Notes under the pieces: model-generated
What the model was told of the DNA's origin: nothing
Databases searched by the model: none
The model's input: the letters and a program-made list of their open reading frames with translations, nothing else
Source of the DNA: an uncultured Pelagibacteraceae bacterium
GTDB lineage: Bacteria > Pseudomonadota > Alphaproteobacteria > Pelagibacterales > AG-422-B15
Length of the DNA: 50,950 nt
NCBI GenBank assembly: GCA_902617525.1
Contig: CACMWW010000007.1
Coordinates: 1-50,950 of the forward strand
Direction: 5' to 3'
Shown: one piece after another, positions 1 to 50,950 of the stretch
Layout: the number at the start of each line of letters is the position of its first letter
How positions within the stretch are numbered: the first letter of the stretch is position 1
Translations under genes and position numbers: made by a program

Positions 1-99
1 CATTTCATTTCTAATTAGAACCTCACTTATAGCTTTTCTGATTATTTCAGAAACCTTGTATGATCTACTAGTATTGATAGTTTTTCTTTTTATTATCAC
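1..99 (-). CDS. rbfA: RbfA, 30S ribosome-binding factor (N-terminal part, cut by window edge)
   Basis: Reading leftward from a GTG at 99-97 gives 33 codons, beginning MIIKRKTINTSRSYKVSEII and continuing to the window edge. This resembles the amphipathic N-terminal helix of RbfA, with its R-x-x-K-V-S-E-x-I-R-x-A-I-S-E-V-L pattern. RbfA is a cold-shock and ribosome maturation factor that binds the 30S subunit near the 16S rRNA 5' end. The GTG overlaps the stop codon of the preceding infB-derived frame, which matches the usual infB-rbfA order and supports both calls. Only the first third of the protein is visible, so the identification rests partly on context. Confidence 0.75.
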   Translation of the reverse strand, partial: MIIKRKTINTSRSYKVSEIIRKAISEVLIRNEM

Positions 100-308
100 A
101 GTGTTTGTGCGATTTCTTCAATATTAAAAGCCTCAATAAAATCACCTACCTCAAAATCGCTAAATTCCTTTATACTGATTCCACATTCAGTCCCAGATTT
201 TACTTCGTTGGTTTCATTTTTTTCCCTTTTGAGGCTTAAGATATCACCATCAAAAACTATTTTTTCATTTCTTTTTACTTTTACCTTAGCATTTTTACTT
301 ACTGATCC
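96..308 (-). pseudogene. infB: infB 3' fragment (IF-2 C2 domain end) inside the parA frame
   Basis: The last 69-70 codons of the chimeric frame match the end of IF-2, the GTPase that places fMet-tRNA on the 30S subunit. In the complete factor this piece is most of the C2 beta-barrel that holds fMet-tRNA. The G domain and everything upstream are absent from the window. IF-2 is essential in bacteria, so a complete infB must exist elsewhere if this junction is real. The following overlapping rbfA start shows that true infB-rbfA chromosomal sequence lies to the left of the join. Confidence 0.8.
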
Positions 309-785
309 TTCTAAAGCAAAAAATTCACATTGAAGTGGGACTATGATAGAATCAGCTGCGGTCATTGCCATGACAGTGAGAAGACTTAAAGCTGGTGGGC
401 AATCAATAAAAACAAAACTAAAATCATTTAATGAGTTTTGGTCTGTTAAAATTTTTTTAAGTGTAAAAGCTCTATCATTTACTTCAGCAAGTTCAGGTTC
501 AATACCTGATAGATCCACAGTGGATGGAATGATTTTTAAATTTTCTATTTCAGTATTTTGAATTGCATCAAATAAATTGCTTTGAGATGCAAGAACTTCA
601 TAAATTGAATTACTTCTGTTTTGATAATCTATACCTAATCCTGTACTAGCGTTTCCTTGAGGGTCGAGATCAATAATTAAAACTTTTTCCCCAATAGCGG
701 CTAAAGCTGTGGATAAGTTTATTGCTGTTGTAGTTTTTCCCACTCCACCTTTCTGATTTGAGATAGCTATTATTTTATTTTTCAT
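96..785 (-). CDS. Chimeric frame: ParA N-terminal ATPase half joined to IF-2 C-terminus
   Basis: Residues 1-160 are a ParA/Soj chromosome-partition ATPase. They have the deviant Walker A K12-GGVGKT, the A' motif DLDPQGN at 39-45 and Walker B FVFIDCPP at 124-131, and stop at CEFFALEG, where ParA normally continues with about 100 more residues. Residues 161-229 are not ParA: SVSKNAKVKVKRNEK and the later KREKNETNEVKSG-ECGI and GDFIEAFNIEEIAQTL are the end of translation initiation factor IF-2. The join falls at about 308-300, in frame, at an EG dipeptide that both families could share. The ATG overlaps the rsmG stop by one base (TAATG), the normal rsmG-parA arrangement. ParA would lack its C-terminal region and the IF-2 part lacks the first strands of its C2 barrel, so the product is probably non-functional as either. 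It may be a contig chimera rather than a real fusion. Confidence 0.85.
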   Translation of the reverse strand: MKNKIIAISNQKGGVGKTTTAINLSTALAAIGEKVLIIDLDPQGNASTGLGIDYQNRSNSIYEVLASQSNLFDAIQNTEIENLKIIPSTVDLSGIEPELAEVNDRAFTLKKILTDQNSLNDFSFVFIDCPPALSLLTVMAMTAADSIIVPLQCEFFALEGSVSKNAKVKVKRNEKIVFDGDILSLKREKNETNEVKSGTECGISIKEFSDFEVGDFIEAFNIEEIAQTL

Positions 786-1408
786 TAAGTAATTGATTTT
801 ATTATATTTTTTAGTTCCAAAATAAAAGAACCCTTTTCTCTCTCATTTTCATGCAATATATGAGTAAAATCCCAACATTTAGTAGCTTGCACGATCTCTT
901 CTTCTATATGTACACCTTTATGCAAAAGCAATGTAGTGTTTTTTTTGCATATATTGTAACTAATTGATAATAAATGATTTAATTGACTAACAGCTCTTGC
1001 TAAAATGATATCAAATTTTTTATTTTCAATTTTTTCTGCTTTGATGGGAATCACTTCAGTGTTTTTAAGATCTAAGTTAACAATACATTTGTTAAGAAAC
1101 GATACTCTTTTAGGTCTATTTTCGCATAAAAAAACCTTATTTTTAGAGCCAAATAATATCGAAACTGGTATACCTGGAAGGCCAGCACCGCTGCCAATAT
1201 CAATGATATTATTTCCATTGGTAGTTATAAACTGAGCTAATCTTAAAGAATCATAGAAATGTCTTATCCAGATAAAGTTTTTATCATTCTTTGATATTAA
1301 GTTTTGGTCTTCTGCCAAAATCATTTCCCTGAATTCAGCCAATTTTTCAATTGTTTCACGTGAAACATTTGGCAAGAGCTCTTTTAGAGCATCAGGCGAA
1401 TCAATCAT
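785..1408 (-). CDS. rsmG: 16S rRNA (guanine-527-N7) methyltransferase RsmG
   Basis: RsmG (GidB) is an SAM-dependent methyltransferase that makes m7G527 in 16S rRNA. The 207-residue length is normal. The SAM-binding motif DIGSGAGLPGI lies at residues 70-80 and a typical N-terminal region with the peptide NVSRETIEK lies near residue 14. The DNA encoding that peptide is a perfect parS palindrome, so the gene also carries a centromere-like site. The gene sits 10 bases after mnmG and overlaps parA by one base, the classical mnmG-rsmG-parA order next to a bacterial origin. The start is the first ATG in frame and gives the normal N-terminus. Confidence 0.93.
   Translation of the reverse strand: MIDSPDALKELLPNVSRETIEKLAEFREMILAEDQNLISKNDKNFIWIRHFYDSLRLAQFITTNGNNIIDIGSGAGLPGIPVSILFGSKNKVFLCENRPKRVSFLNKCIVNLDLKNTEVIPIKAEKIENKKFDIILARAVSQLNHLLSISYNICKKNTTLLLHKGVHIEEEIVQATKCWDFTHILHENEREKGSFILELKNIIKSIT
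1352..1367. promoter_or_regulatory. parS: parS centromere site (perfect 16-bp palindrome) inside rsmG
   Basis: The sequence TGTTTCACGTGAAACA matches the established ParB-binding parS consensus exactly on both strands. It lies within codons for N-V-S-R-E-T of rsmG, a place where parS is known in many bacteria. I noticed no second perfect copy in the window by eye. It marks this region as origin-proximal and implies that a ParB protein exists in the genome, although parB is not seen here because the parA frame is interrupted. Confidence 0.92.
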
Positions 1409-1418
1409 TATTTTGATA

Positions 1419-3287
1419 TTAAGCTAATTTTTGTGATTTAGCTTTGGTTTTTATATATGATAAAATAACACTGAGGGCCGCAGGTGTAACACCATCAATT
1501 CTTGATGCTTGAGATAAGTTTTTAGGCTTAATTTTTGTAAGCTTTTCAATGATTTCTGTTGATAAACTGGGAATTAATTCGTATTTAAGATTAGGCGGAA
1601 TTTCAACTTTTTCTTCTTTAGTTAGTGAAATGATCTCACTTTCTTGCTTCTTTAGATAGCCTTTGTAATGAGCCTCTGTTGTTATTTGATCAAGAATTTC
1701 ATTGCTATATTGCTTTAGATTTAAGTCAAAGATCTCATCTATTTTATCAATATCGATATTCGGATAAGCTAATAAGTCAAAAGCTGATCTTTTTTTGCCA
1801 TCTTGATTAATTTGAACTCCAATCTTTGAAAGTGCATAAGGTGTAACATATTGATTTTTAACAATTTTATTGACTTTTTCTAGTTCAATTTTTTTAGTTG
1901 AATACTTTTCATATCTACCAGCTTCAACTAACCCTAAATTGTACCCAACCTCTGTTAATCTTAAATCTGCATTATCTGCTCTTAATAACAATCTGTATTC
2001 TGCCCTAGAAGTGAACATTCTGTAGGGCTCAGTAACCCCTTTTAGAGTTAAGTCGTCAATCATTACACCAATGTATGAGTCGTTTCTTGAAAAAACATGT
2101 TCTTTATTACTTAGGGAAATTGCAGCATTCAAACCTGCTACAAGCCCTTGCGCAGCAGCTTCCTCATAACCTGTTGTGCCGTTAATTTGACCAGCAAGAT
2201 AAAGACCTTTTATTTTTTTTGTTTCCAATGTTTGGTAAAGTTCTTGTGGATCAATAAAATCATATTCAATTGCATAACCGTGCCTTACTATTTTAGCATT
2301 CTCTAAACCATTGATTTTACTTATGAATTCGTCCTGTACGTCCGACGGGAGTGAAGTTGAGATGCCATTTGGATATATTAAATCACTATCAAGTCCTTCT
2401 GGTTCTAAGAAAATTTGATGCCTCAATTTATCTGCAAATTTAACAACTTTATCTTCTACAGAAGGGCAATATCTTGGCCCTGTACCACTGATTTGACCTG
2501 AGTAAATAGCTGATTTTGTTATATTTTTTTGAATTATATTGTGAACGGCCTCATTTGTATAAGTCATGTGGCACGGTAATTGTTCATTATGAGTTTTTGT
2601 GGTTAAAAATGAAAAGTAAGAATGCTCATCGTCAGCTTCCTGTTTTTCAAGTTTAGAAAAGTCTATTGTATTTTTATCCAGTCTCGCAGGTGTCCCAGTT
2701 TTTAAACGTCCAATATTAAAGCCAGTTTTATAGAGTGAGTCTGCAAGTCCTATTGAGGGAGAATCGCCATGTCTTCCAGCCGGAATAGTTTTGTCACCTA
2801 AGTGGATTAAGCCATTCAAAAATGTACCAGTTGTGATGATAACTTTTTTGGTAGATATTTTTTTACCACTTGCGCAAATCACACCAGCAATTTGTTTATT
2901 ATTATCAAAAATTAAATCCTCTACAGGGTCAAACAAAAGTTCTAAATTTTGTGTATTTTCAATCTCCTTCTGCATGTGTTTTTTATAGAGCTTTCTATCC
3001 GATTGAGCTCTTGGTCCTCTCACTGCAGGGCCTTTTGTTCTATTGAGTAATCTATATTGAATACTTGATAAATCAGCTATACGCCCCATTATTCCATCCA
3101 GAGCATCGATTTCTCTTACTAAATGGCCCTTACCAAGACCACCGATTGCTGGGTTACAGGACATCTCACCAATGGTATCGAATTTATGGCTGATTAAGAG
3201 GGTTTTTGCACCAACACGTGCAGAAGTAGTCGCAGCTTCACAGCCAGCATGCCCTCCTCCAACTACTACAACATCATAACTAGTCAT
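1419..3287 (-). CDS. mnmG: tRNA uridine 5-carboxymethylaminomethyl modification enzyme MnmG
   Basis: MnmG (GidA) is the FAD enzyme that, with MnmE, installs cmnm5 on the wobble uridine of several tRNAs. The 622-residue length is standard. The N-terminal Rossmann FAD motif [12 protein letters not shown] spans residues 6-17, followed by the family signature [23 protein letters not shown]. Two further signatures are [16 protein letters not shown] and [18 protein letters not shown]. The C-terminus [16 protein letters not shown] is the helical region that contacts MnmE and tRNA. It lies 48 bases downstream of mnmE on the same strand and 10 bases before rsmG, so the three are probably co-transcribed. 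Confidence 0.97.
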
Positions 3288-3335
3288 GATTAAGTTAATT
3301 AAATTAACTTAGACTAATTGCAATCAATTATTTTT

Positions 3336-4631
3336 TTATTTACCGATGCAAAAATCTTTAAAAATAACTTCTAAATATTCTTCAACATCAACATGACCGG
3401 TTATTTTTCCGATTTCTTGAATGGCTAATCTTAACTCTTCAACCATAAGTTCAGAATTAACTTTTAAATCTATACTTTTTGCACTGAGTAAACTTTGTAT
3501 TGAATTTTGAACACCTAGAATGTATCGAGTCTTTGTTGGTATTGTATCGGTGTAACTTATGAATTTGCTTGATACGTGCTCAGCAATTTTATTGATTAAA
3601 TTATCAATACCACTTCCATTTGAAACTGAAATATTGATACAGCCTTCTTTTTTATAATTATTATGCAAGTCACATTTATTTAGAACTGTAAGTCGATCCT
3701 GATGTAACTCAACATCATTTGGATCATCAAATAATTCCAAAACTAAATTTGCTTCTTTTATTTTACTTTGAGTTATTTCAATTCCTTTTTTCTCGATCTC
3801 GTCTTCAGTGTCTCTTAAACCCGCAGTGTCTGTTAAAATGACTGGAAATCCAGCAATATTTAGCCTTGCTTCAATCGCGTCTCTGGTCGTGCCCTCCCTA
3901 TCAGACACAATTGCAACATCACGATTAGCAAGTGAATTTATCAAACTTGATTTACCAACATTTGGAGATCCAATGATGGCGACTTTATAACCGTCTCTTA
4001 ATATTTCTCCTTGATTACGTTGTTTTAAGTGTTCATTCATTTCGTCTAAAAGTTTTTCAATTTTTGAATTGATGTTGTTAAGAACATTTTCAGGAATGTC
4101 TTCATCTGCAAAATCTATATCCGCTTCGAGATAAGCAACTAACTCTATTAGAGACTTTCTCCATGATAAATATAATTTATTCAATGAACCATTCATCTGG
4201 GATAGTGCTTGATTATGTTGGATTTCAGTTTGCGCATTAATTAGATCTCCCATAGCTTCAATTGCTGTAAGATCCATTTTGTTATTCACAAATGCTCTTT
4301 TTGAAAATTCACCGGGTTGAGCAAGTCTCAACTGATCAATATTAGAAAGTGATTTAAGTAAAAGCTGAACAGTTGTATGGCCGCCATGAACATGAAACTC
4401 AACAACATCTTCACCTGTGAAACTTTTTGGTTTTGAGAAAAATACAGCAAGACCTTTGTCAATTAAGTTACCGCTTTCTGGATCATAAAATTCTGATTTT
4501 GTTAAGACGTTTGGATCGAAGTGACTCTTTCTAGAAATGGTTTTAAGAGCTGTGAGCGCTAGATGTCCAGAGACTCTTACAACCGCTAACCCCGCAACAC
4601 CACTGGCAGTCGATAGTGCAAAAATTGTCAT
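3336..4631 (-). CDS. mnmE: tRNA modification GTPase MnmE
   Basis: MnmE (TrmE) is the potassium-activated GTPase partner of MnmG. The N-terminal folate-binding domain starts MTIFALSTASGVAGLAVVRVSG. The G domain inserted in the helical domain has the P-loop GSPNVGKSS at 221-229, the switch region EGTTRD at 246-251 and DTAGLRDTEDEIE from 268. The protein ends in CIGK, the invariant C-terminal C-x-GK motif whose cysteine is needed for modification. The 431-residue length is slightly short but all domains are present. Its start overlaps the stop of the upstream ferredoxin-like gene by four bases, so the two are translationally coupled. Confidence 0.96.
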   Translation of the reverse strand: MTIFALSTASGVAGLAVVRVSGHLALTALKTISRKSHFDPNVLTKSEFYDPESGNLIDKGLAVFFSKPKSFTGEDVVEFHVHGGHTTVQLLLKSLSNIDQLRLAQPGEFSKRAFVNNKMDLTAIEAMGDLINAQTEIQHNQALSQMNGSLNKLYLSWRKSLIELVAYLEADIDFADEDIPENVLNNINSKIEKLLDEMNEHLKQRNQGEILRDGYKVAIIGSPNVGKSSLINSLANRDVAIVSDREGTTRDAIEARLNIAGFPVILTDTAGLRDTEDEIEKKGIEITQSKIKEANLVLELFDDPNDVELHQDRLTVLNKCDLHNNYKKEGCINISVSNGSGIDNLINKIAEHVSSKFISYTDTIPTKTRYILGVQNSIQSLLSAKSIDLKVNSELMVEELRLAIQEIGKITGHVDVEEYLEVIFKDFCIGK

Positions 4632-4948
4632 TTTTTTATTTGGAGATTTTCAGCGATACGGTCATTAATAAGATGTTCATTGATTACTTGGTCCACCTCT
4701 TCTTCTGTTTTACACGAGTACCAAACATTATCTGGATAAACAACAAGTGTGGGACCAAATTCACAATGATCTAAACAGCCTGATGCATTTATTCTTATTT
4801 TCTTATCGGAGACTAATTCTTTTGTTTTTTTCTTCATATAGGCTCGAAGCACTGTTGAATTTTTAGAAGCACAACAACCTTTTGGGTGACCTTCAGGTCT
4901 TTGGTTTGTACAAAAAAATACGTGTCTTTCAAAAAATTTGTTAGTCAT
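4628..4948 (-). CDS. Thioredoxin-like [2Fe-2S] ferredoxin family protein
   Basis: This 106-residue protein resembles the stand-alone thioredoxin-fold [2Fe-2S] ferredoxins (COG3411 type). The likely cluster ligands are C13, C25 or C26, C58 and C62, with the last pair in ASGCLDHCEFGP, the family pattern. The N-terminus HVFFCTNQRPEGHPKGCC is also characteristic. An electron-transfer role is expected for the family, but the partner is unknown. It starts a leftward unit with mnmE, overlapping it by four bases. Only 30 bases separate its start from the divergent ogt gene, so the two promoters must overlap. Confidence 0.8.
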   Translation of the reverse strand: MTNKFFERHVFFCTNQRPEGHPKGCCASKNSTVLRAYMKKKTKELVSDKKIRINASGCLDHCEFGPTLVVYPDNVWYSCKTEEEVDQVINEHLINDRIAENLQIKK

Positions 4949-4967
4949 AAAGTCAAAAAATTATAAT
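4938..4967 (+). promoter_or_regulatory. Candidate sigma-70-type promoter for ogt, close to the start codon
   Basis: TTGTTA at 4938-4943 and a perfect TATAAT at 4962-4967 are separated by 18 bases. Only 11 bases lie between TATAAT and the ogt ATG at 4979. Transcription starting about 7 bases after the -10 box would leave a leader of a few bases, so the mRNA may be nearly leaderless. No Shine-Dalgarno sequence is present, which fits. Confidence 0.45.
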
Positions 4968-4978
4968 ATCTTATATAT

Positions 4979-5434
4979 ATGAGCAGCTACGTTTTCAAAT
5001 CAATCATTGGCAATATTGAGCTTGTCTCAAGCAAAAATAGAATAATTGCAGTTCATAGAACAAGGAAAAAGCCTAACAAGACAGAAGATAAGCTTCTAAA
5101 AAGATCTGCGCTTCAAATTAAAATGTATCTTGCGCGCAAAAGACGATCCCTTAATTTTCCAACTAAACAAATGGGCACAAAATTTCAAAACCGTGTTTGG
5201 AATTATTTACAAAGAATACCTTATGGTAGAACAACAACTTATGGAGACATTGCAAGGAAATTAAGAACTTCGCCTCGAGCTGTTGGGGGCGCATTGGGAA
5301 GAAACAATCTGATGATGACAGTTCCATGTCATAGAGTCGTAGGCAGTGATGGCAAACTCACTGGATTTACATCAGTGGGCGGGTTAAGTACCAAAAGAAA
5401 TTTACTGAACATTGAACAAAAAACTAAAAAATAA
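4979..5434 (+). CDS. ogt: Methylated-DNA--protein-cysteine methyltransferase
   Basis: This suicide repair protein transfers the methyl group from O6-methylguanine in DNA to its own cysteine. The active-site motif PCHRV is at residues 116-120 with acceptor Cys117. The helix-turn-helix part has the typical RIPYGRTTTYGDIA and RAVGGALGRNN blocks. The protein is 151 residues, so the N-terminal domain is short and it lacks the Ada regulatory domain. The unusually basic central segment, about residues 26-56, is weakly conserved. Its 3' end overlaps the proposed TTG start of apt by 23 bases. The choice between ogt and ada-like names is by domain content only. Confidence 0.9.
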   Translation: MSSYVFKSIIGNIELVSSKNRIIAVHRTRKKPNKTEDKLLKRSALQIKMYLARKRRSLNFPTKQMGTKFQNRVWNYLQRIPYGRTTTYGDIARKLRTSPRAVGGALGRNNLMMTVPCHRVVGSDGKLTGFTSVGGLSTKRNLLNIEQKTKK

Positions 5435-5951
5435 ACTCAAGAAGACAATCAGGGTAATCCCTGATTTCCCAAAAAAGGGAATTATGTTTCAGGACATAAC
5501 ATCTGTTACAGACAATAAATTGCTCTTCAAAGAAGTTATTAACGAAATTTCAAGATATGCTAGTAAGCATAAATTTACCAAAATCGCAGGTGTAGAAGCA
5601 AGGGGTTTCATCTTTGGTGCTGCAGTTGCCTTTAAACTGGGCCTTCCTTTTGTTCCGATTAGAAAAAAAGGAAAGCTTCCTGGAAAAGTTATACGGCAAA
5701 AATATTCTCTTGAGTACGGCAACGACGAGATTCAAGTTCATAGTAATTCGATCACTTCACGAGATAGGATTTTAATAATTGATGACTTAATTGCGACTGG
5801 CGGTACCGCTTTAGCTTCAGCAAAACTGATCTCTAAATGCAAAGTAAAAAATATTGAATTTTATTTTATAATTGATCTGAAAAATGTTGGGGGTTCACAA
5901 AAATTAGGAAAGAAATTTAAAATGTCTTCGATTTTAGAGGCTGAAGGGTAA
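5412..5951 (+). CDS. apt: Adenine phosphoribosyltransferase
   Basis: Apt salvages adenine to AMP using PRPP. The N-terminal signature IRVIPDFPKKGIMFQDIT is diagnostic, and the PRPP-binding motif LIIDDLIATGGTA lies at about residues 121-133. VEARGFIFGAAVA at 61-73 is also typical. The 179-residue length is standard. The start taken is TTG at 5412 because no ATG or GTG gives the conserved N-terminus; this overlaps ogt by 23 bases and implies coupled translation. It ends 12 bases from the convergent rho gene. Confidence 0.93.
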   Translation: MNKKLKNKLKKTIRVIPDFPKKGIMFQDITSVTDNKLLFKEVINEISRYASKHKFTKIAGVEARGFIFGAAVAFKLGLPFVPIRKKGKLPGKVIRQKYSLEYGNDEIQVHSNSITSRDRILIIDDLIATGGTALASAKLISKCKVKNIEFYFIIDLKNVGGSQKLGKKFKMSSILEAEG

Positions 5952-5963
5952 CTGAAGTTTAAG

Positions 5964-7229
5964 TTACTTATTCATGGACTGGAAGAAATCTGCGTTATCT
6001 TTTGTTTCTTTCAGTTTACCTAGCAAGAACTCAATAGAGTCCATAGTCCCCATTGGGTTAAGAATACGTCTAAGAACGTACATTTTTTGAAGTTCGTCTT
6101 TATCAAGCAGTATCTCTTCTTTTCGAGTACCAGACTTAGTAATGTCAATTGCAGGATATATTCTTTTATCAGCAACTTTTCTGTCCAATATAATTTCTGA
6201 GTTACCGGTACCTTTAAATTCCTCAAAAATTACCTCATCCATTCTACTTCCTGTGTCAATCAGAGCAGTTGAAATAATAGTTAGTGAACCGCCATCTTCA
6301 ATATTTCTGGCTGCACCAAAAAATCTCTTTGGTCTTTGTAGTGCGTTTGCATCAACACCACCTGTTAATACTTTTCCTGAACTTGGAACAACCGTATTGT
6401 AAGCACGACCCAATCTTGTAATGGAATCTAAAAGAATAACTACATCTTTTTTATGCTCTACTAATCTCTTTGCTTTATTGATCACCATTTCAGCAACCTG
6501 CACGTGACGTGATGCAGGCTCATCAAATGTTGAGCTGACAACCTCTCCTTTGACAGAGCGTTGCATGTCGGTAACTTCCTCTGGTCTCTCATCAATTAAT
6601 AAAACCATCAAATAACATTCTGGGTGATTATCAGTAATTGAATGTGCAATATTTTGAAGTAATACCGTTTTACCAGTTCTTGGGGGTGAAACAATAAGTG
6701 CCCTTTGACCCTTGCCAATTGGCGCAACCAAATCGATTACTCTAGAACTTTGATCACTAGCTGGTTTTTCAGTTTCTAATCTGATTTGCTCATCAGGATA
6801 AAGAGGTGTCAGGTTATCAAAGTTAATTTTGTTTCTACTTTTTTCGGTCTCTTCGTAATTGATGGTATCAATTTTTAATAATGCAAAATAACGTTCACCG
6901 TCCTTTGGTGCTCTGATTGGACCTTCAACAGTGTCTCCTGATCTTAATCCAAATCTTTTGATTTGACTTGGACTTACATAAATATCATCAGGACCCGGAA
7001 GATAATTGGCCTCCATTGATCTTAAAAAACCAAACCCATCCTGTAAAACTTCTAAAACTCCTTCACCGTCAATATCTTTGCTGTCACTCGCAAGAGTTTT
7101 CAGTATTTCAAACAGCATATCTTGTGTACGCATTGAACTGGCATTTTCAACGCCAAGTTCCTCCGCATAAACAAGAAGTTCTTGTGGAGTTTTTTTCTTA
7201 AGGTCTCTTAATTTTAAGTTTTTAGCCAT
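5964..7229 (-). CDS. rho: Transcription termination factor Rho
   Basis: Rho is the hexameric RNA helicase that ends transcription at Rho-dependent terminators. The N-terminal Rho-N domain [19 protein letters not shown] is followed by the RNA-binding cold-shock fold with GFGFLR at 65-70. The ATPase core has the P-loop SPPRTGKT at 181-188 and the Q-loop/R-loop region near [10 protein letters not shown]. The 421-residue length is normal. It follows hemJ after 77 bases, as in many alphaproteobacteria. Because neighbouring convergent genes leave no room for intrinsic terminators, Rho may matter more than usual here (inference). Confidence 0.97.
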
Positions 7230-7306
7230 TCGTAATAATGATGATGATAATGTGGAAAATAGTTTGGAAGCTGCTTTCTAACCGTAATCGTTAAATATAG
7301 CAAGTT

Positions 7307-7750
7307 TTATATTGGTTTAAAAATAACCAGAAATACGACAATTATCATTAAAACCGTTGGAAATTCATTGATAATTCTAAAAAAACGCTCTGATTTTGGC
7401 CTTTTATCCTCTTGAAACTCCCTTGTTAATTTTGAGAAATACCCATGAACTCCAGATAAGAGGATCACAAATATGATTTTTAATTGAAGCCATAGTTGAA
7501 ACAGCGCATCAATACCCAAGTTTGATATCAACGCTAAACCAAACAACCATGAAAATATCATTGCTGGATTCATAATAATTTTAAGTAAACGAAATTCCAT
7601 TAATTTAAAAGTCTCTGACGAGTCAGACCCCACCTCTTTACTCCAATGATAGACAAATAATCTTGGCAAATATAATAAACCCGCCATCCATGCTATAACG
7701 CTGATGATGTGCAAACTAAGAAATAAATTATATAAAAAAATTGAATTCAT
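7307..7750 (-). CDS. hemJ: Protoporphyrinogen IX oxidase HemJ
   Basis: HemJ is the membrane-bound, oxygen-independent protoporphyrinogen oxidase found in many alphaproteobacteria. The 147-residue protein has four predicted membrane helices. The first holds the conserved His14 in LSLHIISVIAWMAGLLYLPRL, and a third-helix region contains SGVHGYFSKLTREF. These match the family signatures with the conserved histidines. It overlaps hemH by four bases and forms the unit hemE-hemH-hemJ, the last three steps before and at heme formation, so context strongly supports the function. Confidence 0.9.
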   Translation of the reverse strand: MNSIFLYNLFLSLHIISVIAWMAGLLYLPRLFVYHWSKEVGSDSSETFKLMEFRLLKIIMNPAMIFSWLFGLALISNLGIDALFQLWLQLKIIFVILLSGVHGYFSKLTREFQEDKRPKSERFFRIINEFPTVLMIIVVFLVIFKPI

Positions 7751-8766
7751 CTTAATTCTTGATCACATTGTTTAAACGTTGCTGGACATATTTTTTGCCT
7801 GATATTACCACTCTCAATTTTTTCAGACTCACTAACTATTTCAGATAGGCTTTCTATAAATGTTTGATCAATATTTAATGACTCAGATCTATAATAATGC
7901 TTACAGCCTAGATCACTTGCAAGTTCTTGGTACTCGATATCTAATTCAACAAGTGTTTCAGAGTGATCCGAAACAAACGCAATTGGGACAATAACAAGCG
8001 CCCTATCTTCGTTAATTGCGTTTTCAATTTCACTTGGTGTTGTTGGTTCAAGCCATTTAACTGGGGTAACTTTACTTTGGTAAGCCAAAACATGATCTTC
8101 ATAACCATGAATGCCCTGCATGACCGCCTTCACTGTTTGCTCCACTTGCCACTGATATGGATCACCTTTCTTAATGATTGATACGGGTAAACTGTGAGCG
8201 GAAAACAGAACTCTTACTTTCTTGTCTTTGACGTGGTTTATTTTGTCTTGGATCAGTTTTTGATGGGCTTTTATTAGTTTCGCGTCATATGGATAACAAC
8301 AGGTGTATTTTGTTTTTGTATTTAATTCCTGGTTATGGGCTTCTTTGAACCATGCGTCCAGAGAAGATTTTGTTGTTGTTGTGGAGTACTGTGGATACAA
8401 GGGCAGTAAAAATATTTTGTCTGGGTTATAGTCTTTGACCTTTGAAACGACCTCGGATGTCAATGGGTGCCAATATCTCATACAAACAAATACCTTGTTC
8501 TCGATGCCTTTGTTTTTTAACTCTTTTTGAAGGGCCTCAGCTTGGGAGTTGGTAATTTCAAGAATAGGTGATTTACCGCCTATTTCGGCATAAATTTCAG
8601 TGGCCTCTTTGGTGCGACGAGAAGATATAAGCCTTGCCAATAAATACCTGAAGGGGTTAGGAAGTCTAAATATGTTAGGATCATTAAACAGATTAAATAA
8701 AAAAGGTTTTACGCTTTCTTGTTTGTCTGGTCCGCCCAAATTAAATAAAACTACCGCTGTTTTCAT
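7747..8766 (-). CDS. hemH: Ferrochelatase
   Basis: Ferrochelatase inserts Fe(II) into protoporphyrin IX to give heme. The N-terminus KTAVVLFNLGGPDKQESVKPFL is typical. The catalytic-site stretch FSAHSLP lies near residue 190, and FVSDHSETLVELDIEY in the C-terminal half carries the second metal-site acidic residues. The length of 339 is usual for the bacterial enzyme. It overlaps hemE by four bases and hemJ by four bases. The last 15 residues contain two cysteines (ICPATFKQCDQ), as in many proteobacterial relatives; no cluster role is claimed. Confidence 0.96.
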   Translation of the reverse strand: MKTAVVLFNLGGPDKQESVKPFLFNLFNDPNIFRLPNPFRYLLARLISSRRTKEATEIYAEIGGKSPILEITNSQAEALQKELKNKGIENKVFVCMRYWHPLTSEVVSKVKDYNPDKIFLLPLYPQYSTTTTKSSLDAWFKEAHNQELNTKTKYTCCYPYDAKLIKAHQKLIQDKINHVKDKKVRVLFSAHSLPVSIIKKGDPYQWQVEQTVKAVMQGIHGYEDHVLAYQSKVTPVKWLEPTTPSEIENAINEDRALVIVPIAFVSDHSETLVELDIEYQELASDLGCKHYYRSESLNIDQTFIESLSEIVSESEKIESGNIRQKICPATFKQCDQELR

Positions 8767-9749
8767 TTTGACCTTATCTGTAAAAGCATTTTCTCAACTT
8801 TCTCAATTGATGTCTCGGGTAAAACCCCATGTCCTAAATTGAAAATATGCGGCCTTTCTCTAAAAGCAAACAATATTTCTTCAATCTTCTGACTAAGATT
8901 TAAGGAGTCTTTTAATAGGTGTTTAGGATCCAGGTTTCCTTGAAAAACAATTTTATCGTTTAGCTCATTAATTTTATCTAAAGGAAAATTATAGTCTAGG
9001 GTAATACAGTCAAGCTTATCTATATTTGAATATTTTTTATAACATATAAGATTAGTGTTTCTAGGAAAGCCAATAATAGGAATATCTTTTATTTTTTTTA
9101 TACTCTCAATAATTTTTTTTGTAGGTTGAATACACCATTTGTTGAACTGTTCATCATTCAAATGTTCTGCCGCTGATTCAAATATTTGAAAGGCATCAAT
9201 CCCACAATCAATTTGCATTTCTGCGTGTTGAATAATCGCAAGTGTCATTTGCTCGATTAAATTGTCTATTTGCGAAGTCTTTTTGACAACATCTTCGAAT
9301 TTTAGATTTTGACGTTCATTCTTTTCATATAAACAATAAAACAGTGTCGTCCATGCTCCACCAGCAAATCCTATTAAAGGGATACTTGTGTTTTCTTTAA
9401 TTTTTTTTATTCCTTTTGCCAGGGGTAAAGTTTTTTCAGGATTATAACTCATGTTCTCATTGAACTTTATTACAGGGCCATGTCCATCAATAAAACTAAC
9501 GCTTGAGCCCGCAGCAAAAGGGGTTATTAAAATATCTGAAAACACAATGCAGGCATCCATGCCGTATCTGTTTATAGGCTGCAGGGAAACTTCAAATATT
9601 GTCAAAGGATCAAGAAACATATCCATAAGGTTTGCAAATTTTTTTCTGATACTTATATATTCAGGTAAATGTCTTCCTGCCTGTCTCATTAACCAAACTG
9701 GCGTTGGTTTTGTTTTTTGGCCTTTAAGTGTATCTATAAATATACTCAT
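8763..9749 (-). CDS. hemE: Uroporphyrinogen decarboxylase
   Basis: HemE decarboxylates uroporphyrinogen III to coproporphyrinogen III. The active-site signature RQAGRHLPEY lies at residues 22-31 and the catalytic aspartate region is IVFSDIL. GFAGGAWT and the C-terminal FNLGHGVLPET are typical. The ATG at 9749 gives a normal 328-residue enzyme. The open frame continues upstream for 63 codons, but that extension has no family resemblance and lies in the proposed origin region. HemE at the edge of the replication origin is a known alphaproteobacterial arrangement. Confidence 0.96.
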   Translation of the reverse strand: MSIFIDTLKGQKTKPTPVWLMRQAGRHLPEYISIRKKFANLMDMFLDPLTIFEVSLQPINRYGMDACIVFSDILITPFAAGSSVSFIDGHGPVIKFNENMSYNPEKTLPLAKGIKKIKENTSIPLIGFAGGAWTTLFYCLYEKNERQNLKFEDVVKKTSQIDNLIEQMTLAIIQHAEMQIDCGIDAFQIFESAAEHLNDEQFNKWCIQPTKKIIESIKKIKDIPIIGFPRNTNLICYKKYSNIDKLDCITLDYNFPLDKINELNDKIVFQGNLDPKHLLKDSLNLSQKIEEILFAFRERPHIFNLGHGVLPETSIEKVEKMLLQIRSK

Positions 9750-10022
9750 TATAATATATATATAATTGTAGTTGTTTATGTTCCTGTGGAATTGTGTATA
9801 TATAAAAAGTCGCTTTTTGCCCACAATTCGATACACAGAACAATCGTTTTGAATTATATGCTTTTTAAACTTATACACCGCCATGGAAGAAAACCGCAAT
9901 ATCTCTAACAGGTGAACAAAGTTTGCAAAAATTCTCAATAAAAATAGAAAAATAAGTTAAAAATTATAAATAGGCAAAGACAGTAAAAGCACTCACAGGT
10001 CATAAGGGGTTTATACAGGTTT
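9750..10022. other. Candidate chromosomal replication origin (oriC)
   Basis: This 273-base gap is the largest in the window and lies between the divergent hemE and maf genes, the place known for the origin in Caulobacter and relatives. It holds words close to the DnaA box TTATNCACA. TTATACACC at 9871-9879 and TGTGTATAT at 9793-9801 (reverse) each differ at one position. TGTGGAATT at 9785-9793, TTGCCCACA at 9817-9825 and CGATACACA at 9829-9837 each differ at two. An A/T-only stretch near 9936-9971, broken by few G, could be the unwinding element. Genes on both sides mostly point away from it and parS is 8.4 kb away. I see no perfect DnaA box, so this stays an inference. Confidence 0.55.
9789..9829. 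repeat. Nested inverted repeat in the hemE-maf gap
   Basis: GAATTGTG at 9789-9796 pairs with CACAATTC at 9822-9829. Between them lies a second hairpin, AAAAAG at 9804-9809 and CTTTTT at 9813-9818 with a three-base loop. Both arms of the outer repeat run next to DnaA-box-like words. The inner hairpin ends in a T run and could also act as a weak terminator. The structure lies within the proposed origin. Confidence 0.5.
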
Positions 10023-10628
10023 ATGAACAGAGATATAATTTTGGCATCTAAAAGCGAAACAAGGATTAAACTGTTACGCAATGCCGGCATAAGTTTCGAG
10101 GCTGTTGCTCATGGTGTAGATGAGGACGAGGTGAAGATGTCGATGAGCACAAACACACCCGAAGAGGTCGTAGTTAAACTCGCTGAGATGAAGGCCTTGA
10201 AGCCCTCCATGTCTAATGAAAGTGCATTTGTTATTGGATCAGATCAAGGTCTGGATCTGAAAGGTGAATTGGTTAACAAGGCTCAGGATAGAAATGAAGC
10301 AAAAGAACAGTTGATGAAAATGAGCGGATCCATACACACGCTTATAACTGCCACAACGGTTGCTCAAGACAATAACATTATTTGGAAGTATGTAGACAAA
10401 TCTAAAATGCATATGCGAAAGTTGAGCGAGGATCTAATAGAAGAATATTTAAATAAAGTCGACGATAATATTCTTGGTCTTGTAGGTGTCTATGCAATTG
10501 AGGAAGAAGGAATTAAACTTTTTGAAAATATTGGGAGCGACCTTTTTTCGATACAGGGCATATCATTAATTCAATTAACCCATTTCCTTTGGGACAATAA
10601 TCTTCTATTTGAAAACAATGACACATAA
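10023..10628 (+). CDS. maf: Maf family nucleoside triphosphate pyrophosphatase
   Basis: Maf proteins hydrolyse non-canonical or modified nucleoside triphosphates such as m7GTP, dTTP or UTP. The N-terminal motif ILASKSETR at 6-14 corresponds to the family S-x-S-x-R loop. VIGSDQGL at 70-77 carries the catalytic Asp74, with GSDQ instead of the commoner GADT, as in the YceF-like branch. The 201 residues are a full domain. It is the first rightward gene after the proposed origin and its end overlaps aroE by 11 bases. Substrate cannot be assigned from sequence alone. Confidence 0.87.
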   Translation: MNRDIILASKSETRIKLLRNAGISFEAVAHGVDEDEVKMSMSTNTPEEVVVKLAEMKALKPSMSNESAFVIGSDQGLDLKGELVNKAQDRNEAKEQLMKMSGSIHTLITATTVAQDNNIIWKYVDKSKMHMRKLSEDLIEEYLNKVDDNILGLVGVYAIEEEGIKLFENIGSDLFSIQGISLIQLTHFLWDNNLLFENNDT

Positions 10629-11433
10629 AAAAACAGCAGTTATTGGAGATCCAATAGATCACAGTCTTTCACCTAAAATTCATAACCACTGGATTGAAAG
10701 AGAAAGAATTGATGTGGCCGCCTACCAAAAAATAAATATAAAAAAAGAAAGCTTTAATAGGGATGTTGATCGTTTAATAGAAGAAGGTTACTACGGGTTA
10801 AACGTTACAGTCCCCCTGAAGGAGGAAGCATACAAATATTGTGATAAAACATCTGATGTTGCAAAAACCCTCAAAGCAGTTAACACACTTATAATAAATA
10901 AAGATGGTGTTTATGGTGATAACACAGACCCGATTGGTTTTGAAAAATCAATTGCAAACAGAGGATTAAATAAAAAACTGTGTGTGGTGCTAGGAGCTGG
11001 TGGATCAGCAAGGGCGGTTGTGTATGCGCTAACACAAATGAAATGTGAGATTGGTATTTATAACAGAACAAAAGAAAACGCAGAATCACTTTGCAGCGAC
11101 CTGGGTGTTAAGGCAACAATCTTAACAGAAACAACGATCAGTGAGTTTGTCGGCTCCTCACATTTAGTTGTCAACACTACAAGCTTAGGACAACAAGAAG
11201 GCGAAGAAAACAATTTAATAGACTTTAACAGCCTAAATTCATCTGCACATGTTTACGATCTGATATACAATCCAAGCAGGACAACTTTTCTAAGACATGC
11301 TGAGAAAAATGGCTTTACAGTTCAAAATGGATTGGAGATGCTAGCCCATCAGGCTGCGCAGTCCTTCAAGTTATGGCACGATATAATGCCTGAAATTGAT
11401 GATGATTTAATGAGTGTATTAGGGGTTGGCTGA
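10618..11433 (+). CDS. aroE: Shikimate dehydrogenase (NADP+)
   Basis: AroE reduces 3-dehydroshikimate to shikimate in aromatic amino acid synthesis. The substrate-binding motif HSLSPKIHN starts near residue 15. NVTVPLK at 62-68 supplies the catalytic lysine (Lys68) and Asp104 lies in DNTDP. The nucleotide motif is GAGGSARA, near 127-134. The ATG at 10618 gives a conventional 271-residue protein; a TTG three codons earlier is possible. It lies between maf and coaE in the conserved maf-aroE-coaE-dnaQ run, with a one-base TGATG overlap to coaE. Confidence 0.95.
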   Translation: MTHKKTAVIGDPIDHSLSPKIHNHWIERERIDVAAYQKINIKKESFNRDVDRLIEEGYYGLNVTVPLKEEAYKYCDKTSDVAKTLKAVNTLIINKDGVYGDNTDPIGFEKSIANRGLNKKLCVVLGAGGSARAVVYALTQMKCEIGIYNRTKENAESLCSDLGVKATILTETTISEFVGSSHLVVNTTSLGQQEGEENNLIDFNSLNSSAHVYDLIYNPSRTTFLRHAEKNGFTVQNGLEMLAHQAAQSFKLWHDIMPEIDDDLMSVLGVG

Positions 11434-12056
11434 TGTTATTGGTTGGTGTAACAGGATCTATTGGGATGGGAAAATCAACAGTTGCCCAAATGTTTAAAGA
11501 GCATGGTTATGGGGTTTATAATGCAGACGATACAGTTCATTATATTTATGAAAATGATGAAGAGGTAATAGCAAAAGTAGAGAGCAAATTCCCAGGTTCT
11601 ACAAAAGATGGTGCAGTAAATCGATTGGCGCTAAGAGACATATTAAACAAAGAGCCTGACAAATTTAGAGATTTAGAACAAATTGTTCACCCTGTAACAA
11701 GAAAATATCAAATAATTTATATAAAAAAATTAATTGAAGAAGGAAAGGCGGGTTGTGTCTTGGATATCCCACTTCTTTTTGAAACTGGAGGAGAAAAGTA
11801 CGTAGATATTTCTATTGTTGTTACAGCGTCTGAGGAAACACAAAAGTCAAGGGTGGTTTCAGACAGAAAAGTGCCATTAGAAATTTTTAACTCTATTAAA
11901 GGCCAACAAATGCCAGATAGAGATAAGCTAAAAAAAGCAGATTACATTATTTCAACCGATAGCGATATTGAGGAAACTAAATCTGAGGTTAAAGAAGTCG
12001 CAGCAAAAATTAAATTGATTAATCCCAAAGCGTGGAATACCTTCTTTAATCAATGA
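11433..12056 (+). CDS. coaE: Dephospho-CoA kinase
   Basis: CoaE phosphorylates dephospho-CoA at the 3' hydroxyl, the last step of CoA synthesis. The P-loop GSIGMGKST lies at residues 8-16, Asp32-Asp33 in YNADDTVH match the conserved substrate region, and VLDIPLLFETGGEKYVD is the family signature. The length of 207 residues is standard. It starts within the aroE stop codon and its own stop overlaps dnaQ by four bases, indicating one coupled operon. Confidence 0.95.
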   Translation: MLLVGVTGSIGMGKSTVAQMFKEHGYGVYNADDTVHYIYENDEEVIAKVESKFPGSTKDGAVNRLALRDILNKEPDKFRDLEQIVHPVTRKYQIIYIKKLIEEGKAGCVLDIPLLFETGGEKYVDISIVVTASEETQKSRVVSDRKVPLEIFNSIKGQQMPDRDKLKKADYIISTDSDIEETKSEVKEVAAKIKLINPKAWNTFFNQ

Positions 12057-12766
12057 GGCAAGTTGTTCTTGATACTGAAACTACCGGCTTAAGACCCTCA
12101 GAGGGTCATAGAGTAATAGAAATTGCTGCGATAGAGATAATTGATTATTTGCCTACTGGAAAAAATTATCAGCAATACATAAATCCTCAGCGCGATGTAC
12201 CAGAGACATCATTTAAGGTTCATGGCCTGAGTTATGAGTTTTTAAAAGATAAGCCTTTATTTGAGCAAATTGTAAACGAGTTTTTAGAATTTGTAGGTAA
12301 AGACCCAATAATTGCGCACAACGTAGATTTTGATATAGGCTTCTTAAATTATGAATTAAATGCTTGTGGCAAAGATTCACTGAAAAATGAAAAAATTGAC
12401 ACTGTATCGATTGCTAGAGAAAAATTTCCAGGTCAAAGCGTCTCGCTCGACGCGCTTTGTAAGAGATTTGCAATTGATAATACACAGAGAGAAAAACACT
12501 CAGCCACGATTGATACAGAGCTTTTAGCCCGCGTATATATAGAGTTAATGGATGCTCGTGAACTAAGTTTAGATTTAAATAGTGTGGAGGCGGTTAAGAA
12601 GCCTGTAACATCTTTCAATATTGAAAAAATAAAAAACCGGAATTTGCCTTCTAGACTTTCAGACCAAGAAAAAAAGTTACACGACACATTTATTGAAACA
12701 CTGGGTGAGCATTCTATATGGAATAAAATCAATCAATCTAAAAACAATCAAACGAGTGAAAAATAA
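12053..12766 (+). CDS. dnaQ: DNA polymerase III epsilon subunit (3'-5' proofreading exonuclease)
   Basis: DnaQ is the proofreading exonuclease of the replicative polymerase core. ExoI is DTETTG at 7-12 with Asp7 and Glu9; ExoII is AHNVDFD at 88-94; ExoIII-epsilon has His149 and Asp154 in KHSATIDTE. These are the complete catalytic set of the DEDDh family. A linker after about residue 175 would contact the alpha subunit. It overlaps coaE by four bases. The position close to the origin in the maf-aroE-coaE-dnaQ block is conserved in alphaproteobacteria. Confidence 0.96.
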   Translation: MRQVVLDTETTGLRPSEGHRVIEIAAIEIIDYLPTGKNYQQYINPQRDVPETSFKVHGLSYEFLKDKPLFEQIVNEFLEFVGKDPIIAHNVDFDIGFLNYELNACGKDSLKNEKIDTVSIAREKFPGQSVSLDALCKRFAIDNTQREKHSATIDTELLARVYIELMDARELSLDLNSVEAVKKPVTSFNIEKIKNRNLPSRLSDQEKKLHDTFIETLGEHSIWNKINQSKNNQTSEK

Positions 12767-13568
12767 GATTAATCATACTCTTAGTGATAACAAAAACTAT
12801 CAAAAAGTACCCACACCAGCAGCATCAGTTTTGCTTATCAGAGATGCAGATAAAAAAATAGAAGTATTCATGATTAAAAGATCAATGAAAACAAATTTCG
12901 GAGGAGCCTGGGTTTTTCCTGGGGGTAAGATTGATCATGAAGATGTCTCAAATGATTATCAAAAGTATAGCCCTCACTTAGATGATAGTTCTGCATCCGA
13001 GAGGCTTGGCATAGAAAAAAATGGTCTATCATATTGGACAGCATGCATTAGAGAGTGCTTTGAGGAAAGTGGTATCCTGCTTGCAAATCAAATAGGAAAA
13101 AGTCTAAAAAATACTATTTTGAAAGAAAATGATCTTGAAACTCTGAGCCGGTTCAAAGATAGAATTCTTAAGGGTGAAAATATTTTTTACGAAATGATCG
13201 ACAATCTGAATTTGGAGCTTGCCACAAATGAACTTGCGTACATTTCGCATTGGGTAACACCAAAAATTGAAAAAAGAAGATACAGTACAAGATTTTTTGT
13301 AGCTCGAAGCACTGACCAGGAGGCTGTGCATGACGGCACCGAAGGAGTTGAGAGTAAATGGATTAATCCCGAAGAAGCCCTTAAACAATTTAAGGCTGGA
13401 GACTTTCCTATGATAATGCCAACAATTAAAAATCTCGAAATGATTTGCGGTTTTACTGATACCTCTGAGCTTTTATCTTTTATGAACAATAAAAACAAAA
13501 ATGATATACCAAATGTAGAACCAGTTTTTGAGATCGTTGATGGTGAACCCAAATTAATTAGATACTAG
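12756..13568 (+). CDS. Nudix hydrolase family protein
   Basis: The protein has an interrupted Nudix box: GGAWVFPGGKIDHED, then an insert of about 35 residues, then ACIRECFEESGILL with the REx2EExG catalytic helix. This layout resembles the larger NUDT19-like Nudix enzymes, for which CoA derivatives are known substrates, but the substrate here is unknown. The GTG at 12756 gives 270 residues and an 11-base overlap with dnaQ; a TTG at 12693 would need a longer overlap. Its stop shares a CTAG tetranucleotide with the convergent secB stop. Confidence 0.8.
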   Translation: MKNKINHTLSDNKNYQKVPTPAASVLLIRDADKKIEVFMIKRSMKTNFGGAWVFPGGKIDHEDVSNDYQKYSPHLDDSSASERLGIEKNGLSYWTACIRECFEESGILLANQIGKSLKNTILKENDLETLSRFKDRILKGENIFYEMIDNLNLELATNELAYISHWVTPKIEKRRYSTRFFVARSTDQEAVHDGTEGVESKWINPEEALKQFKAGDFPMIMPTIKNLEMICGFTDTSELLSFMNNKNKNDIPNVEPVFEIVDGEPKLIRY

Positions 13569-13987
13569 TTCTTACCCTTTTTTTTCTTATAGAGTTCAGC
13601 AAAATTTACAGGATCCAACATTAGTGGCGGTAAAGAACCATCAGCGTGTAGATCATAAATAATACGTCTTGCAAATGGAAAAAGTATTCTTGGACACTCC
13701 ACTAATAAATAAGCTTCTTTAATATCATCAGTTAAATTTTCAATTTCAAATAAACCAACATATTTGAGATCAACTAAATACAAATTATCGTCACCCCGTT
13801 TGGCCCCAACATTTATTTGAAGCTCCACCTCATAGACATTGGTACCTTTACGATTCTGAGCCTTAACGTCAATGTTAGCATTAATAGCTGGTCTCTCACT
13901 TCCAGCTTGAAATGATCCTGGGCCATTTGGATTTTCAAAAGATAAGTCTCTAATGAATTGTGTGATAATTTTTGATTTTACATCCAT
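13565..13987 (-). CDS. secB: Protein-export chaperone SecB
   Basis: SecB holds precursor proteins unfolded and delivers them to SecA. The 140-residue protein shows the family core: FIRDLSFENPNGP near the N-terminus, the beta strands VYEVELQINVGAKR, and the signature AYLLVECPRILFPFARRIIYDLHADGSLPPLMLDPVNFAELY in which residues LFPFAR and PPLMLDP are nearly invariant. It follows fxsA with a one-base TAATG overlap. The gene pair next to a Tim44-like gene is a common alphaproteobacterial arrangement. Confidence 0.96.
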   Translation of the reverse strand: MDVKSKIITQFIRDLSFENPNGPGSFQAGSERPAINANIDVKAQNRKGTNVYEVELQINVGAKRGDDNLYLVDLKYVGLFEIENLTDDIKEAYLLVECPRILFPFARRIIYDLHADGSLPPLMLDPVNFAELYKKKKGKN

Positions 13988-14421
13988 TACTTTTTTTCCT
14001 CATCGTCAATTTCAATGTAATCACCCTCAATAGTGGAGTCATGCTGATTATTTTGATTACCATATCTAGAAAGCATATAACTTGCTACTAACTTAATAAA
14101 AATTATTCTTGAGACTGGTATTAATCCTAAGAAACCCAAAGCATCAGTAAAAAAACCTGGTGTAATTAATAAAATACCTGCAATAAGTATAACAAGTCCT
14201 TCAAACATCGTTTGAACAGGTGCTTCAAGGTTTCGCAATTGAGAGGCTAATTTCTGAATAGTACTGATACCTTGTTGGCGGACAAAAAAAACACCGACAA
14301 TAGCTGTAAGAAATATAAGCGTAATGGTATAGAAAGACCCGATAATACTTCCAATTTCAATAAATAAGCTAATTTCAATGATTGGAATAAGTACAAAAAT
14401 TGCGATAATTATAAAAAACAA
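13987..14421 (-). CDS. fxsA: FxsA family inner-membrane protein
   Basis: The protein is 144 residues with three to four hydrophobic segments. The N-terminal stretch LIPIIEISLFIEIGSIIGSFYTI is the FxsA signature, followed by VRQQGISTIQKL and GLVILIAGILLITPGFFTDALGFLGLIP. In E. coli FxsA overproduction relieves exclusion of phage T7 by F plasmids, but its normal role is not known. The acidic C-terminal tail is cytoplasmic by prediction. It is divergent from the Tim44-like gene with 66 bases between the starts and overlaps secB by one base. Confidence 0.88.
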   Translation of the reverse strand: MFFIIIAIFVLIPIIEISLFIEIGSIIGSFYTITLIFLTAIVGVFFVRQQGISTIQKLASQLRNLEAPVQTMFEGLVILIAGILLITPGFFTDALGFLGLIPVSRIIFIKLVASYMLSRYGNQNNQHDSTIEGDYIEIDDEEKK

Positions 14422-14448
14422 AATAAAAAGTAAATATTGAAAGTTTAG

Positions 14449-14477
14449 TTTAAATTCCTAAATAAGGACTCTATAAT
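14449..14477 (+). promoter_or_regulatory. Candidate promoter for the Tim44-like gene, close to the start codon
   Basis: A perfect TATAAT at 14472-14477 lies 10 bases before the ATG at 14488, with a weak -35 TTTAAA at 14449-14454 at 17-base spacing. The transcript would have a leader of only a few bases. There is no Shine-Dalgarno sequence between the box and the start. Confidence 0.4.
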
Positions 14478-14487
14478 ATTTAAATAT

Positions 14488-15102
14488 ATGAGTGAAGCGT
14501 TTCAATACATAGATATACTTATTTTAGCAATTATTGCTGGCATTGTCCTTCTGCGTCTTAGAAGTGTCTTAGGAAGACGAACTGGTCATGAAAAAACAGA
14601 CAAAACCTCTTATAATTATGAAACACCACAAACTTCACAGGAGGAAAAAGTAATACCAATTGAACCAAAAACTTCACCCAGTAAGCGCGAGGATGGTTGG
14701 TTTGACAAAGATGACTTTTTACGCGGCGCATCAAATGCATATGAAACGATTGTCACAAATTTTGAAAATGGTAATAAGGATGCTCTAAAGTCTCTACTCT
14801 CTGACGATGTGTTAAATAGTTTTTCATCAGTTATTGATGAAAGAAACAGAAAGAATGAAACTGTTGAATTTAATTTTATTGGAATTGAAAAGTCAGAAAT
14901 CGTTCATAAAGATTTAAAGAAAAATCCAATGGAAGTGACTGTAAGATTTATTTCAGAAATGATTACATGTATTAAAAATAGTAAAGATGAAGTAATTTCA
15001 GGCAGTCTTAATCAAGTGCAAAAAATTACAGATGTTTGGACTTTTGAAAAAATAAAAGATAAAAAAACTTCTAATTGGTTATTAACGGCGACCTCTGATT
15101 AA
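14488..15102 (+). CDS. Tim44-like domain protein
   Basis: The 204-residue protein has an N-terminal membrane anchor (about residues 8-24), a polar linker to about 70, and a C-terminal Tim44-like domain. That domain starts at FDKDDFLRGASNAYETIVTNFENGNKDALKSLLSDDVLNSF and includes the strand region around VRFISEMITCI. Alphaproteobacterial Tim44-like proteins (TimA) are relatives of the mitochondrial import motor subunit; a role at the inner membrane is inferred. Its position opposite fxsA and near secB is conserved. Its stop overlaps that of the convergent thioesterase gene within TTAA. Confidence 0.87.
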   Translation: MSEAFQYIDILILAIIAGIVLLRLRSVLGRRTGHEKTDKTSYNYETPQTSQEEKVIPIEPKTSPSKREDGWFDKDDFLRGASNAYETIVTNFENGNKDALKSLLSDDVLNSFSSVIDERNRKNETVEFNFIGIEKSEIVHKDLKKNPMEVTVRFISEMITCIKNSKDEVISGSLNQVQKITDVWTFEKIKDKKTSNWLLTATSD

Positions 15103-15527
15103 TTAATCAAATACTTATTTAATTTTTCTTTTATATTATCTGGAATTATAGAAGACTTCATACTTTTTTGGTCTGTGTTAACCCAAGTAATAACTGCTTC
15201 ATTTATAATTTCATCGGATCCAGATCTATAAATTTCTTGTGTAAAAGTCATACTCGAGTTTCCTAGTTTTTTTATCCCAGTGTAAACTTCTAGCTGATCA
15301 TTTAATCTTGCAGGACTTCTAAAATTCATTTGCACACCAACCGTGTGAAAATCGTTATTAGTCTTTTTTACATATTCATCCTGATCAAAACAATCTTCGA
15401 GCATCTCACTGAGAGAAATGTCAAAATATGTCAAATAATGCGAATTATAAACTATTCTCTGACAATCAACTTCTGAGTAACGAACTTTTATCTTGTTTAA
15501 ATGAGTTTTTTTTGTTTTTAGTGACAT
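15099..15527 (-). CDS. Acyl-CoA thioesterase, 4HBT hotdog family
   Basis: The 142-residue protein is a single hotdog fold of the 4-hydroxybenzoyl-CoA thioesterase (YbgC/FadM-like) type. The N-terminal pattern KVRYSEVDCQRIVYNSHYLTYFD matches the family active-site block, with the conserved acid in SEVD and a tyrosine, asparagine and histidine following. GVQMNFRSPARLNDQLEVYTGI is the second characteristic strand region. Its acyl substrate cannot be told. It lies five bases after hslU on the same strand, so it may ride on the hslVU transcript. Confidence 0.82.
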   Translation of the reverse strand: MSLKTKKTHLNKIKVRYSEVDCQRIVYNSHYLTYFDISLSEMLEDCFDQDEYVKKTNNDFHTVGVQMNFRSPARLNDQLEVYTGIKKLGNSSMTFTQEIYRSGSDEIINEAVITWVNTDQKSMKSSIIPDNIKEKLNKYLIN

Positions 15528-15532
15528 AAAAA

Positions 15533-16837
15533 TTAGAGAATGAACTTGGAAAGATCAGTATCTTTAGATAACTCATTAACGTTATCTTTAACGTAGTTTG
15601 CATCAATTGTAATTTTTTCTCCACCTTTATCTGCTGCAGAGAAACTGATATCTTCTAACACCCTCTCAAGAATGGTATGTAAACGACGAGCGCCAATATT
15701 TTCAATAGTTGAGTTTATATCCACAGCTAAGGTTGCAATTGCATCGATTCCATCCTCGCTAAAGCTAATTTTAACATCCTCAGTACCCATCAGTGCCTCA
15801 TACTGTTTTATCAAGCTATATTTGGGTTCTGTTAGGATACGTTTAAAGTCCTCTTGTGAGAGTGCTTTGAGATTAACCCTTATTGGTAATCTGCCCTGTA
15901 ATTCTGGCAATAGATCAGATGGTTTTGACAGTTGAAAGGCTCCAGAAGCTATAAAAAGTATGTGATCAGTTTTGATTGTTCCGTGTTTTGTGTTTACTGT
16001 TGTGCCCTCAATTAAAGGTAACAAATCTCTTTGAACACCTTCCCTTGAAACATCACCACCAACCCTTTCACTTCTTGCGCAAACTTTGTCTATTTCATCA
16101 ATAAATACAATTCCATTGTCTTCGACTGCTTTTTTTGCCTCATTCACAATGTGATCAGTATCAATTAATTTATCTGACTCCTCATTAACCAATATCTCAT
16201 AAGAGTCGGCAACTGTTGTTCTCTTCTTTTTAGTTTTGGGTCCCATGGCTTTACCAAGCATATCGTTTAGATTTATCATTCCTATACCAGCACCTTGCCC
16301 ACCTTGAAGATCAATAGTTGGAAATGATCCAGTGTCTTGAACAGCTATTTCGATTTCCTTTTCATTGAGTTCGTTATTTCTGAGTTTTTTTCTAAAGCTT
16401 TCTCGTGTCGCAGGACCTGAGCCTGGCCCAACTAAAGCGTCTAACACACGTTCTTCAGCAGCTAATTGTGCTTTTGCTTTGACTTCTTTTCTCTTTATCT
16501 CACGAACCATTGTAATTGCTATTTCAATCAAATCACGAACAATTGACTCCACATCTCTACCTACATACCCAACTTCTGTAAATTTTGTTGCTTCAACTTT
16601 TATAAACGGTGCTTGTGCTAATTTTGAGAGCCTTCTAGAAATTTCAGTTTTACCAATTCCAGTAGGACCAATCATTAAAATATTTTTTGGAAGAACCTCT
16701 TCTCTCATATCCTCCGGTAATTGCTGACGTCGCCAACGATTTCTTAATGCAATGGCTACAGATTTTTTTGCATCATCTTGGCCAATAATATATCTATCAA
16801 GTTCGGAAACAATTTCCCTTGGTGAAAATGCTTGCAT
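15533..16837 (-). CDS. hslU: HslU, ATPase subunit of the HslVU protease
   Basis: HslU is the AAA+ unfoldase that feeds substrates to HslV. The N-terminus [34 protein letters not shown] is diagnostic. Walker A GPTGIGKT lies at 57-64; Walker B is IVFIDEIDK; the central I domain runs from about 105 to 240. The C-terminus ends DTDLSKFIL, the tail that inserts into HslV pockets. At 434 residues it is complete. It is separated from hslV by three bases. Confidence 0.97.
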
Positions 16838-16840
16838 TAT

Positions 16841-17392
16841 CTAATACTCAATTTTTTCAAGTGTAACATTGCTGTTTGTGAAAACACAAATTTCGCCAGC
16901 AATTTTTAGTGACTTTAAAGCAATTTCTTCAGCTGTAAGATCAGTATCAATCAGCGCTTTAGCAGCGGATAGTGCATAATTACCACCGCTACCAATTCCA
17001 ATAATTGACCCATCAGGGTCTAACACATCACCCATTCCAGTAATTAGAAGTGATGTAGAAGAGTCTGCAACTGTAAGAAGTGCTTCTAGGCGCCTTAAAT
17101 ATTTGTCGGTACGCCAATCTTTCGCCAGTTCAACACATGCTCTGGTAAGCTGTTTAGGATGCTTTTCTAGTTTCGCTTCCAGTCTTTCAAATAAAGTAAA
17201 TGCATCTGCAGTTGCTCCGGCAAAACCAGCGATAACACTACCATCACCTATTTTTCTAACCTTTTGGGCAGTGCCTTTAATGACTGTATTTCCAAGACTA
17301 ACTTGTCCGTCTCCCGCGACAACAACCTGATTGCCTTTTCTTACACTAATAATAGTAGTGCCGTGCCATGATTGACTTTGTTGATTTTCCAT
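16841..17392 (-). CDS. hslV: HslV, proteolytic subunit of the HslVU protease
   Basis: HslV is the N-terminal nucleophile peptidase of the bacterial proteasome-like complex. The short propeptide ends at WHG and the mature chain begins TTIISVRKG, with Thr12 as catalytic nucleophile. [17 protein letters not shown] and the [14 protein letters not shown] stretch are family hallmarks. The 183 residues are normal. Together with hslU it is divergent from hisB, an arrangement found in many alphaproteobacteria. A possible -10-like CATAAC lies a few bases upstream on the minus strand but is not convincing. Confidence 0.97.
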
Positions 17393-17507
17393 GCTGGGTG
17401 TTATGTGGCTATTTATTTATTAACTTCAAGCCCTGACTTTTCATTAAAAATTACATTTTTTATAGATAATTCAGTGATTTATTGATAGAAACCGACTGGA
17501 TTTTGTT

Positions 17508-18107
17508 ATGAGAACAGCAGAGTATAAAAGAGACACGAATGAAACCTCTATCTCTGTCGATATTAATATCGACGGAACAGGTAAGTACGATATCAAGACT
17601 GGCATAGGATTTCTTGACCATATGCTTGAACAACTGTCAAAGCACTCACTGATTGATATGAAGATAAAAGCAACAGGAGATACTCACATTGATTATCACC
17701 ATACAACTGAGGATACAGGCATTGCAATTGGCGAATGTTTAGCAAAAGCATTAGGTAATCGACAAGGTATTACACGTTATGCGCACTCATATATTCCCAT
17801 GGATGAAACGTTATCAAGAGTTGCGCTTGATCTATCAAATAGACCTTATTTAATTTGGAAAGTAAAATTTAATGCTCCAAAGATAACATCTTCTCAAGGT
17901 GACTTTGATACTGAATTATTTAAAGAATGGTTTCAAGCTTTTGCACAAGCAAGTGGAACAACATTACATGTGGAAAATATTTATGGAGAAAATAACCATC
18001 ATATAATTGAATCTTGCTTTAAGGCTTTGGCAAGAAGTTTAAGAAATGCTGTTGCGATTAACGAGCGAGAGGGAATGAACATTCCTTCTACCAAAGGACA
18101 ACTTTAA
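17508..18107 (+). CDS. hisB: Imidazoleglycerol-phosphate dehydratase
   Basis: HisB catalyses the sixth step of histidine synthesis. The manganese-binding motifs are complete: [16 protein letters not shown], then [19 protein letters not shown], and a second set at [19 protein letters not shown]. At 199 residues it is the monofunctional form without the phosphatase domain of E. coli HisB. It begins a ten-gene run with spacers of at most five bases. About 115 bases separate it from hslV, the only obvious room for promoters of both units. Confidence 0.97.
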
Positions 18108-18109
18108 CA

Positions 18110-18568
18110 ATGATTAAAGAAGGCCAAAAACTACCTTCATTCAAACTTAAAAATCAAAAAGATGAAGAAGTTAAATTCCCTACAAAAGAGGACACGGTAA
18201 TTTATTTTTACCCTAAAGCGGATACTCCAGGTTGTACAAAAGAGTCTTGTGATTTCCAAAGCAATCTTCGAAAGTTAAACAATCTAAAGGTAAGAGTTTA
18301 TGGCATATCCAAAGATACCGTTCAAAAACAAAATAAATTTGCTGAAAAATACAAATTAAAATTTGATCTTCTTTCTGATGAGAGTGATAAAATCTGTGAA
18401 AAATTTGGTGTATGGGTTAAAAAAAGTATGTATGGCAGAACGTACAAGGGCATAGATAGATCTACATTTCTTATTATGAAAGGCAAGGTCGTAAAGGTTT
18501 GGAGAAAAGTGAAAGTAAATAATCATGTAGAGGAAGTTATTGATACTATTAAACAAATGAATAAATGA
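18110..18568 (+). CDS. bcp: Thiol peroxidase, Bcp/PrxQ-type peroxiredoxin
   Basis: Bcp reduces hydrogen peroxide and organic peroxides. The active-site block FYPKADTPGCTKESCDFQ contains the peroxidatic Cys42 and the resolving Cys47, the C-x4-C pattern of PrxQ. IDRSTFLIMKGKVVKVWRKVKVNNHVEEV is the usual C-terminal part. At 152 residues it is complete. It is placed inside the histidine operon, two bases after hisB and overlapping hisH by four bases, so it must be co-expressed with histidine genes; no metabolic reason is evident. Confidence 0.94.
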   Translation: MIKEGQKLPSFKLKNQKDEEVKFPTKEDTVIYFYPKADTPGCTKESCDFQSNLRKLNNLKVRVYGISKDTVQKQNKFAEKYKLKFDLLSDESDKICEKFGVWVKKSMYGRTYKGIDRSTFLIMKGKVVKVWRKVKVNNHVEEVIDTIKQMNK

Positions 18569-19203
18569 AGTTAGTAATTATCAACTACGGCTCAGGAAAC
18601 TTACATTCAGTACACAAGGCATTTGAAGCCGTAAACAATAACTTAGAAAATCCATATGATATTATTGTTACAAACACACCATCTGAAATATTAAACGCCG
18701 ATAAATTAGTTCTTCCTGGAGTAGGAGCTTTTCAAGACTGTAAGAATGCAATTCACAAAATAGACGGCCTATTTGAAAGTCTTGAAGAAGTGGTAATTGG
18801 CAAAAAAAAAGCTTTTATGGGCATTTGTGTTGGAATGCAATTACTAGCAGAAAAATCTTTAGAATTTGGTGAATGTGAGGGCTTTGGATGGATACCCGGA
18901 GAAGTAATCAAGATCGAGGCTCCAGCTGATTATAAAATTCCACATATGGGATGGAATGAAGTCACTTTTCGCAATCATAAATTATTGAATAATATTTCAC
19001 AAAATACTGATTTTTATTTTGTGCACAGTTACTACTTTAGAACTCAAAAAAATGAAAATTGTATTGCAACTACAAAATATCCAAATCTAATTACTGCAGC
19101 AGTACTCAAGGAGAATATTTATGGTACACAATTTCATCCAGAAAAAAGTCATAATAACGGAAAACAAATAATTACAAACTTTCTCGAGTGGGAACCTTCA
19201 TGA
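18565..19203 (+). CDS. hisH: Imidazole glycerol phosphate synthase, glutaminase subunit HisH
   Basis: HisH hydrolyses glutamine and passes ammonia to HisF. It is a class I amidotransferase: the nucleophile elbow MGICVGMQLL holds Cys88, and the His-Glu pair sits in GTQFHPEKSHNNG near residue 192. The oxyanion-strand region PGVGAFQDC is typical. Length 212 is normal. It overlaps bcp and hisA by four bases each, as expected for genes translated in series. Confidence 0.96.
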   Translation: MKLVIINYGSGNLHSVHKAFEAVNNNLENPYDIIVTNTPSEILNADKLVLPGVGAFQDCKNAIHKIDGLFESLEEVVIGKKKAFMGICVGMQLLAEKSLEFGECEGFGWIPGEVIKIEAPADYKIPHMGWNEVTFRNHKLLNNISQNTDFYFVHSYYFRTQKNENCIATTKYPNLITAAVLKENIYGTQFHPEKSHNNGKQIITNFLEWEPS

Positions 19204-19922
19204 TTTTATTTCCAGCAATTGATTTAAAAGATGGTAAATGTGTAAGATTAATACAAGGTGATTTTAAACAATCTACAACATACAACGAGTCACCGTTAGA
19301 ACAGGCTAAAATTTTTGAAGATTCTGGAGTGGAATATTTGCATTGCGTTGATCTAGATGGTGCGCTTAAGGGTAATTTTGAAAATATTAAATCTATTGAG
19401 CAAATAAAAAAAAATACAAATCTTAAGATTCAGTTCGGTGGCGGAGTAAGAAATATAGAAAGAGTTGAAAGACTCATTAATATTGGTGTTAATAATGTTA
19501 TTATCGGAACATCAGCGTTTGAAAATAAAACTTTTTTTGAAAAATCAGTTTGGAGTTATCCTAATAGAATTTCAATTGCTCTCGACATAAAGCAAAACCA
19601 AATTGCTACAAAAGGTTGGAAAGAGGTAAAAGATTTACAAATTTCTGATTTTTTAAAAAGTATAGAAGATCTTAATATCAACTCAATAATAATTACTGAC
19701 GTTATGAGGGATGGTATGAAGCAAGGAATTAACTTTGAAATGCTAGAAAATGTAATGGTTCAAACAAAAATTGACTGTGTTGCATCAGGCGGGGTATCAA
19801 ATATTTCGGACCTTATTAACCTAAAGAAAAAAAATTACTCAAAAATAAAAGGTGTAATTGTAGGTAAAGCAATTTATGACAAAAATATTGATATTGTTGA
19901 GGCATTAAAGATAGTTAGGTAG
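19200..19922 (+). CDS. hisA: ProFAR isomerase HisA
   Basis: HisA isomerises ProFAR to PRFAR, the substrate of HisF-HisH. It is a TIM barrel with the duplicated half-barrel phosphate loops: [19 protein letters not shown] at the start with the catalytic aspartate, FGGGVRN, and the second-half [15 protein letters not shown] and ASGGVSN. The ATG at 19200 overlaps the hisH stop (ATGA); the open frame extends four codons further but the shorter start fits the family. It lies one base before hisF. Confidence 0.96.
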
Positions 19923-19923
19923 A

Positions 19924-20682
19924 ATGCTAAAAAAAAGAATCATCCCCTGTTTAGATGTTGATCGAGGGAGAGTTGTCAAAGGCGTCAATTTTGTTGACTT
20001 AATTGATGCTGGAGATCCTGTTGAACAAGCAAAAATCTATAATTCTGAGGGAGCTGATGAACTTTGCTTTCTAGATATAACTGCATCAAGTGACGATAGA
20101 GAAACCCTCTTTGAAGTTGTAAAAAAAACTGCTGAAAATTGTTTCATACCACTCACTGTAGGTGGAGGTGTCAGGACCATTGATGATATATCTCGCTTGC
20201 TTCATCACGGAGCAGATAAAGTGTCTATAAATACAGCTGCAGTTGAAAACATTGACCTGGTTGCAAAAGCAGCAAAGAAATATGGTTCCTCAACAATAGT
20301 TATAGCAGTAGATGCAAAAAAAAATGGAGATAAAAGTTGGAATATATTTACCCATGGTGGAAGAAAGCCCACAGATATTGATGCATTGGAATATTGTATT
20401 GAAGTAGCTAATTTAGGAGCTGGTGAGATATTATTAACTTCAATGGACAGAGATGGAACAAAAATAGGATTTGATAATGAATTATTGAGTACTGTCTCAT
20501 CCTCTATTGATATTCCTGTTATTGCTTCAGGTGGCGTTGGAAACCTTGAGCACTTTGTTGAAGGGGTATTAAAGGGGGGAGCTAGTGCTCTATTAGCTGC
20601 TTCTATTTTTCATTTCGGAGAATATAGTATTAAAGATGTAAAAACATATCTTGCTGAACAAAATATTGCAGTTAGGATTTAA
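19924..20682 (+). CDS. hisF: Imidazole glycerol phosphate synthase, cyclase subunit HisF
   Basis: HisF cyclises PRFAR with ammonia from HisH, giving imidazole glycerol phosphate and AICAR. The N-terminus [21 protein letters not shown] contains the catalytic Asp in LDVD, and the second aspartate lies in [14 protein letters not shown]. The phosphate loops VGGGVRT and ASGGVGN are present. Length 252 is standard. The gene is followed after two bases by the DUF1330 gene, which separates it from hisE. Confidence 0.97.
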
Positions 20683-20684
20683 TT

Positions 20685-20972
20685 ATGAAAGGTTATTGGG
20701 TAGTAAAAGTCAATGTGTTACATCCGGACAAGCAAAAATTGTATGCAGAGTATGCAACCGAGGCGGTTAAAAAATACAATGGTAAATTTTTAGTACGGGG
20801 TGGCGAACAAACAACTATGGAAGGTAAAGAGTTTAAAAGAAACGTCATAGTTGAGTATGAGTCAATTGAAATAGCTAAACAGGCTTATAACTCAGAAGAG
20901 TATCAAAACGCAAAAAAAATCTTGGGTGGCGAAAAGGATAGAATTTTTGCAATTGTTGAGGGAGTAGAATGA
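20685..20972 (+). CDS. DUF1330 domain protein
   Basis: The 95-residue protein begins MKGYWVVKVNVLHPDKQKLY, the usual start of DUF1330 proteins, which have a ferredoxin-like dimeric alpha-beta barrel fold. The central GKFLVRGGEQTTMEGKEFKRNVIVEYES and SEEYQNAKKI blocks match. The function of the family is not established. It lies between hisF and hisE with a two-base gap and a four-base overlap, so it is embedded in the histidine operon; a histidine-related role would be speculation. Confidence 0.85.
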   Translation: MKGYWVVKVNVLHPDKQKLYAEYATEAVKKYNGKFLVRGGEQTTMEGKEFKRNVIVEYESIEIAKQAYNSEEYQNAKKILGGEKDRIFAIVEGVE

Positions 20973-21280
20973 GCAGTAAAAAAGTTGATGTTCTAGCTCG
21001 GCTCTTTAATACAATTATATCACGTGCTAATGAAGACCCTTCAAAATCCTATACTGCAAAACTTATATCGGAAGGTAAAAGGAAATGTATAGAAAAGTTA
21101 AAAGAGGAGTCACTTGAAACTGTGGAGGCCGCTGAACAAGAGAATATAGAGCAGATAATTTATGAGTCGGCGGATCTTATTTATCATTTGTTAGTTATGT
21201 TAAAAAAATTTGATATTACTCCCGATCAAGTTTATGAAGAGCTAGAAAAAAGAGAGGGTAAAACAGGACTTAGAGATTAA
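20969..21280 (+). CDS. hisE: Phosphoribosyl-ATP pyrophosphatase
   Basis: HisE removes pyrophosphate from phosphoribosyl-ATP, the second step of histidine synthesis. It is an all-alpha MazG-like protein: SYTAKLISEGKRKCIEKLKEESLETVEAA contains the E-x2-E metal ligands, and IIYESADLIYHLLVMLKK holds the downstream E-x2-D pair. Length 103 is normal for the stand-alone form. It overlaps the DUF1330 gene by four bases and shares one base with the HIT gene. hisI is not in the window. Confidence 0.95.
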   Translation: MSSKKVDVLARLFNTIISRANEDPSKSYTAKLISEGKRKCIEKLKEESLETVEAAEQENIEQIIYESADLIYHLLVMLKKFDITPDQVYEELEKREGKTGLRD

Positions 21281-21669
21281 TGTTATACGATAAGGAAAAT
21301 ATTTTTGCTAAGATTTTAAGAGGTGAAATTCCTTGTGATAAAATTTATGAGGATGAATATGTCCTGTCATTCAAAGACATTCGTCCTCAAGCACCTTCAC
21401 ATGCCTTAGTAATTCCAAAAGGGGAATATATAGACATAAATGATTTTAGTGCAAATGCTTCGGACGAAGAAATAGTTGGTTTCAACCGGGCTATTTCAAA
21501 CGTAGCAGATATGTTGGGTATAAGTGAAAAAGCTGGAGGAGGAGGATACAGGCTCATCGCAAATGCCGGTAAGGATGCGCATCAAGAAGTACCTCACTTA
21601 CACTTTCACTTACTCGCGGGAAGACCATTGGGACCAATGGTATTTCCTGAAAAACCTGAAAACGAATAA
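21280..21669 (+). CDS. HIT family protein (HinT-like)
   Basis: Histidine-triad proteins hydrolyse adenosine phosphoramidates. The triad H-x-H-x-H is in EVPHLHFHLLAGRPLGPM, near residues 107-111. The N-terminal IFAKILRGEIPCDKIYEDEYVLSFKDIRPQAPSHALVIPK is the classic HinT start. Length 129 is normal. It shares one base with the hisE stop and is five bases before the next gene, so it belongs to the same transcription unit. HIT genes next to hisE are common in alphaproteobacteria. Confidence 0.93.
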   Translation: MLYDKENIFAKILRGEIPCDKIYEDEYVLSFKDIRPQAPSHALVIPKGEYIDINDFSANASDEEIVGFNRAISNVADMLGISEKAGGGGYRLIANAGKDAHQEVPHLHFHLLAGRPLGPMVFPEKPENE

Positions 21670-21674
21670 TCAAT

Positions 21675-22136
21675 ATGACTGAAAAAATCTCAGATGCTGA
21701 ACTCATCAAGTTGTTTAATAAGAATAAATTATTCGATCTTTTTAATATGACTGTTCTTGAAGTTGATACCACAGTTGGCAATATCAAAGTTGAGTTTGAT
21801 ATTGATAAAAAATATTGTAATCCTGCAGGTGACGTCCAAGGTGGTATTGTTAGTGGAATGGTAGATGATGCAACTGCATTAGCTTTTATATTTCAAAATC
21901 ATTTCAAAAAAAGACCGCCAACAATAGAACTGAAAACAAATTTTTTGTATCCAACTAAACCGGGGAAAGTTATTGGATATGGGCGAGTGGTGAAATCTGG
22001 AAAAAATATTGTATTCTTGGAGGGTAGATTGGAGCAAAACAATAGGACTGTTGTTACCGCAACATCAACTTGTGTAAGTGTTGATATGCCTCAGGTGAAT
22101 TTAAAAAAAATGATTGGAGATAATAATGAAAAATAA
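21675..22136 (+). CDS. PaaI-family hotdog thioesterase
   Basis: This 153-residue protein is a PaaI-like hotdog thioesterase. The family pattern is YCNPAGDVQGGIVSGMVDDATALAF, in which N-P-x-G-x-x-x-G-G forms the active-site loop and the aspartates of the following helix are catalytic. PPTIELKTNFLYPTKPGKVIGYGRVVKSGKN forms the middle strands. The acyl-CoA substrate is unknown. It overlaps the next gene by 11 bases, with a GGAG ribosome-binding site for that gene inside its own 3' end. Confidence 0.85.
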   Translation: MTEKISDAELIKLFNKNKLFDLFNMTVLEVDTTVGNIKVEFDIDKKYCNPAGDVQGGIVSGMVDDATALAFIFQNHFKKRPPTIELKTNFLYPTKPGKVIGYGRVVKSGKNIVFLEGRLEQNNRTVVTATSTCVSVDMPQVNLKKMIGDNNEK

Positions 22137-23136
22137 ACAATGGATTTTAAAAAAATTTCCAGTTGGTGAAATTAGTGAAGGGGACTTAGTTTTGGAGGAA
22201 AATGAAGTAGCCAGTCTCTCAGATAGTCAAATTTTAATTAGAAACATATATCTTTCTTTAGATCCCGCAAACCGGGGATGGATGAGTGGACAAAAATCCT
22301 ATGTGGATGCAATGCAGACTGGCGATATTATGAGGGGCGGTACAATCGGTATAATTGAAGAAAGTAAAAATGAAAAATTTAAAAAAGGAGAAATTGTAAA
22401 CTGTATGGGCGGCTGGCAGCAATTTTGTGTAAGTGACGGTAAAGGTGTAAGGCAAATTCCTTTAGGTACTGGCTTTCCACTTGATAGTTATATGAGCGTT
22501 TTAGGAATGACTGGTCTTACGGCATATTTTGGTTTACTAGACATTACCGATCCACAGCCTGGAGAAACTCTAGTTGTGTCTGCAGCAGCAGGTGCTGTTG
22601 GATCAATCGTGTGTCAAATAGGAAAAATCAAAGGTTGCAAGGTAGTGGGCATTGCTGGCTCAGATACGAAATGTAAATGGCTAGTCGATGAATTAGGCAT
22701 TGACTCTGCAATTAATTATAAATCTGAAAATGTTAGGCAAAGACTAAAAGAAACTTGTCCGGATGGAATAGATATATATTTCGAAAATGTAGGCGGCAGT
22801 ATCACTGAGGCAGTTTTAACTCGAATGAATATTAATGGTAGAATTAGTCTCTGTGGCTTAATCTCAGGATATAACGCTGAGTCTATTGTTCCAGGACCTG
22901 CATGGGGAAATTTATTAATAAAAAGAATTAAACTCAAAGGGTTCATAGTATTTGATTACTTCAAGCGATATATGGAAGCTTACCAAGATATAACTCAATG
23001 GCTTAAAGATGATAAAATCAAATATAAAAATCATATTATACCAGGCATTGAGAATGCAGGAGAGGCAATAAGAAAATTATTTTCTGGCGAAAATGAAGGT
23101 AAGTTAATAGTTCAAATTAGTGAAGAACCTAATTAA
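22126..23136 (+). CDS. NADP-dependent medium-chain oxidoreductase (zinc-independent, CurA/LTB4DH-like)
   Basis: This 336-residue enzyme belongs to the zinc-free medium-chain dehydrogenase/reductase group related to leukotriene B4 dehydrogenase and curcumin reductase, which reduce alpha,beta-unsaturated ketones. LSLDPANRGWMSG is a group signature, and the nucleotide motif is VVSAAAGAVGSIVCQIGKIKGC. Catalytic zinc ligands are absent. The ATG at 22126 is preceded by GGAGA at good spacing; the open frame begins 12 bases earlier. It ends the histidine-led run and its stop overlaps that of the convergent glycosyltransferase-like gene by eight bases. Confidence 0.88.
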   Translation: MKNKQWILKKFPVGEISEGDLVLEENEVASLSDSQILIRNIYLSLDPANRGWMSGQKSYVDAMQTGDIMRGGTIGIIEESKNEKFKKGEIVNCMGGWQQFCVSDGKGVRQIPLGTGFPLDSYMSVLGMTGLTAYFGLLDITDPQPGETLVVSAAAGAVGSIVCQIGKIKGCKVVGIAGSDTKCKWLVDELGIDSAINYKSENVRQRLKETCPDGIDIYFENVGGSITEAVLTRMNINGRISLCGLISGYNAESIVPGPAWGNLLIKRIKLKGFIVFDYFKRYMEAYQDITQWLKDDKIKYKNHIIPGIENAGEAIRKLFSGENEGKLIVQISEEPN

Positions 23137-24025
23137 TGTTTTCAGAATACCTTAAAGATTTTTGAATAAAATTATCTTTTTCGTCTAAAATTGTTATCTT
23201 ATGTTTTTTATTATCTCGCATTTTATCCTGTGCAACCATATGAATAATACTTACAGCTTCATATGGAGCATAATAATCAATAAATAAATTTAAATCAGTA
23301 GACCATCTATAAGGACCCATGTAGTTGCATATTTCTGGCAAAGCCTCGTATGCAAGTTCTTCATGGTATGAAATAATACCTAGTGCTAATTGCGTTGTGG
23401 TAAACAATCTTATTCTTTTATTATTAATTAAGAATTTTTGCCAATATCTCAGCCTTTCCCAATGTGGGGCATCTTTTGCAATTGCAAATATTCCAGCATT
23501 GAGAGTAGGCCTACAAACTAATTTGTTTGATATTTTGCTGGGCAGTTTAGCCTTACTCGCATTCTTGTATAAAATATTCTTCAAAAGATACAGAGGTCCA
23601 AAAATTTTTTTCACACTCATATGATGACTCTGAAGTCTTGAAGCTTGAGATACAATTGCAAGTTTATTTTTCTTTATAACAATACGTACAATATCCAATG
23701 CAGTACTGTTTTGAAACCACGCGTCTGCATCTACCCAGAATAAATATTCGGCATTTGGAAAAAGCTTATCCAAATTAGCTTTAGCAAGCTCCACTTTTAA
23801 AAATTTTTTATTACCTGCCCGCGCCTCTGTTTTAGTATCTGGCCATCCAGGATCAATAACATCAATTTTTTTTGAACGAAATATATTCACTTGTTCCAAT
23901 GATAATCCGCCATCTAAAACTGAAATCTTTATATCTTTATCATCTAATTTGTTAACCGACTCGCAAAGCTCATTGATTAGATCAAAATATTTTGAGTCGC
24001 CGCCGGTGATTAAGTCTAATTTCAT
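23129..24025 (-). CDS. Glycosyltransferase-like protein (GT-A fold, DxD motif)
   Basis: I do not recognise a specific family. The 298-residue protein starts with a beta strand KLDLITGGDSKYF and has LFWVDADAWFQ with a D-x-D motif at 99-101, as in metal-dependent GT-A transferases of the GT8 or related type. RPTLNAGIFAIAKDAPHWERL resembles the conserved region after the DxD, where NAG/NSG lines the acceptor site. There is no signal peptide or membrane segment, so it would act in the cytoplasm. It is last in a leftward cluster with two SDR genes and a PfkB kinase, 21 bases after the SDR. Sugar donor and acceptor are unknown. Confidence 0.6.
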   Translation of the reverse strand: MKLDLITGGDSKYFDLINELCESVNKLDDKDIKISVLDGGLSLEQVNIFRSKKIDVIDPGWPDTKTEARAGNKKFLKVELAKANLDKLFPNAEYLFWVDADAWFQNSTALDIVRIVIKKNKLAIVSQASRLQSHHMSVKKIFGPLYLLKNILYKNASKAKLPSKISNKLVCRPTLNAGIFAIAKDAPHWERLRYWQKFLINNKRIRLFTTTQLALGIISYHEELAYEALPEICNYMGPYRWSTDLNLFIDYYAPYEAVSIIHMVAQDKMRDNKKHKITILDEKDNFIQKSLRYSENIN

Positions 24026-24046
24026 AAAAAATTATTACAGGCTTTT

Positions 24047-24895
24047 TTAAATGTCACTTCGCTTTGTAACCATCTTATCAAGCATTCTGTCGGTGATTAA
24101 CATTGGAAGTGTCCAATACATCAATTTATTCGGAGTAATAGTATATCGTGTTTTTCTGTTTGGATCATGAAGCGCATTAAAAATTAATTTTCCAACCTCC
24201 TCGGGTGGAAACGCTATCTTCTTTGCATTTTTCATCCTTTTTGGAATATTCTTAGCCATTTTAGCATAATCAGATTTTTTTAAAGTTTCTAAAAACTTCT
24301 TATCTATTTTGTCAAAAATTTCTGATTTTATTGGTCCTGGTCCAATAATAACAACATCTACCCCATATCTGATTAGTTCTCTTCGTAAAGAGTGGCTTAA
24401 ACCCTCTAAACCAAACTTAGAGGCAGTGTAAGCTCCAACTCCAGGCATTCCAATTTTTCCTGAAATTGAACTAATATTAAATATCACACCCTTTTTTGAA
24501 TTATTATTTTGTTCCGCACCACATAATGGTGCAAAAAATTTTAAGACTCTGAATGCGCCATTTAAATTAATATTAATTTGTTTTTCAAAATCTTTAACTT
24601 TTTGCAATAATATAGGGCCAGATGTTGCAACTCCTGCGTTGTTCACCAATGCGAGGAGATTTGAGTTTTTCAAATCTTTTTTTACTGTAGATGCAGCCTT
24701 TTTCACTTGAGCTTCCTTTGTCACATCAAAGATTAAAGGGGTAAAGTTTTCTCTAAAGATTTTTTTTAACTTGTTTGCATCTTTAGAATTTCTAACACTC
24801 CCATACACATGAAAGCCTTTTTTAACAAAGTAGCTTAATGTTCCATGTCCAATTCCTGAAGAAACCCCTGTTATCAATATAGACTTTTTGTTCAT
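24047..24895 (-). CDS. Short-chain dehydrogenase/reductase, classical
   Basis: The cofactor motif TGVSSGIG is at residues 9-16, NNAG follows in LVNNAGVATSGPI, and the catalytic Ser and Tyr-x3-Lys are in NISSISGKIGMPGVGAYTASKFGLEG. This is a complete classical SDR. The C-terminal 60 residues contain FPPEEVGKLIFNALHDPNRKTRYTITPNKLMYW, similar to SDRs acting on retinoid- or fatty-type substrates, but no substrate can be assigned. It overlaps the PfkB kinase gene by four bases, so the two are coupled. Confidence 0.9.
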   Translation of the reverse strand: MNKKSILITGVSSGIGHGTLSYFVKKGFHVYGSVRNSKDANKLKKIFRENFTPLIFDVTKEAQVKKAASTVKKDLKNSNLLALVNNAGVATSGPILLQKVKDFEKQININLNGAFRVLKFFAPLCGAEQNNNSKKGVIFNISSISGKIGMPGVGAYTASKFGLEGLSHSLRRELIRYGVDVVIIGPGPIKSEIFDKIDKKFLETLKKSDYAKMAKNIPKRMKNAKKIAFPPEEVGKLIFNALHDPNRKTRYTITPNKLMYWTLPMLITDRMLDKMVTKRSDI

Positions 24896-25845
24896 AATCT
24901 TGCTCCATATATTTGGATTATTTTTGAAGCGAAGTTTACACCTTCATTTCCACAATATTCCAAGTCTCTTTCGTTAATAAAACCAAGTAAAAAACCAGCT
25001 GCGAAAAGGTCTCCAGCACCGGTAGTATCCACCAGTTTTTCAATTTTTTGAGCTTTTATTTGTATTTCTTCGTCTTTATTAATAATGATTGCTCCTTTTT
25101 CACCAAGGGTGATAGCAAATATTTTATTTTGTTGTTTAATAATCTTAAGGCAATCTTCAAGATTATCTTTTTGATAAAGTGATTTGATTTCTTCTTCATT
25201 AGCGAAAATTATGTTTGCTTCATTATTTACTAGATCTAAAAAACTTTCTCTAAATCGTTCAATACAAAATACATCTGACACACTAAATGCTACAATTTTT
25301 CCTGCATCTTTGGCAATTTTGATTGCTTTTTTTATTGCTTCTTGGGCATCATCAAGATCCCATAGGTATCCCTCAAGATATGTAATTTTTGAGTGAGAAA
25401 TAACTTCTTTGTTTATATCACTTGCATTTAACTTTTGAGAAATACCTAAGTAAGTACTCATTGTTCGTTGTGCGTCAGGGGTAACCATCACAAGACATCT
25501 TCCAGTTTCACTTTCATCTGATTGAGCTGTATTGGCAAAAATAACATTTTCTTTCTCTAGACCTTTTATGAATGAATTTCCAACTTTATCTTCACCTACC
25601 TTGCCAATGAATGCAGTTTTTATATTATTTTGGGCTAAAGCAACAATTGAATTAGCAACTGATCCACCAGAGACATTTGCTTTAATCTCAATCTCTTCAG
25701 ATAATGATTTGATGCTGTTTAAATCTACAAGGGACATTAGACCTTTTCTGAGTTCTTTTTTATTTAGAAACTCTTCATTAACATCAGTAATTACATCAAC
25801 GATTGCATTACCTATTCCAACAATATCAAATTCCTGATTTACCAT
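24892..25845 (-). CDS. PfkB-family carbohydrate/adenosine kinase
   Basis: The protein has both PfkB signatures: ANVSGGSVANSIVALAQNNIKTAFIGKVGEDKVG near the N-terminus and VDTTGAGDLFAAGFLLGF near the C-terminus, where the aspartate of GAGD is the catalytic base. It resembles the alphaproteobacterial PfkB proteins annotated as adenosine kinases, but ribose or another sugar remains possible. The ATG at 25845 gives 317 residues and a normal start (VNQEFDIVGIGNAIVD); the open frame runs 13 codons further upstream into an unlikely extension. It overlaps the preceding SDR gene by seven bases. Confidence 0.87.
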   Translation of the reverse strand: MVNQEFDIVGIGNAIVDVITDVNEEFLNKKELRKGLMSLVDLNSIKSLSEEIEIKANVSGGSVANSIVALAQNNIKTAFIGKVGEDKVGNSFIKGLEKENVIFANTAQSDESETGRCLVMVTPDAQRTMSTYLGISQKLNASDINKEVISHSKITYLEGYLWDLDDAQEAIKKAIKIAKDAGKIVAFSVSDVFCIERFRESFLDLVNNEANIIFANEEEIKSLYQKDNLEDCLKIIKQQNKIFAITLGEKGAIIINKDEEIQIKAQKIEKLVDTTGAGDLFAAGFLLGFINERDLEYCGNEGVNFASKIIQIYGARL

Positions 25846-26570
25846 GTTTCCACCCATGGACGGAGATCTAACTCGAATGTCCAAGCATTTTTAGGTTGAT
25901 TATGAATGACTAAGTAGTTTTGTGCAATATCGTCAGGCTTCATAAGGCCATCAATTTTCTTCTTTTCTTTTACATATTCAGGAAAAAGCTTATTAACCCA
26001 CGGCGTATCTATTGCACCATCCACAATTATATGTGCTACATGTATGCCTTTTGGAGCTAGTTCTTTTGCCATACTTTGTGCTAAAGCTCTTTTAGCTTGT
26101 TTAGCGCCTGAGAATGCGGCAAAACCCTCTTTGCCTCTGATGCTTGCTGTTGCCCCGGTGAAAATTATTGTGCCTTTTTTTCTTGGAATCATTTTTCTTG
26201 TTACTTCTCTTCCCATTAGAAAAGCTCCAAAAGTCGCCATTTCCCATACTTTATAATATTTTTTTGAGGTTGTTTCTAAAATGTTGAAACGAATGTTGGC
26301 TCCAATGTTGTATACGGCTACATTAATCTCACCAATCTCTGTTTCAATCTTATTAATAAAGTTAATTACATCTTCCTCTTTTCTTGCGTCCAAACTATAT
26401 GCGAAACATTTTCCGCCATTTTTTTCTATTTCTTCTTTAAGTGGCGATAATTGATCCCCATTCCTTCTAGCAACTACAGTAATGAAGTTATTTTTTGCAA
26501 ATACTCTCGCTACCGCAGATCCAAGGCTGTCACCCGCGCCGATAATGAGTGCTACTTCTTTATTAATCAT
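25839..26570 (-). CDS. Atypical SDR-family protein lacking the catalytic tyrosine
   Basis: The fold is that of a classical SDR, but two motifs are altered. The glycine-rich loop is GAGDSLGSA (11-19) instead of TGxxxGIG. The catalytic site reads GFAAFSGAKQAKRAL, so the usual tyrosine of Y-x3-K is phenylalanine while the lysine is retained. This matches the described SDR_c10-type group. Its reaction is not known and normal SDR chemistry is doubtful. The ATG at 26570 fits the conserved start; seven more codons are open upstream. It is first in the SDR-kinase-SDR-transferase cluster. Confidence 0.82.
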   Translation of the reverse strand: MINKEVALIIGAGDSLGSAVARVFAKNNFITVVARRNGDQLSPLKEEIEKNGGKCFAYSLDARKEEDVINFINKIETEIGEINVAVYNIGANIRFNILETTSKKYYKVWEMATFGAFLMGREVTRKMIPRKKGTIIFTGATASIRGKEGFAAFSGAKQAKRALAQSMAKELAPKGIHVAHIIVDGAIDTPWVNKLFPEYVKEKKKIDGLMKPDDIAQNYLVIHNQPKNAWTFELDLRPWVETW

Positions 26571-26629
26571 AATGAATAAAGTTATCAGCAAACAATAGAC
26601 AGTTAAAGGTGTTTTATTTCTATAACCAT

Positions 26630-27283
26630 TTATGCTTTTTTTGTTTTAATTGGCTTTTTTCTAGTTGGATAACAAGTTTTACATATTTTACATTCTATTC
26701 CAAAACAACTTCTAGCTTCACAATATTCCCTTCCATAAAATATTATTTGTAAATGTAACTTGTTCCATAGTTTTTCAGGAAATATTTTTTTTAAATCATG
26801 TTCAGTTTGCTTTACACTCTTACCATTTGTTAACCCCCATCTTTGGGCAAGTCGATGAATATGAGTATCAACAGGAAATGCTGGGTGACCAAAACCTTGT
26901 GACATTACAACACTAGCTGTTTTATGCCCTACTCCAGGAAGCGCCTCCAGATCTTCAAAGTTTTCTGGAACCTTACCACTATAATTTTTCATTAATATTT
27001 TTGATAGCTTTGAGATTGCTTTTGATTTTTGTGGAGCAAGACCACAGGGTCTAACAATATTATAAATGGTTTTGACTGGCAGCTTCTCCATTTTCGCAGG
27101 ATTATTTGCTTTCTTAAAAAGCAAAGGAGTTACTTCATTGACCCTTTTATCCGTACACTGCGCACTCAGAAGAACAGAAATTAATAATTCAAAATTATTT
27201 TTATGATTTAGTGGAATTGGGGTTTCGGGATAAATTTTATTTAAAATATTAATAATTTTTTTTGCCTTGTCAGCCTTTAACAT
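26630..27283 (-). CDS. nth: Endonuclease III (DNA glycosylase/AP lyase)
   Basis: Nth removes oxidised pyrimidines and cleaves abasic sites. The helix-hairpin-helix is LEALPGVGHKTASVV with the catalytic lysine, followed by FPVDTHIHRLAQRWG with the catalytic aspartate. The [4Fe-4S] ligands are the four cysteines in CEARSCFGIECKICKTC near the C-terminus. Length 217 is normal. The lysine-rich tail follows the cluster. It lies 17 bases after dapB on the same strand. Confidence 0.96.
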   Translation of the reverse strand: MLKADKAKKIINILNKIYPETPIPLNHKNNFELLISVLLSAQCTDKRVNEVTPLLFKKANNPAKMEKLPVKTIYNIVRPCGLAPQKSKAISKLSKILMKNYSGKVPENFEDLEALPGVGHKTASVVMSQGFGHPAFPVDTHIHRLAQRWGLTNGKSVKQTEHDLKKIFPEKLWNKLHLQIIFYGREYCEARSCFGIECKICKTCYPTRKKPIKTKKA

Positions 27284-27300
27284 TATGGTTCTTTTTCAAC

Positions 27301-28110
27301 CTAACTTATATTTAGCACATCCGACATGTCAAATAGGCCAGGTTTTTTGTTCATGCCCCATTTCACAGCTTGTATTGCTCCGTTAGCAAAAATACCCCTA
27401 TCTTTTGCCGTATGCCTGATAGTAATATCCTCATCCCTGCTTGAAAAAATAATTTCGTGATCACCAATTACTTCACCTTTGCGAAAGGATGAGACTACAA
27501 TTTTATCTTTAGTACTTTTAGCCTTTATGTTTAGACGGGTGATTTTTTTAACATTTTCAAATTTTTTATTTTTACCTTCTGCTGCAGCCTGCCCCATCAT
27601 TACTGCAGTGCCTGAAGGTGCATCAATTTTATGTCGATGATGCGTTTCGTTTATTATTGTGTCAAAATCATTTTTTAAACTTGAGGAACTTATTTTAATT
27701 AATTTATTTATTAGGTTTATACCTAAACTCATATTACCTGATTTTATAATTGTTGCATGCTGCGCAGCGAGTTTAATTTTTTTTAATTGAGAGCTATTAA
27801 AACCTGTAGTTCCAATTATATGTACTATTCTTGCTTGAGCTGCATATTTTGTATGTATCATAGTTGCTTCAGGAGATGTGAAGTCAATAACAGCGTCAGT
27901 TTTAGCAAATAATGGAATTATATTATCTGTGACTTTAATTTTTAATTTTTTCGTTTTGAGTAATTGACCTAAATCTTTGCCAATAGCTTTATGCCCGCTT
28001 CTCTCGGTTGCACCATACAAAACAAGTGATTTATCTTTCAAAACTCTTTTAGCGATTTGCATTCCCATGCGTCCTGTTACGCCAGTTATGACAATTTTTA
28101 TTTTTTTCAT
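27301..28110 (-). CDS. dapB: 4-hydroxy-tetrahydrodipicolinate reductase
   Basis: DapB makes tetrahydrodipicolinate on the path to diaminopimelate and lysine. The NAD(P) motif GVTGRMGMQIAK is at the N-terminus and the substrate signature ETHHRHKIDAPSGTA contains the catalytic histidine pair and lysine. SGNMSLGINLINKL is also typical. At 269 residues it is complete. It lies 39 bases after dnaJ and 17 before nth, and may be read from the dnaK promoter region. Confidence 0.96.
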   Translation of the reverse strand: MKKIKIVITGVTGRMGMQIAKRVLKDKSLVLYGATERSGHKAIGKDLGQLLKTKKLKIKVTDNIIPLFAKTDAVIDFTSPEATMIHTKYAAQARIVHIIGTTGFNSSQLKKIKLAAQHATIIKSGNMSLGINLINKLIKISSSSLKNDFDTIINETHHRHKIDAPSGTAVMMGQAAAEGKNKKFENVKKITRLNIKAKSTKDKIVVSSFRKGEVIGDHEIIFSSRDEDITIRHTAKDRGIFANGAIQAVKWGMNKKPGLFDMSDVLNIS

Positions 28111-28149
28111 TAATTTAGGATAATCGAAATAATTGAAAAAGTAAGTTTT

Positions 28150-29286
28150 TTAAGCTTTTGTTTTCCAAAAATCCCTAGCTTTTTTAAAAAATGCCGATGC
28201 TAAAGGACTATCATTTTGATCACTGGTTTCTTGAAAGGATTTTAATATTGCAATTTGCTTCTTATTTAAATTTACTGGTGTTTCAACTTTTGCTTGAATA
28301 TACAAATCACCTAAATAACCGTTGCGAACATTAGGCATACCTTTTGATTTTAATCTAAATTGGTCACCAGATTGAGTGCCTTGAGGTATTTTTAGCCTTG
28401 CTTTACCGCCATCTATTGTCGGTATGTCAATAGCGCCGCCAACAGCAGCATCGACCATAGGTATTGGGACCTCAGCAAATAAATTTTCATTCTCACGAGC
28501 AAATATTTCGTGCTCATTTACATTTACAAATATATACAAGTCACCCTGTTGCCCGCCGTTTAGACCCGCTTCACCTTCTCCAGATAGTCTTATTCTGGAA
28601 CCGTCATCAACGCCTTTTGGTATTTTCACCATCAAACTCTTTGTTTTCTGCGTTCTTCCAGTTCCGCTGCATGGCATGCATGGATCTGAGATAGTTGAAC
28701 CACTTCCTTGGCAAGTTGGACAAGTTTGTTGAATTGAAAAAAAACCCTGCTGCGAGCGAATCTGTCCCCTTCCTCCACATGACTGACAAGTTACTGGCTG
28801 ACTTCCTTGAGATGCGCCAGAACCTGAACAAGAATCGCATTGAACTTGAGTTGGAATTTTTACTTTAAATTTTTTACCATTAAACGCTTCTTCAAGACTA
28901 ACAGTAATATCATATCTTAAGTCTGAGCCACGATTATTTGTTTTTCTTCTACGATTTCCTCCACCACCAAAAAAGGATGAGTCTCCAAAAAAGTCTTCAA
29001 AAATATCTTGAAAAGCTGATGAATTAAAATCAAAACCAAAACCGCCCTGGCCTGTATTACCATCCACTGCCGCATGACCAAACTGGTCGTAAGCTGAACG
29101 TTTTTCTTTATCATGAAGTACAGCGTATGCCTCACTCGCCTCTTTGAATTTAACTTCCGCATCTGCATCACCCTGATTACGATCAGGATGGTATTTCATT
29201 GCTAATTTTCTGTAGGCTTTTTTTATTTCAGAGTCATCAGCTGACTTGGAAACGCCAAGAACTTCATAATAGTCTCTTTTTGACAT
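28150..29286 (-). CDS. dnaJ: Chaperone protein DnaJ
   Basis: DnaJ delivers substrates to DnaK and stimulates its ATPase. The J domain at 1-70 contains HPD in [12 protein letters not shown] Gly/Phe-rich segment follows (about 75-115). The zinc-binding region has all four CxxCxGxG repeats: [24 protein letters not shown] and CMPCSGTG. The 378-residue length is that of the type I protein. Only 12 bases separate it from the end of dnaK, which points to a dnaK-dnaJ operon. Confidence 0.97.
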
Positions 29287-29298
29287 AAGCTTACCTGC

Positions 29299-31224
29299 TT
29301 ACGATTGCTTATTATCTTCTTTGACTTCCTCGAATTCAGCATCAACAACTTTTTCATTATTCTGGTCAGATCCAGCAGCTGTATTGTCAGATGGCTCGTT
29401 TGGATTAGTAGCATCTTGTTGTTGAGCCTTATACATTGCTTCGCCTAATTTCATAGACGATTGAGTTAATGCTTCAAGTCCACTTTTAATCTTATCGGTG
29501 TCATCTGAAGCGACAGCTTCTTTTAAAGCCTTAATATCATTTTCAATTGTATTCTTTTCTTGTTCAGAAACCTTATCACCAAATTCTTTTAGATTTTTCT
29601 CGGCAGAGTGTATCATTGTGTCTGCTTGGTTTTTAACATCAACGCCTTCTCGCTTTTTCTTATCTGCTTCTGCGTTGGCTTCAGCTTCCTTGACCATTTT
29701 GTCGATCTCTTCTTCACTCAAACCACCCGATGCTTGTATTTTAATTTGTTGTTCTTTTCCTGTACCTTTGTCTTTTGCAGACACATTTACAATTCCATTA
29801 GCGTCAATATCAAATGTTACTTCAATTTGAGGAACACCCCTAGGCGCAGGTGGTATGCCTACTAAGTCAAAGTTACCAAGTAATTTATTATCAGCAGCCA
29901 TTTCTCTCTCACCCTGACACACTCGTATTGTTACAGCAGTTTGATTGTCATCAGCGGTTGAAAATACCTGACTTTTTTTTGTTGGAATTGTTGTATTTTT
30001 ATCAATTAATTTTGTAAAGACGCCACCTAGAGTTTCAATACCAAGGGATAGAGGTGTAACATCTAGAAGTAATACATCCTTAACATCCCCTTGAAGAATA
30101 CCAGCTTGAATAGCTGCACCTTGCGCGACAACTTCATCTGGGTTCACTCCTTTATTTGGTTCTTTACCAAAAAAGTTTTTAACAGTTTCTATAACTTTTG
30201 GCATTCTTGTCATTCCACCAACCAAGACTACCTCGTCTATTTCACCTGCACTCAAACCGGCATCCTTGAGAGCGGCGTCACATGGTTTAATTGTTTTTTC
30301 AATTAAATCATCAACAAGTGTTTCAAGCTTCGCTCTTGTCACCTTGATATTTAAATGCTTAGGGCCTGATTGATCAGCTGTAATAAATGGTAAATTAATT
30401 TCTGTTTGAGATGTTGAAGATAATTCGATCTTAGCCTTCTCAGCAGATTCTTTTAATCTTTGGAGTGCTAATTTATCCTGAGTAAGGTCAATATTATTTT
30501 CTTTCTTAAATTCTTCAGCAAGATAATTTAAGAGACGAGTGTCAAAGTCCTCACCACCTAAAAATGTATCACCATTAGTTGACTTTACTTCAAAAACTCC
30601 ATCACCAATTTCTAAAATTGAAATATCAAAAGTACCACCACCTAAATCATATACAGCAATAGTTTTGCCATCCTTCTTATCTAAACCATATGCTAGTGCA
30701 GCAGCAGTTGGCTCATTGACTATTCTTTCAACCTCAAGTCCAGCTATTTTACCAGCATCTTTAGTAGCTTGTCTTTGAGCATCATTAAAGTAAGCAGGAA
30801 CAGTGATGACTGCTTTTTCAACTTTTTCTCCTAAATACCTCTCTGCATCTTCTTTTAATTTTTGAAGTACAAATGCAGAAATTTGAGATGGTGAATATTT
30901 TTCAGATCCTGACTCTACCCATGCATCGCCATTTTCAGATTTAATGATTTTAAAAGGCACCATATCAGCATCTTTTTTGACCATTGGATCTTCGAAAGAC
31001 CTACCTATAAGTCTCTTGATCGCAAAAAATGTATTTTCAGGGTTTGTGACACCCTGCCTTTTTGCAGGTTGTCCAACTAACTTTTCTTCTTCACTTCCAA
31101 AACTTATAATTGAAGGCGTAGTTCTAGATCCTTCAGCATTTTCAATAACCTTAGGGTCCTTCCCATCCATTATTGAGATACAACTATTTGTAGTCCCTAA
31201 ATCTATTCCTATTACTTTTGCCAT
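29299..31224 (-). CDS. dnaK: Chaperone protein DnaK (Hsp70)
   Basis: DnaK is the main ATP-dependent Hsp70 chaperone. It starts [21 protein letters not shown], with phosphate loop [28 protein letters not shown] and [18 protein letters not shown] are the other Hsp70 signatures, followed by the linker region [15 protein letters not shown]. The ATG at 31224 gives the usual 641 residues; the 19 extra codons open upstream belong to the leader. It is 119 bases downstream of grpE, enough for its own promoter. Confidence 0.98.
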
Positions 31225-31252
31225 ATTCTTACTCTGAATTAATATTTGTTTT

Positions 31253-31282
31253 ATATATGGGTAGTTGATTTTGCAGTACAAC
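31253..31282 (-). promoter_or_regulatory. Possible heat-shock (sigma-32-like) promoter of dnaK
   Basis: On the minus strand GTTGTAC (31282-31276) is followed after 14 bases by CCCATAT (31261-31255). This spacing and the CCCAT core resemble the known sigma-32 pattern CTTGAAA-N13/14-CCCCATnT, although the -35 part matches only partly. No CIRCE repeat is present in the gap. The site lies about 30 bases before the dnaK ATG. It is a candidate only. Confidence 0.35.
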
Positions 31283-31343
31283 CCCTTGCTTAAAAAAAGA
31301 GTAAAATGAGATTGTTAATTATTTTTATACTATCCTATTGATA

Positions 31344-31898
31344 TTATTTATCTTTTTTCTTTACCACGCCTACAAGTGCTGGTCTTAGAAGTCTATCTCC
31401 AATTTTGTAACCCTCTTGAACAACCTCAGCAACAGTTCCTGCTTCTTGATCATCCTTTTCAACTTCAAACATGGCTTGGTGGATATTCGGATCAAATTGC
31501 TCACCCAGTGATTTAATTTGTTCAATCTTAAATCTTTCGAAAGTTGATATAATTTGTTTTTCGGTAAGCTCTATTCCCTCAAATAGTTGTGATAGACCGT
31601 CTGATTTTTCTTTTACTTCTTTAGCTTTAACTGAAGCCATAGCTCTTTGGAGATTATCGAGAACTGATAGTATCTCTTTCGCGAAATTTGAAATTACATA
31701 ATTGCTTAAGTCCTCTTTTTCTCTATCAAATCTTTTTCTTAAATTTTCATTTTCAGCAAGGCTGGTTAGAAGCTTACTTTCAAGCTCTTTAAGCTTATCG
31801 TTATTATCAGCACCAGCTTCTTCTGTTTTTGCTTCAGAATTATTATCTACTTTGGCAGGTTTAGGGTCTAAATTTTTTTTATTTTTACTTTTGGCCAT
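31344..31898 (-). CDS. grpE: Nucleotide exchange factor GrpE
   Basis: GrpE releases ADP from DnaK. After a charged, disordered N-terminus of about 35 residues comes a long helix (LKELESKLLTSLAENENLRKRFDREKEDLSNY). The conserved core follows, with FEGIELTEKQIISTFERF and FDPNIHQAMFEVEKDDQEAGTVAEVVQEGYKIGDRLLRPALVGV. Length 184 is normal. It lies upstream of dnaK and is divergent from rph with a 59-base gap. hrcA, which often lies between rph and grpE in alphaproteobacteria, is absent. Confidence 0.96.
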   Translation of the reverse strand: MAKSKNKKNLDPKPAKVDNNSEAKTEEAGADNNDKLKELESKLLTSLAENENLRKRFDREKEDLSNYVISNFAKEILSVLDNLQRAMASVKAKEVKEKSDGLSQLFEGIELTEKQIISTFERFKIEQIKSLGEQFDPNIHQAMFEVEKDDQEAGTVAEVVQEGYKIGDRLLRPALVGVVKKKDK

Positions 31899-31918
31899 AT
31901 TTAATTATGTAATGATCT

Positions 31919-31947
31919 ATATTATTTTCGTCAATACATAGTATAAT
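31919..31947. promoter_or_regulatory. Compact divergent promoter region between grpE and rph
   Basis: On the plus strand a perfect TATAAT (31942-31947) lies 10 bases before the rph ATG. On the minus strand TTGACG (31934-31929) is a near-consensus -35 for grpE, with CATAAT 19 bases further, five bases before the grpE ATG. The two promoters would overlap in a 59-base gap and give very short leaders on both sides. Confidence 0.4.
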
Positions 31948-31957
31948 TTATCACTCA

Positions 31958-32671
31958 ATGAGAAATAATAGAAATATTAACCAACTAAGAGATATAGAAA
32001 TAATTCCTAATTTTTCTTGCAATCCGGAAGGCTCATGCTTAATTAAATGTGGCGATACGCATGTGATCTGCAGTGCATCGCTTGATAGAAATTTACCAAG
32101 ATGGCTAAAAAATTCAGAGACTGGCTGGGTAACAGCAGAATACGGTATGTTACCAAGATCAACTTCTGAGAGAATGTCTAGAGAGGCCGCCAAAGGTAAA
32201 CAATCTGGTAGAACACAGGAAATACAAAGACTAATTGGAAGATCATTAAGATCTATTGTTAATTTGGAAGATTTAAGAGAATTACAAATAATAATAGATT
32301 GTGATGTTATTCAAGCAGATGGTGGAACAAGAACTGCTTCAATCTCAGGATCATTTATTGCACTTCAATTTTGCATAAATCATATGCTGAATAAAAAAAT
32401 TATAAAAAAAAATCCTATAAGTGAATATGTTGCCGCAATAAGCTGTGGAATTATAAATGGTGAGCCTTATTTAGACTTAGATTTTGAAGAAGATCAAAAT
32501 GCTGAAGTAGATGCAAATTTTGTAATAACAGAAAGTGGTAAATTAGTTGAAGTACAGATGACTTCGGAAAAAAAACTTTGTGAGGAGAAGTCATTTAATG
32601 CAATGTTGGAACTCGCAAAATCAGGGATCTCTGAGATCATCCAAATGCAAAAACAAATATTAAGTGATTAA
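31958..32671 (+). CDS. rph: Ribonuclease PH
   Basis: RNase PH trims tRNA 3' ends by phosphorolysis. The conserved blocks are SCLIKCGDTHVICSASLD, GWVTAEYGMLPRST, REAAKGKQSGRTQEIQRLIGRSLRS and VIQADGGTRTASISGSFIAL. Phosphate binding lies in the GGTRTAS loop. Length 237 is typical. The N-terminus lacks the usual RPDGR form and reads RNNRNINQLRDIEI, a mild divergence. The rdgB start overlaps its stop by eight bases. Confidence 0.95.
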   Translation: MRNNRNINQLRDIEIIPNFSCNPEGSCLIKCGDTHVICSASLDRNLPRWLKNSETGWVTAEYGMLPRSTSERMSREAAKGKQSGRTQEIQRLIGRSLRSIVNLEDLRELQIIIDCDVIQADGGTRTASISGSFIALQFCINHMLNKKIIKKNPISEYVAAISCGIINGEPYLDLDFEEDQNAEVDANFVITESGKLVEVQMTSEKKLCEEKSFNAMLELAKSGISEIIQMQKQILSD

Positions 32672-33278
32672 AAATATCAAAGAAATAGTTATTGCCAGTC
32701 ATAACGAAGGAAAGGTAAGAGAAATCAGATCTTTATTAAAGCCAATGGGATTCAAAATTTACTCTGCAAAAAAATTTTGTATCAATGAACCAATCGAAAA
32801 CGGAAAAACTTTTAAAGAAAATTCTCTAATAAAATCAAAAAATGCTGCTAAAAAATCAGGCATTCCTGCCATAGCTGACGATAGTGGCCTTTGTATTTTA
32901 TCGCTTGGTAATCAGCCTGGAATATACTCAGCCAGATGGGCAGGAAAGAATAAAAATTTCAACACGGGAATAAGAAAAATACACCAAAAAATTCTAAAAA
33001 ATAATTATTTAAATAAGAGCTCTCGAAAAGCTTTTTTTTGTTGTGCTTTATCCATTTATTTTCCAGATAATAATTACAGAGTATTCGAAGGAAAAAAATA
33101 TGGACATGTTCAATTTCCCCCTCTAGGTAAAAATGGTTTTGGATACGATCCTATTTTTGTACCAATTGGTTATAAAAAAACATTTGGTGAAATGAATTTT
33201 GATTATAAGGAAAGAATAAGTCATCGATCAATAGCATTTAAAAAAATGAAAAAGTATTTAGAAAGATTTATAGATTAA
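32664..33278 (+). CDS. rdgB: XTP/dITP pyrophosphatase (RdgB/HAM1 family)
   Basis: RdgB hydrolyses dITP, XTP and related non-canonical purine nucleotides, protecting DNA. IVIASHNEGKVREIRSLL is the N-terminal S/T-x-N-x-x-K motif, AIADDSGLCILSLGNQPGIYSARWAG is the catalytic block, and FGYDPIFVP with SHRSIAFKKM completes the family. The start is GTG at 32664, inside the rph coding region. rph-rdgB order is conserved. Its TAA overlaps the convergent lipoprotein gene's stop within TTAA. Confidence 0.95.
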   Translation: MIKNIKEIVIASHNEGKVREIRSLLKPMGFKIYSAKKFCINEPIENGKTFKENSLIKSKNAAKKSGIPAIADDSGLCILSLGNQPGIYSARWAGKNKNFNTGIRKIHQKILKNNYLNKSSRKAFFCCALSIYFPDNNYRVFEGKKYGHVQFPPLGKNGFGYDPIFVPIGYKKTFGEMNFDYKERISHRSIAFKKMKKYLERFID

Positions 33279-34567
33279 TTTAAAAGACTAAATTTTTGAT
33301 TCTTTATTTCATATATTTTTGGTTGACGAGAGACATTGCCATTTGAAGTCATTTTAAACCATCCGTTTATACCAATAAAGCCATTGGAATTATGTAGCTT
33401 TTCTATTGTGAAATTGTTTTTGTCTTCATGAAGATTACTGATGAGTCCAATAATATCATAACTTAACGCCGCTAAAGAGTGTGGCTTAGAATTGAAAATT
33501 TCTAAATACATATCCTCAAATTTTCTCCGATTATCTATATCAAGTGAAGCGAAGTATCCATTATCTAAACCTGGCTCTTTTAGTGATAAATTTTTAGCCC
33601 ACAATGAACTTCCAATATATTGCACTTTTTTAGGATCTACGTCGTAATATGGAAGTATGGAGCTGAAGTTTGACACCTCTTGAAAATTTTGCGCAAAAAT
33701 TATCAAAGCTTCAAAATTTAATTCACCGTAAGTATCTAATTTTTTTAACTTCTTCAATTCCTCTTTAGCTTTTTCAGAATTTTCTTTTTCCAATTGTTTA
33801 ATTTTCTTTTCTAAATTAGCTTTTCTTTCCTCAAAATTAGAAACACTTTTTGAAACATCATAAAAATCCGGAGAATTTGGATTATAGAAAGTAAAAATAA
33901 ATGTCGATAAATTATTTTTAGACTGAAATTGTTTAATTACTTTTTCAACACGACTTCCAAATTCATTTCTTGGAACTAATACAGCATATTTTTTTAAATT
34001 ACGCTTAATAGAGTAGGTTAATAATTCCTCTATTTCATCTTCTAATTTAAGCCCAAATACATATAACTTATTGTCTTGTATTTTTGAATTATTAGAAAAT
34101 GCAACAATGGGTATATCTTTATTTTTTGTAACCTCCCTGACCTGATTTACTTTATCTGAAAAAACTGGCCCGATAATTATATCTATATCATCTTCAAGTA
34201 CTCTATATAATTGAGATAATAGCTGCTCTTCATTACCTGTATCAATTATTGTAAATACAATTTTCTTGTTATTTTTTTTTTCAACCGCTAATTGAGCGGA
34301 GTTTAATAACGATTTACCTATTTGATAATGTTTACCGCTTAAAGGAAGCATCAAAACAATATTAAGAAATTCCCTTGTAACAGTATCTTTTTCTTCATTC
34401 AAAATCTGTGATGATAAAGAATTATTATTTATATTCTTATTATCTAATTTTATAGATTTATTATATGTGGTAGTTTCATTTTGGTAATTAGTTGGAGTCT
34501 CACAACTTAGAAAGCCAATGAATATAAAGACAGCTATTAGTAGTACAATTTTTTTTTTTAGATACAT
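33275..34567 (-). CDS. LpoA-like periplasmic-binding-fold lipoprotein (penicillin-binding protein activator type)
   Basis: The protein has a lipoprotein signal peptide with lipobox GFLSC (Cys22), a low-complexity Asn-rich linker to about 60, and a type I periplasmic-binding fold starting at LNIVLMLPLSGKHYQIGKSLLNSAQLA. Such LpoA-like proteins activate peptidoglycan synthases from the outer membrane. Residues 241-278 form a lysine/glutamate-rich coiled coil inserted in the fold. The gene next to rsmI is conserved in alphaproteobacteria, which supports the call. Its ATG abuts that of rsmI directly (CATATG). An 11-base A run covers codons 3-7. Confidence 0.75.
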   Translation of the reverse strand: MYLKKKIVLLIAVFIFIGFLSCETPTNYQNETTTYNKSIKLDNKNINNNSLSSQILNEEKDTVTREFLNIVLMLPLSGKHYQIGKSLLNSAQLAVEKKNNKKIVFTIIDTGNEEQLLSQLYRVLEDDIDIIIGPVFSDKVNQVREVTKNKDIPIVAFSNNSKIQDNKLYVFGLKLEDEIEELLTYSIKRNLKKYAVLVPRNEFGSRVEKVIKQFQSKNNLSTFIFTFYNPNSPDFYDVSKSVSNFEERKANLEKKIKQLEKENSEKAKEELKKLKKLDTYGELNFEALIIFAQNFQEVSNFSSILPYYDVDPKKVQYIGSSLWAKNLSLKEPGLDNGYFASLDIDNRRKFEDMYLEIFNSKPHSLAALSYDIIGLISNLHEDKNNFTIEKLHNSNGFIGINGWFKMTSNGNVSRQPKIYEIKNQKFSLLN

Positions 34568-35458
34568 ATGAACATAAAATTAAACAATCGTTATATTAAT
34601 GAATTATTAGAATACGAAAAGGTTCAAAATGGATTATACATTGTGGCAACTCCAATTGGTAATTTAGGTGATATTACCCTACGATCTCTTAAAATTCTCT
34701 CTTGTGTAGATTTAATTTTATGTGAAGATACTCGCATAAGTAAAAAATTAACGAATAAGTATGGCATTAAAACCCAACTAAAACCATTTCATAAATTTAA
34801 CTCAACAAACTTTATTCCACTAATAATAAAAAAATTACAAGCGGGATTATCAATTGCAATAATATCTGATGCTGGCACGCCAATAATTTCGGATCCTGGT
34901 TCAGATCTCATAAAGATTTGTGACGAAAAAAAAATTAATGTATTTTCATTACCCGGTCCATCAGCAACTATATCTAGCTACGTTTTGTCAAGTTTTGCTC
35001 AAAAATCTTTTATGTTTAGAAGTTTTTTTCCAAGACATAAAAATGAAGCTCTTAAAGAATTGGATTTGATAAAAAAACTTGAATGCGCAGTAATATTTTT
35101 TGAATCACCTCTTCGAATTTTAAAAACACTTAATTTTATCAATGATTATTATGGTAGCTGCGAGATTACATTTGTAAGAGAATTAACTAAAAAGAATGAA
35201 GAAGTCATTAACTCGAATATTACAGAAGTAATTGAAAAATTGAGAAACAGAAAAAAAATTTTAGGTGAAATAACATTCGTGGTTAAGCCTCTTTGCAACA
35301 GTAAAGAAAATAAAATTTCAAATGAAGAAATTTCAACATTATCTGATCAACTTATTGATGCAGGGCTTAATACTTCGAAAACTTCAAAAATTATTTCAAC
35401 TTTCTTTAATCTTTCAAAAAGAGAGGTATATCAGTTACTAATAAAAAATAAGCAATGA
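34568..35458 (+). CDS. rsmI: 16S rRNA (cytidine-1402-2'-O) methyltransferase RsmI
   Basis: RsmI is the SAM-dependent enzyme that 2'-O-methylates C1402 of 16S rRNA. GLYIVATPIGNLGDITLRSL begins near residue 22, CEDTRISKKL follows, and ISDAGTPIISDPGSDLI and FSLPGPSATISSYVLSSF are family signatures of this tetrapyrrole-methylase fold. The C-terminal about 50 residues form a small helical domain. The start codon abuts that of the divergent lipoprotein gene with no gap, so its promoter must lie inside that gene or the true start is slightly downstream. Confidence 0.95.
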   Translation: MNIKLNNRYINELLEYEKVQNGLYIVATPIGNLGDITLRSLKILSCVDLILCEDTRISKKLTNKYGIKTQLKPFHKFNSTNFIPLIIKKLQAGLSIAIISDAGTPIISDPGSDLIKICDEKKINVFSLPGPSATISSYVLSSFAQKSFMFRSFFPRHKNEALKELDLIKKLECAVIFFESPLRILKTLNFINDYYGSCEITFVRELTKKNEEVINSNITEVIEKLRNRKKILGEITFVVKPLCNSKENKISNEEISTLSDQLIDAGLNTSKTSKIISTFFNLSKREVYQLLIKNKQ

Positions 35459-35472
35459 TATTAATTTTGATA

Positions 35473-35478
35473 TATAAT
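35473..35478 (+). promoter_or_regulatory. TATAAT box 11 bases before the BON lipoprotein start
   Basis: A perfect TATAAT lies in the 31-base gap between rsmI and the BON-domain gene, 11 bases before its ATG at 35490. I see no good -35 element at 17 bases. The spacing is like that before ogt, the Tim44-like gene and rph. Confidence 0.3.
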
Positions 35479-35489
35479 AATTATTTATA

Positions 35490-36080
35490 ATGTACATTAA
35501 GTTTGTTTATACTTTAGTTTATATAATCTTACCCTCTATCTTGATATCTCACTGTGCACAAGTAGCAACCGGTACAGCTGTAAAGGTGGTTACAGTCAAT
35601 CAAGAAGATAGAACAATTGGAGAGTTTGTTGATGATACAATTATTAAAACTTTAATAAAAAATACATATTTTGATCAAAACGAAAAACTATTTTTTAATA
35701 TTGATGTTGAGGTGTCACAAGGAAGAGTGTTATTGACTGGGACAATAGAGAATATAGATCTTAAAATTGAAGCAACACGGATTGCTTGGGGAGTAAAAGG
35801 GGTGCAAACTGTTATTAATGAAATCCAAATATCGAACTCGGATAATATAATTAACTTTGCTGATGACCTTGTTATAAGCACAAAGGTAAAGGGAAAACTT
35901 ATATTGAATGAAAATGTAAATTCATTAAATTATAGCATTGAGACAGTTAATAAGCTGGTATACATCATAGGTATTGCCAGAAGCGATGATGAAAGAGATT
36001 TAGTAATAAATATTGCTAGAGAAGTATATGGTGTTGAAGAAGTGATAGACTATATCTCAATTAAAACTGACGAATTTTAA
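35490..36080 (+). CDS. BON-domain outer-membrane lipoprotein (DolP/OsmY-like)
   Basis: A hydrophobic signal segment ends in the lipobox ISHC with Cys22. Two BON domains follow, roughly residues 45-115 and 118-190, each with the pattern VxVxxGxVxLxGxI...A...A..V.GV..V.N.I. The first contains VEVSQGRVLLTGTIENIDLKIEATRIAWGVKGVQTVINEI. Relatives such as DolP maintain outer-membrane integrity. It lies between rsmI and gshB, where other alphaproteobacteria usually have yraN as well; yraN is not present here. The gap to gshB is five bases. Confidence 0.83.
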   Translation: MYIKFVYTLVYIILPSILISHCAQVATGTAVKVVTVNQEDRTIGEFVDDTIIKTLIKNTYFDQNEKLFFNIDVEVSQGRVLLTGTIENIDLKIEATRIAWGVKGVQTVINEIQISNSDNIINFADDLVISTKVKGKLILNENVNSLNYSIETVNKLVYIIGIARSDDERDLVINIAREVYGVEEVIDYISIKTDEF

Positions 36081-36085
36081 TTTAA

Positions 36086-37015
36086 ATGAACGTAGGTTTT
36101 CAAATTGATGAGATTGATAAGCTCAATATTAAGACTGATAGTTCCTTACCATTAATTCTAGAGTCTCAAAAAAGAAAAAATAAGAATTTTTATTTTTTAC
36201 CAAGTAGTCTGACATTTAAAAAAAATTTGGTATATGCTCAGGCTAGAGAAATTTCTTTTAAAGATAATAAACTAAAAAATTATGTAATTGGTAGTCCTAA
36301 ACAAGTAAGAGTTGATAATTTTAATTATGTTTTCATTCGACAGGATCCACCTTATAACATGGAATATATTTCTTCTATGCATCTCTTAGAGCAAGTAAAA
36401 GGGCCTACTAAGTTTATCAATCATCCAAATGGGATAAGAAATGCACCAGAAAAAATTTCAATGCTATCTTATAAAGATATAATACCTCCAACACTTATTA
36501 CTAGAGAAAAAAAAGAAATAAATGATTTTATAAAACAAAATGGAAAGTGCGTAATTAAACCCCTCTACGGCAATGGAGGTGAAAGTATATTTTTACTTGA
36601 TAAACAAGATGAAAACTATAATCAAATCATCGAACGTTTTATAGACCAGCTTAAAGAGCCATTTATAATTCAAAAATTTCTTCCAGAAATAAAACATGGA
36701 GATAAAAGAATAATTCTTGTTAATGGAGAACCAATTGCAGCTTTGAAAAGGATACCTAAGAACAAGGAAATACGCTCAAATATTCATGTGGGAGGAAATT
36801 GCGAAGCAGTCAAAATTTCACCACAAGATTTAAATATTTGTGGAAAAATTAAAGGATTTTTAAAAGATGAAGGACTTTTTTTTGTAGGTATTGATGTAAT
36901 TGGTAAATATTTAACAGAAATTAATGTTACGTCACCAACCTGTATACAAGAAATCAAAAAACTTCATAAGATTGATATATCAAAAATAATTTGGGATCGG
37001 CTTTTAAAAAACTAA
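36086..37015 (+). CDS. gshB: Glutathione synthetase
   Basis: GshB joins gamma-glutamylcysteine and glycine using ATP. It is an ATP-grasp enzyme. The N-terminal domain has VGFQIDEIDKLNIKTDSSLPLI, then FIRQDPPYNMEYISSMHLLEQV is the substrate block. VIKPLYGNGGESIFLL is the first grasp loop, DKRIILVNGEPIAALKRIP and VGIDVIGKYLTEINVTSPT complete the magnesium and ATP site. Length 309 is normal. It is in one run with rsmI and the BON lipoprotein, an arrangement conserved in the class. Confidence 0.95.
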   Translation: MNVGFQIDEIDKLNIKTDSSLPLILESQKRKNKNFYFLPSSLTFKKNLVYAQAREISFKDNKLKNYVIGSPKQVRVDNFNYVFIRQDPPYNMEYISSMHLLEQVKGPTKFINHPNGIRNAPEKISMLSYKDIIPPTLITREKKEINDFIKQNGKCVIKPLYGNGGESIFLLDKQDENYNQIIERFIDQLKEPFIIQKFLPEIKHGDKRIILVNGEPIAALKRIPKNKEIRSNIHVGGNCEAVKISPQDLNICGKIKGFLKDEGLFFVGIDVIGKYLTEINVTSPTCIQEIKKLHKIDISKIIWDRLLKN

Positions 37016-37025
37016 TCAATTTGAT

Positions 37026-37988
37026 ATGAGCATACAATCAAAAATACTCAACTTCATGCTTAAAAAATATGTAAAAGACGTTCAGCCTCCTGTTGAAGAA
37101 AGATCCTACATTGAAGCAAGAAAGATGATGAACCAGGAAGGTTACGTTGATCAAGATAGTTCATTAGGCTCTAAACTTTTACAAAAATTAATCTTCAATA
37201 AAAGTAAATCATCTATCGATATTAAAGAAATTTATTTAAGTGAAACGAGAACTTTACATTTTATAAATAAAAACTCCAATAAAGAAAAATGTATACTTTA
37301 TCTTCATGGGGGAGGTTATGTAGCTGGATCACCAGAGACACATCAAAATATGCTTATAAAATTAGCTAAGTTGTCTTCAATTCAAATATTTGCAATTGAT
37401 TATTCATTATCACCTGAAAATAATTTTCCAAAAGCAATCGACGAAACTATAAGCAGTTATAATGCCTTATTAGAAAGAGGATTTAAAAATGAAAATATTT
37501 ATTTTGGAGGTGACTCAGCTGGAGGCAATTTAACTTTAGTTAGCACATTAAAATTACAAGAGTTAAATCAAAAATTACCTTCAAAATTATTTTTATTATC
37601 TCCATGGACAGACCTTACTGGCGAGGGAAGAAGCATCAAGGAAAATTCAAAGTCAGATCCTTATTTATCTTATGATAATTGGTTAAATACATCGCTCTCT
37701 ATGCAGAAAACTGTCAAAGAATGGTACGCTCCAAATCAAGATTATAAAAATCCTCTTATATCCCCAGTATTTGCAAAATACTCTAATTATCCAAAAACCT
37801 TGATACAAGTCAGTGATATTGAAATATTGTATAGCGACTCCCTGGATCTTGAATCTAAAATAAAAGATGGAAACAATGAAGTGACTTTAAGTGTATACAA
37901 CAATCTACCTCATGTTTGGCAAATATTTGGTTTTTTACCTGAGGCAAAACAAGCACTTAAAGAGATCGCTTATTTTTTGAAAAACTAA
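37026..37988 (+). CDS. Alpha/beta hydrolase, hormone-sensitive-lipase-type esterase
   Basis: The 320-residue protein has the oxyanion motif HGGG at 94-97 (YLHGGGYVAGSPE) and the nucleophile elbow GDSAG at 162-166 with Ser164, typical of the HSL or family IV esterases. The acid is probably the Asp in VSDIEILYSDS and the base the His in NLPHVWQIFG near the C-terminus. No signal peptide is seen, so it is cytoplasmic. The natural ester is unknown. It follows gshB by 10 bases and its stop overlaps the convergent malic enzyme stop within CTAA. Confidence 0.88.
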   Translation: MSIQSKILNFMLKKYVKDVQPPVEERSYIEARKMMNQEGYVDQDSSLGSKLLQKLIFNKSKSSIDIKEIYLSETRTLHFINKNSNKEKCILYLHGGGYVAGSPETHQNMLIKLAKLSSIQIFAIDYSLSPENNFPKAIDETISSYNALLERGFKNENIYFGGDSAGGNLTLVSTLKLQELNQKLPSKLFLLSPWTDLTGEGRSIKENSKSDPYLSYDNWLNTSLSMQKTVKEWYAPNQDYKNPLISPVFAKYSNYPKTLIQVSDIEILYSDSLDLESKIKDGNNEVTLSVYNNLPHVWQIFGFLPEAKQALKEIAYFLKN

Positions 37989-40252
37989 CTTTTAAAGGCT
38001 GATAATGCAGCTAAGTTAACAATGTCAGCAACATTTGCGCCTAAAGGTGCAATTTGTATACTTTCTTTAAAGCCAACCAAGTATGGTCCTACTAGTGTGC
38101 CTCCTCCTAATTCCTGAAGCATCTTTGTTGAAATGCTTGCACTATGAATAGCTGGCATTATTAATAAGTTTGCGGGGCCAGATAATTTACAAAATGGATA
38201 AAGGTTCATTAAGTTTTCATTCAAAGCAGTATTAGCTCCCATTTCTCCGTCGTATTCAAAATCTAAATTTCTTTCATCAAGAATTTTCTTTGCATCTCTC
38301 ATATATACTGATCTTTCAGTGAATGGCTTTCCAAAATTTGAATATGATACAAGAGCAGCTCTTGGCTCAATGCCAAATATTTCTCTAACTACCTCCGCAC
38401 TTTCTTGTGTAATATTTGCTAATTGTGAAGCGTTAGGCATATCATGTACATTTGAGTCTGCGACAAAAATAGTTCTCCCATTGCATAACATTACTGTCAT
38501 GCCAAGAATGGTTTTATTTGGTATTGGATCAAGTACATATTCAATACTTTCTAAAGATGCCGCATAGCTTCTTGTAAGTCCACAAACCATTGCGTCAGCT
38601 TCCTTTAAAGAAACCATACATGCTGCAAAAACGTTTCTTTCTCGATTTAAGAGATCTAAACAATCCTTTTTTAAAAATCCTTTTCTTTGCAATCGATGAT
38701 AAATGTGTTCTGCATATCTATCGTGCTCTGATTTATTTCTAGTGCTGTGTATTTCCATTTGATCAAAAAAATCTAAACCCATTTCCTGCATTTTGTTTTT
38801 TATGACATCATCTCTTCCAATTAAAATGGGAGTACCCATTCTGTTATTAAGAAAAATTACTGCAGCCCTAATCATATCTTCCTCTTCACCTTCCGTGAAA
38901 ATAACTCTTCTGGGATTTTCTTTTACTTCTTGAAAAACTTTTTGAAGCAGGCCAGCCGAAGGATTAAGCCTTGCGGATAATTCATTTGAATAGTTTTCCA
39001 TGTCAACTATTGCTTTTCTTGCGACACCAGTATCCATAGCAGCTTTAGCAACTGCAGGAGGTACCTTACTTATTAATCTTGGATCAAAGGGAGAAGGAAT
39101 AATATAATCTGGTCCGTATTGAGGTCTTTTCCCAGGGTATGCATTGGCTACTTCATCTGGCACATCTTCTTTAGCTAGGTCGGCAATGGCTTTAGCTGCG
39201 GCAATCTTCATTTCAAGATTAATTGTTTTTGCCCTTACATCTAATGCACCTCTAAATATATACGGGAATCCAAGAACATTATTAACTTGATTAGGATAGT
39301 CGGATCTTCCGGTTGCTATAATCGCATCATCTCTACATTCTTTAATTTTTTCTGGCAATATCTCTGGTTCAGGATTTGCCATGGCAAAAATAATTGGTTT
39401 TTCAGCCATAGATAAAACCATTTTTTGACTAATAATGTTACCAATTGAAAGACCAAAAAAAATATCAGCTCCATTTAGTGCATCTTCAAGACTTCTACAT
39501 TTTGTTTTTACTGCATGGGCAGATTTCCACTGATTCATATTCTCTTTTCTTTCAGTATGAATAACACCTTTGGTATCACACAATATTGCATTTTCATTAG
39601 GCATTCCCATTGCTTTTAAGAGTTCTAGGCACGCAATACCAGCAGCGCCCGCACCGTTAACAACAATTTTAACTTCATTAATTTTTTTTCCGGTAAGGTC
39701 CATCGCATTTATGAGTGCAGCGGCAGATATAATTGCGGTACCATGTTGATCATCATGAAAAATTGGTATGTCCATTATTTCTCTTAACGAGTCTTCAATT
39801 ATAAAGCACTCTGGAGCTTTTATGTCCTCAAGATTAATACCTCCAAAAGATGGTCCTAGATATTTTACAGAATTAATAAATTCATCAGCATCTTCAGTGT
39901 CAATTTCTAAATCAATCGAGTCAATATCTGAAAATCTTTTAAATAAAACAGACTTACCTTCCATAACTGGTTTTGAAGCATGGGCGCCTAAATTTCCGAG
40001 ACCTAGTATCGCAGTACCATTAGATATCACAGCGACTATATTTCCCTTACTTGTATAGTCGTAGACTGAATTGGTATCATCAGCAATCGCATTTACGGGC
40101 GCCGCGACACCAGGTGAATAAGCAAGTGAGAGATCTCTTTGTGTCTCTAGAGGTTTTGTGGCTTTAATTTCTATTTTGCCTGGTTTACCTTGTGCATGAA
40201 ATACCAAAGCTTCTTTTTCACTGAAATGCTCTTCTCTATCTTTTTTTGTCAT
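37985..40252 (-). CDS. maeB: NADP-dependent malic enzyme fused to phosphotransacetylase-like domain
   Basis: MaeB oxidatively decarboxylates malate to pyruvate. The N-terminal half (to about 430) is the malic enzyme: LAYSPGVAAPVNAI, FHDDQHGTAIISAAAL, and the NAD(P) motif VVNGAGAAGIACLELL. The C-terminal half (about 435-755) is a phosphate-acetyltransferase-like domain, which in this family binds acetyl-CoA as an allosteric effector rather than catalysing. The 755 residues are normal for the hybrid type. Downstream it meets the esterase gene tail to tail. Confidence 0.96.
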   Translation of the reverse strand: MTKKDREEHFSEKEALVFHAQGKPGKIEIKATKPLETQRDLSLAYSPGVAAPVNAIADDTNSVYDYTSKGNIVAVISNGTAILGLGNLGAHASKPVMEGKSVLFKRFSDIDSIDLEIDTEDADEFINSVKYLGPSFGGINLEDIKAPECFIIEDSLREIMDIPIFHDDQHGTAIISAAALINAMDLTGKKINEVKIVVNGAGAAGIACLELLKAMGMPNENAILCDTKGVIHTERKENMNQWKSAHAVKTKCRSLEDALNGADIFFGLSIGNIISQKMVLSMAEKPIIFAMANPEPEILPEKIKECRDDAIIATGRSDYPNQVNNVLGFPYIFRGALDVRAKTINLEMKIAAAKAIADLAKEDVPDEVANAYPGKRPQYGPDYIIPSPFDPRLISKVPPAVAKAAMDTGVARKAIVDMENYSNELSARLNPSAGLLQKVFQEVKENPRRVIFTEGEEEDMIRAAVIFLNNRMGTPILIGRDDVIKNKMQEMGLDFFDQMEIHSTRNKSEHDRYAEHIYHRLQRKGFLKKDCLDLLNRERNVFAACMVSLKEADAMVCGLTRSYAASLESIEYVLDPIPNKTILGMTVMLCNGRTIFVADSNVHDMPNASQLANITQESAEVVREIFGIEPRAALVSYSNFGKPFTERSVYMRDAKKILDERNLDFEYDGEMGANTALNENLMNLYPFCKLSGPANLLIMPAIHSASISTKMLQELGGGTLVGPYLVGFKESIQIAPLGANVADIVNLAALSAFKS

Positions 40253-40373
40253 ATTTTCTTTTTTGGAGTTTATATAGGTTTTTACCTGCTTTTCAAATTC
40301 AAAAGATATATATTGGATGAACCTTTATTTTTGAAGTTATTTAAATCAAAATAGATTAATAAACAATGTTTAT

Positions 40374-41912
40374 ATGAACGTTTTAAGGTCATCATTTATC
40401 TATTCTTTCTTTACATCGATAAGTAGAGTTTTCGGTTTTTTAAGAGATATAATGATCGCTAACTTTTTAGGTACAGGAGTAATAGCTGATATATTCTTTG
40501 TTGCTTTTAGGTTACCAAATACGTTTCGAAGAATTTTTTCGGAGGGAGCGCTAAACTCAGCGTTTGTACCCATCTACACTAAATTAATTAAAGACAATCT
40601 AAGTCATGAGTCAAAAAAATTTTCAGGGAGTATTTTTCTGATTTTTTTAGTGGCCTCATCTCTGGTGGTTTTAATAATTGAAGTTTTTATGCCATCCTTT
40701 GTTGCAATTTTAGCCCCTGGATTTACAAACGATAATGATAAATTTAATGAGCTAGTTGCAGTTTCAAGAATTATTTTTCCTTTTTTAATTTTAATTAGTA
40801 TTTCATCAATTTGTTCATCAATACTTAATTCACATAACAAGTTTGCATTGTCAGCAGCTCTACCAATAATATTAAATATCACATTGATAATAGCACTGAT
40901 CACTGCCGCTTATACAGCGGCTGATTTTTTAACATTCTTATCCTGGAGCGTTATTGTTGCTGGTCTGTTACAGATCATATTTCTTATTATTGCTCTAGCT
41001 AGAGAAAAAATATTTTTTTTCTTTACTAGAAAAATATATACTAGTTACGTTAAGCGTTTTATAAAGTTATTTACAGCAAGTTTTTTTTCTTCTGGGTTGT
41101 TGCAGATAAATATTTTAATTGGAACAATCATTGCTTCATACGAGAGTGGTGCTATTTCGTACCTTTATTATGCTGATCGTATCTACCAATTACCTCTTGC
41201 CCTTATTGGCATAGCAATTGGAGTTGCCATGCTGCCCTCAATTTCAAGTAAGATAAGATCGGAAAGTTTTGAAAAAATTCATGAAACAATAGAACAAACA
41301 TTGGTTTACTCATTGCTGCTCGCGGTTCCTGCATCTGTTGGAATTTTTGCACTTTCAGAGCCAATAATAGAAGTGCTTTTCGAAAGAGGTGAATTTAACG
41401 AAAACTCTTCATTATTTACTTCTAAAGCTCTCAAATTATATTCTTTAGGTCTTGTAGCGTTTATTCTAATGAAAATTTATACACCAATATTTTTTGCGTA
41501 TGAAAATGCAAGACCTACCTTGTATATTACTGCAACAAATTTAGTTATAAATACAACATTAAGTATAGTCTTATTTGTCAATTTAGGTTTTATTGGAATT
41601 CCGATAGCTACTAGTATATCAGCATGGATAAGCGTTTTATTAATGAATTATAGCTTGTATAAAAATAATTATTTTCAAATTAGTAGAAGAATTATCTTCC
41701 CTGGCACAATTATTATTATTGTCTCGTTTATCATGTATATGTATTTAATTTTTTTAGAAAACTATTTGGAAATTCTATTTAATTTTCTTCAAGGCTATGA
41801 AATTATATTCCTTTTATTTTCAGTACTTTCTTCAATATTGCTTTATTTTATTCTAATTTCATTTTACAAGCCGTTTAAATATTCTGAAATTAAAAAGATT
41901 TTGCAAAAATGA
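40374..41912 (+). CDS. murJ: Lipid II flippase MurJ
   Basis: MurJ moves lipid II across the inner membrane for peptidoglycan synthesis. The 512-residue protein is highly hydrophobic with about 14 predicted helices. The N-terminal SFFTSISRVFGFLRDIMIANFLGTGVIADIFFVAFRLPNTFRRIFSEGALNSAFVPIY carries the MVF-family arginines and the A-F-R-x-P-N-x-x-R-R motif. YLYYADRIYQLPLALIGIAIGVAMLPSIS is the second signature. It overlaps trpS by four bases; murJ-trpS adjacency is known in alphaproteobacteria. Confidence 0.95.
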   Translation: MNVLRSSFIYSFFTSISRVFGFLRDIMIANFLGTGVIADIFFVAFRLPNTFRRIFSEGALNSAFVPIYTKLIKDNLSHESKKFSGSIFLIFLVASSLVVLIIEVFMPSFVAILAPGFTNDNDKFNELVAVSRIIFPFLILISISSICSSILNSHNKFALSAALPIILNITLIIALITAAYTAADFLTFLSWSVIVAGLLQIIFLIIALAREKIFFFFTRKIYTSYVKRFIKLFTASFFSSGLLQINILIGTIIASYESGAISYLYYADRIYQLPLALIGIAIGVAMLPSISSKIRSESFEKIHETIEQTLVYSLLLAVPASVGIFALSEPIIEVLFERGEFNENSSLFTSKALKLYSLGLVAFILMKIYTPIFFAYENARPTLYITATNLVINTTLSIVLFVNLGFIGIPIATSISAWISVLLMNYSLYKNNYFQISRRIIFPGTIIIIVSFIMYMYLIFLENYLEILFNFLQGYEIIFLLFSVLSSILLYFILISFYKPFKYSEIKKILQK

Positions 41913-42931
41913 GTAAAACTAATAACAATACAGTTTTATCAGGTGTTCAACCATCAGGTGATCTTCATATAGGTAATTATCTTGGGGCAATTAAAAATTT
42001 TGTGAACATGCAAAATAACTATAATTGTTTTTTTTGTATAGTTGATTTACATGCGATAACTGTAAAACAAGACCCTAAGGTTTTAAAAAGAAATACTTTA
42101 GAAGTTGCAGCAACTTATATAGCATCCGGTATAGATCCACAGAATAGTGTAATATTTAATCAAAGCAGTGTATCCGCCCATTCAGAGTTAGCTTGGATAT
42201 TTAATTGCGTTACAAGAATGGGATGGCTGAATCGAATGACACAGTTCAAAGATAAAGCTGGAAAAGATAAAGAGAATGCCAGTTCAGGTTTATTTATTTA
42301 TCCTAATTTAATGGCTGCTGACATACTAGTTTATAAAGCAACGCATGTTCCAGTTGGAGATGATCAAAAGCAGCATCTTGAACTCACTAGAGATATTGCA
42401 CAGAAATTTAATCGCGATTTTAATTGTCAGGACTTTTTTCCCATCCCTGAGCCAATTATAGATAAGAATATTTCAAGAATTATGTCTCTTAAAGATGGAA
42501 ATCAAAAAATGAGTAAATCAGATCTATCTGAATACTCACGCATTAGTCTTTTAGATGAGAGTGATGAAATTATAAAAAAGATAAAAAAAGCAAAAACTTC
42601 AGACTCAGTGATGCCAGGAAAAATTGAGGAAGTACAAAAATTAGCAGAGGTTAATAACTTGCTTAATATCTATTCAGGTTTTTCTGAAATTAAAAAACAT
42701 AAGCTAGTTGAACAATATGAAGGTCAAAATTTTTCTAAATTTAAGTCTGATTTATCTGATGTGTTGATAGAACGACTAAATCCAATAACAACAGAAGTTA
42801 AAAAACTGATGCAAGACATAGGCTATCTTTCAGAAATCTTGTTAGATGGTCAAAATAAAGCAAATAAAGTTGCGCGAAAAACAATCAATGATGTATATGA
42901 CATTGTAGGACTGCACAGAAATGAAGCATAG
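41909..42931 (+). CDS. trpS: Tryptophanyl-tRNA synthetase
   Basis: This class I aminoacyl-tRNA synthetase charges tRNA-Trp. The HIGH-type motif is SGDLHIGNYLGA near residue 16 and the KMSKS loop is NQKMSKSDLS near residue 198. VGDDQKQHLELTRDIAQKFN is the tryptophan-binding GxDQxxH block. Length 340 is standard. It begins within the murJ stop (ATGA) and overlaps the downstream universal stress gene by 11 bases. Confidence 0.97.
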   Translation: MSKTNNNTVLSGVQPSGDLHIGNYLGAIKNFVNMQNNYNCFFCIVDLHAITVKQDPKVLKRNTLEVAATYIASGIDPQNSVIFNQSSVSAHSELAWIFNCVTRMGWLNRMTQFKDKAGKDKENASSGLFIYPNLMAADILVYKATHVPVGDDQKQHLELTRDIAQKFNRDFNCQDFFPIPEPIIDKNISRIMSLKDGNQKMSKSDLSEYSRISLLDESDEIIKKIKKAKTSDSVMPGKIEEVQKLAEVNNLLNIYSGFSEIKKHKLVEQYEGQNFSKFKSDLSDVLIERLNPITTEVKKLMQDIGYLSEILLDGQNKANKVARKTINDVYDIVGLHRNEA

Positions 42932-43397
42932 ATCAAAATTTTTAGTAATAGTTGATGACTCTAAAGAGTTGGACGTTGCGATCAGGTTTGCTGCAAAGCG
43001 TGCGCAGAGTACAAAGGGGGGAGTAACATTATTAAACGTGATAGAACAATTTGATCCTCAACAATGGCAGTCAATAGAAGATATAATACTTCAAGAAGCA
43101 AGAGAGAAAGCACAAGAAAAACTTCAAAAGTGGTCTAAAGTAATTAATGATCTAACTAATATTGTCCCTGAGCTAATGATAAAAGAGGGTACCACAAGTG
43201 AAAAAATCATAGAGACACTGGAGGAGGACAATGCAATTAGATTTCTTGTTCTAGCCGCGGCTGATTCAGATCAGCCTGGACCACTTGTATCACTTTTGGC
43301 AGGACAAAAATCTGGAAAATTACCTGTTCCTATTGTTATAATTCCACAAGGACTCTCAGACGAGTTAATAGATGATTTAGCATCTCGATCAGATTAA
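42921..43397 (+). CDS. Universal stress protein (UspA) family
   Basis: The protein starts SKFLVIVDDSKELDVAIRFAAKRAQSTKGGVTLLNVIE, the UspA first strand and nucleotide-loop region, and ends with FLVLAAADSDQPGPLVSLLAGQKSGKLPVPIVIIPQGL. The usual ATP motif G-x2-G-x9-G-S/T is only partly recognisable, so ATP binding is uncertain. Residues 45-70 are a charged insertion (QQWQSIEDIILQEAREKAQE). Length 158 is normal. The position after trpS and before the NFU gene is found in related genomes. Confidence 0.82.
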   Translation: MKHRSKFLVIVDDSKELDVAIRFAAKRAQSTKGGVTLLNVIEQFDPQQWQSIEDIILQEAREKAQEKLQKWSKVINDLTNIVPELMIKEGTTSEKIIETLEEDNAIRFLVLAAADSDQPGPLVSLLAGQKSGKLPVPIVIIPQGLSDELIDDLASRSD

Positions 43398-43484
43398 AAA
43401 TCAATTTAATTTCAGTAACTTAATAAATAACTATATCAAAACTTTAAAAATTTATGAATCTATCTATATAACTTTAGAATCAAT

Positions 43485-44048
43485 ATGTTTATACAAACTG
43501 AATCAACTCCGAATCCAAATTCACTAAAGTTCATTCTTACTGATCATGAGCTTTGTGAGAAACCAGTTGAATTCAATAAATCACAAGATAATAGAAATTC
43601 AGTATTAGCAGACGAACTTTTTAAAATTAAAGGAATTGACAATATATTATTTAACAAAAATTGTATCTCAGTTAATAAAAATGATTATACCTGGGATCAA
43701 CTTAAGGCTTCAATATTACATGTAATTTCTAATCATCTAAACTCTGGTCTTCCAGCTATTGATAAAAGAGACGATGACAGTAATGAATTAGATACTATAC
43801 AGTTTCATGACGATGACCTGAAAGTAGTTAATATGATCAACAGTATATTATTGTCAAAGATCAGACCGGCTATTATGCAAGATGGTGGAGACGTAAAATT
43901 TATAAAATATGAAAATGGTACAGCTTATCTTTCCTTAAAAGGGAGCTGCGCAGGTTGTCCAAGTGCAACGGTTACATTGAAAAACGGTATTGAAAATATG
44001 CTAAAACATAATGTTCCTGAAGTCAAAAAAGTTGAGCAGGTACTATAG
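43485..44048 (+). CDS. NifU-like iron-sulfur scaffold/carrier (Nfu type)
   Basis: The 187-residue protein has an N-terminal Nfu_N domain (MFIQTESTPNPNSLKFIL) and a C-terminal NifU domain with the cluster motif C-x2-C in SLKGSCAGCPSATVTLKNGIENML near residues 155-160. IRPAIMQDGGDVKFIKY is the usual start of the NFU domain. Such proteins carry [4Fe-4S] clusters to target enzymes and are the relatives of mitochondrial NFU1. A TATAAC box lies 12 bases before the ATG. The next gene starts 13 bases after its stop. Confidence 0.93.
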   Translation: MFIQTESTPNPNSLKFILTDHELCEKPVEFNKSQDNRNSVLADELFKIKGIDNILFNKNCISVNKNDYTWDQLKASILHVISNHLNSGLPAIDKRDDDSNELDTIQFHDDDLKVVNMINSILLSKIRPAIMQDGGDVKFIKYENGTAYLSLKGSCAGCPSATVTLKNGIENMLKHNVPEVKKVEQVL

Positions 44049-44061
44049 AAGTATAATAGCT

Positions 44062-45030
44062 ATGAATATTTTAATTACTCAAGATAAAAATATTAAATTT
44101 CTATTTAAAATATATTATTTTATTTTTTTACTCATTGTCTTATCGGTTTTAACTTCGCTGATACATACCAATACCTTTTATCAAAAGTCTTATACGCAGA
44201 AAGATATACCTATAAATCATGACGAAAAAGATATGCAGGTTTCTTACATAATTGATTTAAAAACTGCAAGATCTCTCCAGGAAAATGAACTAATTTACGA
44301 TACAAGGATTGATCAAATCAGAGAAACTAAGTCGATACCAAATATAAAAGTGTCTCAACTACCTAAGGATCTAAAAAGTATAAAATCCATTAAAAATAGA
44401 AAAGAACTGTTTATAAAAATTACATTACCGTTAATAGTCCAAGAAAATAGTAAAATTTCATCTTTGAACCAGAAGATAAAATTAATCAAAAGTAGCTTTG
44501 ATCAAATATCACGAAAAGAAGCTATTTGGGTTCAAAATTTAATGAAAGAATATAAGGCCGATACTTTAGACTCTCTATTAATAAAAGTTGATGAAATACC
44601 CATTTCACTCGCACTAGCTCAGGCTGTTATAGAGAGTGGATGGGGCACTTCCAGATTCGCATATGAGGGTAATGCACTTTTTGGGCAATACATTTGGGGT
44701 AAAACTAACGATGGTATCATTCCAAACGATAGAGAAACTGATGCAAAATATAAAATTAAATCTTTTAATAATTTAAGTGAGTCTGTAGCGTCTTATATGA
44801 AAAATCTAAATACAAATTTTCACTATAATGAGTTTCGCATTAATAGATTTGTGCTGCGTTCAAATAAGATACCTCTGAAAGGTACTTATTTAGCTGAGTT
44901 TTTATCTAGTTACTCTATTGAAGACGATTATATTGATAAAATTAAAAATATTATTGAAATAAATGACTTTCAAGATTTTGAAAACTTAAGCATTGATCAG
45001 CAGACTCCACTGATTACTGATATCATTTAA
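44062..45030 (+). CDS. Bax-like glucosaminidase (mannosyl-glycoprotein endo-beta-N-acetylglucosaminidase domain)
   Basis: An N-terminal membrane anchor lies at about residues 12-36, followed by a region of unknown structure to about 155. The C-terminal domain contains SLALAQAVIESGWGTSRFAYEGNALFGQYIWG, where the glutamate in ESGWG is the expected catalytic acid, and FNNLSESVASYMKNLNTNFHY, as in Bax-like and FlgJ-like peptidoglycan hydrolases. It would act on peptidoglycan in the periplasm. The ATG at 44062, after the nfu stop, gives 322 residues. Its stop overlaps that of the convergent deacetylase by eight bases. Confidence 0.85.
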   Translation: MNILITQDKNIKFLFKIYYFIFLLIVLSVLTSLIHTNTFYQKSYTQKDIPINHDEKDMQVSYIIDLKTARSLQENELIYDTRIDQIRETKSIPNIKVSQLPKDLKSIKSIKNRKELFIKITLPLIVQENSKISSLNQKIKLIKSSFDQISRKEAIWVQNLMKEYKADTLDSLLIKVDEIPISLALAQAVIESGWGTSRFAYEGNALFGQYIWGKTNDGIIPNDRETDAKYKIKSFNNLSESVASYMKNLNTNFHYNEFRINRFVLRSNKIPLKGTYLAEFLSSYSIEDDYIDKIKNIIEINDFQDFENLSIDQQTPLITDII

Positions 45031-46057
45031 CTAAAAACTGATATCCAAACCAATACCAATCATCATCAACCTTTGTTGTACAATTTAGGCGCGCTCTTCC
45101 ACTTAAATAATCTTCTTTTAATTTTATTTGGAATCTATTTTTTTTTATATTTATTATTTCTTGCTTATCCCATTTGCCACCAGGATTAGAAAAACAATCT
45201 ATAGGGCTTCCTTTCAAATTATTTAAAATACTAAACTCAATTAAGGGTTTTTTGTTATCGATCAAAAACATATCTCCTGGTAAAAAATCCTTTATATTTA
45301 GAGAATATGCATTAACTGCAAATTCAAATCTATCAATATCTCCAAATCTTTCATTGAGTGAAAACCTAGGTAAATAGTATTGATTATCAAAACTGGAAAT
45401 AACCCCAGAGTGTTGACCAAATGCATGCGAAATATCAAACTCCTTGAGTATATCAATCACTTCATTACTAGATTCTCCGTAAGGATAGGCAAATAGTTTA
45501 GGTATGTAACCAATATTTCTAATCCAACTTTTATGGGAATTTAGAATATCTTCTTTTATTTCCGAAATGGAATTTAATGGCATGTGTAAATGTGTAGATG
45601 TATGTTGACCAATGCTTCCGCCCTCATCAACAAATGTTTTGATTTCTTCCCAAGTCATATAACCATTTGTTCTATTGTCAATTATCTCAGTAGACAGAAA
45701 TAAAGTGACAGGAATTTCATTATCTCTAAAAATTGGCCAAGCAATTTTATAAAATGAGCTATATGCATCATCAACAGAAAACGCCACAGTCTTGTCATTA
45801 AATTTTTTATTTTGATCTAAATCTTTAATCAATTCTTCTAACTTAATAACATTAATTTCATTATTAAGAATATAATCTATATGCGAAAAAAATTGCTCTT
45901 CACTAACATTGGTAGAAGGATATTTGTCTTCTCCAAATCTATGATACATGAATACCGAAACACCAGACTCAGAAAAAGCAGGTAAAGTATATGAGGAGAA
46001 AATTATTAAAAATAAAAAATAATTTTTGCTTAAATTATTAAAAAAAAAATTATTCAT
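45023..46057 (-). CDS. Exported polysaccharide deacetylase (NodB-type)
   Basis: A signal peptide (FLFLIIFSSYTLPAFSES, cleavage near residue 30) precedes VSVFMYHRFGE. The NodB-type domain has motif 1 as FSVDDAYSS, with two aspartates, and motif 2 as IGQHTSTHLHM with the H-x3-H metal pair. Motif 3 is FAYPYGESS. The C-terminal about 90 residues are an extra domain of unknown role with two cysteines. It would remove N-acetyl groups from an envelope polysaccharide; the substrate is unknown. A run of ten T covers codons 3-6. Facing the Bax-like gene suggests a shared envelope theme. Confidence 0.85.
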   Translation of the reverse strand: MNNFFFNNLSKNYFLFLIIFSSYTLPAFSESGVSVFMYHRFGEDKYPSTNVSEEQFFSHIDYILNNEINVIKLEELIKDLDQNKKFNDKTVAFSVDDAYSSFYKIAWPIFRDNEIPVTLFLSTEIIDNRTNGYMTWEEIKTFVDEGGSIGQHTSTHLHMPLNSISEIKEDILNSHKSWIRNIGYIPKLFAYPYGESSNEVIDILKEFDISHAFGQHSGVISSFDNQYYLPRFSLNERFGDIDRFEFAVNAYSLNIKDFLPGDMFLIDNKKPLIEFSILNNLKGSPIDCFSNPGGKWDKQEIINIKKNRFQIKLKEDYLSGRARLNCTTKVDDDWYWFGYQFLVK

Positions 46058-46098
46058 ATAATCTAATTTTTAGTCTATATGTAAAAAATAGCAATATT

Positions 46099-46725
46099 AT
46101 GTTTCTTGTTTTAGATTTTACGCAATCATTTAGATTAGCTTTTGTGCATAATGGTAAATTAGTTAATAAAGAATTAAAAATAAAAAAAAATATTTCTGAA
46201 ATATTAATTATTGAGATTGATAAATTTTTAAAAAAATCACATACAAATATAAAAAAAATAAAATCAATTTATATTATTACAGGACCAGGAAGTTTTACTG
46301 GAATTAGAACTGCATTAACTTTTGCTAAAGCTCTTAAGTTGACCATGAATTTAAATGTATTTGGATTATCTAAATTCGAATTAATTAACTTTAAAATGGG
46401 ACTGAGTAAAATTAGAAAAACAAAATGTATAATTTTACACTTTAGAAATAATGAATTTTTTATCCAATCATTCAAAGGCAATAAGAGCATTAATTCACCT
46501 ACATTAATTAATTTTGATAATGAAAAGTTCAGTTACAACAGTGCAACATTATATATGTGCGATATTAATCTACATAAAAAATCACTAGAAAATAAAAGTT
46601 TTCTTAAAATAAAAGAGAATTTTCATTTAATCGATTATAATTTGTACGAATTACCAAAAATAATTGATAATAATATGATTGATAAAATAGACCCAAAACC
46701 ATTATATATAAATAATTATTTTTGA
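46099..46725 (+). CDS. tsaB: tRNA N6-threonylcarbamoyladenosine synthesis protein TsaB (divergent)
   Basis: TsaB partners TsaD and TsaE in making t6A37 in tRNA. The call rests on YIITGPGSFTGIRTALTFAKAL (near residues 59-79), the family signature, and the start FLVLDFTQSFRLAFVHNGK, a diverged form of the usual D-T-S actin-like strand. The protein is 208 residues, very lysine and asparagine rich, and the C-terminal half is poorly conserved. Position before fur-plsC-miaB supports it. rimI, commonly next to tsaB in this cluster, is missing. Confidence 0.83.
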   Translation: MFLVLDFTQSFRLAFVHNGKLVNKELKIKKNISEILIIEIDKFLKKSHTNIKKIKSIYIITGPGSFTGIRTALTFAKALKLTMNLNVFGLSKFELINFKMGLSKIRKTKCIILHFRNNEFFIQSFKGNKSINSPTLINFDNEKFSYNSATLYMCDINLHKKSLENKSFLKIKENFHLIDYNLYELPKIIDNNMIDKIDPKPLYINNYF

Positions 46726-46734
46726 GCGGTTTAC

Positions 46735-47154
46735 ATGATTGACGTAAAAAAAATGTGTAGAGATAAAGGATTAAGAATGACAGAGCAAAGAAATATTATT
46801 GCTGATGTAATCACAGAGATGAGTGCCAAGGGCCACCCTGATGTAAATGAAATATTTTTAAATGCCAACGAGAAAGATAAGAATATTAGTATTGCAACAG
46901 TTTACAGAACTGTAAAACTTTTTGAAGAATATGGTGCTATTGAAAAACATGAATTTAAAGATGGAAGATCAAGATATGAAGCCATTGAAGACCATCATCA
47001 TGATCATTTGATAGATATTGAGTCAGGAGAAATTCATGAATTCACTAATGAAGAAATTGAAGAGATTCAACGATCAGTTGCAAAGTCTCTAGGATACAGA
47101 CTTATTGATCACAGGTTAGAGCTTTATGGAATTAAAATAAAAAAAGATAATTAG
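46735..47154 (+). CDS. fur: Fur-family metal-dependent transcriptional regulator
   Basis: The winged-helix DNA-binding part is GLRMTEQRNIIADVITEM and ISIATVYRTVKLFEEYGAIEKHEF, both standard for Fur. The metal-binding part has HHHDHLIDIESGEIHEF, with the histidine cluster but without the C-x2-C pair that binds structural zinc in E. coli Fur. This lack is usual in alphaproteobacterial Fur/Mur proteins, so the regulated metal (iron or manganese) is uncertain. Length 139 is normal. It lies nine bases after tsaB and abuts plsC exactly. Confidence 0.92.
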   Translation: MIDVKKMCRDKGLRMTEQRNIIADVITEMSAKGHPDVNEIFLNANEKDKNISIATVYRTVKLFEEYGAIEKHEFKDGRSRYEAIEDHHHDHLIDIESGEIHEFTNEEIEEIQRSVAKSLGYRLIDHRLELYGIKIKKDN

Positions 47155-47931
47155 ATGTCTATTTTAAGACTTGTTTTTATTTTAATTGTTCTACTTTTAA
47201 TTATAGCTTTTTCAATACCCGTCCAAATTTTTTGTAACATAATTGGATTTAAGCTTAAGAAAATTTATCCTCTTTATTTTTATCAAATGATAAAAATAGT
47301 TACAGGCATAAAAATTAATTTTAATAAAACAAAACTTAACAAAAATAATATGGGAGTTCTCTATATAGCAAACCATGTTTCATGGTTTGATATAATTTGT
47401 TTAGGAACACTACTAAATGCAAGGTTTATAGCTAAGAAAGAAGTATCTCAAATGGGAATTTTTGGTTTTTTAGCAATGTTAAGTAATACTTTTTTTATAG
47501 ATAATGAAAATAAAAATAAAATCATCGAATATAATCATTTAATTCAAAAAAAATTAAAAGCTGGTGAAAATTTTATTATCTTTCCAGAAGGGACTACGTC
47601 TGATGGAAATGGCATTAAGAATTTTAAATCCTCTATGCTTGAGTGCGCTTTTGACAAAAATAATGAAATTAATATTCAGCCAATTTCAATATGTTATTCC
47701 AAGTTAAATAATATTCCAATGGGAATTTATTTAAGACGGAACATTGCCTGGGTTGGCGATACCTCAATGGTTGCAGCAATGGCAAATTTTCTCAGATCTG
47801 GTAGAATTACAGTTGATATCATTTTTCATGATCTCAAGAGCGTAAATGGCTTTAAGAATAGAAAAGAATTGGCAGCTCATTGTGAGAAGCAGATATTAAG
47901 TGGTTTAAATCAAAGTATAAAAGTGAATTAA
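47155..47931 (+). CDS. plsC: 1-acyl-sn-glycerol-3-phosphate acyltransferase
   Basis: PlsC acylates lysophosphatidate to phosphatidate at the inner membrane. An N-terminal membrane segment spans about 5-25. The catalytic H-x4-D motif is NHVSWFD near residue 74, and the second block is FIIFPEGTTSDG near 140. Length 258 is normal. Start and stop abut fur and miaB without spacer (ATG at 47155, stop at 47931, miaB ATG at 47932), so it belongs to the tsaB-fur-plsC-miaB unit conserved in the class. Confidence 0.94.
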   Translation: MSILRLVFILIVLLLIIAFSIPVQIFCNIIGFKLKKIYPLYFYQMIKIVTGIKINFNKTKLNKNNMGVLYIANHVSWFDIICLGTLLNARFIAKKEVSQMGIFGFLAMLSNTFFIDNENKNKIIEYNHLIQKKLKAGENFIIFPEGTTSDGNGIKNFKSSMLECAFDKNNEINIQPISICYSKLNNIPMGIYLRRNIAWVGDTSMVAAMANFLRSGRITVDIIFHDLKSVNGFKNRKELAAHCEKQILSGLNQSIKVN

Positions 47932-49239
47932 ATGAGCCTTTCAACTTTTTTCGTAAAATCTTATGGATGTCAAATGAATATTTACGATAGTGAAAAAATA
48001 ACTTCAATTTTAGAAAATAAAGGTTTGAAGCTAAATAAATATGCTGAGGATGCAGATCTGATTGTATTTAATACATGTAATATAAGAGATAAGGCTGCCC
48101 ATAAACTCTATTCTGATATTGGAAGAGTTAATAAATATAAGAAAGAACAAACTATTGCTGTTGTCGGTTGCGTAGCCCAGGCTGAAAATTCAGAAATGTT
48201 TAATAAAAATAAATCGATAGATATAATTTTAGGTCCACAAAGTTATCATTTACTACCACAAATGATTGATGATTTAAAAAAATACCCTAAACAGCTAAAT
48301 ACTGAATTTATTGTAAATGAAAAATTCGACTATTTAAGTGAACAAAAAAGAAGACAAGGCGTTTCGTCATATATAACTATTCAGGAAGGTTGTGATAAAT
48401 TTTGTTCATTTTGTGTTGTTCCTTACACAAGGGGACCTGAGTACTCCCGCTCATTGAAATCATTATTAAAAGAGGTAAAAGTTCTTACTAATAATGGTGC
48501 AAAAGAAATAGTATTATTAGGTCAAAACGTAAATGCTTATGAGTCTATTAACGATGGATCGAAAATAAATATTTCTGATTTAATAGAAGAAATTAGTAAA
48601 AATGAAAACGTAAAAAGAATAAGGTATACAACATCGCATCCAGTAAATATGAGTGATGATTTAATCAATCTTCATGCCACGAATGATAAACTTATGCCAT
48701 TTATTCATCTGCCCGTTCAGTCAGGTTCATCATCGATATTAAAAAAGATGAATAGAAAATATGATATTGATTTTTATAGAAAAATTATAGAAAAGCTAAA
48801 AGCTAAAAACCCAAAAATTGAAATATCATCAGATTTTATTATCGGTTATCCAGGTGAAACTGAAAATGATTTTAATCAGACACTTGCATTAGTTGATGAA
48901 TTAAAATTTACTCAATCATATTCTTTTATTTACAGCCCTAGACCAGGAACTAAGTCATCGACAGAAGTCGACGATACTCCAATTCCAGTAAAAAAAGAGA
49001 GACTGTCAGTATTGCAAGAAAAATTAAAGAAAATTCAATATTCCTTTAACAAAGAGTTTTGTAATAAAACTGTAAAAGTTTTAATTGAGAATCAAAGTTT
49101 AAGTAATCCTGAGTATTTCTTTGGAAGAACGCCCTTTATGCAATCAGTTTATATCAAGTCCAATGATCTAGTGCCAGGTCATGAAAAAGAAATTGATATT
49201 ACGTCTTGCAACAACAAGAGCTTATATGGTATTTGTTAA
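47932..49239 (+). CDS. miaB: tRNA-2-methylthio-N6-dimethylallyladenosine synthase MiaB
   Basis: MiaB is the radical-SAM methylthiotransferase that turns i6A37 into ms2i6A37. The N-terminal UPF0004 domain holds three cluster cysteines, in KSYGCQMN, FNTCNIRDKA and VVGCVAQ. The radical-SAM C-x3-C-x2-C is in QEGCDKFCSFCVVPYTRG. FIHLPVQSGSSSILKKMNR and SSDFIIGYPGETE follow, and a TRAM domain ends the protein. Length 435 is normal. It begins the base after the plsC stop. Confidence 0.97.
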   Translation: MSLSTFFVKSYGCQMNIYDSEKITSILENKGLKLNKYAEDADLIVFNTCNIRDKAAHKLYSDIGRVNKYKKEQTIAVVGCVAQAENSEMFNKNKSIDIILGPQSYHLLPQMIDDLKKYPKQLNTEFIVNEKFDYLSEQKRRQGVSSYITIQEGCDKFCSFCVVPYTRGPEYSRSLKSLLKEVKVLTNNGAKEIVLLGQNVNAYESINDGSKINISDLIEEISKNENVKRIRYTTSHPVNMSDDLINLHATNDKLMPFIHLPVQSGSSSILKKMNRKYDIDFYRKIIEKLKAKNPKIEISSDFIIGYPGETENDFNQTLALVDELKFTQSYSFIYSPRPGTKSSTEVDDTPIPVKKERLSVLQEKLKKIQYSFNKEFCNKTVKVLIENQSLSNPEYFFGRTPFMQSVYIKSNDLVPGHEKEIDITSCNNKSLYGIC

Positions 49240-50279
49240 AAATTGATTATCCGCTTAATTTGAAAAATAAAAAAGTAAAACCCATATCCGAAAATCCAAA
49301 GGACCTGACATCAGGATCTTCCATAATAAATATTGATAACTCAAATGTTGTAGAGATATTTGGAGTTAACAATGAAAATTTAAATTTTTTTGAAGATCAG
49401 CTTCCTATTAAGATCTTTCAAAAAGGAAATCAAATAAATATAAAAGGTGAAAAAAAATATAGAAATATTTTGCTAAATGCAATTTTAAAAACACAACAGG
49501 ATTTAAAATCTAACAGAAAAGGACATAATATTAATTTAATGCAGGAGAATCTAAAAATGCAATTTTTAAATGAAAATGATAAAATAAGAAACTTGACAGT
49601 CACCAAGACAGCAAAACTTGATGTTATTGGTAAAAGTAAAATGCAAAATCATTATTTAGAAATTCTTCAGAAAAAGAAAATTATCTTTGCGGTTGGTCCA
49701 GCCGGAACAGGTAAAACATTCTTAGCAGTTGCAGCGGCAGTTTCTCAATTACTAAATAATAAATTTGATAGAATAATTCTATCTAGACCAGCAGTAGAAG
49801 CTGGAGAAAAACTTGGTTTCCTACCTGGTGATTTAAAAGAAAAGGTAGATCCTTACTTGAGACCATTGTATGACAGTCTTTATGATCTTATGCCATCAGA
49901 TGTAGCGGTAAGAAAAATTGAATCTGCTGAAATTGAAATAGCTCCTCTAGCTTTTATGAGAGGCAGGACATTAAACAATTCATTTGTCATCTTAGATGAA
50001 GCTCAGAATGCAACACATACACAAATAAAAATGTTCTTAACTAGGTGCGGTAAAAATTCTAGAATGGTAGTTACAGGTGATCCATCTCAAATAGATCTCA
50101 ATAGAAAAAGTAACTCAGGGCTAATAAAATCAATTAAAATCCTAGAAAAAATTGATAATATTGAAGTTGTTGAGTTAGGATCAAAAGATATTGTTAGAGA
50201 TGAAATGGTCACAAAAATTATCAATGCTTATGACTCATACGATGACCGAATAAAAGACCTCTTTGATCAAAAATCATAA
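49206..50279 (+). CDS. phoH: PhoH-like ATPase
   Basis: The P-loop ATPase core starts at KKKIIFAVGPAGTGKTFLAVAAAVSQLL with Walker A GPAGTGKT. ILSRPAVEAGEKLGFLPGDLKEKVDPYLRPLYD is the family signature, and FVILDEAQNAT is Walker B. RMVVTGDPSQIDL is the sensor region. The N-terminal 110 residues are the usual weakly conserved part. No ATG fits the start; the TTG at 49206 overlaps miaB by 34 bases, and TTG codons at 49233 or 49260 are equally possible. It precedes ybeY by three bases, the conserved phoH-ybeY-corC order, which links it to RNA metabolism. Confidence 0.93.
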   Translation: MQQQELIWYLLKIDYPLNLKNKKVKPISENPKDLTSGSSIINIDNSNVVEIFGVNNENLNFFEDQLPIKIFQKGNQINIKGEKKYRNILLNAILKTQQDLKSNRKGHNINLMQENLKMQFLNENDKIRNLTVTKTAKLDVIGKSKMQNHYLEILQKKKIIFAVGPAGTGKTFLAVAAAVSQLLNNKFDRIILSRPAVEAGEKLGFLPGDLKEKVDPYLRPLYDSLYDLMPSDVAVRKIESAEIEIAPLAFMRGRTLNNSFVILDEAQNATHTQIKMFLTRCGKNSRMVVTGDPSQIDLNRKSNSGLIKSIKILEKIDNIEVVELGSKDIVRDEMVTKIINAYDSYDDRIKDLFDQKS

Positions 50280-50282
50280 TTA

Positions 50283-50738
50283 ATGACTAAGATAAGTTAT
50301 AATATTGAGGACAAAGGATGGAAAAAACATTTTCCACATTTCAAAAAATATATTGGAAAAGCTGTAAATGAAACACTCAAGCAAATGGATATAAAAATTG
50401 ATGAAGATATTGTTGTTAGTATTTTTTTAACTTCAAATAAAGAAATTAAAAAACTCAATAATCAATATAGAAATAAAAACAAACCAACAAATGTTCTATC
50501 ATTTCCAATGCAATCTTCTTCAGATGGTATTCACCTTCTAGGTGACATTGTTTTATCAAATCAAACTTTACTGGAGGAGTCCATTAAACAAAAAGTTACA
50601 AAGTATGACCATTTGTGTAAGATGACAATACATGGCATGCTTCATCTATTAGGTTATGATCACAATACCGAAAAACAATTTAAGCGAATGAATAGGTTCG
50701 AAAATATAATATTTGATAACATAAAGCACTTATCATGA
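50283..50738 (+). CDS. ybeY: Endoribonuclease YbeY
   Basis: YbeY is a zinc endoribonuclease involved in 16S rRNA 3'-end maturation and ribosome quality control. The metal site H-x3-H-x5-H is in MTIHGMLHLLGYDH near residues 118-131. The preceding block NKPTNVLSFPMQ with LLGDIVLS is also invariant. Length 151 is normal. Its TGA overlaps the ATG of the next gene (ATGA). Confidence 0.95.
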   Translation: MTKISYNIEDKGWKKHFPHFKKYIGKAVNETLKQMDIKIDEDIVVSIFLTSNKEIKKLNNQYRNKNKPTNVLSFPMQSSSDGIHLLGDIVLSNQTLLEESIKQKVTKYDHLCKMTIHGMLHLLGYDHNTEKQFKRMNRFENIIFDNIKHLS

Positions 50739-50950
50739 TCAGAGAATTATTTAAAAAATTTTTTTTTAAGAAAAATACTGAAAATAATAATCTAAAACAA
50801 AGTATTGAAACTGTTTTAGATAACGACTTGAAAGGCACTGAAGGAATTTCAAAGCACGAAAGATTGATGCTTCTAAATATATTAAAAATTGATGGCATCA
50901 GATCATCAGATATAATGATACCAAGGGCTGATATTGGTGCAGTAGAACTA
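50735..50950 (+). CDS. corC: CorC/HlyC family CBS-domain protein (N-terminal part, cut by window edge)
   Basis: From the ATG at 50735, 72 codons are open to the window end. After a lysine/asparagine-rich start comes SKHERLMLLNILKIDGIRSSDIMIPRADIGAVE, which is the conserved region leading to the first CBS domain of CorC-type proteins (relatives of magnesium and cobalt efflux factors). The start overlaps the ybeY stop by four bases, and ybeY-corC-lnt is the usual order. No transmembrane CNNM domain is present before the CBS region, as in CorC. Confidence 0.85.
   Translation, partial: MIRELFKKFFFKKNTENNNLKQSIETVLDNDLKGTEGISKHERLMLLNILKIDGIRSSDIMIPRADIGAVEL

Follow-up and report, generated by a model that had tools for sequence, protein, structure and literature searches.

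An in-frame ParA–IF-2 fusion at a Pelagibacterales contig end, most likely a chimera of multiple displacement amplification

The left end of a contig from an uncultured Pelagibacteraceae bacterium carries a reading frame that begins as ParA, the chromosome-partition ATPase, and finishes as the translation factor IF-2. This join of parA to infB is most likely a chimera made in multiple displacement amplification (MDA), and not a real gene. The window, that is, the whole stretch of DNA analysed, is the complete contig G000:C7 (50,950 bases), one of 36 contigs in an assembly of 1.10 Mb that is 86.07% complete.

The case carries a caution. Amplification can, most likely, fuse two conserved genes cleanly and in frame, and protein catalogues then carry such joins as proteins (in this instance, as P0001). 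The artefact is exposed when the contig end is set against relatives, through the combination of a distant inverted match, a short overlap, and a lack of recurrence. A genuine join would imply a cell with a broken essential translation factor.

The fusion frame and the loci of its halves

The open-frame list of the window places the fusion at 785–96 on the minus strand, with 229 codons. Residues 4–161 match the Pfam family AAA_31 (E 1.3e-57), which identifies residues 1–160 as ParA, while the profile TIGR00487 matches window positions 99–311 on the minus strand with its own positions 516–586 of 587, which identifies residues 161–229 as the end of IF-2. The GTG start codon of rbfA, at 99–97, overlaps the TGA of infB by four bases. 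The same infB/rbfA overlap is present in the relative G019, whose RbfA protein matches window positions 1–96 at 81%. A preliminary description, made from the sequence alone, had read the frame as ParA to residue 160, then the last 69 residues of IF-2, then rbfA in its usual overlap, and the two profiles and the GTG/TGA overlap agree on exactly this arrangement. It had also held that ParA loses its C-terminal region and IF-2 its G domain, and both losses are borne out. Intact relatives have a ParA of 262 amino acids; here the ParA part stops at residue 160, so the C-terminal part of the ATPase is missing. The IF-2 part is confined to the end of the profile and scores 67.6 bits against a TIGR00487 cut-off of 424.4; most of IF-2, including the G domain, is missing. 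The two frames upstream of parA are those that we take to be rsmG (gidB) and mnmG (gidA) (Table 1). A search of Rfam over window positions 1–8000 returned no matches.

Table 1. Features at the left end of the window, with the evidence for each
Feature	Positions	Strand	Evidence
rbfA, first 33 codons; gene cut by the contig end	1..99	-	4-base overlap with infB stop; protein match
infB, last 69 codons and stop (IF-2 C-terminal end), in frame with parA	96..305	-	TIGR00487
parA, codons 1–160 (N-terminal part, chromosome-partition ATPase)	306..785	-	AAA_31; DNA 97.7% identical to parA of G019 as far as the join
Shared bases TAGAAGG at the join	307..313	-	Ends and starts of parA and infB matches in relatives
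rsmG (gidB), presumed; usual neighbour upstream of parA	785..1408	-	Order mnmG-rsmG-parA-parB in G023
mnmG (gidA), presumed; usual neighbour	1419..3287	-	Open frame; G023 gene order

Each half of the fusion is an ordinary piece of one normal Pelagibacterales locus, either mnmG-rsmG-parA-parB or infB-rbfA-truB (the gene after rbfA in G019 being presumably truB). In relatives these loci are separate and intact, as seen in G023 for the parA side and in G019 for the infB side, whereas here they are joined. Window positions 307–50947 are colinear with positions 12026–64618 of contig G019:C4, apart from one divergent stretch near 23.1–24.1 kb and an additional 1.9 kb in G019. Window positions 1–313, however, align to positions 72720–72408 of the same contig, in inverse orientation. 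The partners of the join are 60.4 kb apart in G019 and also in G015, with inverse orientation in both. Judged against relatives, the second segment is therefore inverted relative to the genome, as in an MDA inverted chimera.

The search of relatives covered 59 genomes, comprising the draft itself, 35 genus mates, and 23 genomes of another family in the order. By the positions of the matches listed, parA and infB share a contig in 12 of the 35 genus mates (G002, G004, G006, G012, G013, G015, G019, G020, G022, G023, G026, and G028), where they are on opposite strands in every case (12/12) and about 56–60 kb apart. In the remaining genus mates, the two genes are on different contigs, or one of them is absent among the matches listed. 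The matches listed for the other family place both genes on one contig in 18 of 23 genomes, on the same strand in all of these (18/18) and about 36–45 kb apart. The strand layout of parA and infB is thus a point of difference in itself, being opposite in this genus and the same in the other family, and there is an old rearrangement around the two loci between them.

Many of the parA matches in relatives end at frame base 479, and the infB matches start at base 473 (four loci) or 475 (G023). The two halves overlap at TAGAAGG, and the contig ends 306 bases beyond. The length of this overlap, as judged by comparison with relatives, is estimated at about seven bases. The preliminary description had offered two readings, an assembly or amplification chimera to which a short shared sequence could have given rise, or a real chromosome rearrangement. 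Such a sequence is indeed found at the join, and the separation of the loci by about 60 kb, together with their inversion in relatives, speaks for the chimera. Judged from relatives, the junction has the short complementary sequence of an MDA chimera. Against the MDA reading, TAGAAGG is exact in the parA of only 16 of 29 relatives (L009–L037), and in the infB of only two of five (G014 and G021).

The open frame across the join calls for no special explanation. In the one pair of genes compared, G019 parA and infB have 380 7-mers in common that run in the same coding direction, and 200 of these are in frame. About one seven-base join in two is therefore expected to leave the frame open, so the open frame here does not point to selection and is probably due to chance.

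Recurrence of the join and content of the draft

No match listed in the 58 other genomes spans the join. Strong ParA matches listed there reach at most query residue 196, and IF-2 matches start at residues 156–158. The IF-2 part was likewise reached in none of 28 related loci, where the matched query residues end at or before 197, and a degenerate pattern of the junction had no occurrence in 84,980 species genomes (a collection in which the window's own record may be left out). Among the matches listed, the junction is thus absent from independent genomes, as is the case for an MDA chimera. The comparison with related genomes that had been proposed for the same junction has therefore been made, and its outcome, that the join is not seen again, favours an artefact. 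Among the papers listed by a literature search on ParA–IF-2 fusions, none names such a fusion in its title or the opening of its abstract.

Protein collections give a similar picture. A search with the fusion protein covered 5.8 billion proteins, of which the 8,000 candidates sharing most words with the query were scored and the best 120 listed. Among these 120, full coverage of the query, with both the ParA and the IF-2 part, is confined to the window's own protein, P0001. A fusion in a close relative would be expected to rank above the intact ParAs, given 480 bits against 338 for the best intact ParA. When the proteins listed by this search and by a search with an IF-2 query (802 amino acids) are taken together, ParA and IF-2 motifs co-occur only in P0001 among 240 proteins; the IF-2 search admits only proteins of 0.55–1.75 times the query length, and a fusion of the present length is outside this range. 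The residues CEFFALEG are followed by LSQLI in 111 of 117 listed proteins. One of the others is P0001, and the remaining five continue differently or stop. Both halves have close intact counterparts: the IF-2 clusters P0142, P0149, P0150, and P0151 (799–800 amino acids) have 68 of the 69 tail residues in common with the fusion, and the intact ParA P0003 shares 158 of the 160 residues of the ParA part. Consequently, parA and infB are intact in very close populations.

Two of the five CEFFALEG proteins with other continuations, P0012 and P0079, have tails that resemble sequencing adapter. More broadly, the public ParA entries P0012, P0029, P0030, and P0079 end in tails such as LSLIHI, LSIIHI, or SYTHLTLPTI. 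Since LSLIHI is the translation of what we take to be the end of the Nextera adapter, these entries look like reads running into adapter.

Within the draft, a TIGR00487 search found no second infB, its other matches, in frames on C5 and C8, falling far short of the cut-off. Similarly, the full IF-2 of G004 has a good match only at the C7 end (88%, query residues 730–802 of 802), and matches the same places on C5 and C8 weakly. No rbfA was found elsewhere in the draft, either by a family search or with the RbfA protein of G019 as query. A family search that was positive in 10 of 14 control genomes found no parB in the draft, and neither did the parB of G023 as query, which was positive in four of four relatives. 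The ParA C-terminus was not found either: the full protein P0002 matches only the C7 end, up to query residue 196 of 262 at most, and, weakly, a frame on C2. The draft shows no infB front and no ParA C-terminus, and hence does not show the two genes in intact form, nor the reciprocal junction.

These searches also bear on what the preliminary description said of the surrounding genome. Its proposal to look for complete parA, parB, and infB has been carried out and none was found. The duplicated infB end that it had envisaged is not shown, as the draft reveals no infB besides this piece. Its remark that parB is not beside parA holds, and extends to the rest of the assembly, in which both the family search and the G023 query came back empty.

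Amplification and alternative origins

The steps that might have produced the join can be outlined as follows. A growing strand, having copied rsmG and parA up to TTAGAAGG, would have been displaced, and its displaced 3' end would then have base-paired in infB with the complement of TAGAAGG. From there, phi29 polymerase would have continued into infB and then into rbfA. The assembler would have kept the join at the contig edge, with the contig stopping about one sequencing fragment past it. No correct path would have competed in the assembly, since the parA C-terminus with parB, the front of infB, and the rest of rbfA are all missing from the draft. The amplified source was probably a single cell.

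The main type of MDA chimera is an inverted join at a short shared sequence, and such chimeras have been characterised by Lasken and Stockwell (2007, PMC1855051) in DNA amplified from a single E. coli cell. According to the figures cited here from that study, 406 of 475 MDA chimeras were inverted, and 76.8% were primed at two or more complementary bases, up to 21; the explanation put forward is that displaced 3' ends prime on nearby strands. Segments less than 10 kb apart were joined in 337 of the 406 inverted chimeras, and only 34.8% of the inverted chimeras of more than 10 kb had at least two complementary bases. By these figures for span and complementarity, a 60-kb join with seven shared bases belongs to a minority type. 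The present join is like the inverted chimeras of PMC1855051 in that its second segment is inverted and the intervening stretch left out, in its short shared sequence (seven bases, within their 2–21), and in that the DNA is probably from one cell. Unlike most of them, it spans about 60 kb, and so lacks the proximity that is typical of these chimeras, though not defining. It also differs in resting on a single occurrence, in assembled sequence instead of reads.

A single-cell origin is suggested by names. Of the 25 Pelagibacterales records among the related loci, 24 have AG- names (10 of those 24 titles are prefixed MAG), and names of this form are used for GORG SAGs in PMC11247762. From these names of relatives, we infer that the window's genome is a SAG. 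It would thus resemble the marine SAGs of the SCGC workflow, since the names of its relatives have the form of that collection (PMC11247762). For the single-cell workflow that produced GORG-Tropics, the benchmark gives 1.5 misassemblies per 100 kb, a figure obtained on cultures and with misassembly types not separated in that section (PMC11247762). At such a rate, one join of this sort in a 1.1-Mb draft is unsurprising. The same source describes SAGs as less prone to chimerism than MAGs, by which is meant sequence from other organisms and not internal rearrangement.

As a control, 62 contig ends of the assembly were examined, namely 60 of 2–2.5 kb and both ends of the window, leaving out the right ends of C28–C36 and the left end of C36. 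The reference stretches were G025:C1, 240 kb of G015:C1, and G019:C4. To these, 25 of the 62 ends map. In 24 of the 25, colinearity reaches to within one base of where the contig stops, so normal ends are not mistaken for chimeras by this test. Among those mapped, only C7 is broken, at its left end. Whether chimeric ends are in general excess in the assembly was also considered, and no such excess was found, on the strength of the 24 colinear ends; the 37 unmapped ends say nothing on this point.

Instead of template switching during amplification, the source of the join might have been a misjoin by the assembly software, a chimeric fragment in the library, or DNA of a neighbouring well. We regard this as improbable, although it would leave the same signature, with the join at the end of a contig and next to sequence that is missing. 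Short-read assemblers usually work with k-mers longer than seven bases, so the reads must already have contained the join, which argues against a misjoin. A source in another well might seem to be indicated by DNA identity to six relatives, which is 79.3–86.6% in the infB tail against 90.0–97.9% in parA. However, pairs of relatives that share 96.4–97.5% in parA have only 80.7–85.9% in the infB tail. The low identity of the tail is thus normal here, and no foreign source is needed to account for it. Foreign DNA as the origin of the infB tail was rejected on this contrast between relatives.

Less probable again is a real inversion of about 60 kb in the chromosome of this cell, with breaks inside parA and infB and the reciprocal junction in a gap. 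The inverse match some 60 kb away is exactly the geometry it would leave, the differing layouts of parA and infB in the two families show that these loci do rearrange over long times, and the other mapped contig ends of the assembly are not chimeric. Yet infB and parA would both be broken; the draft shows a second copy of neither, and infB is essential in the bacteria studied. Moreover, the inversion is common to no listed relative, and the contig stops 306 bases past the overlap, without continuing through rbfA to truB as in G019. It is just as hard to credit a living Pelagibacterales cell in which such an inversion splits parA and infB, and which either has a second infB copy lost in a gap or represents a last generation. 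Finally, a real, functional ParA–IF-2 fusion protein has next to no probability and was rejected, because, for all that the frame is open through the join and both parts are well conserved, its ParA part ends at 160 of 262 residues, its IF-2 part has no G domain, no second protein with both parts is among the 120 listed, and about half of the shared 7-mers would have joined in frame anyway.

Variation along the rest of the contig

Beyond the join, the identity of window positions 307–50950 to G019, G025, and G015 drops stepwise, from about 95.6% over the first 5.6 kb to 86–94% thereafter, depending on the relative. The pattern is as if recombination had mixed lineages in blocks. At window positions 5948–5951, these three relatives carry about 1.9 kb (in G019, L040:8672–10502) between two genes that are presumably apt and rho. 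This insert holds two reading frames, of 311 and 297 amino acids, that are missing from the window. The G019 copy is 99.5–99.6% identical to those of G025 and G015, against 98.2–98.6% on the parA–apt side and 89.6–93.1% on the rho side. Since its identity is above that of both flanks, the stretch looks like part of a recently shared block.
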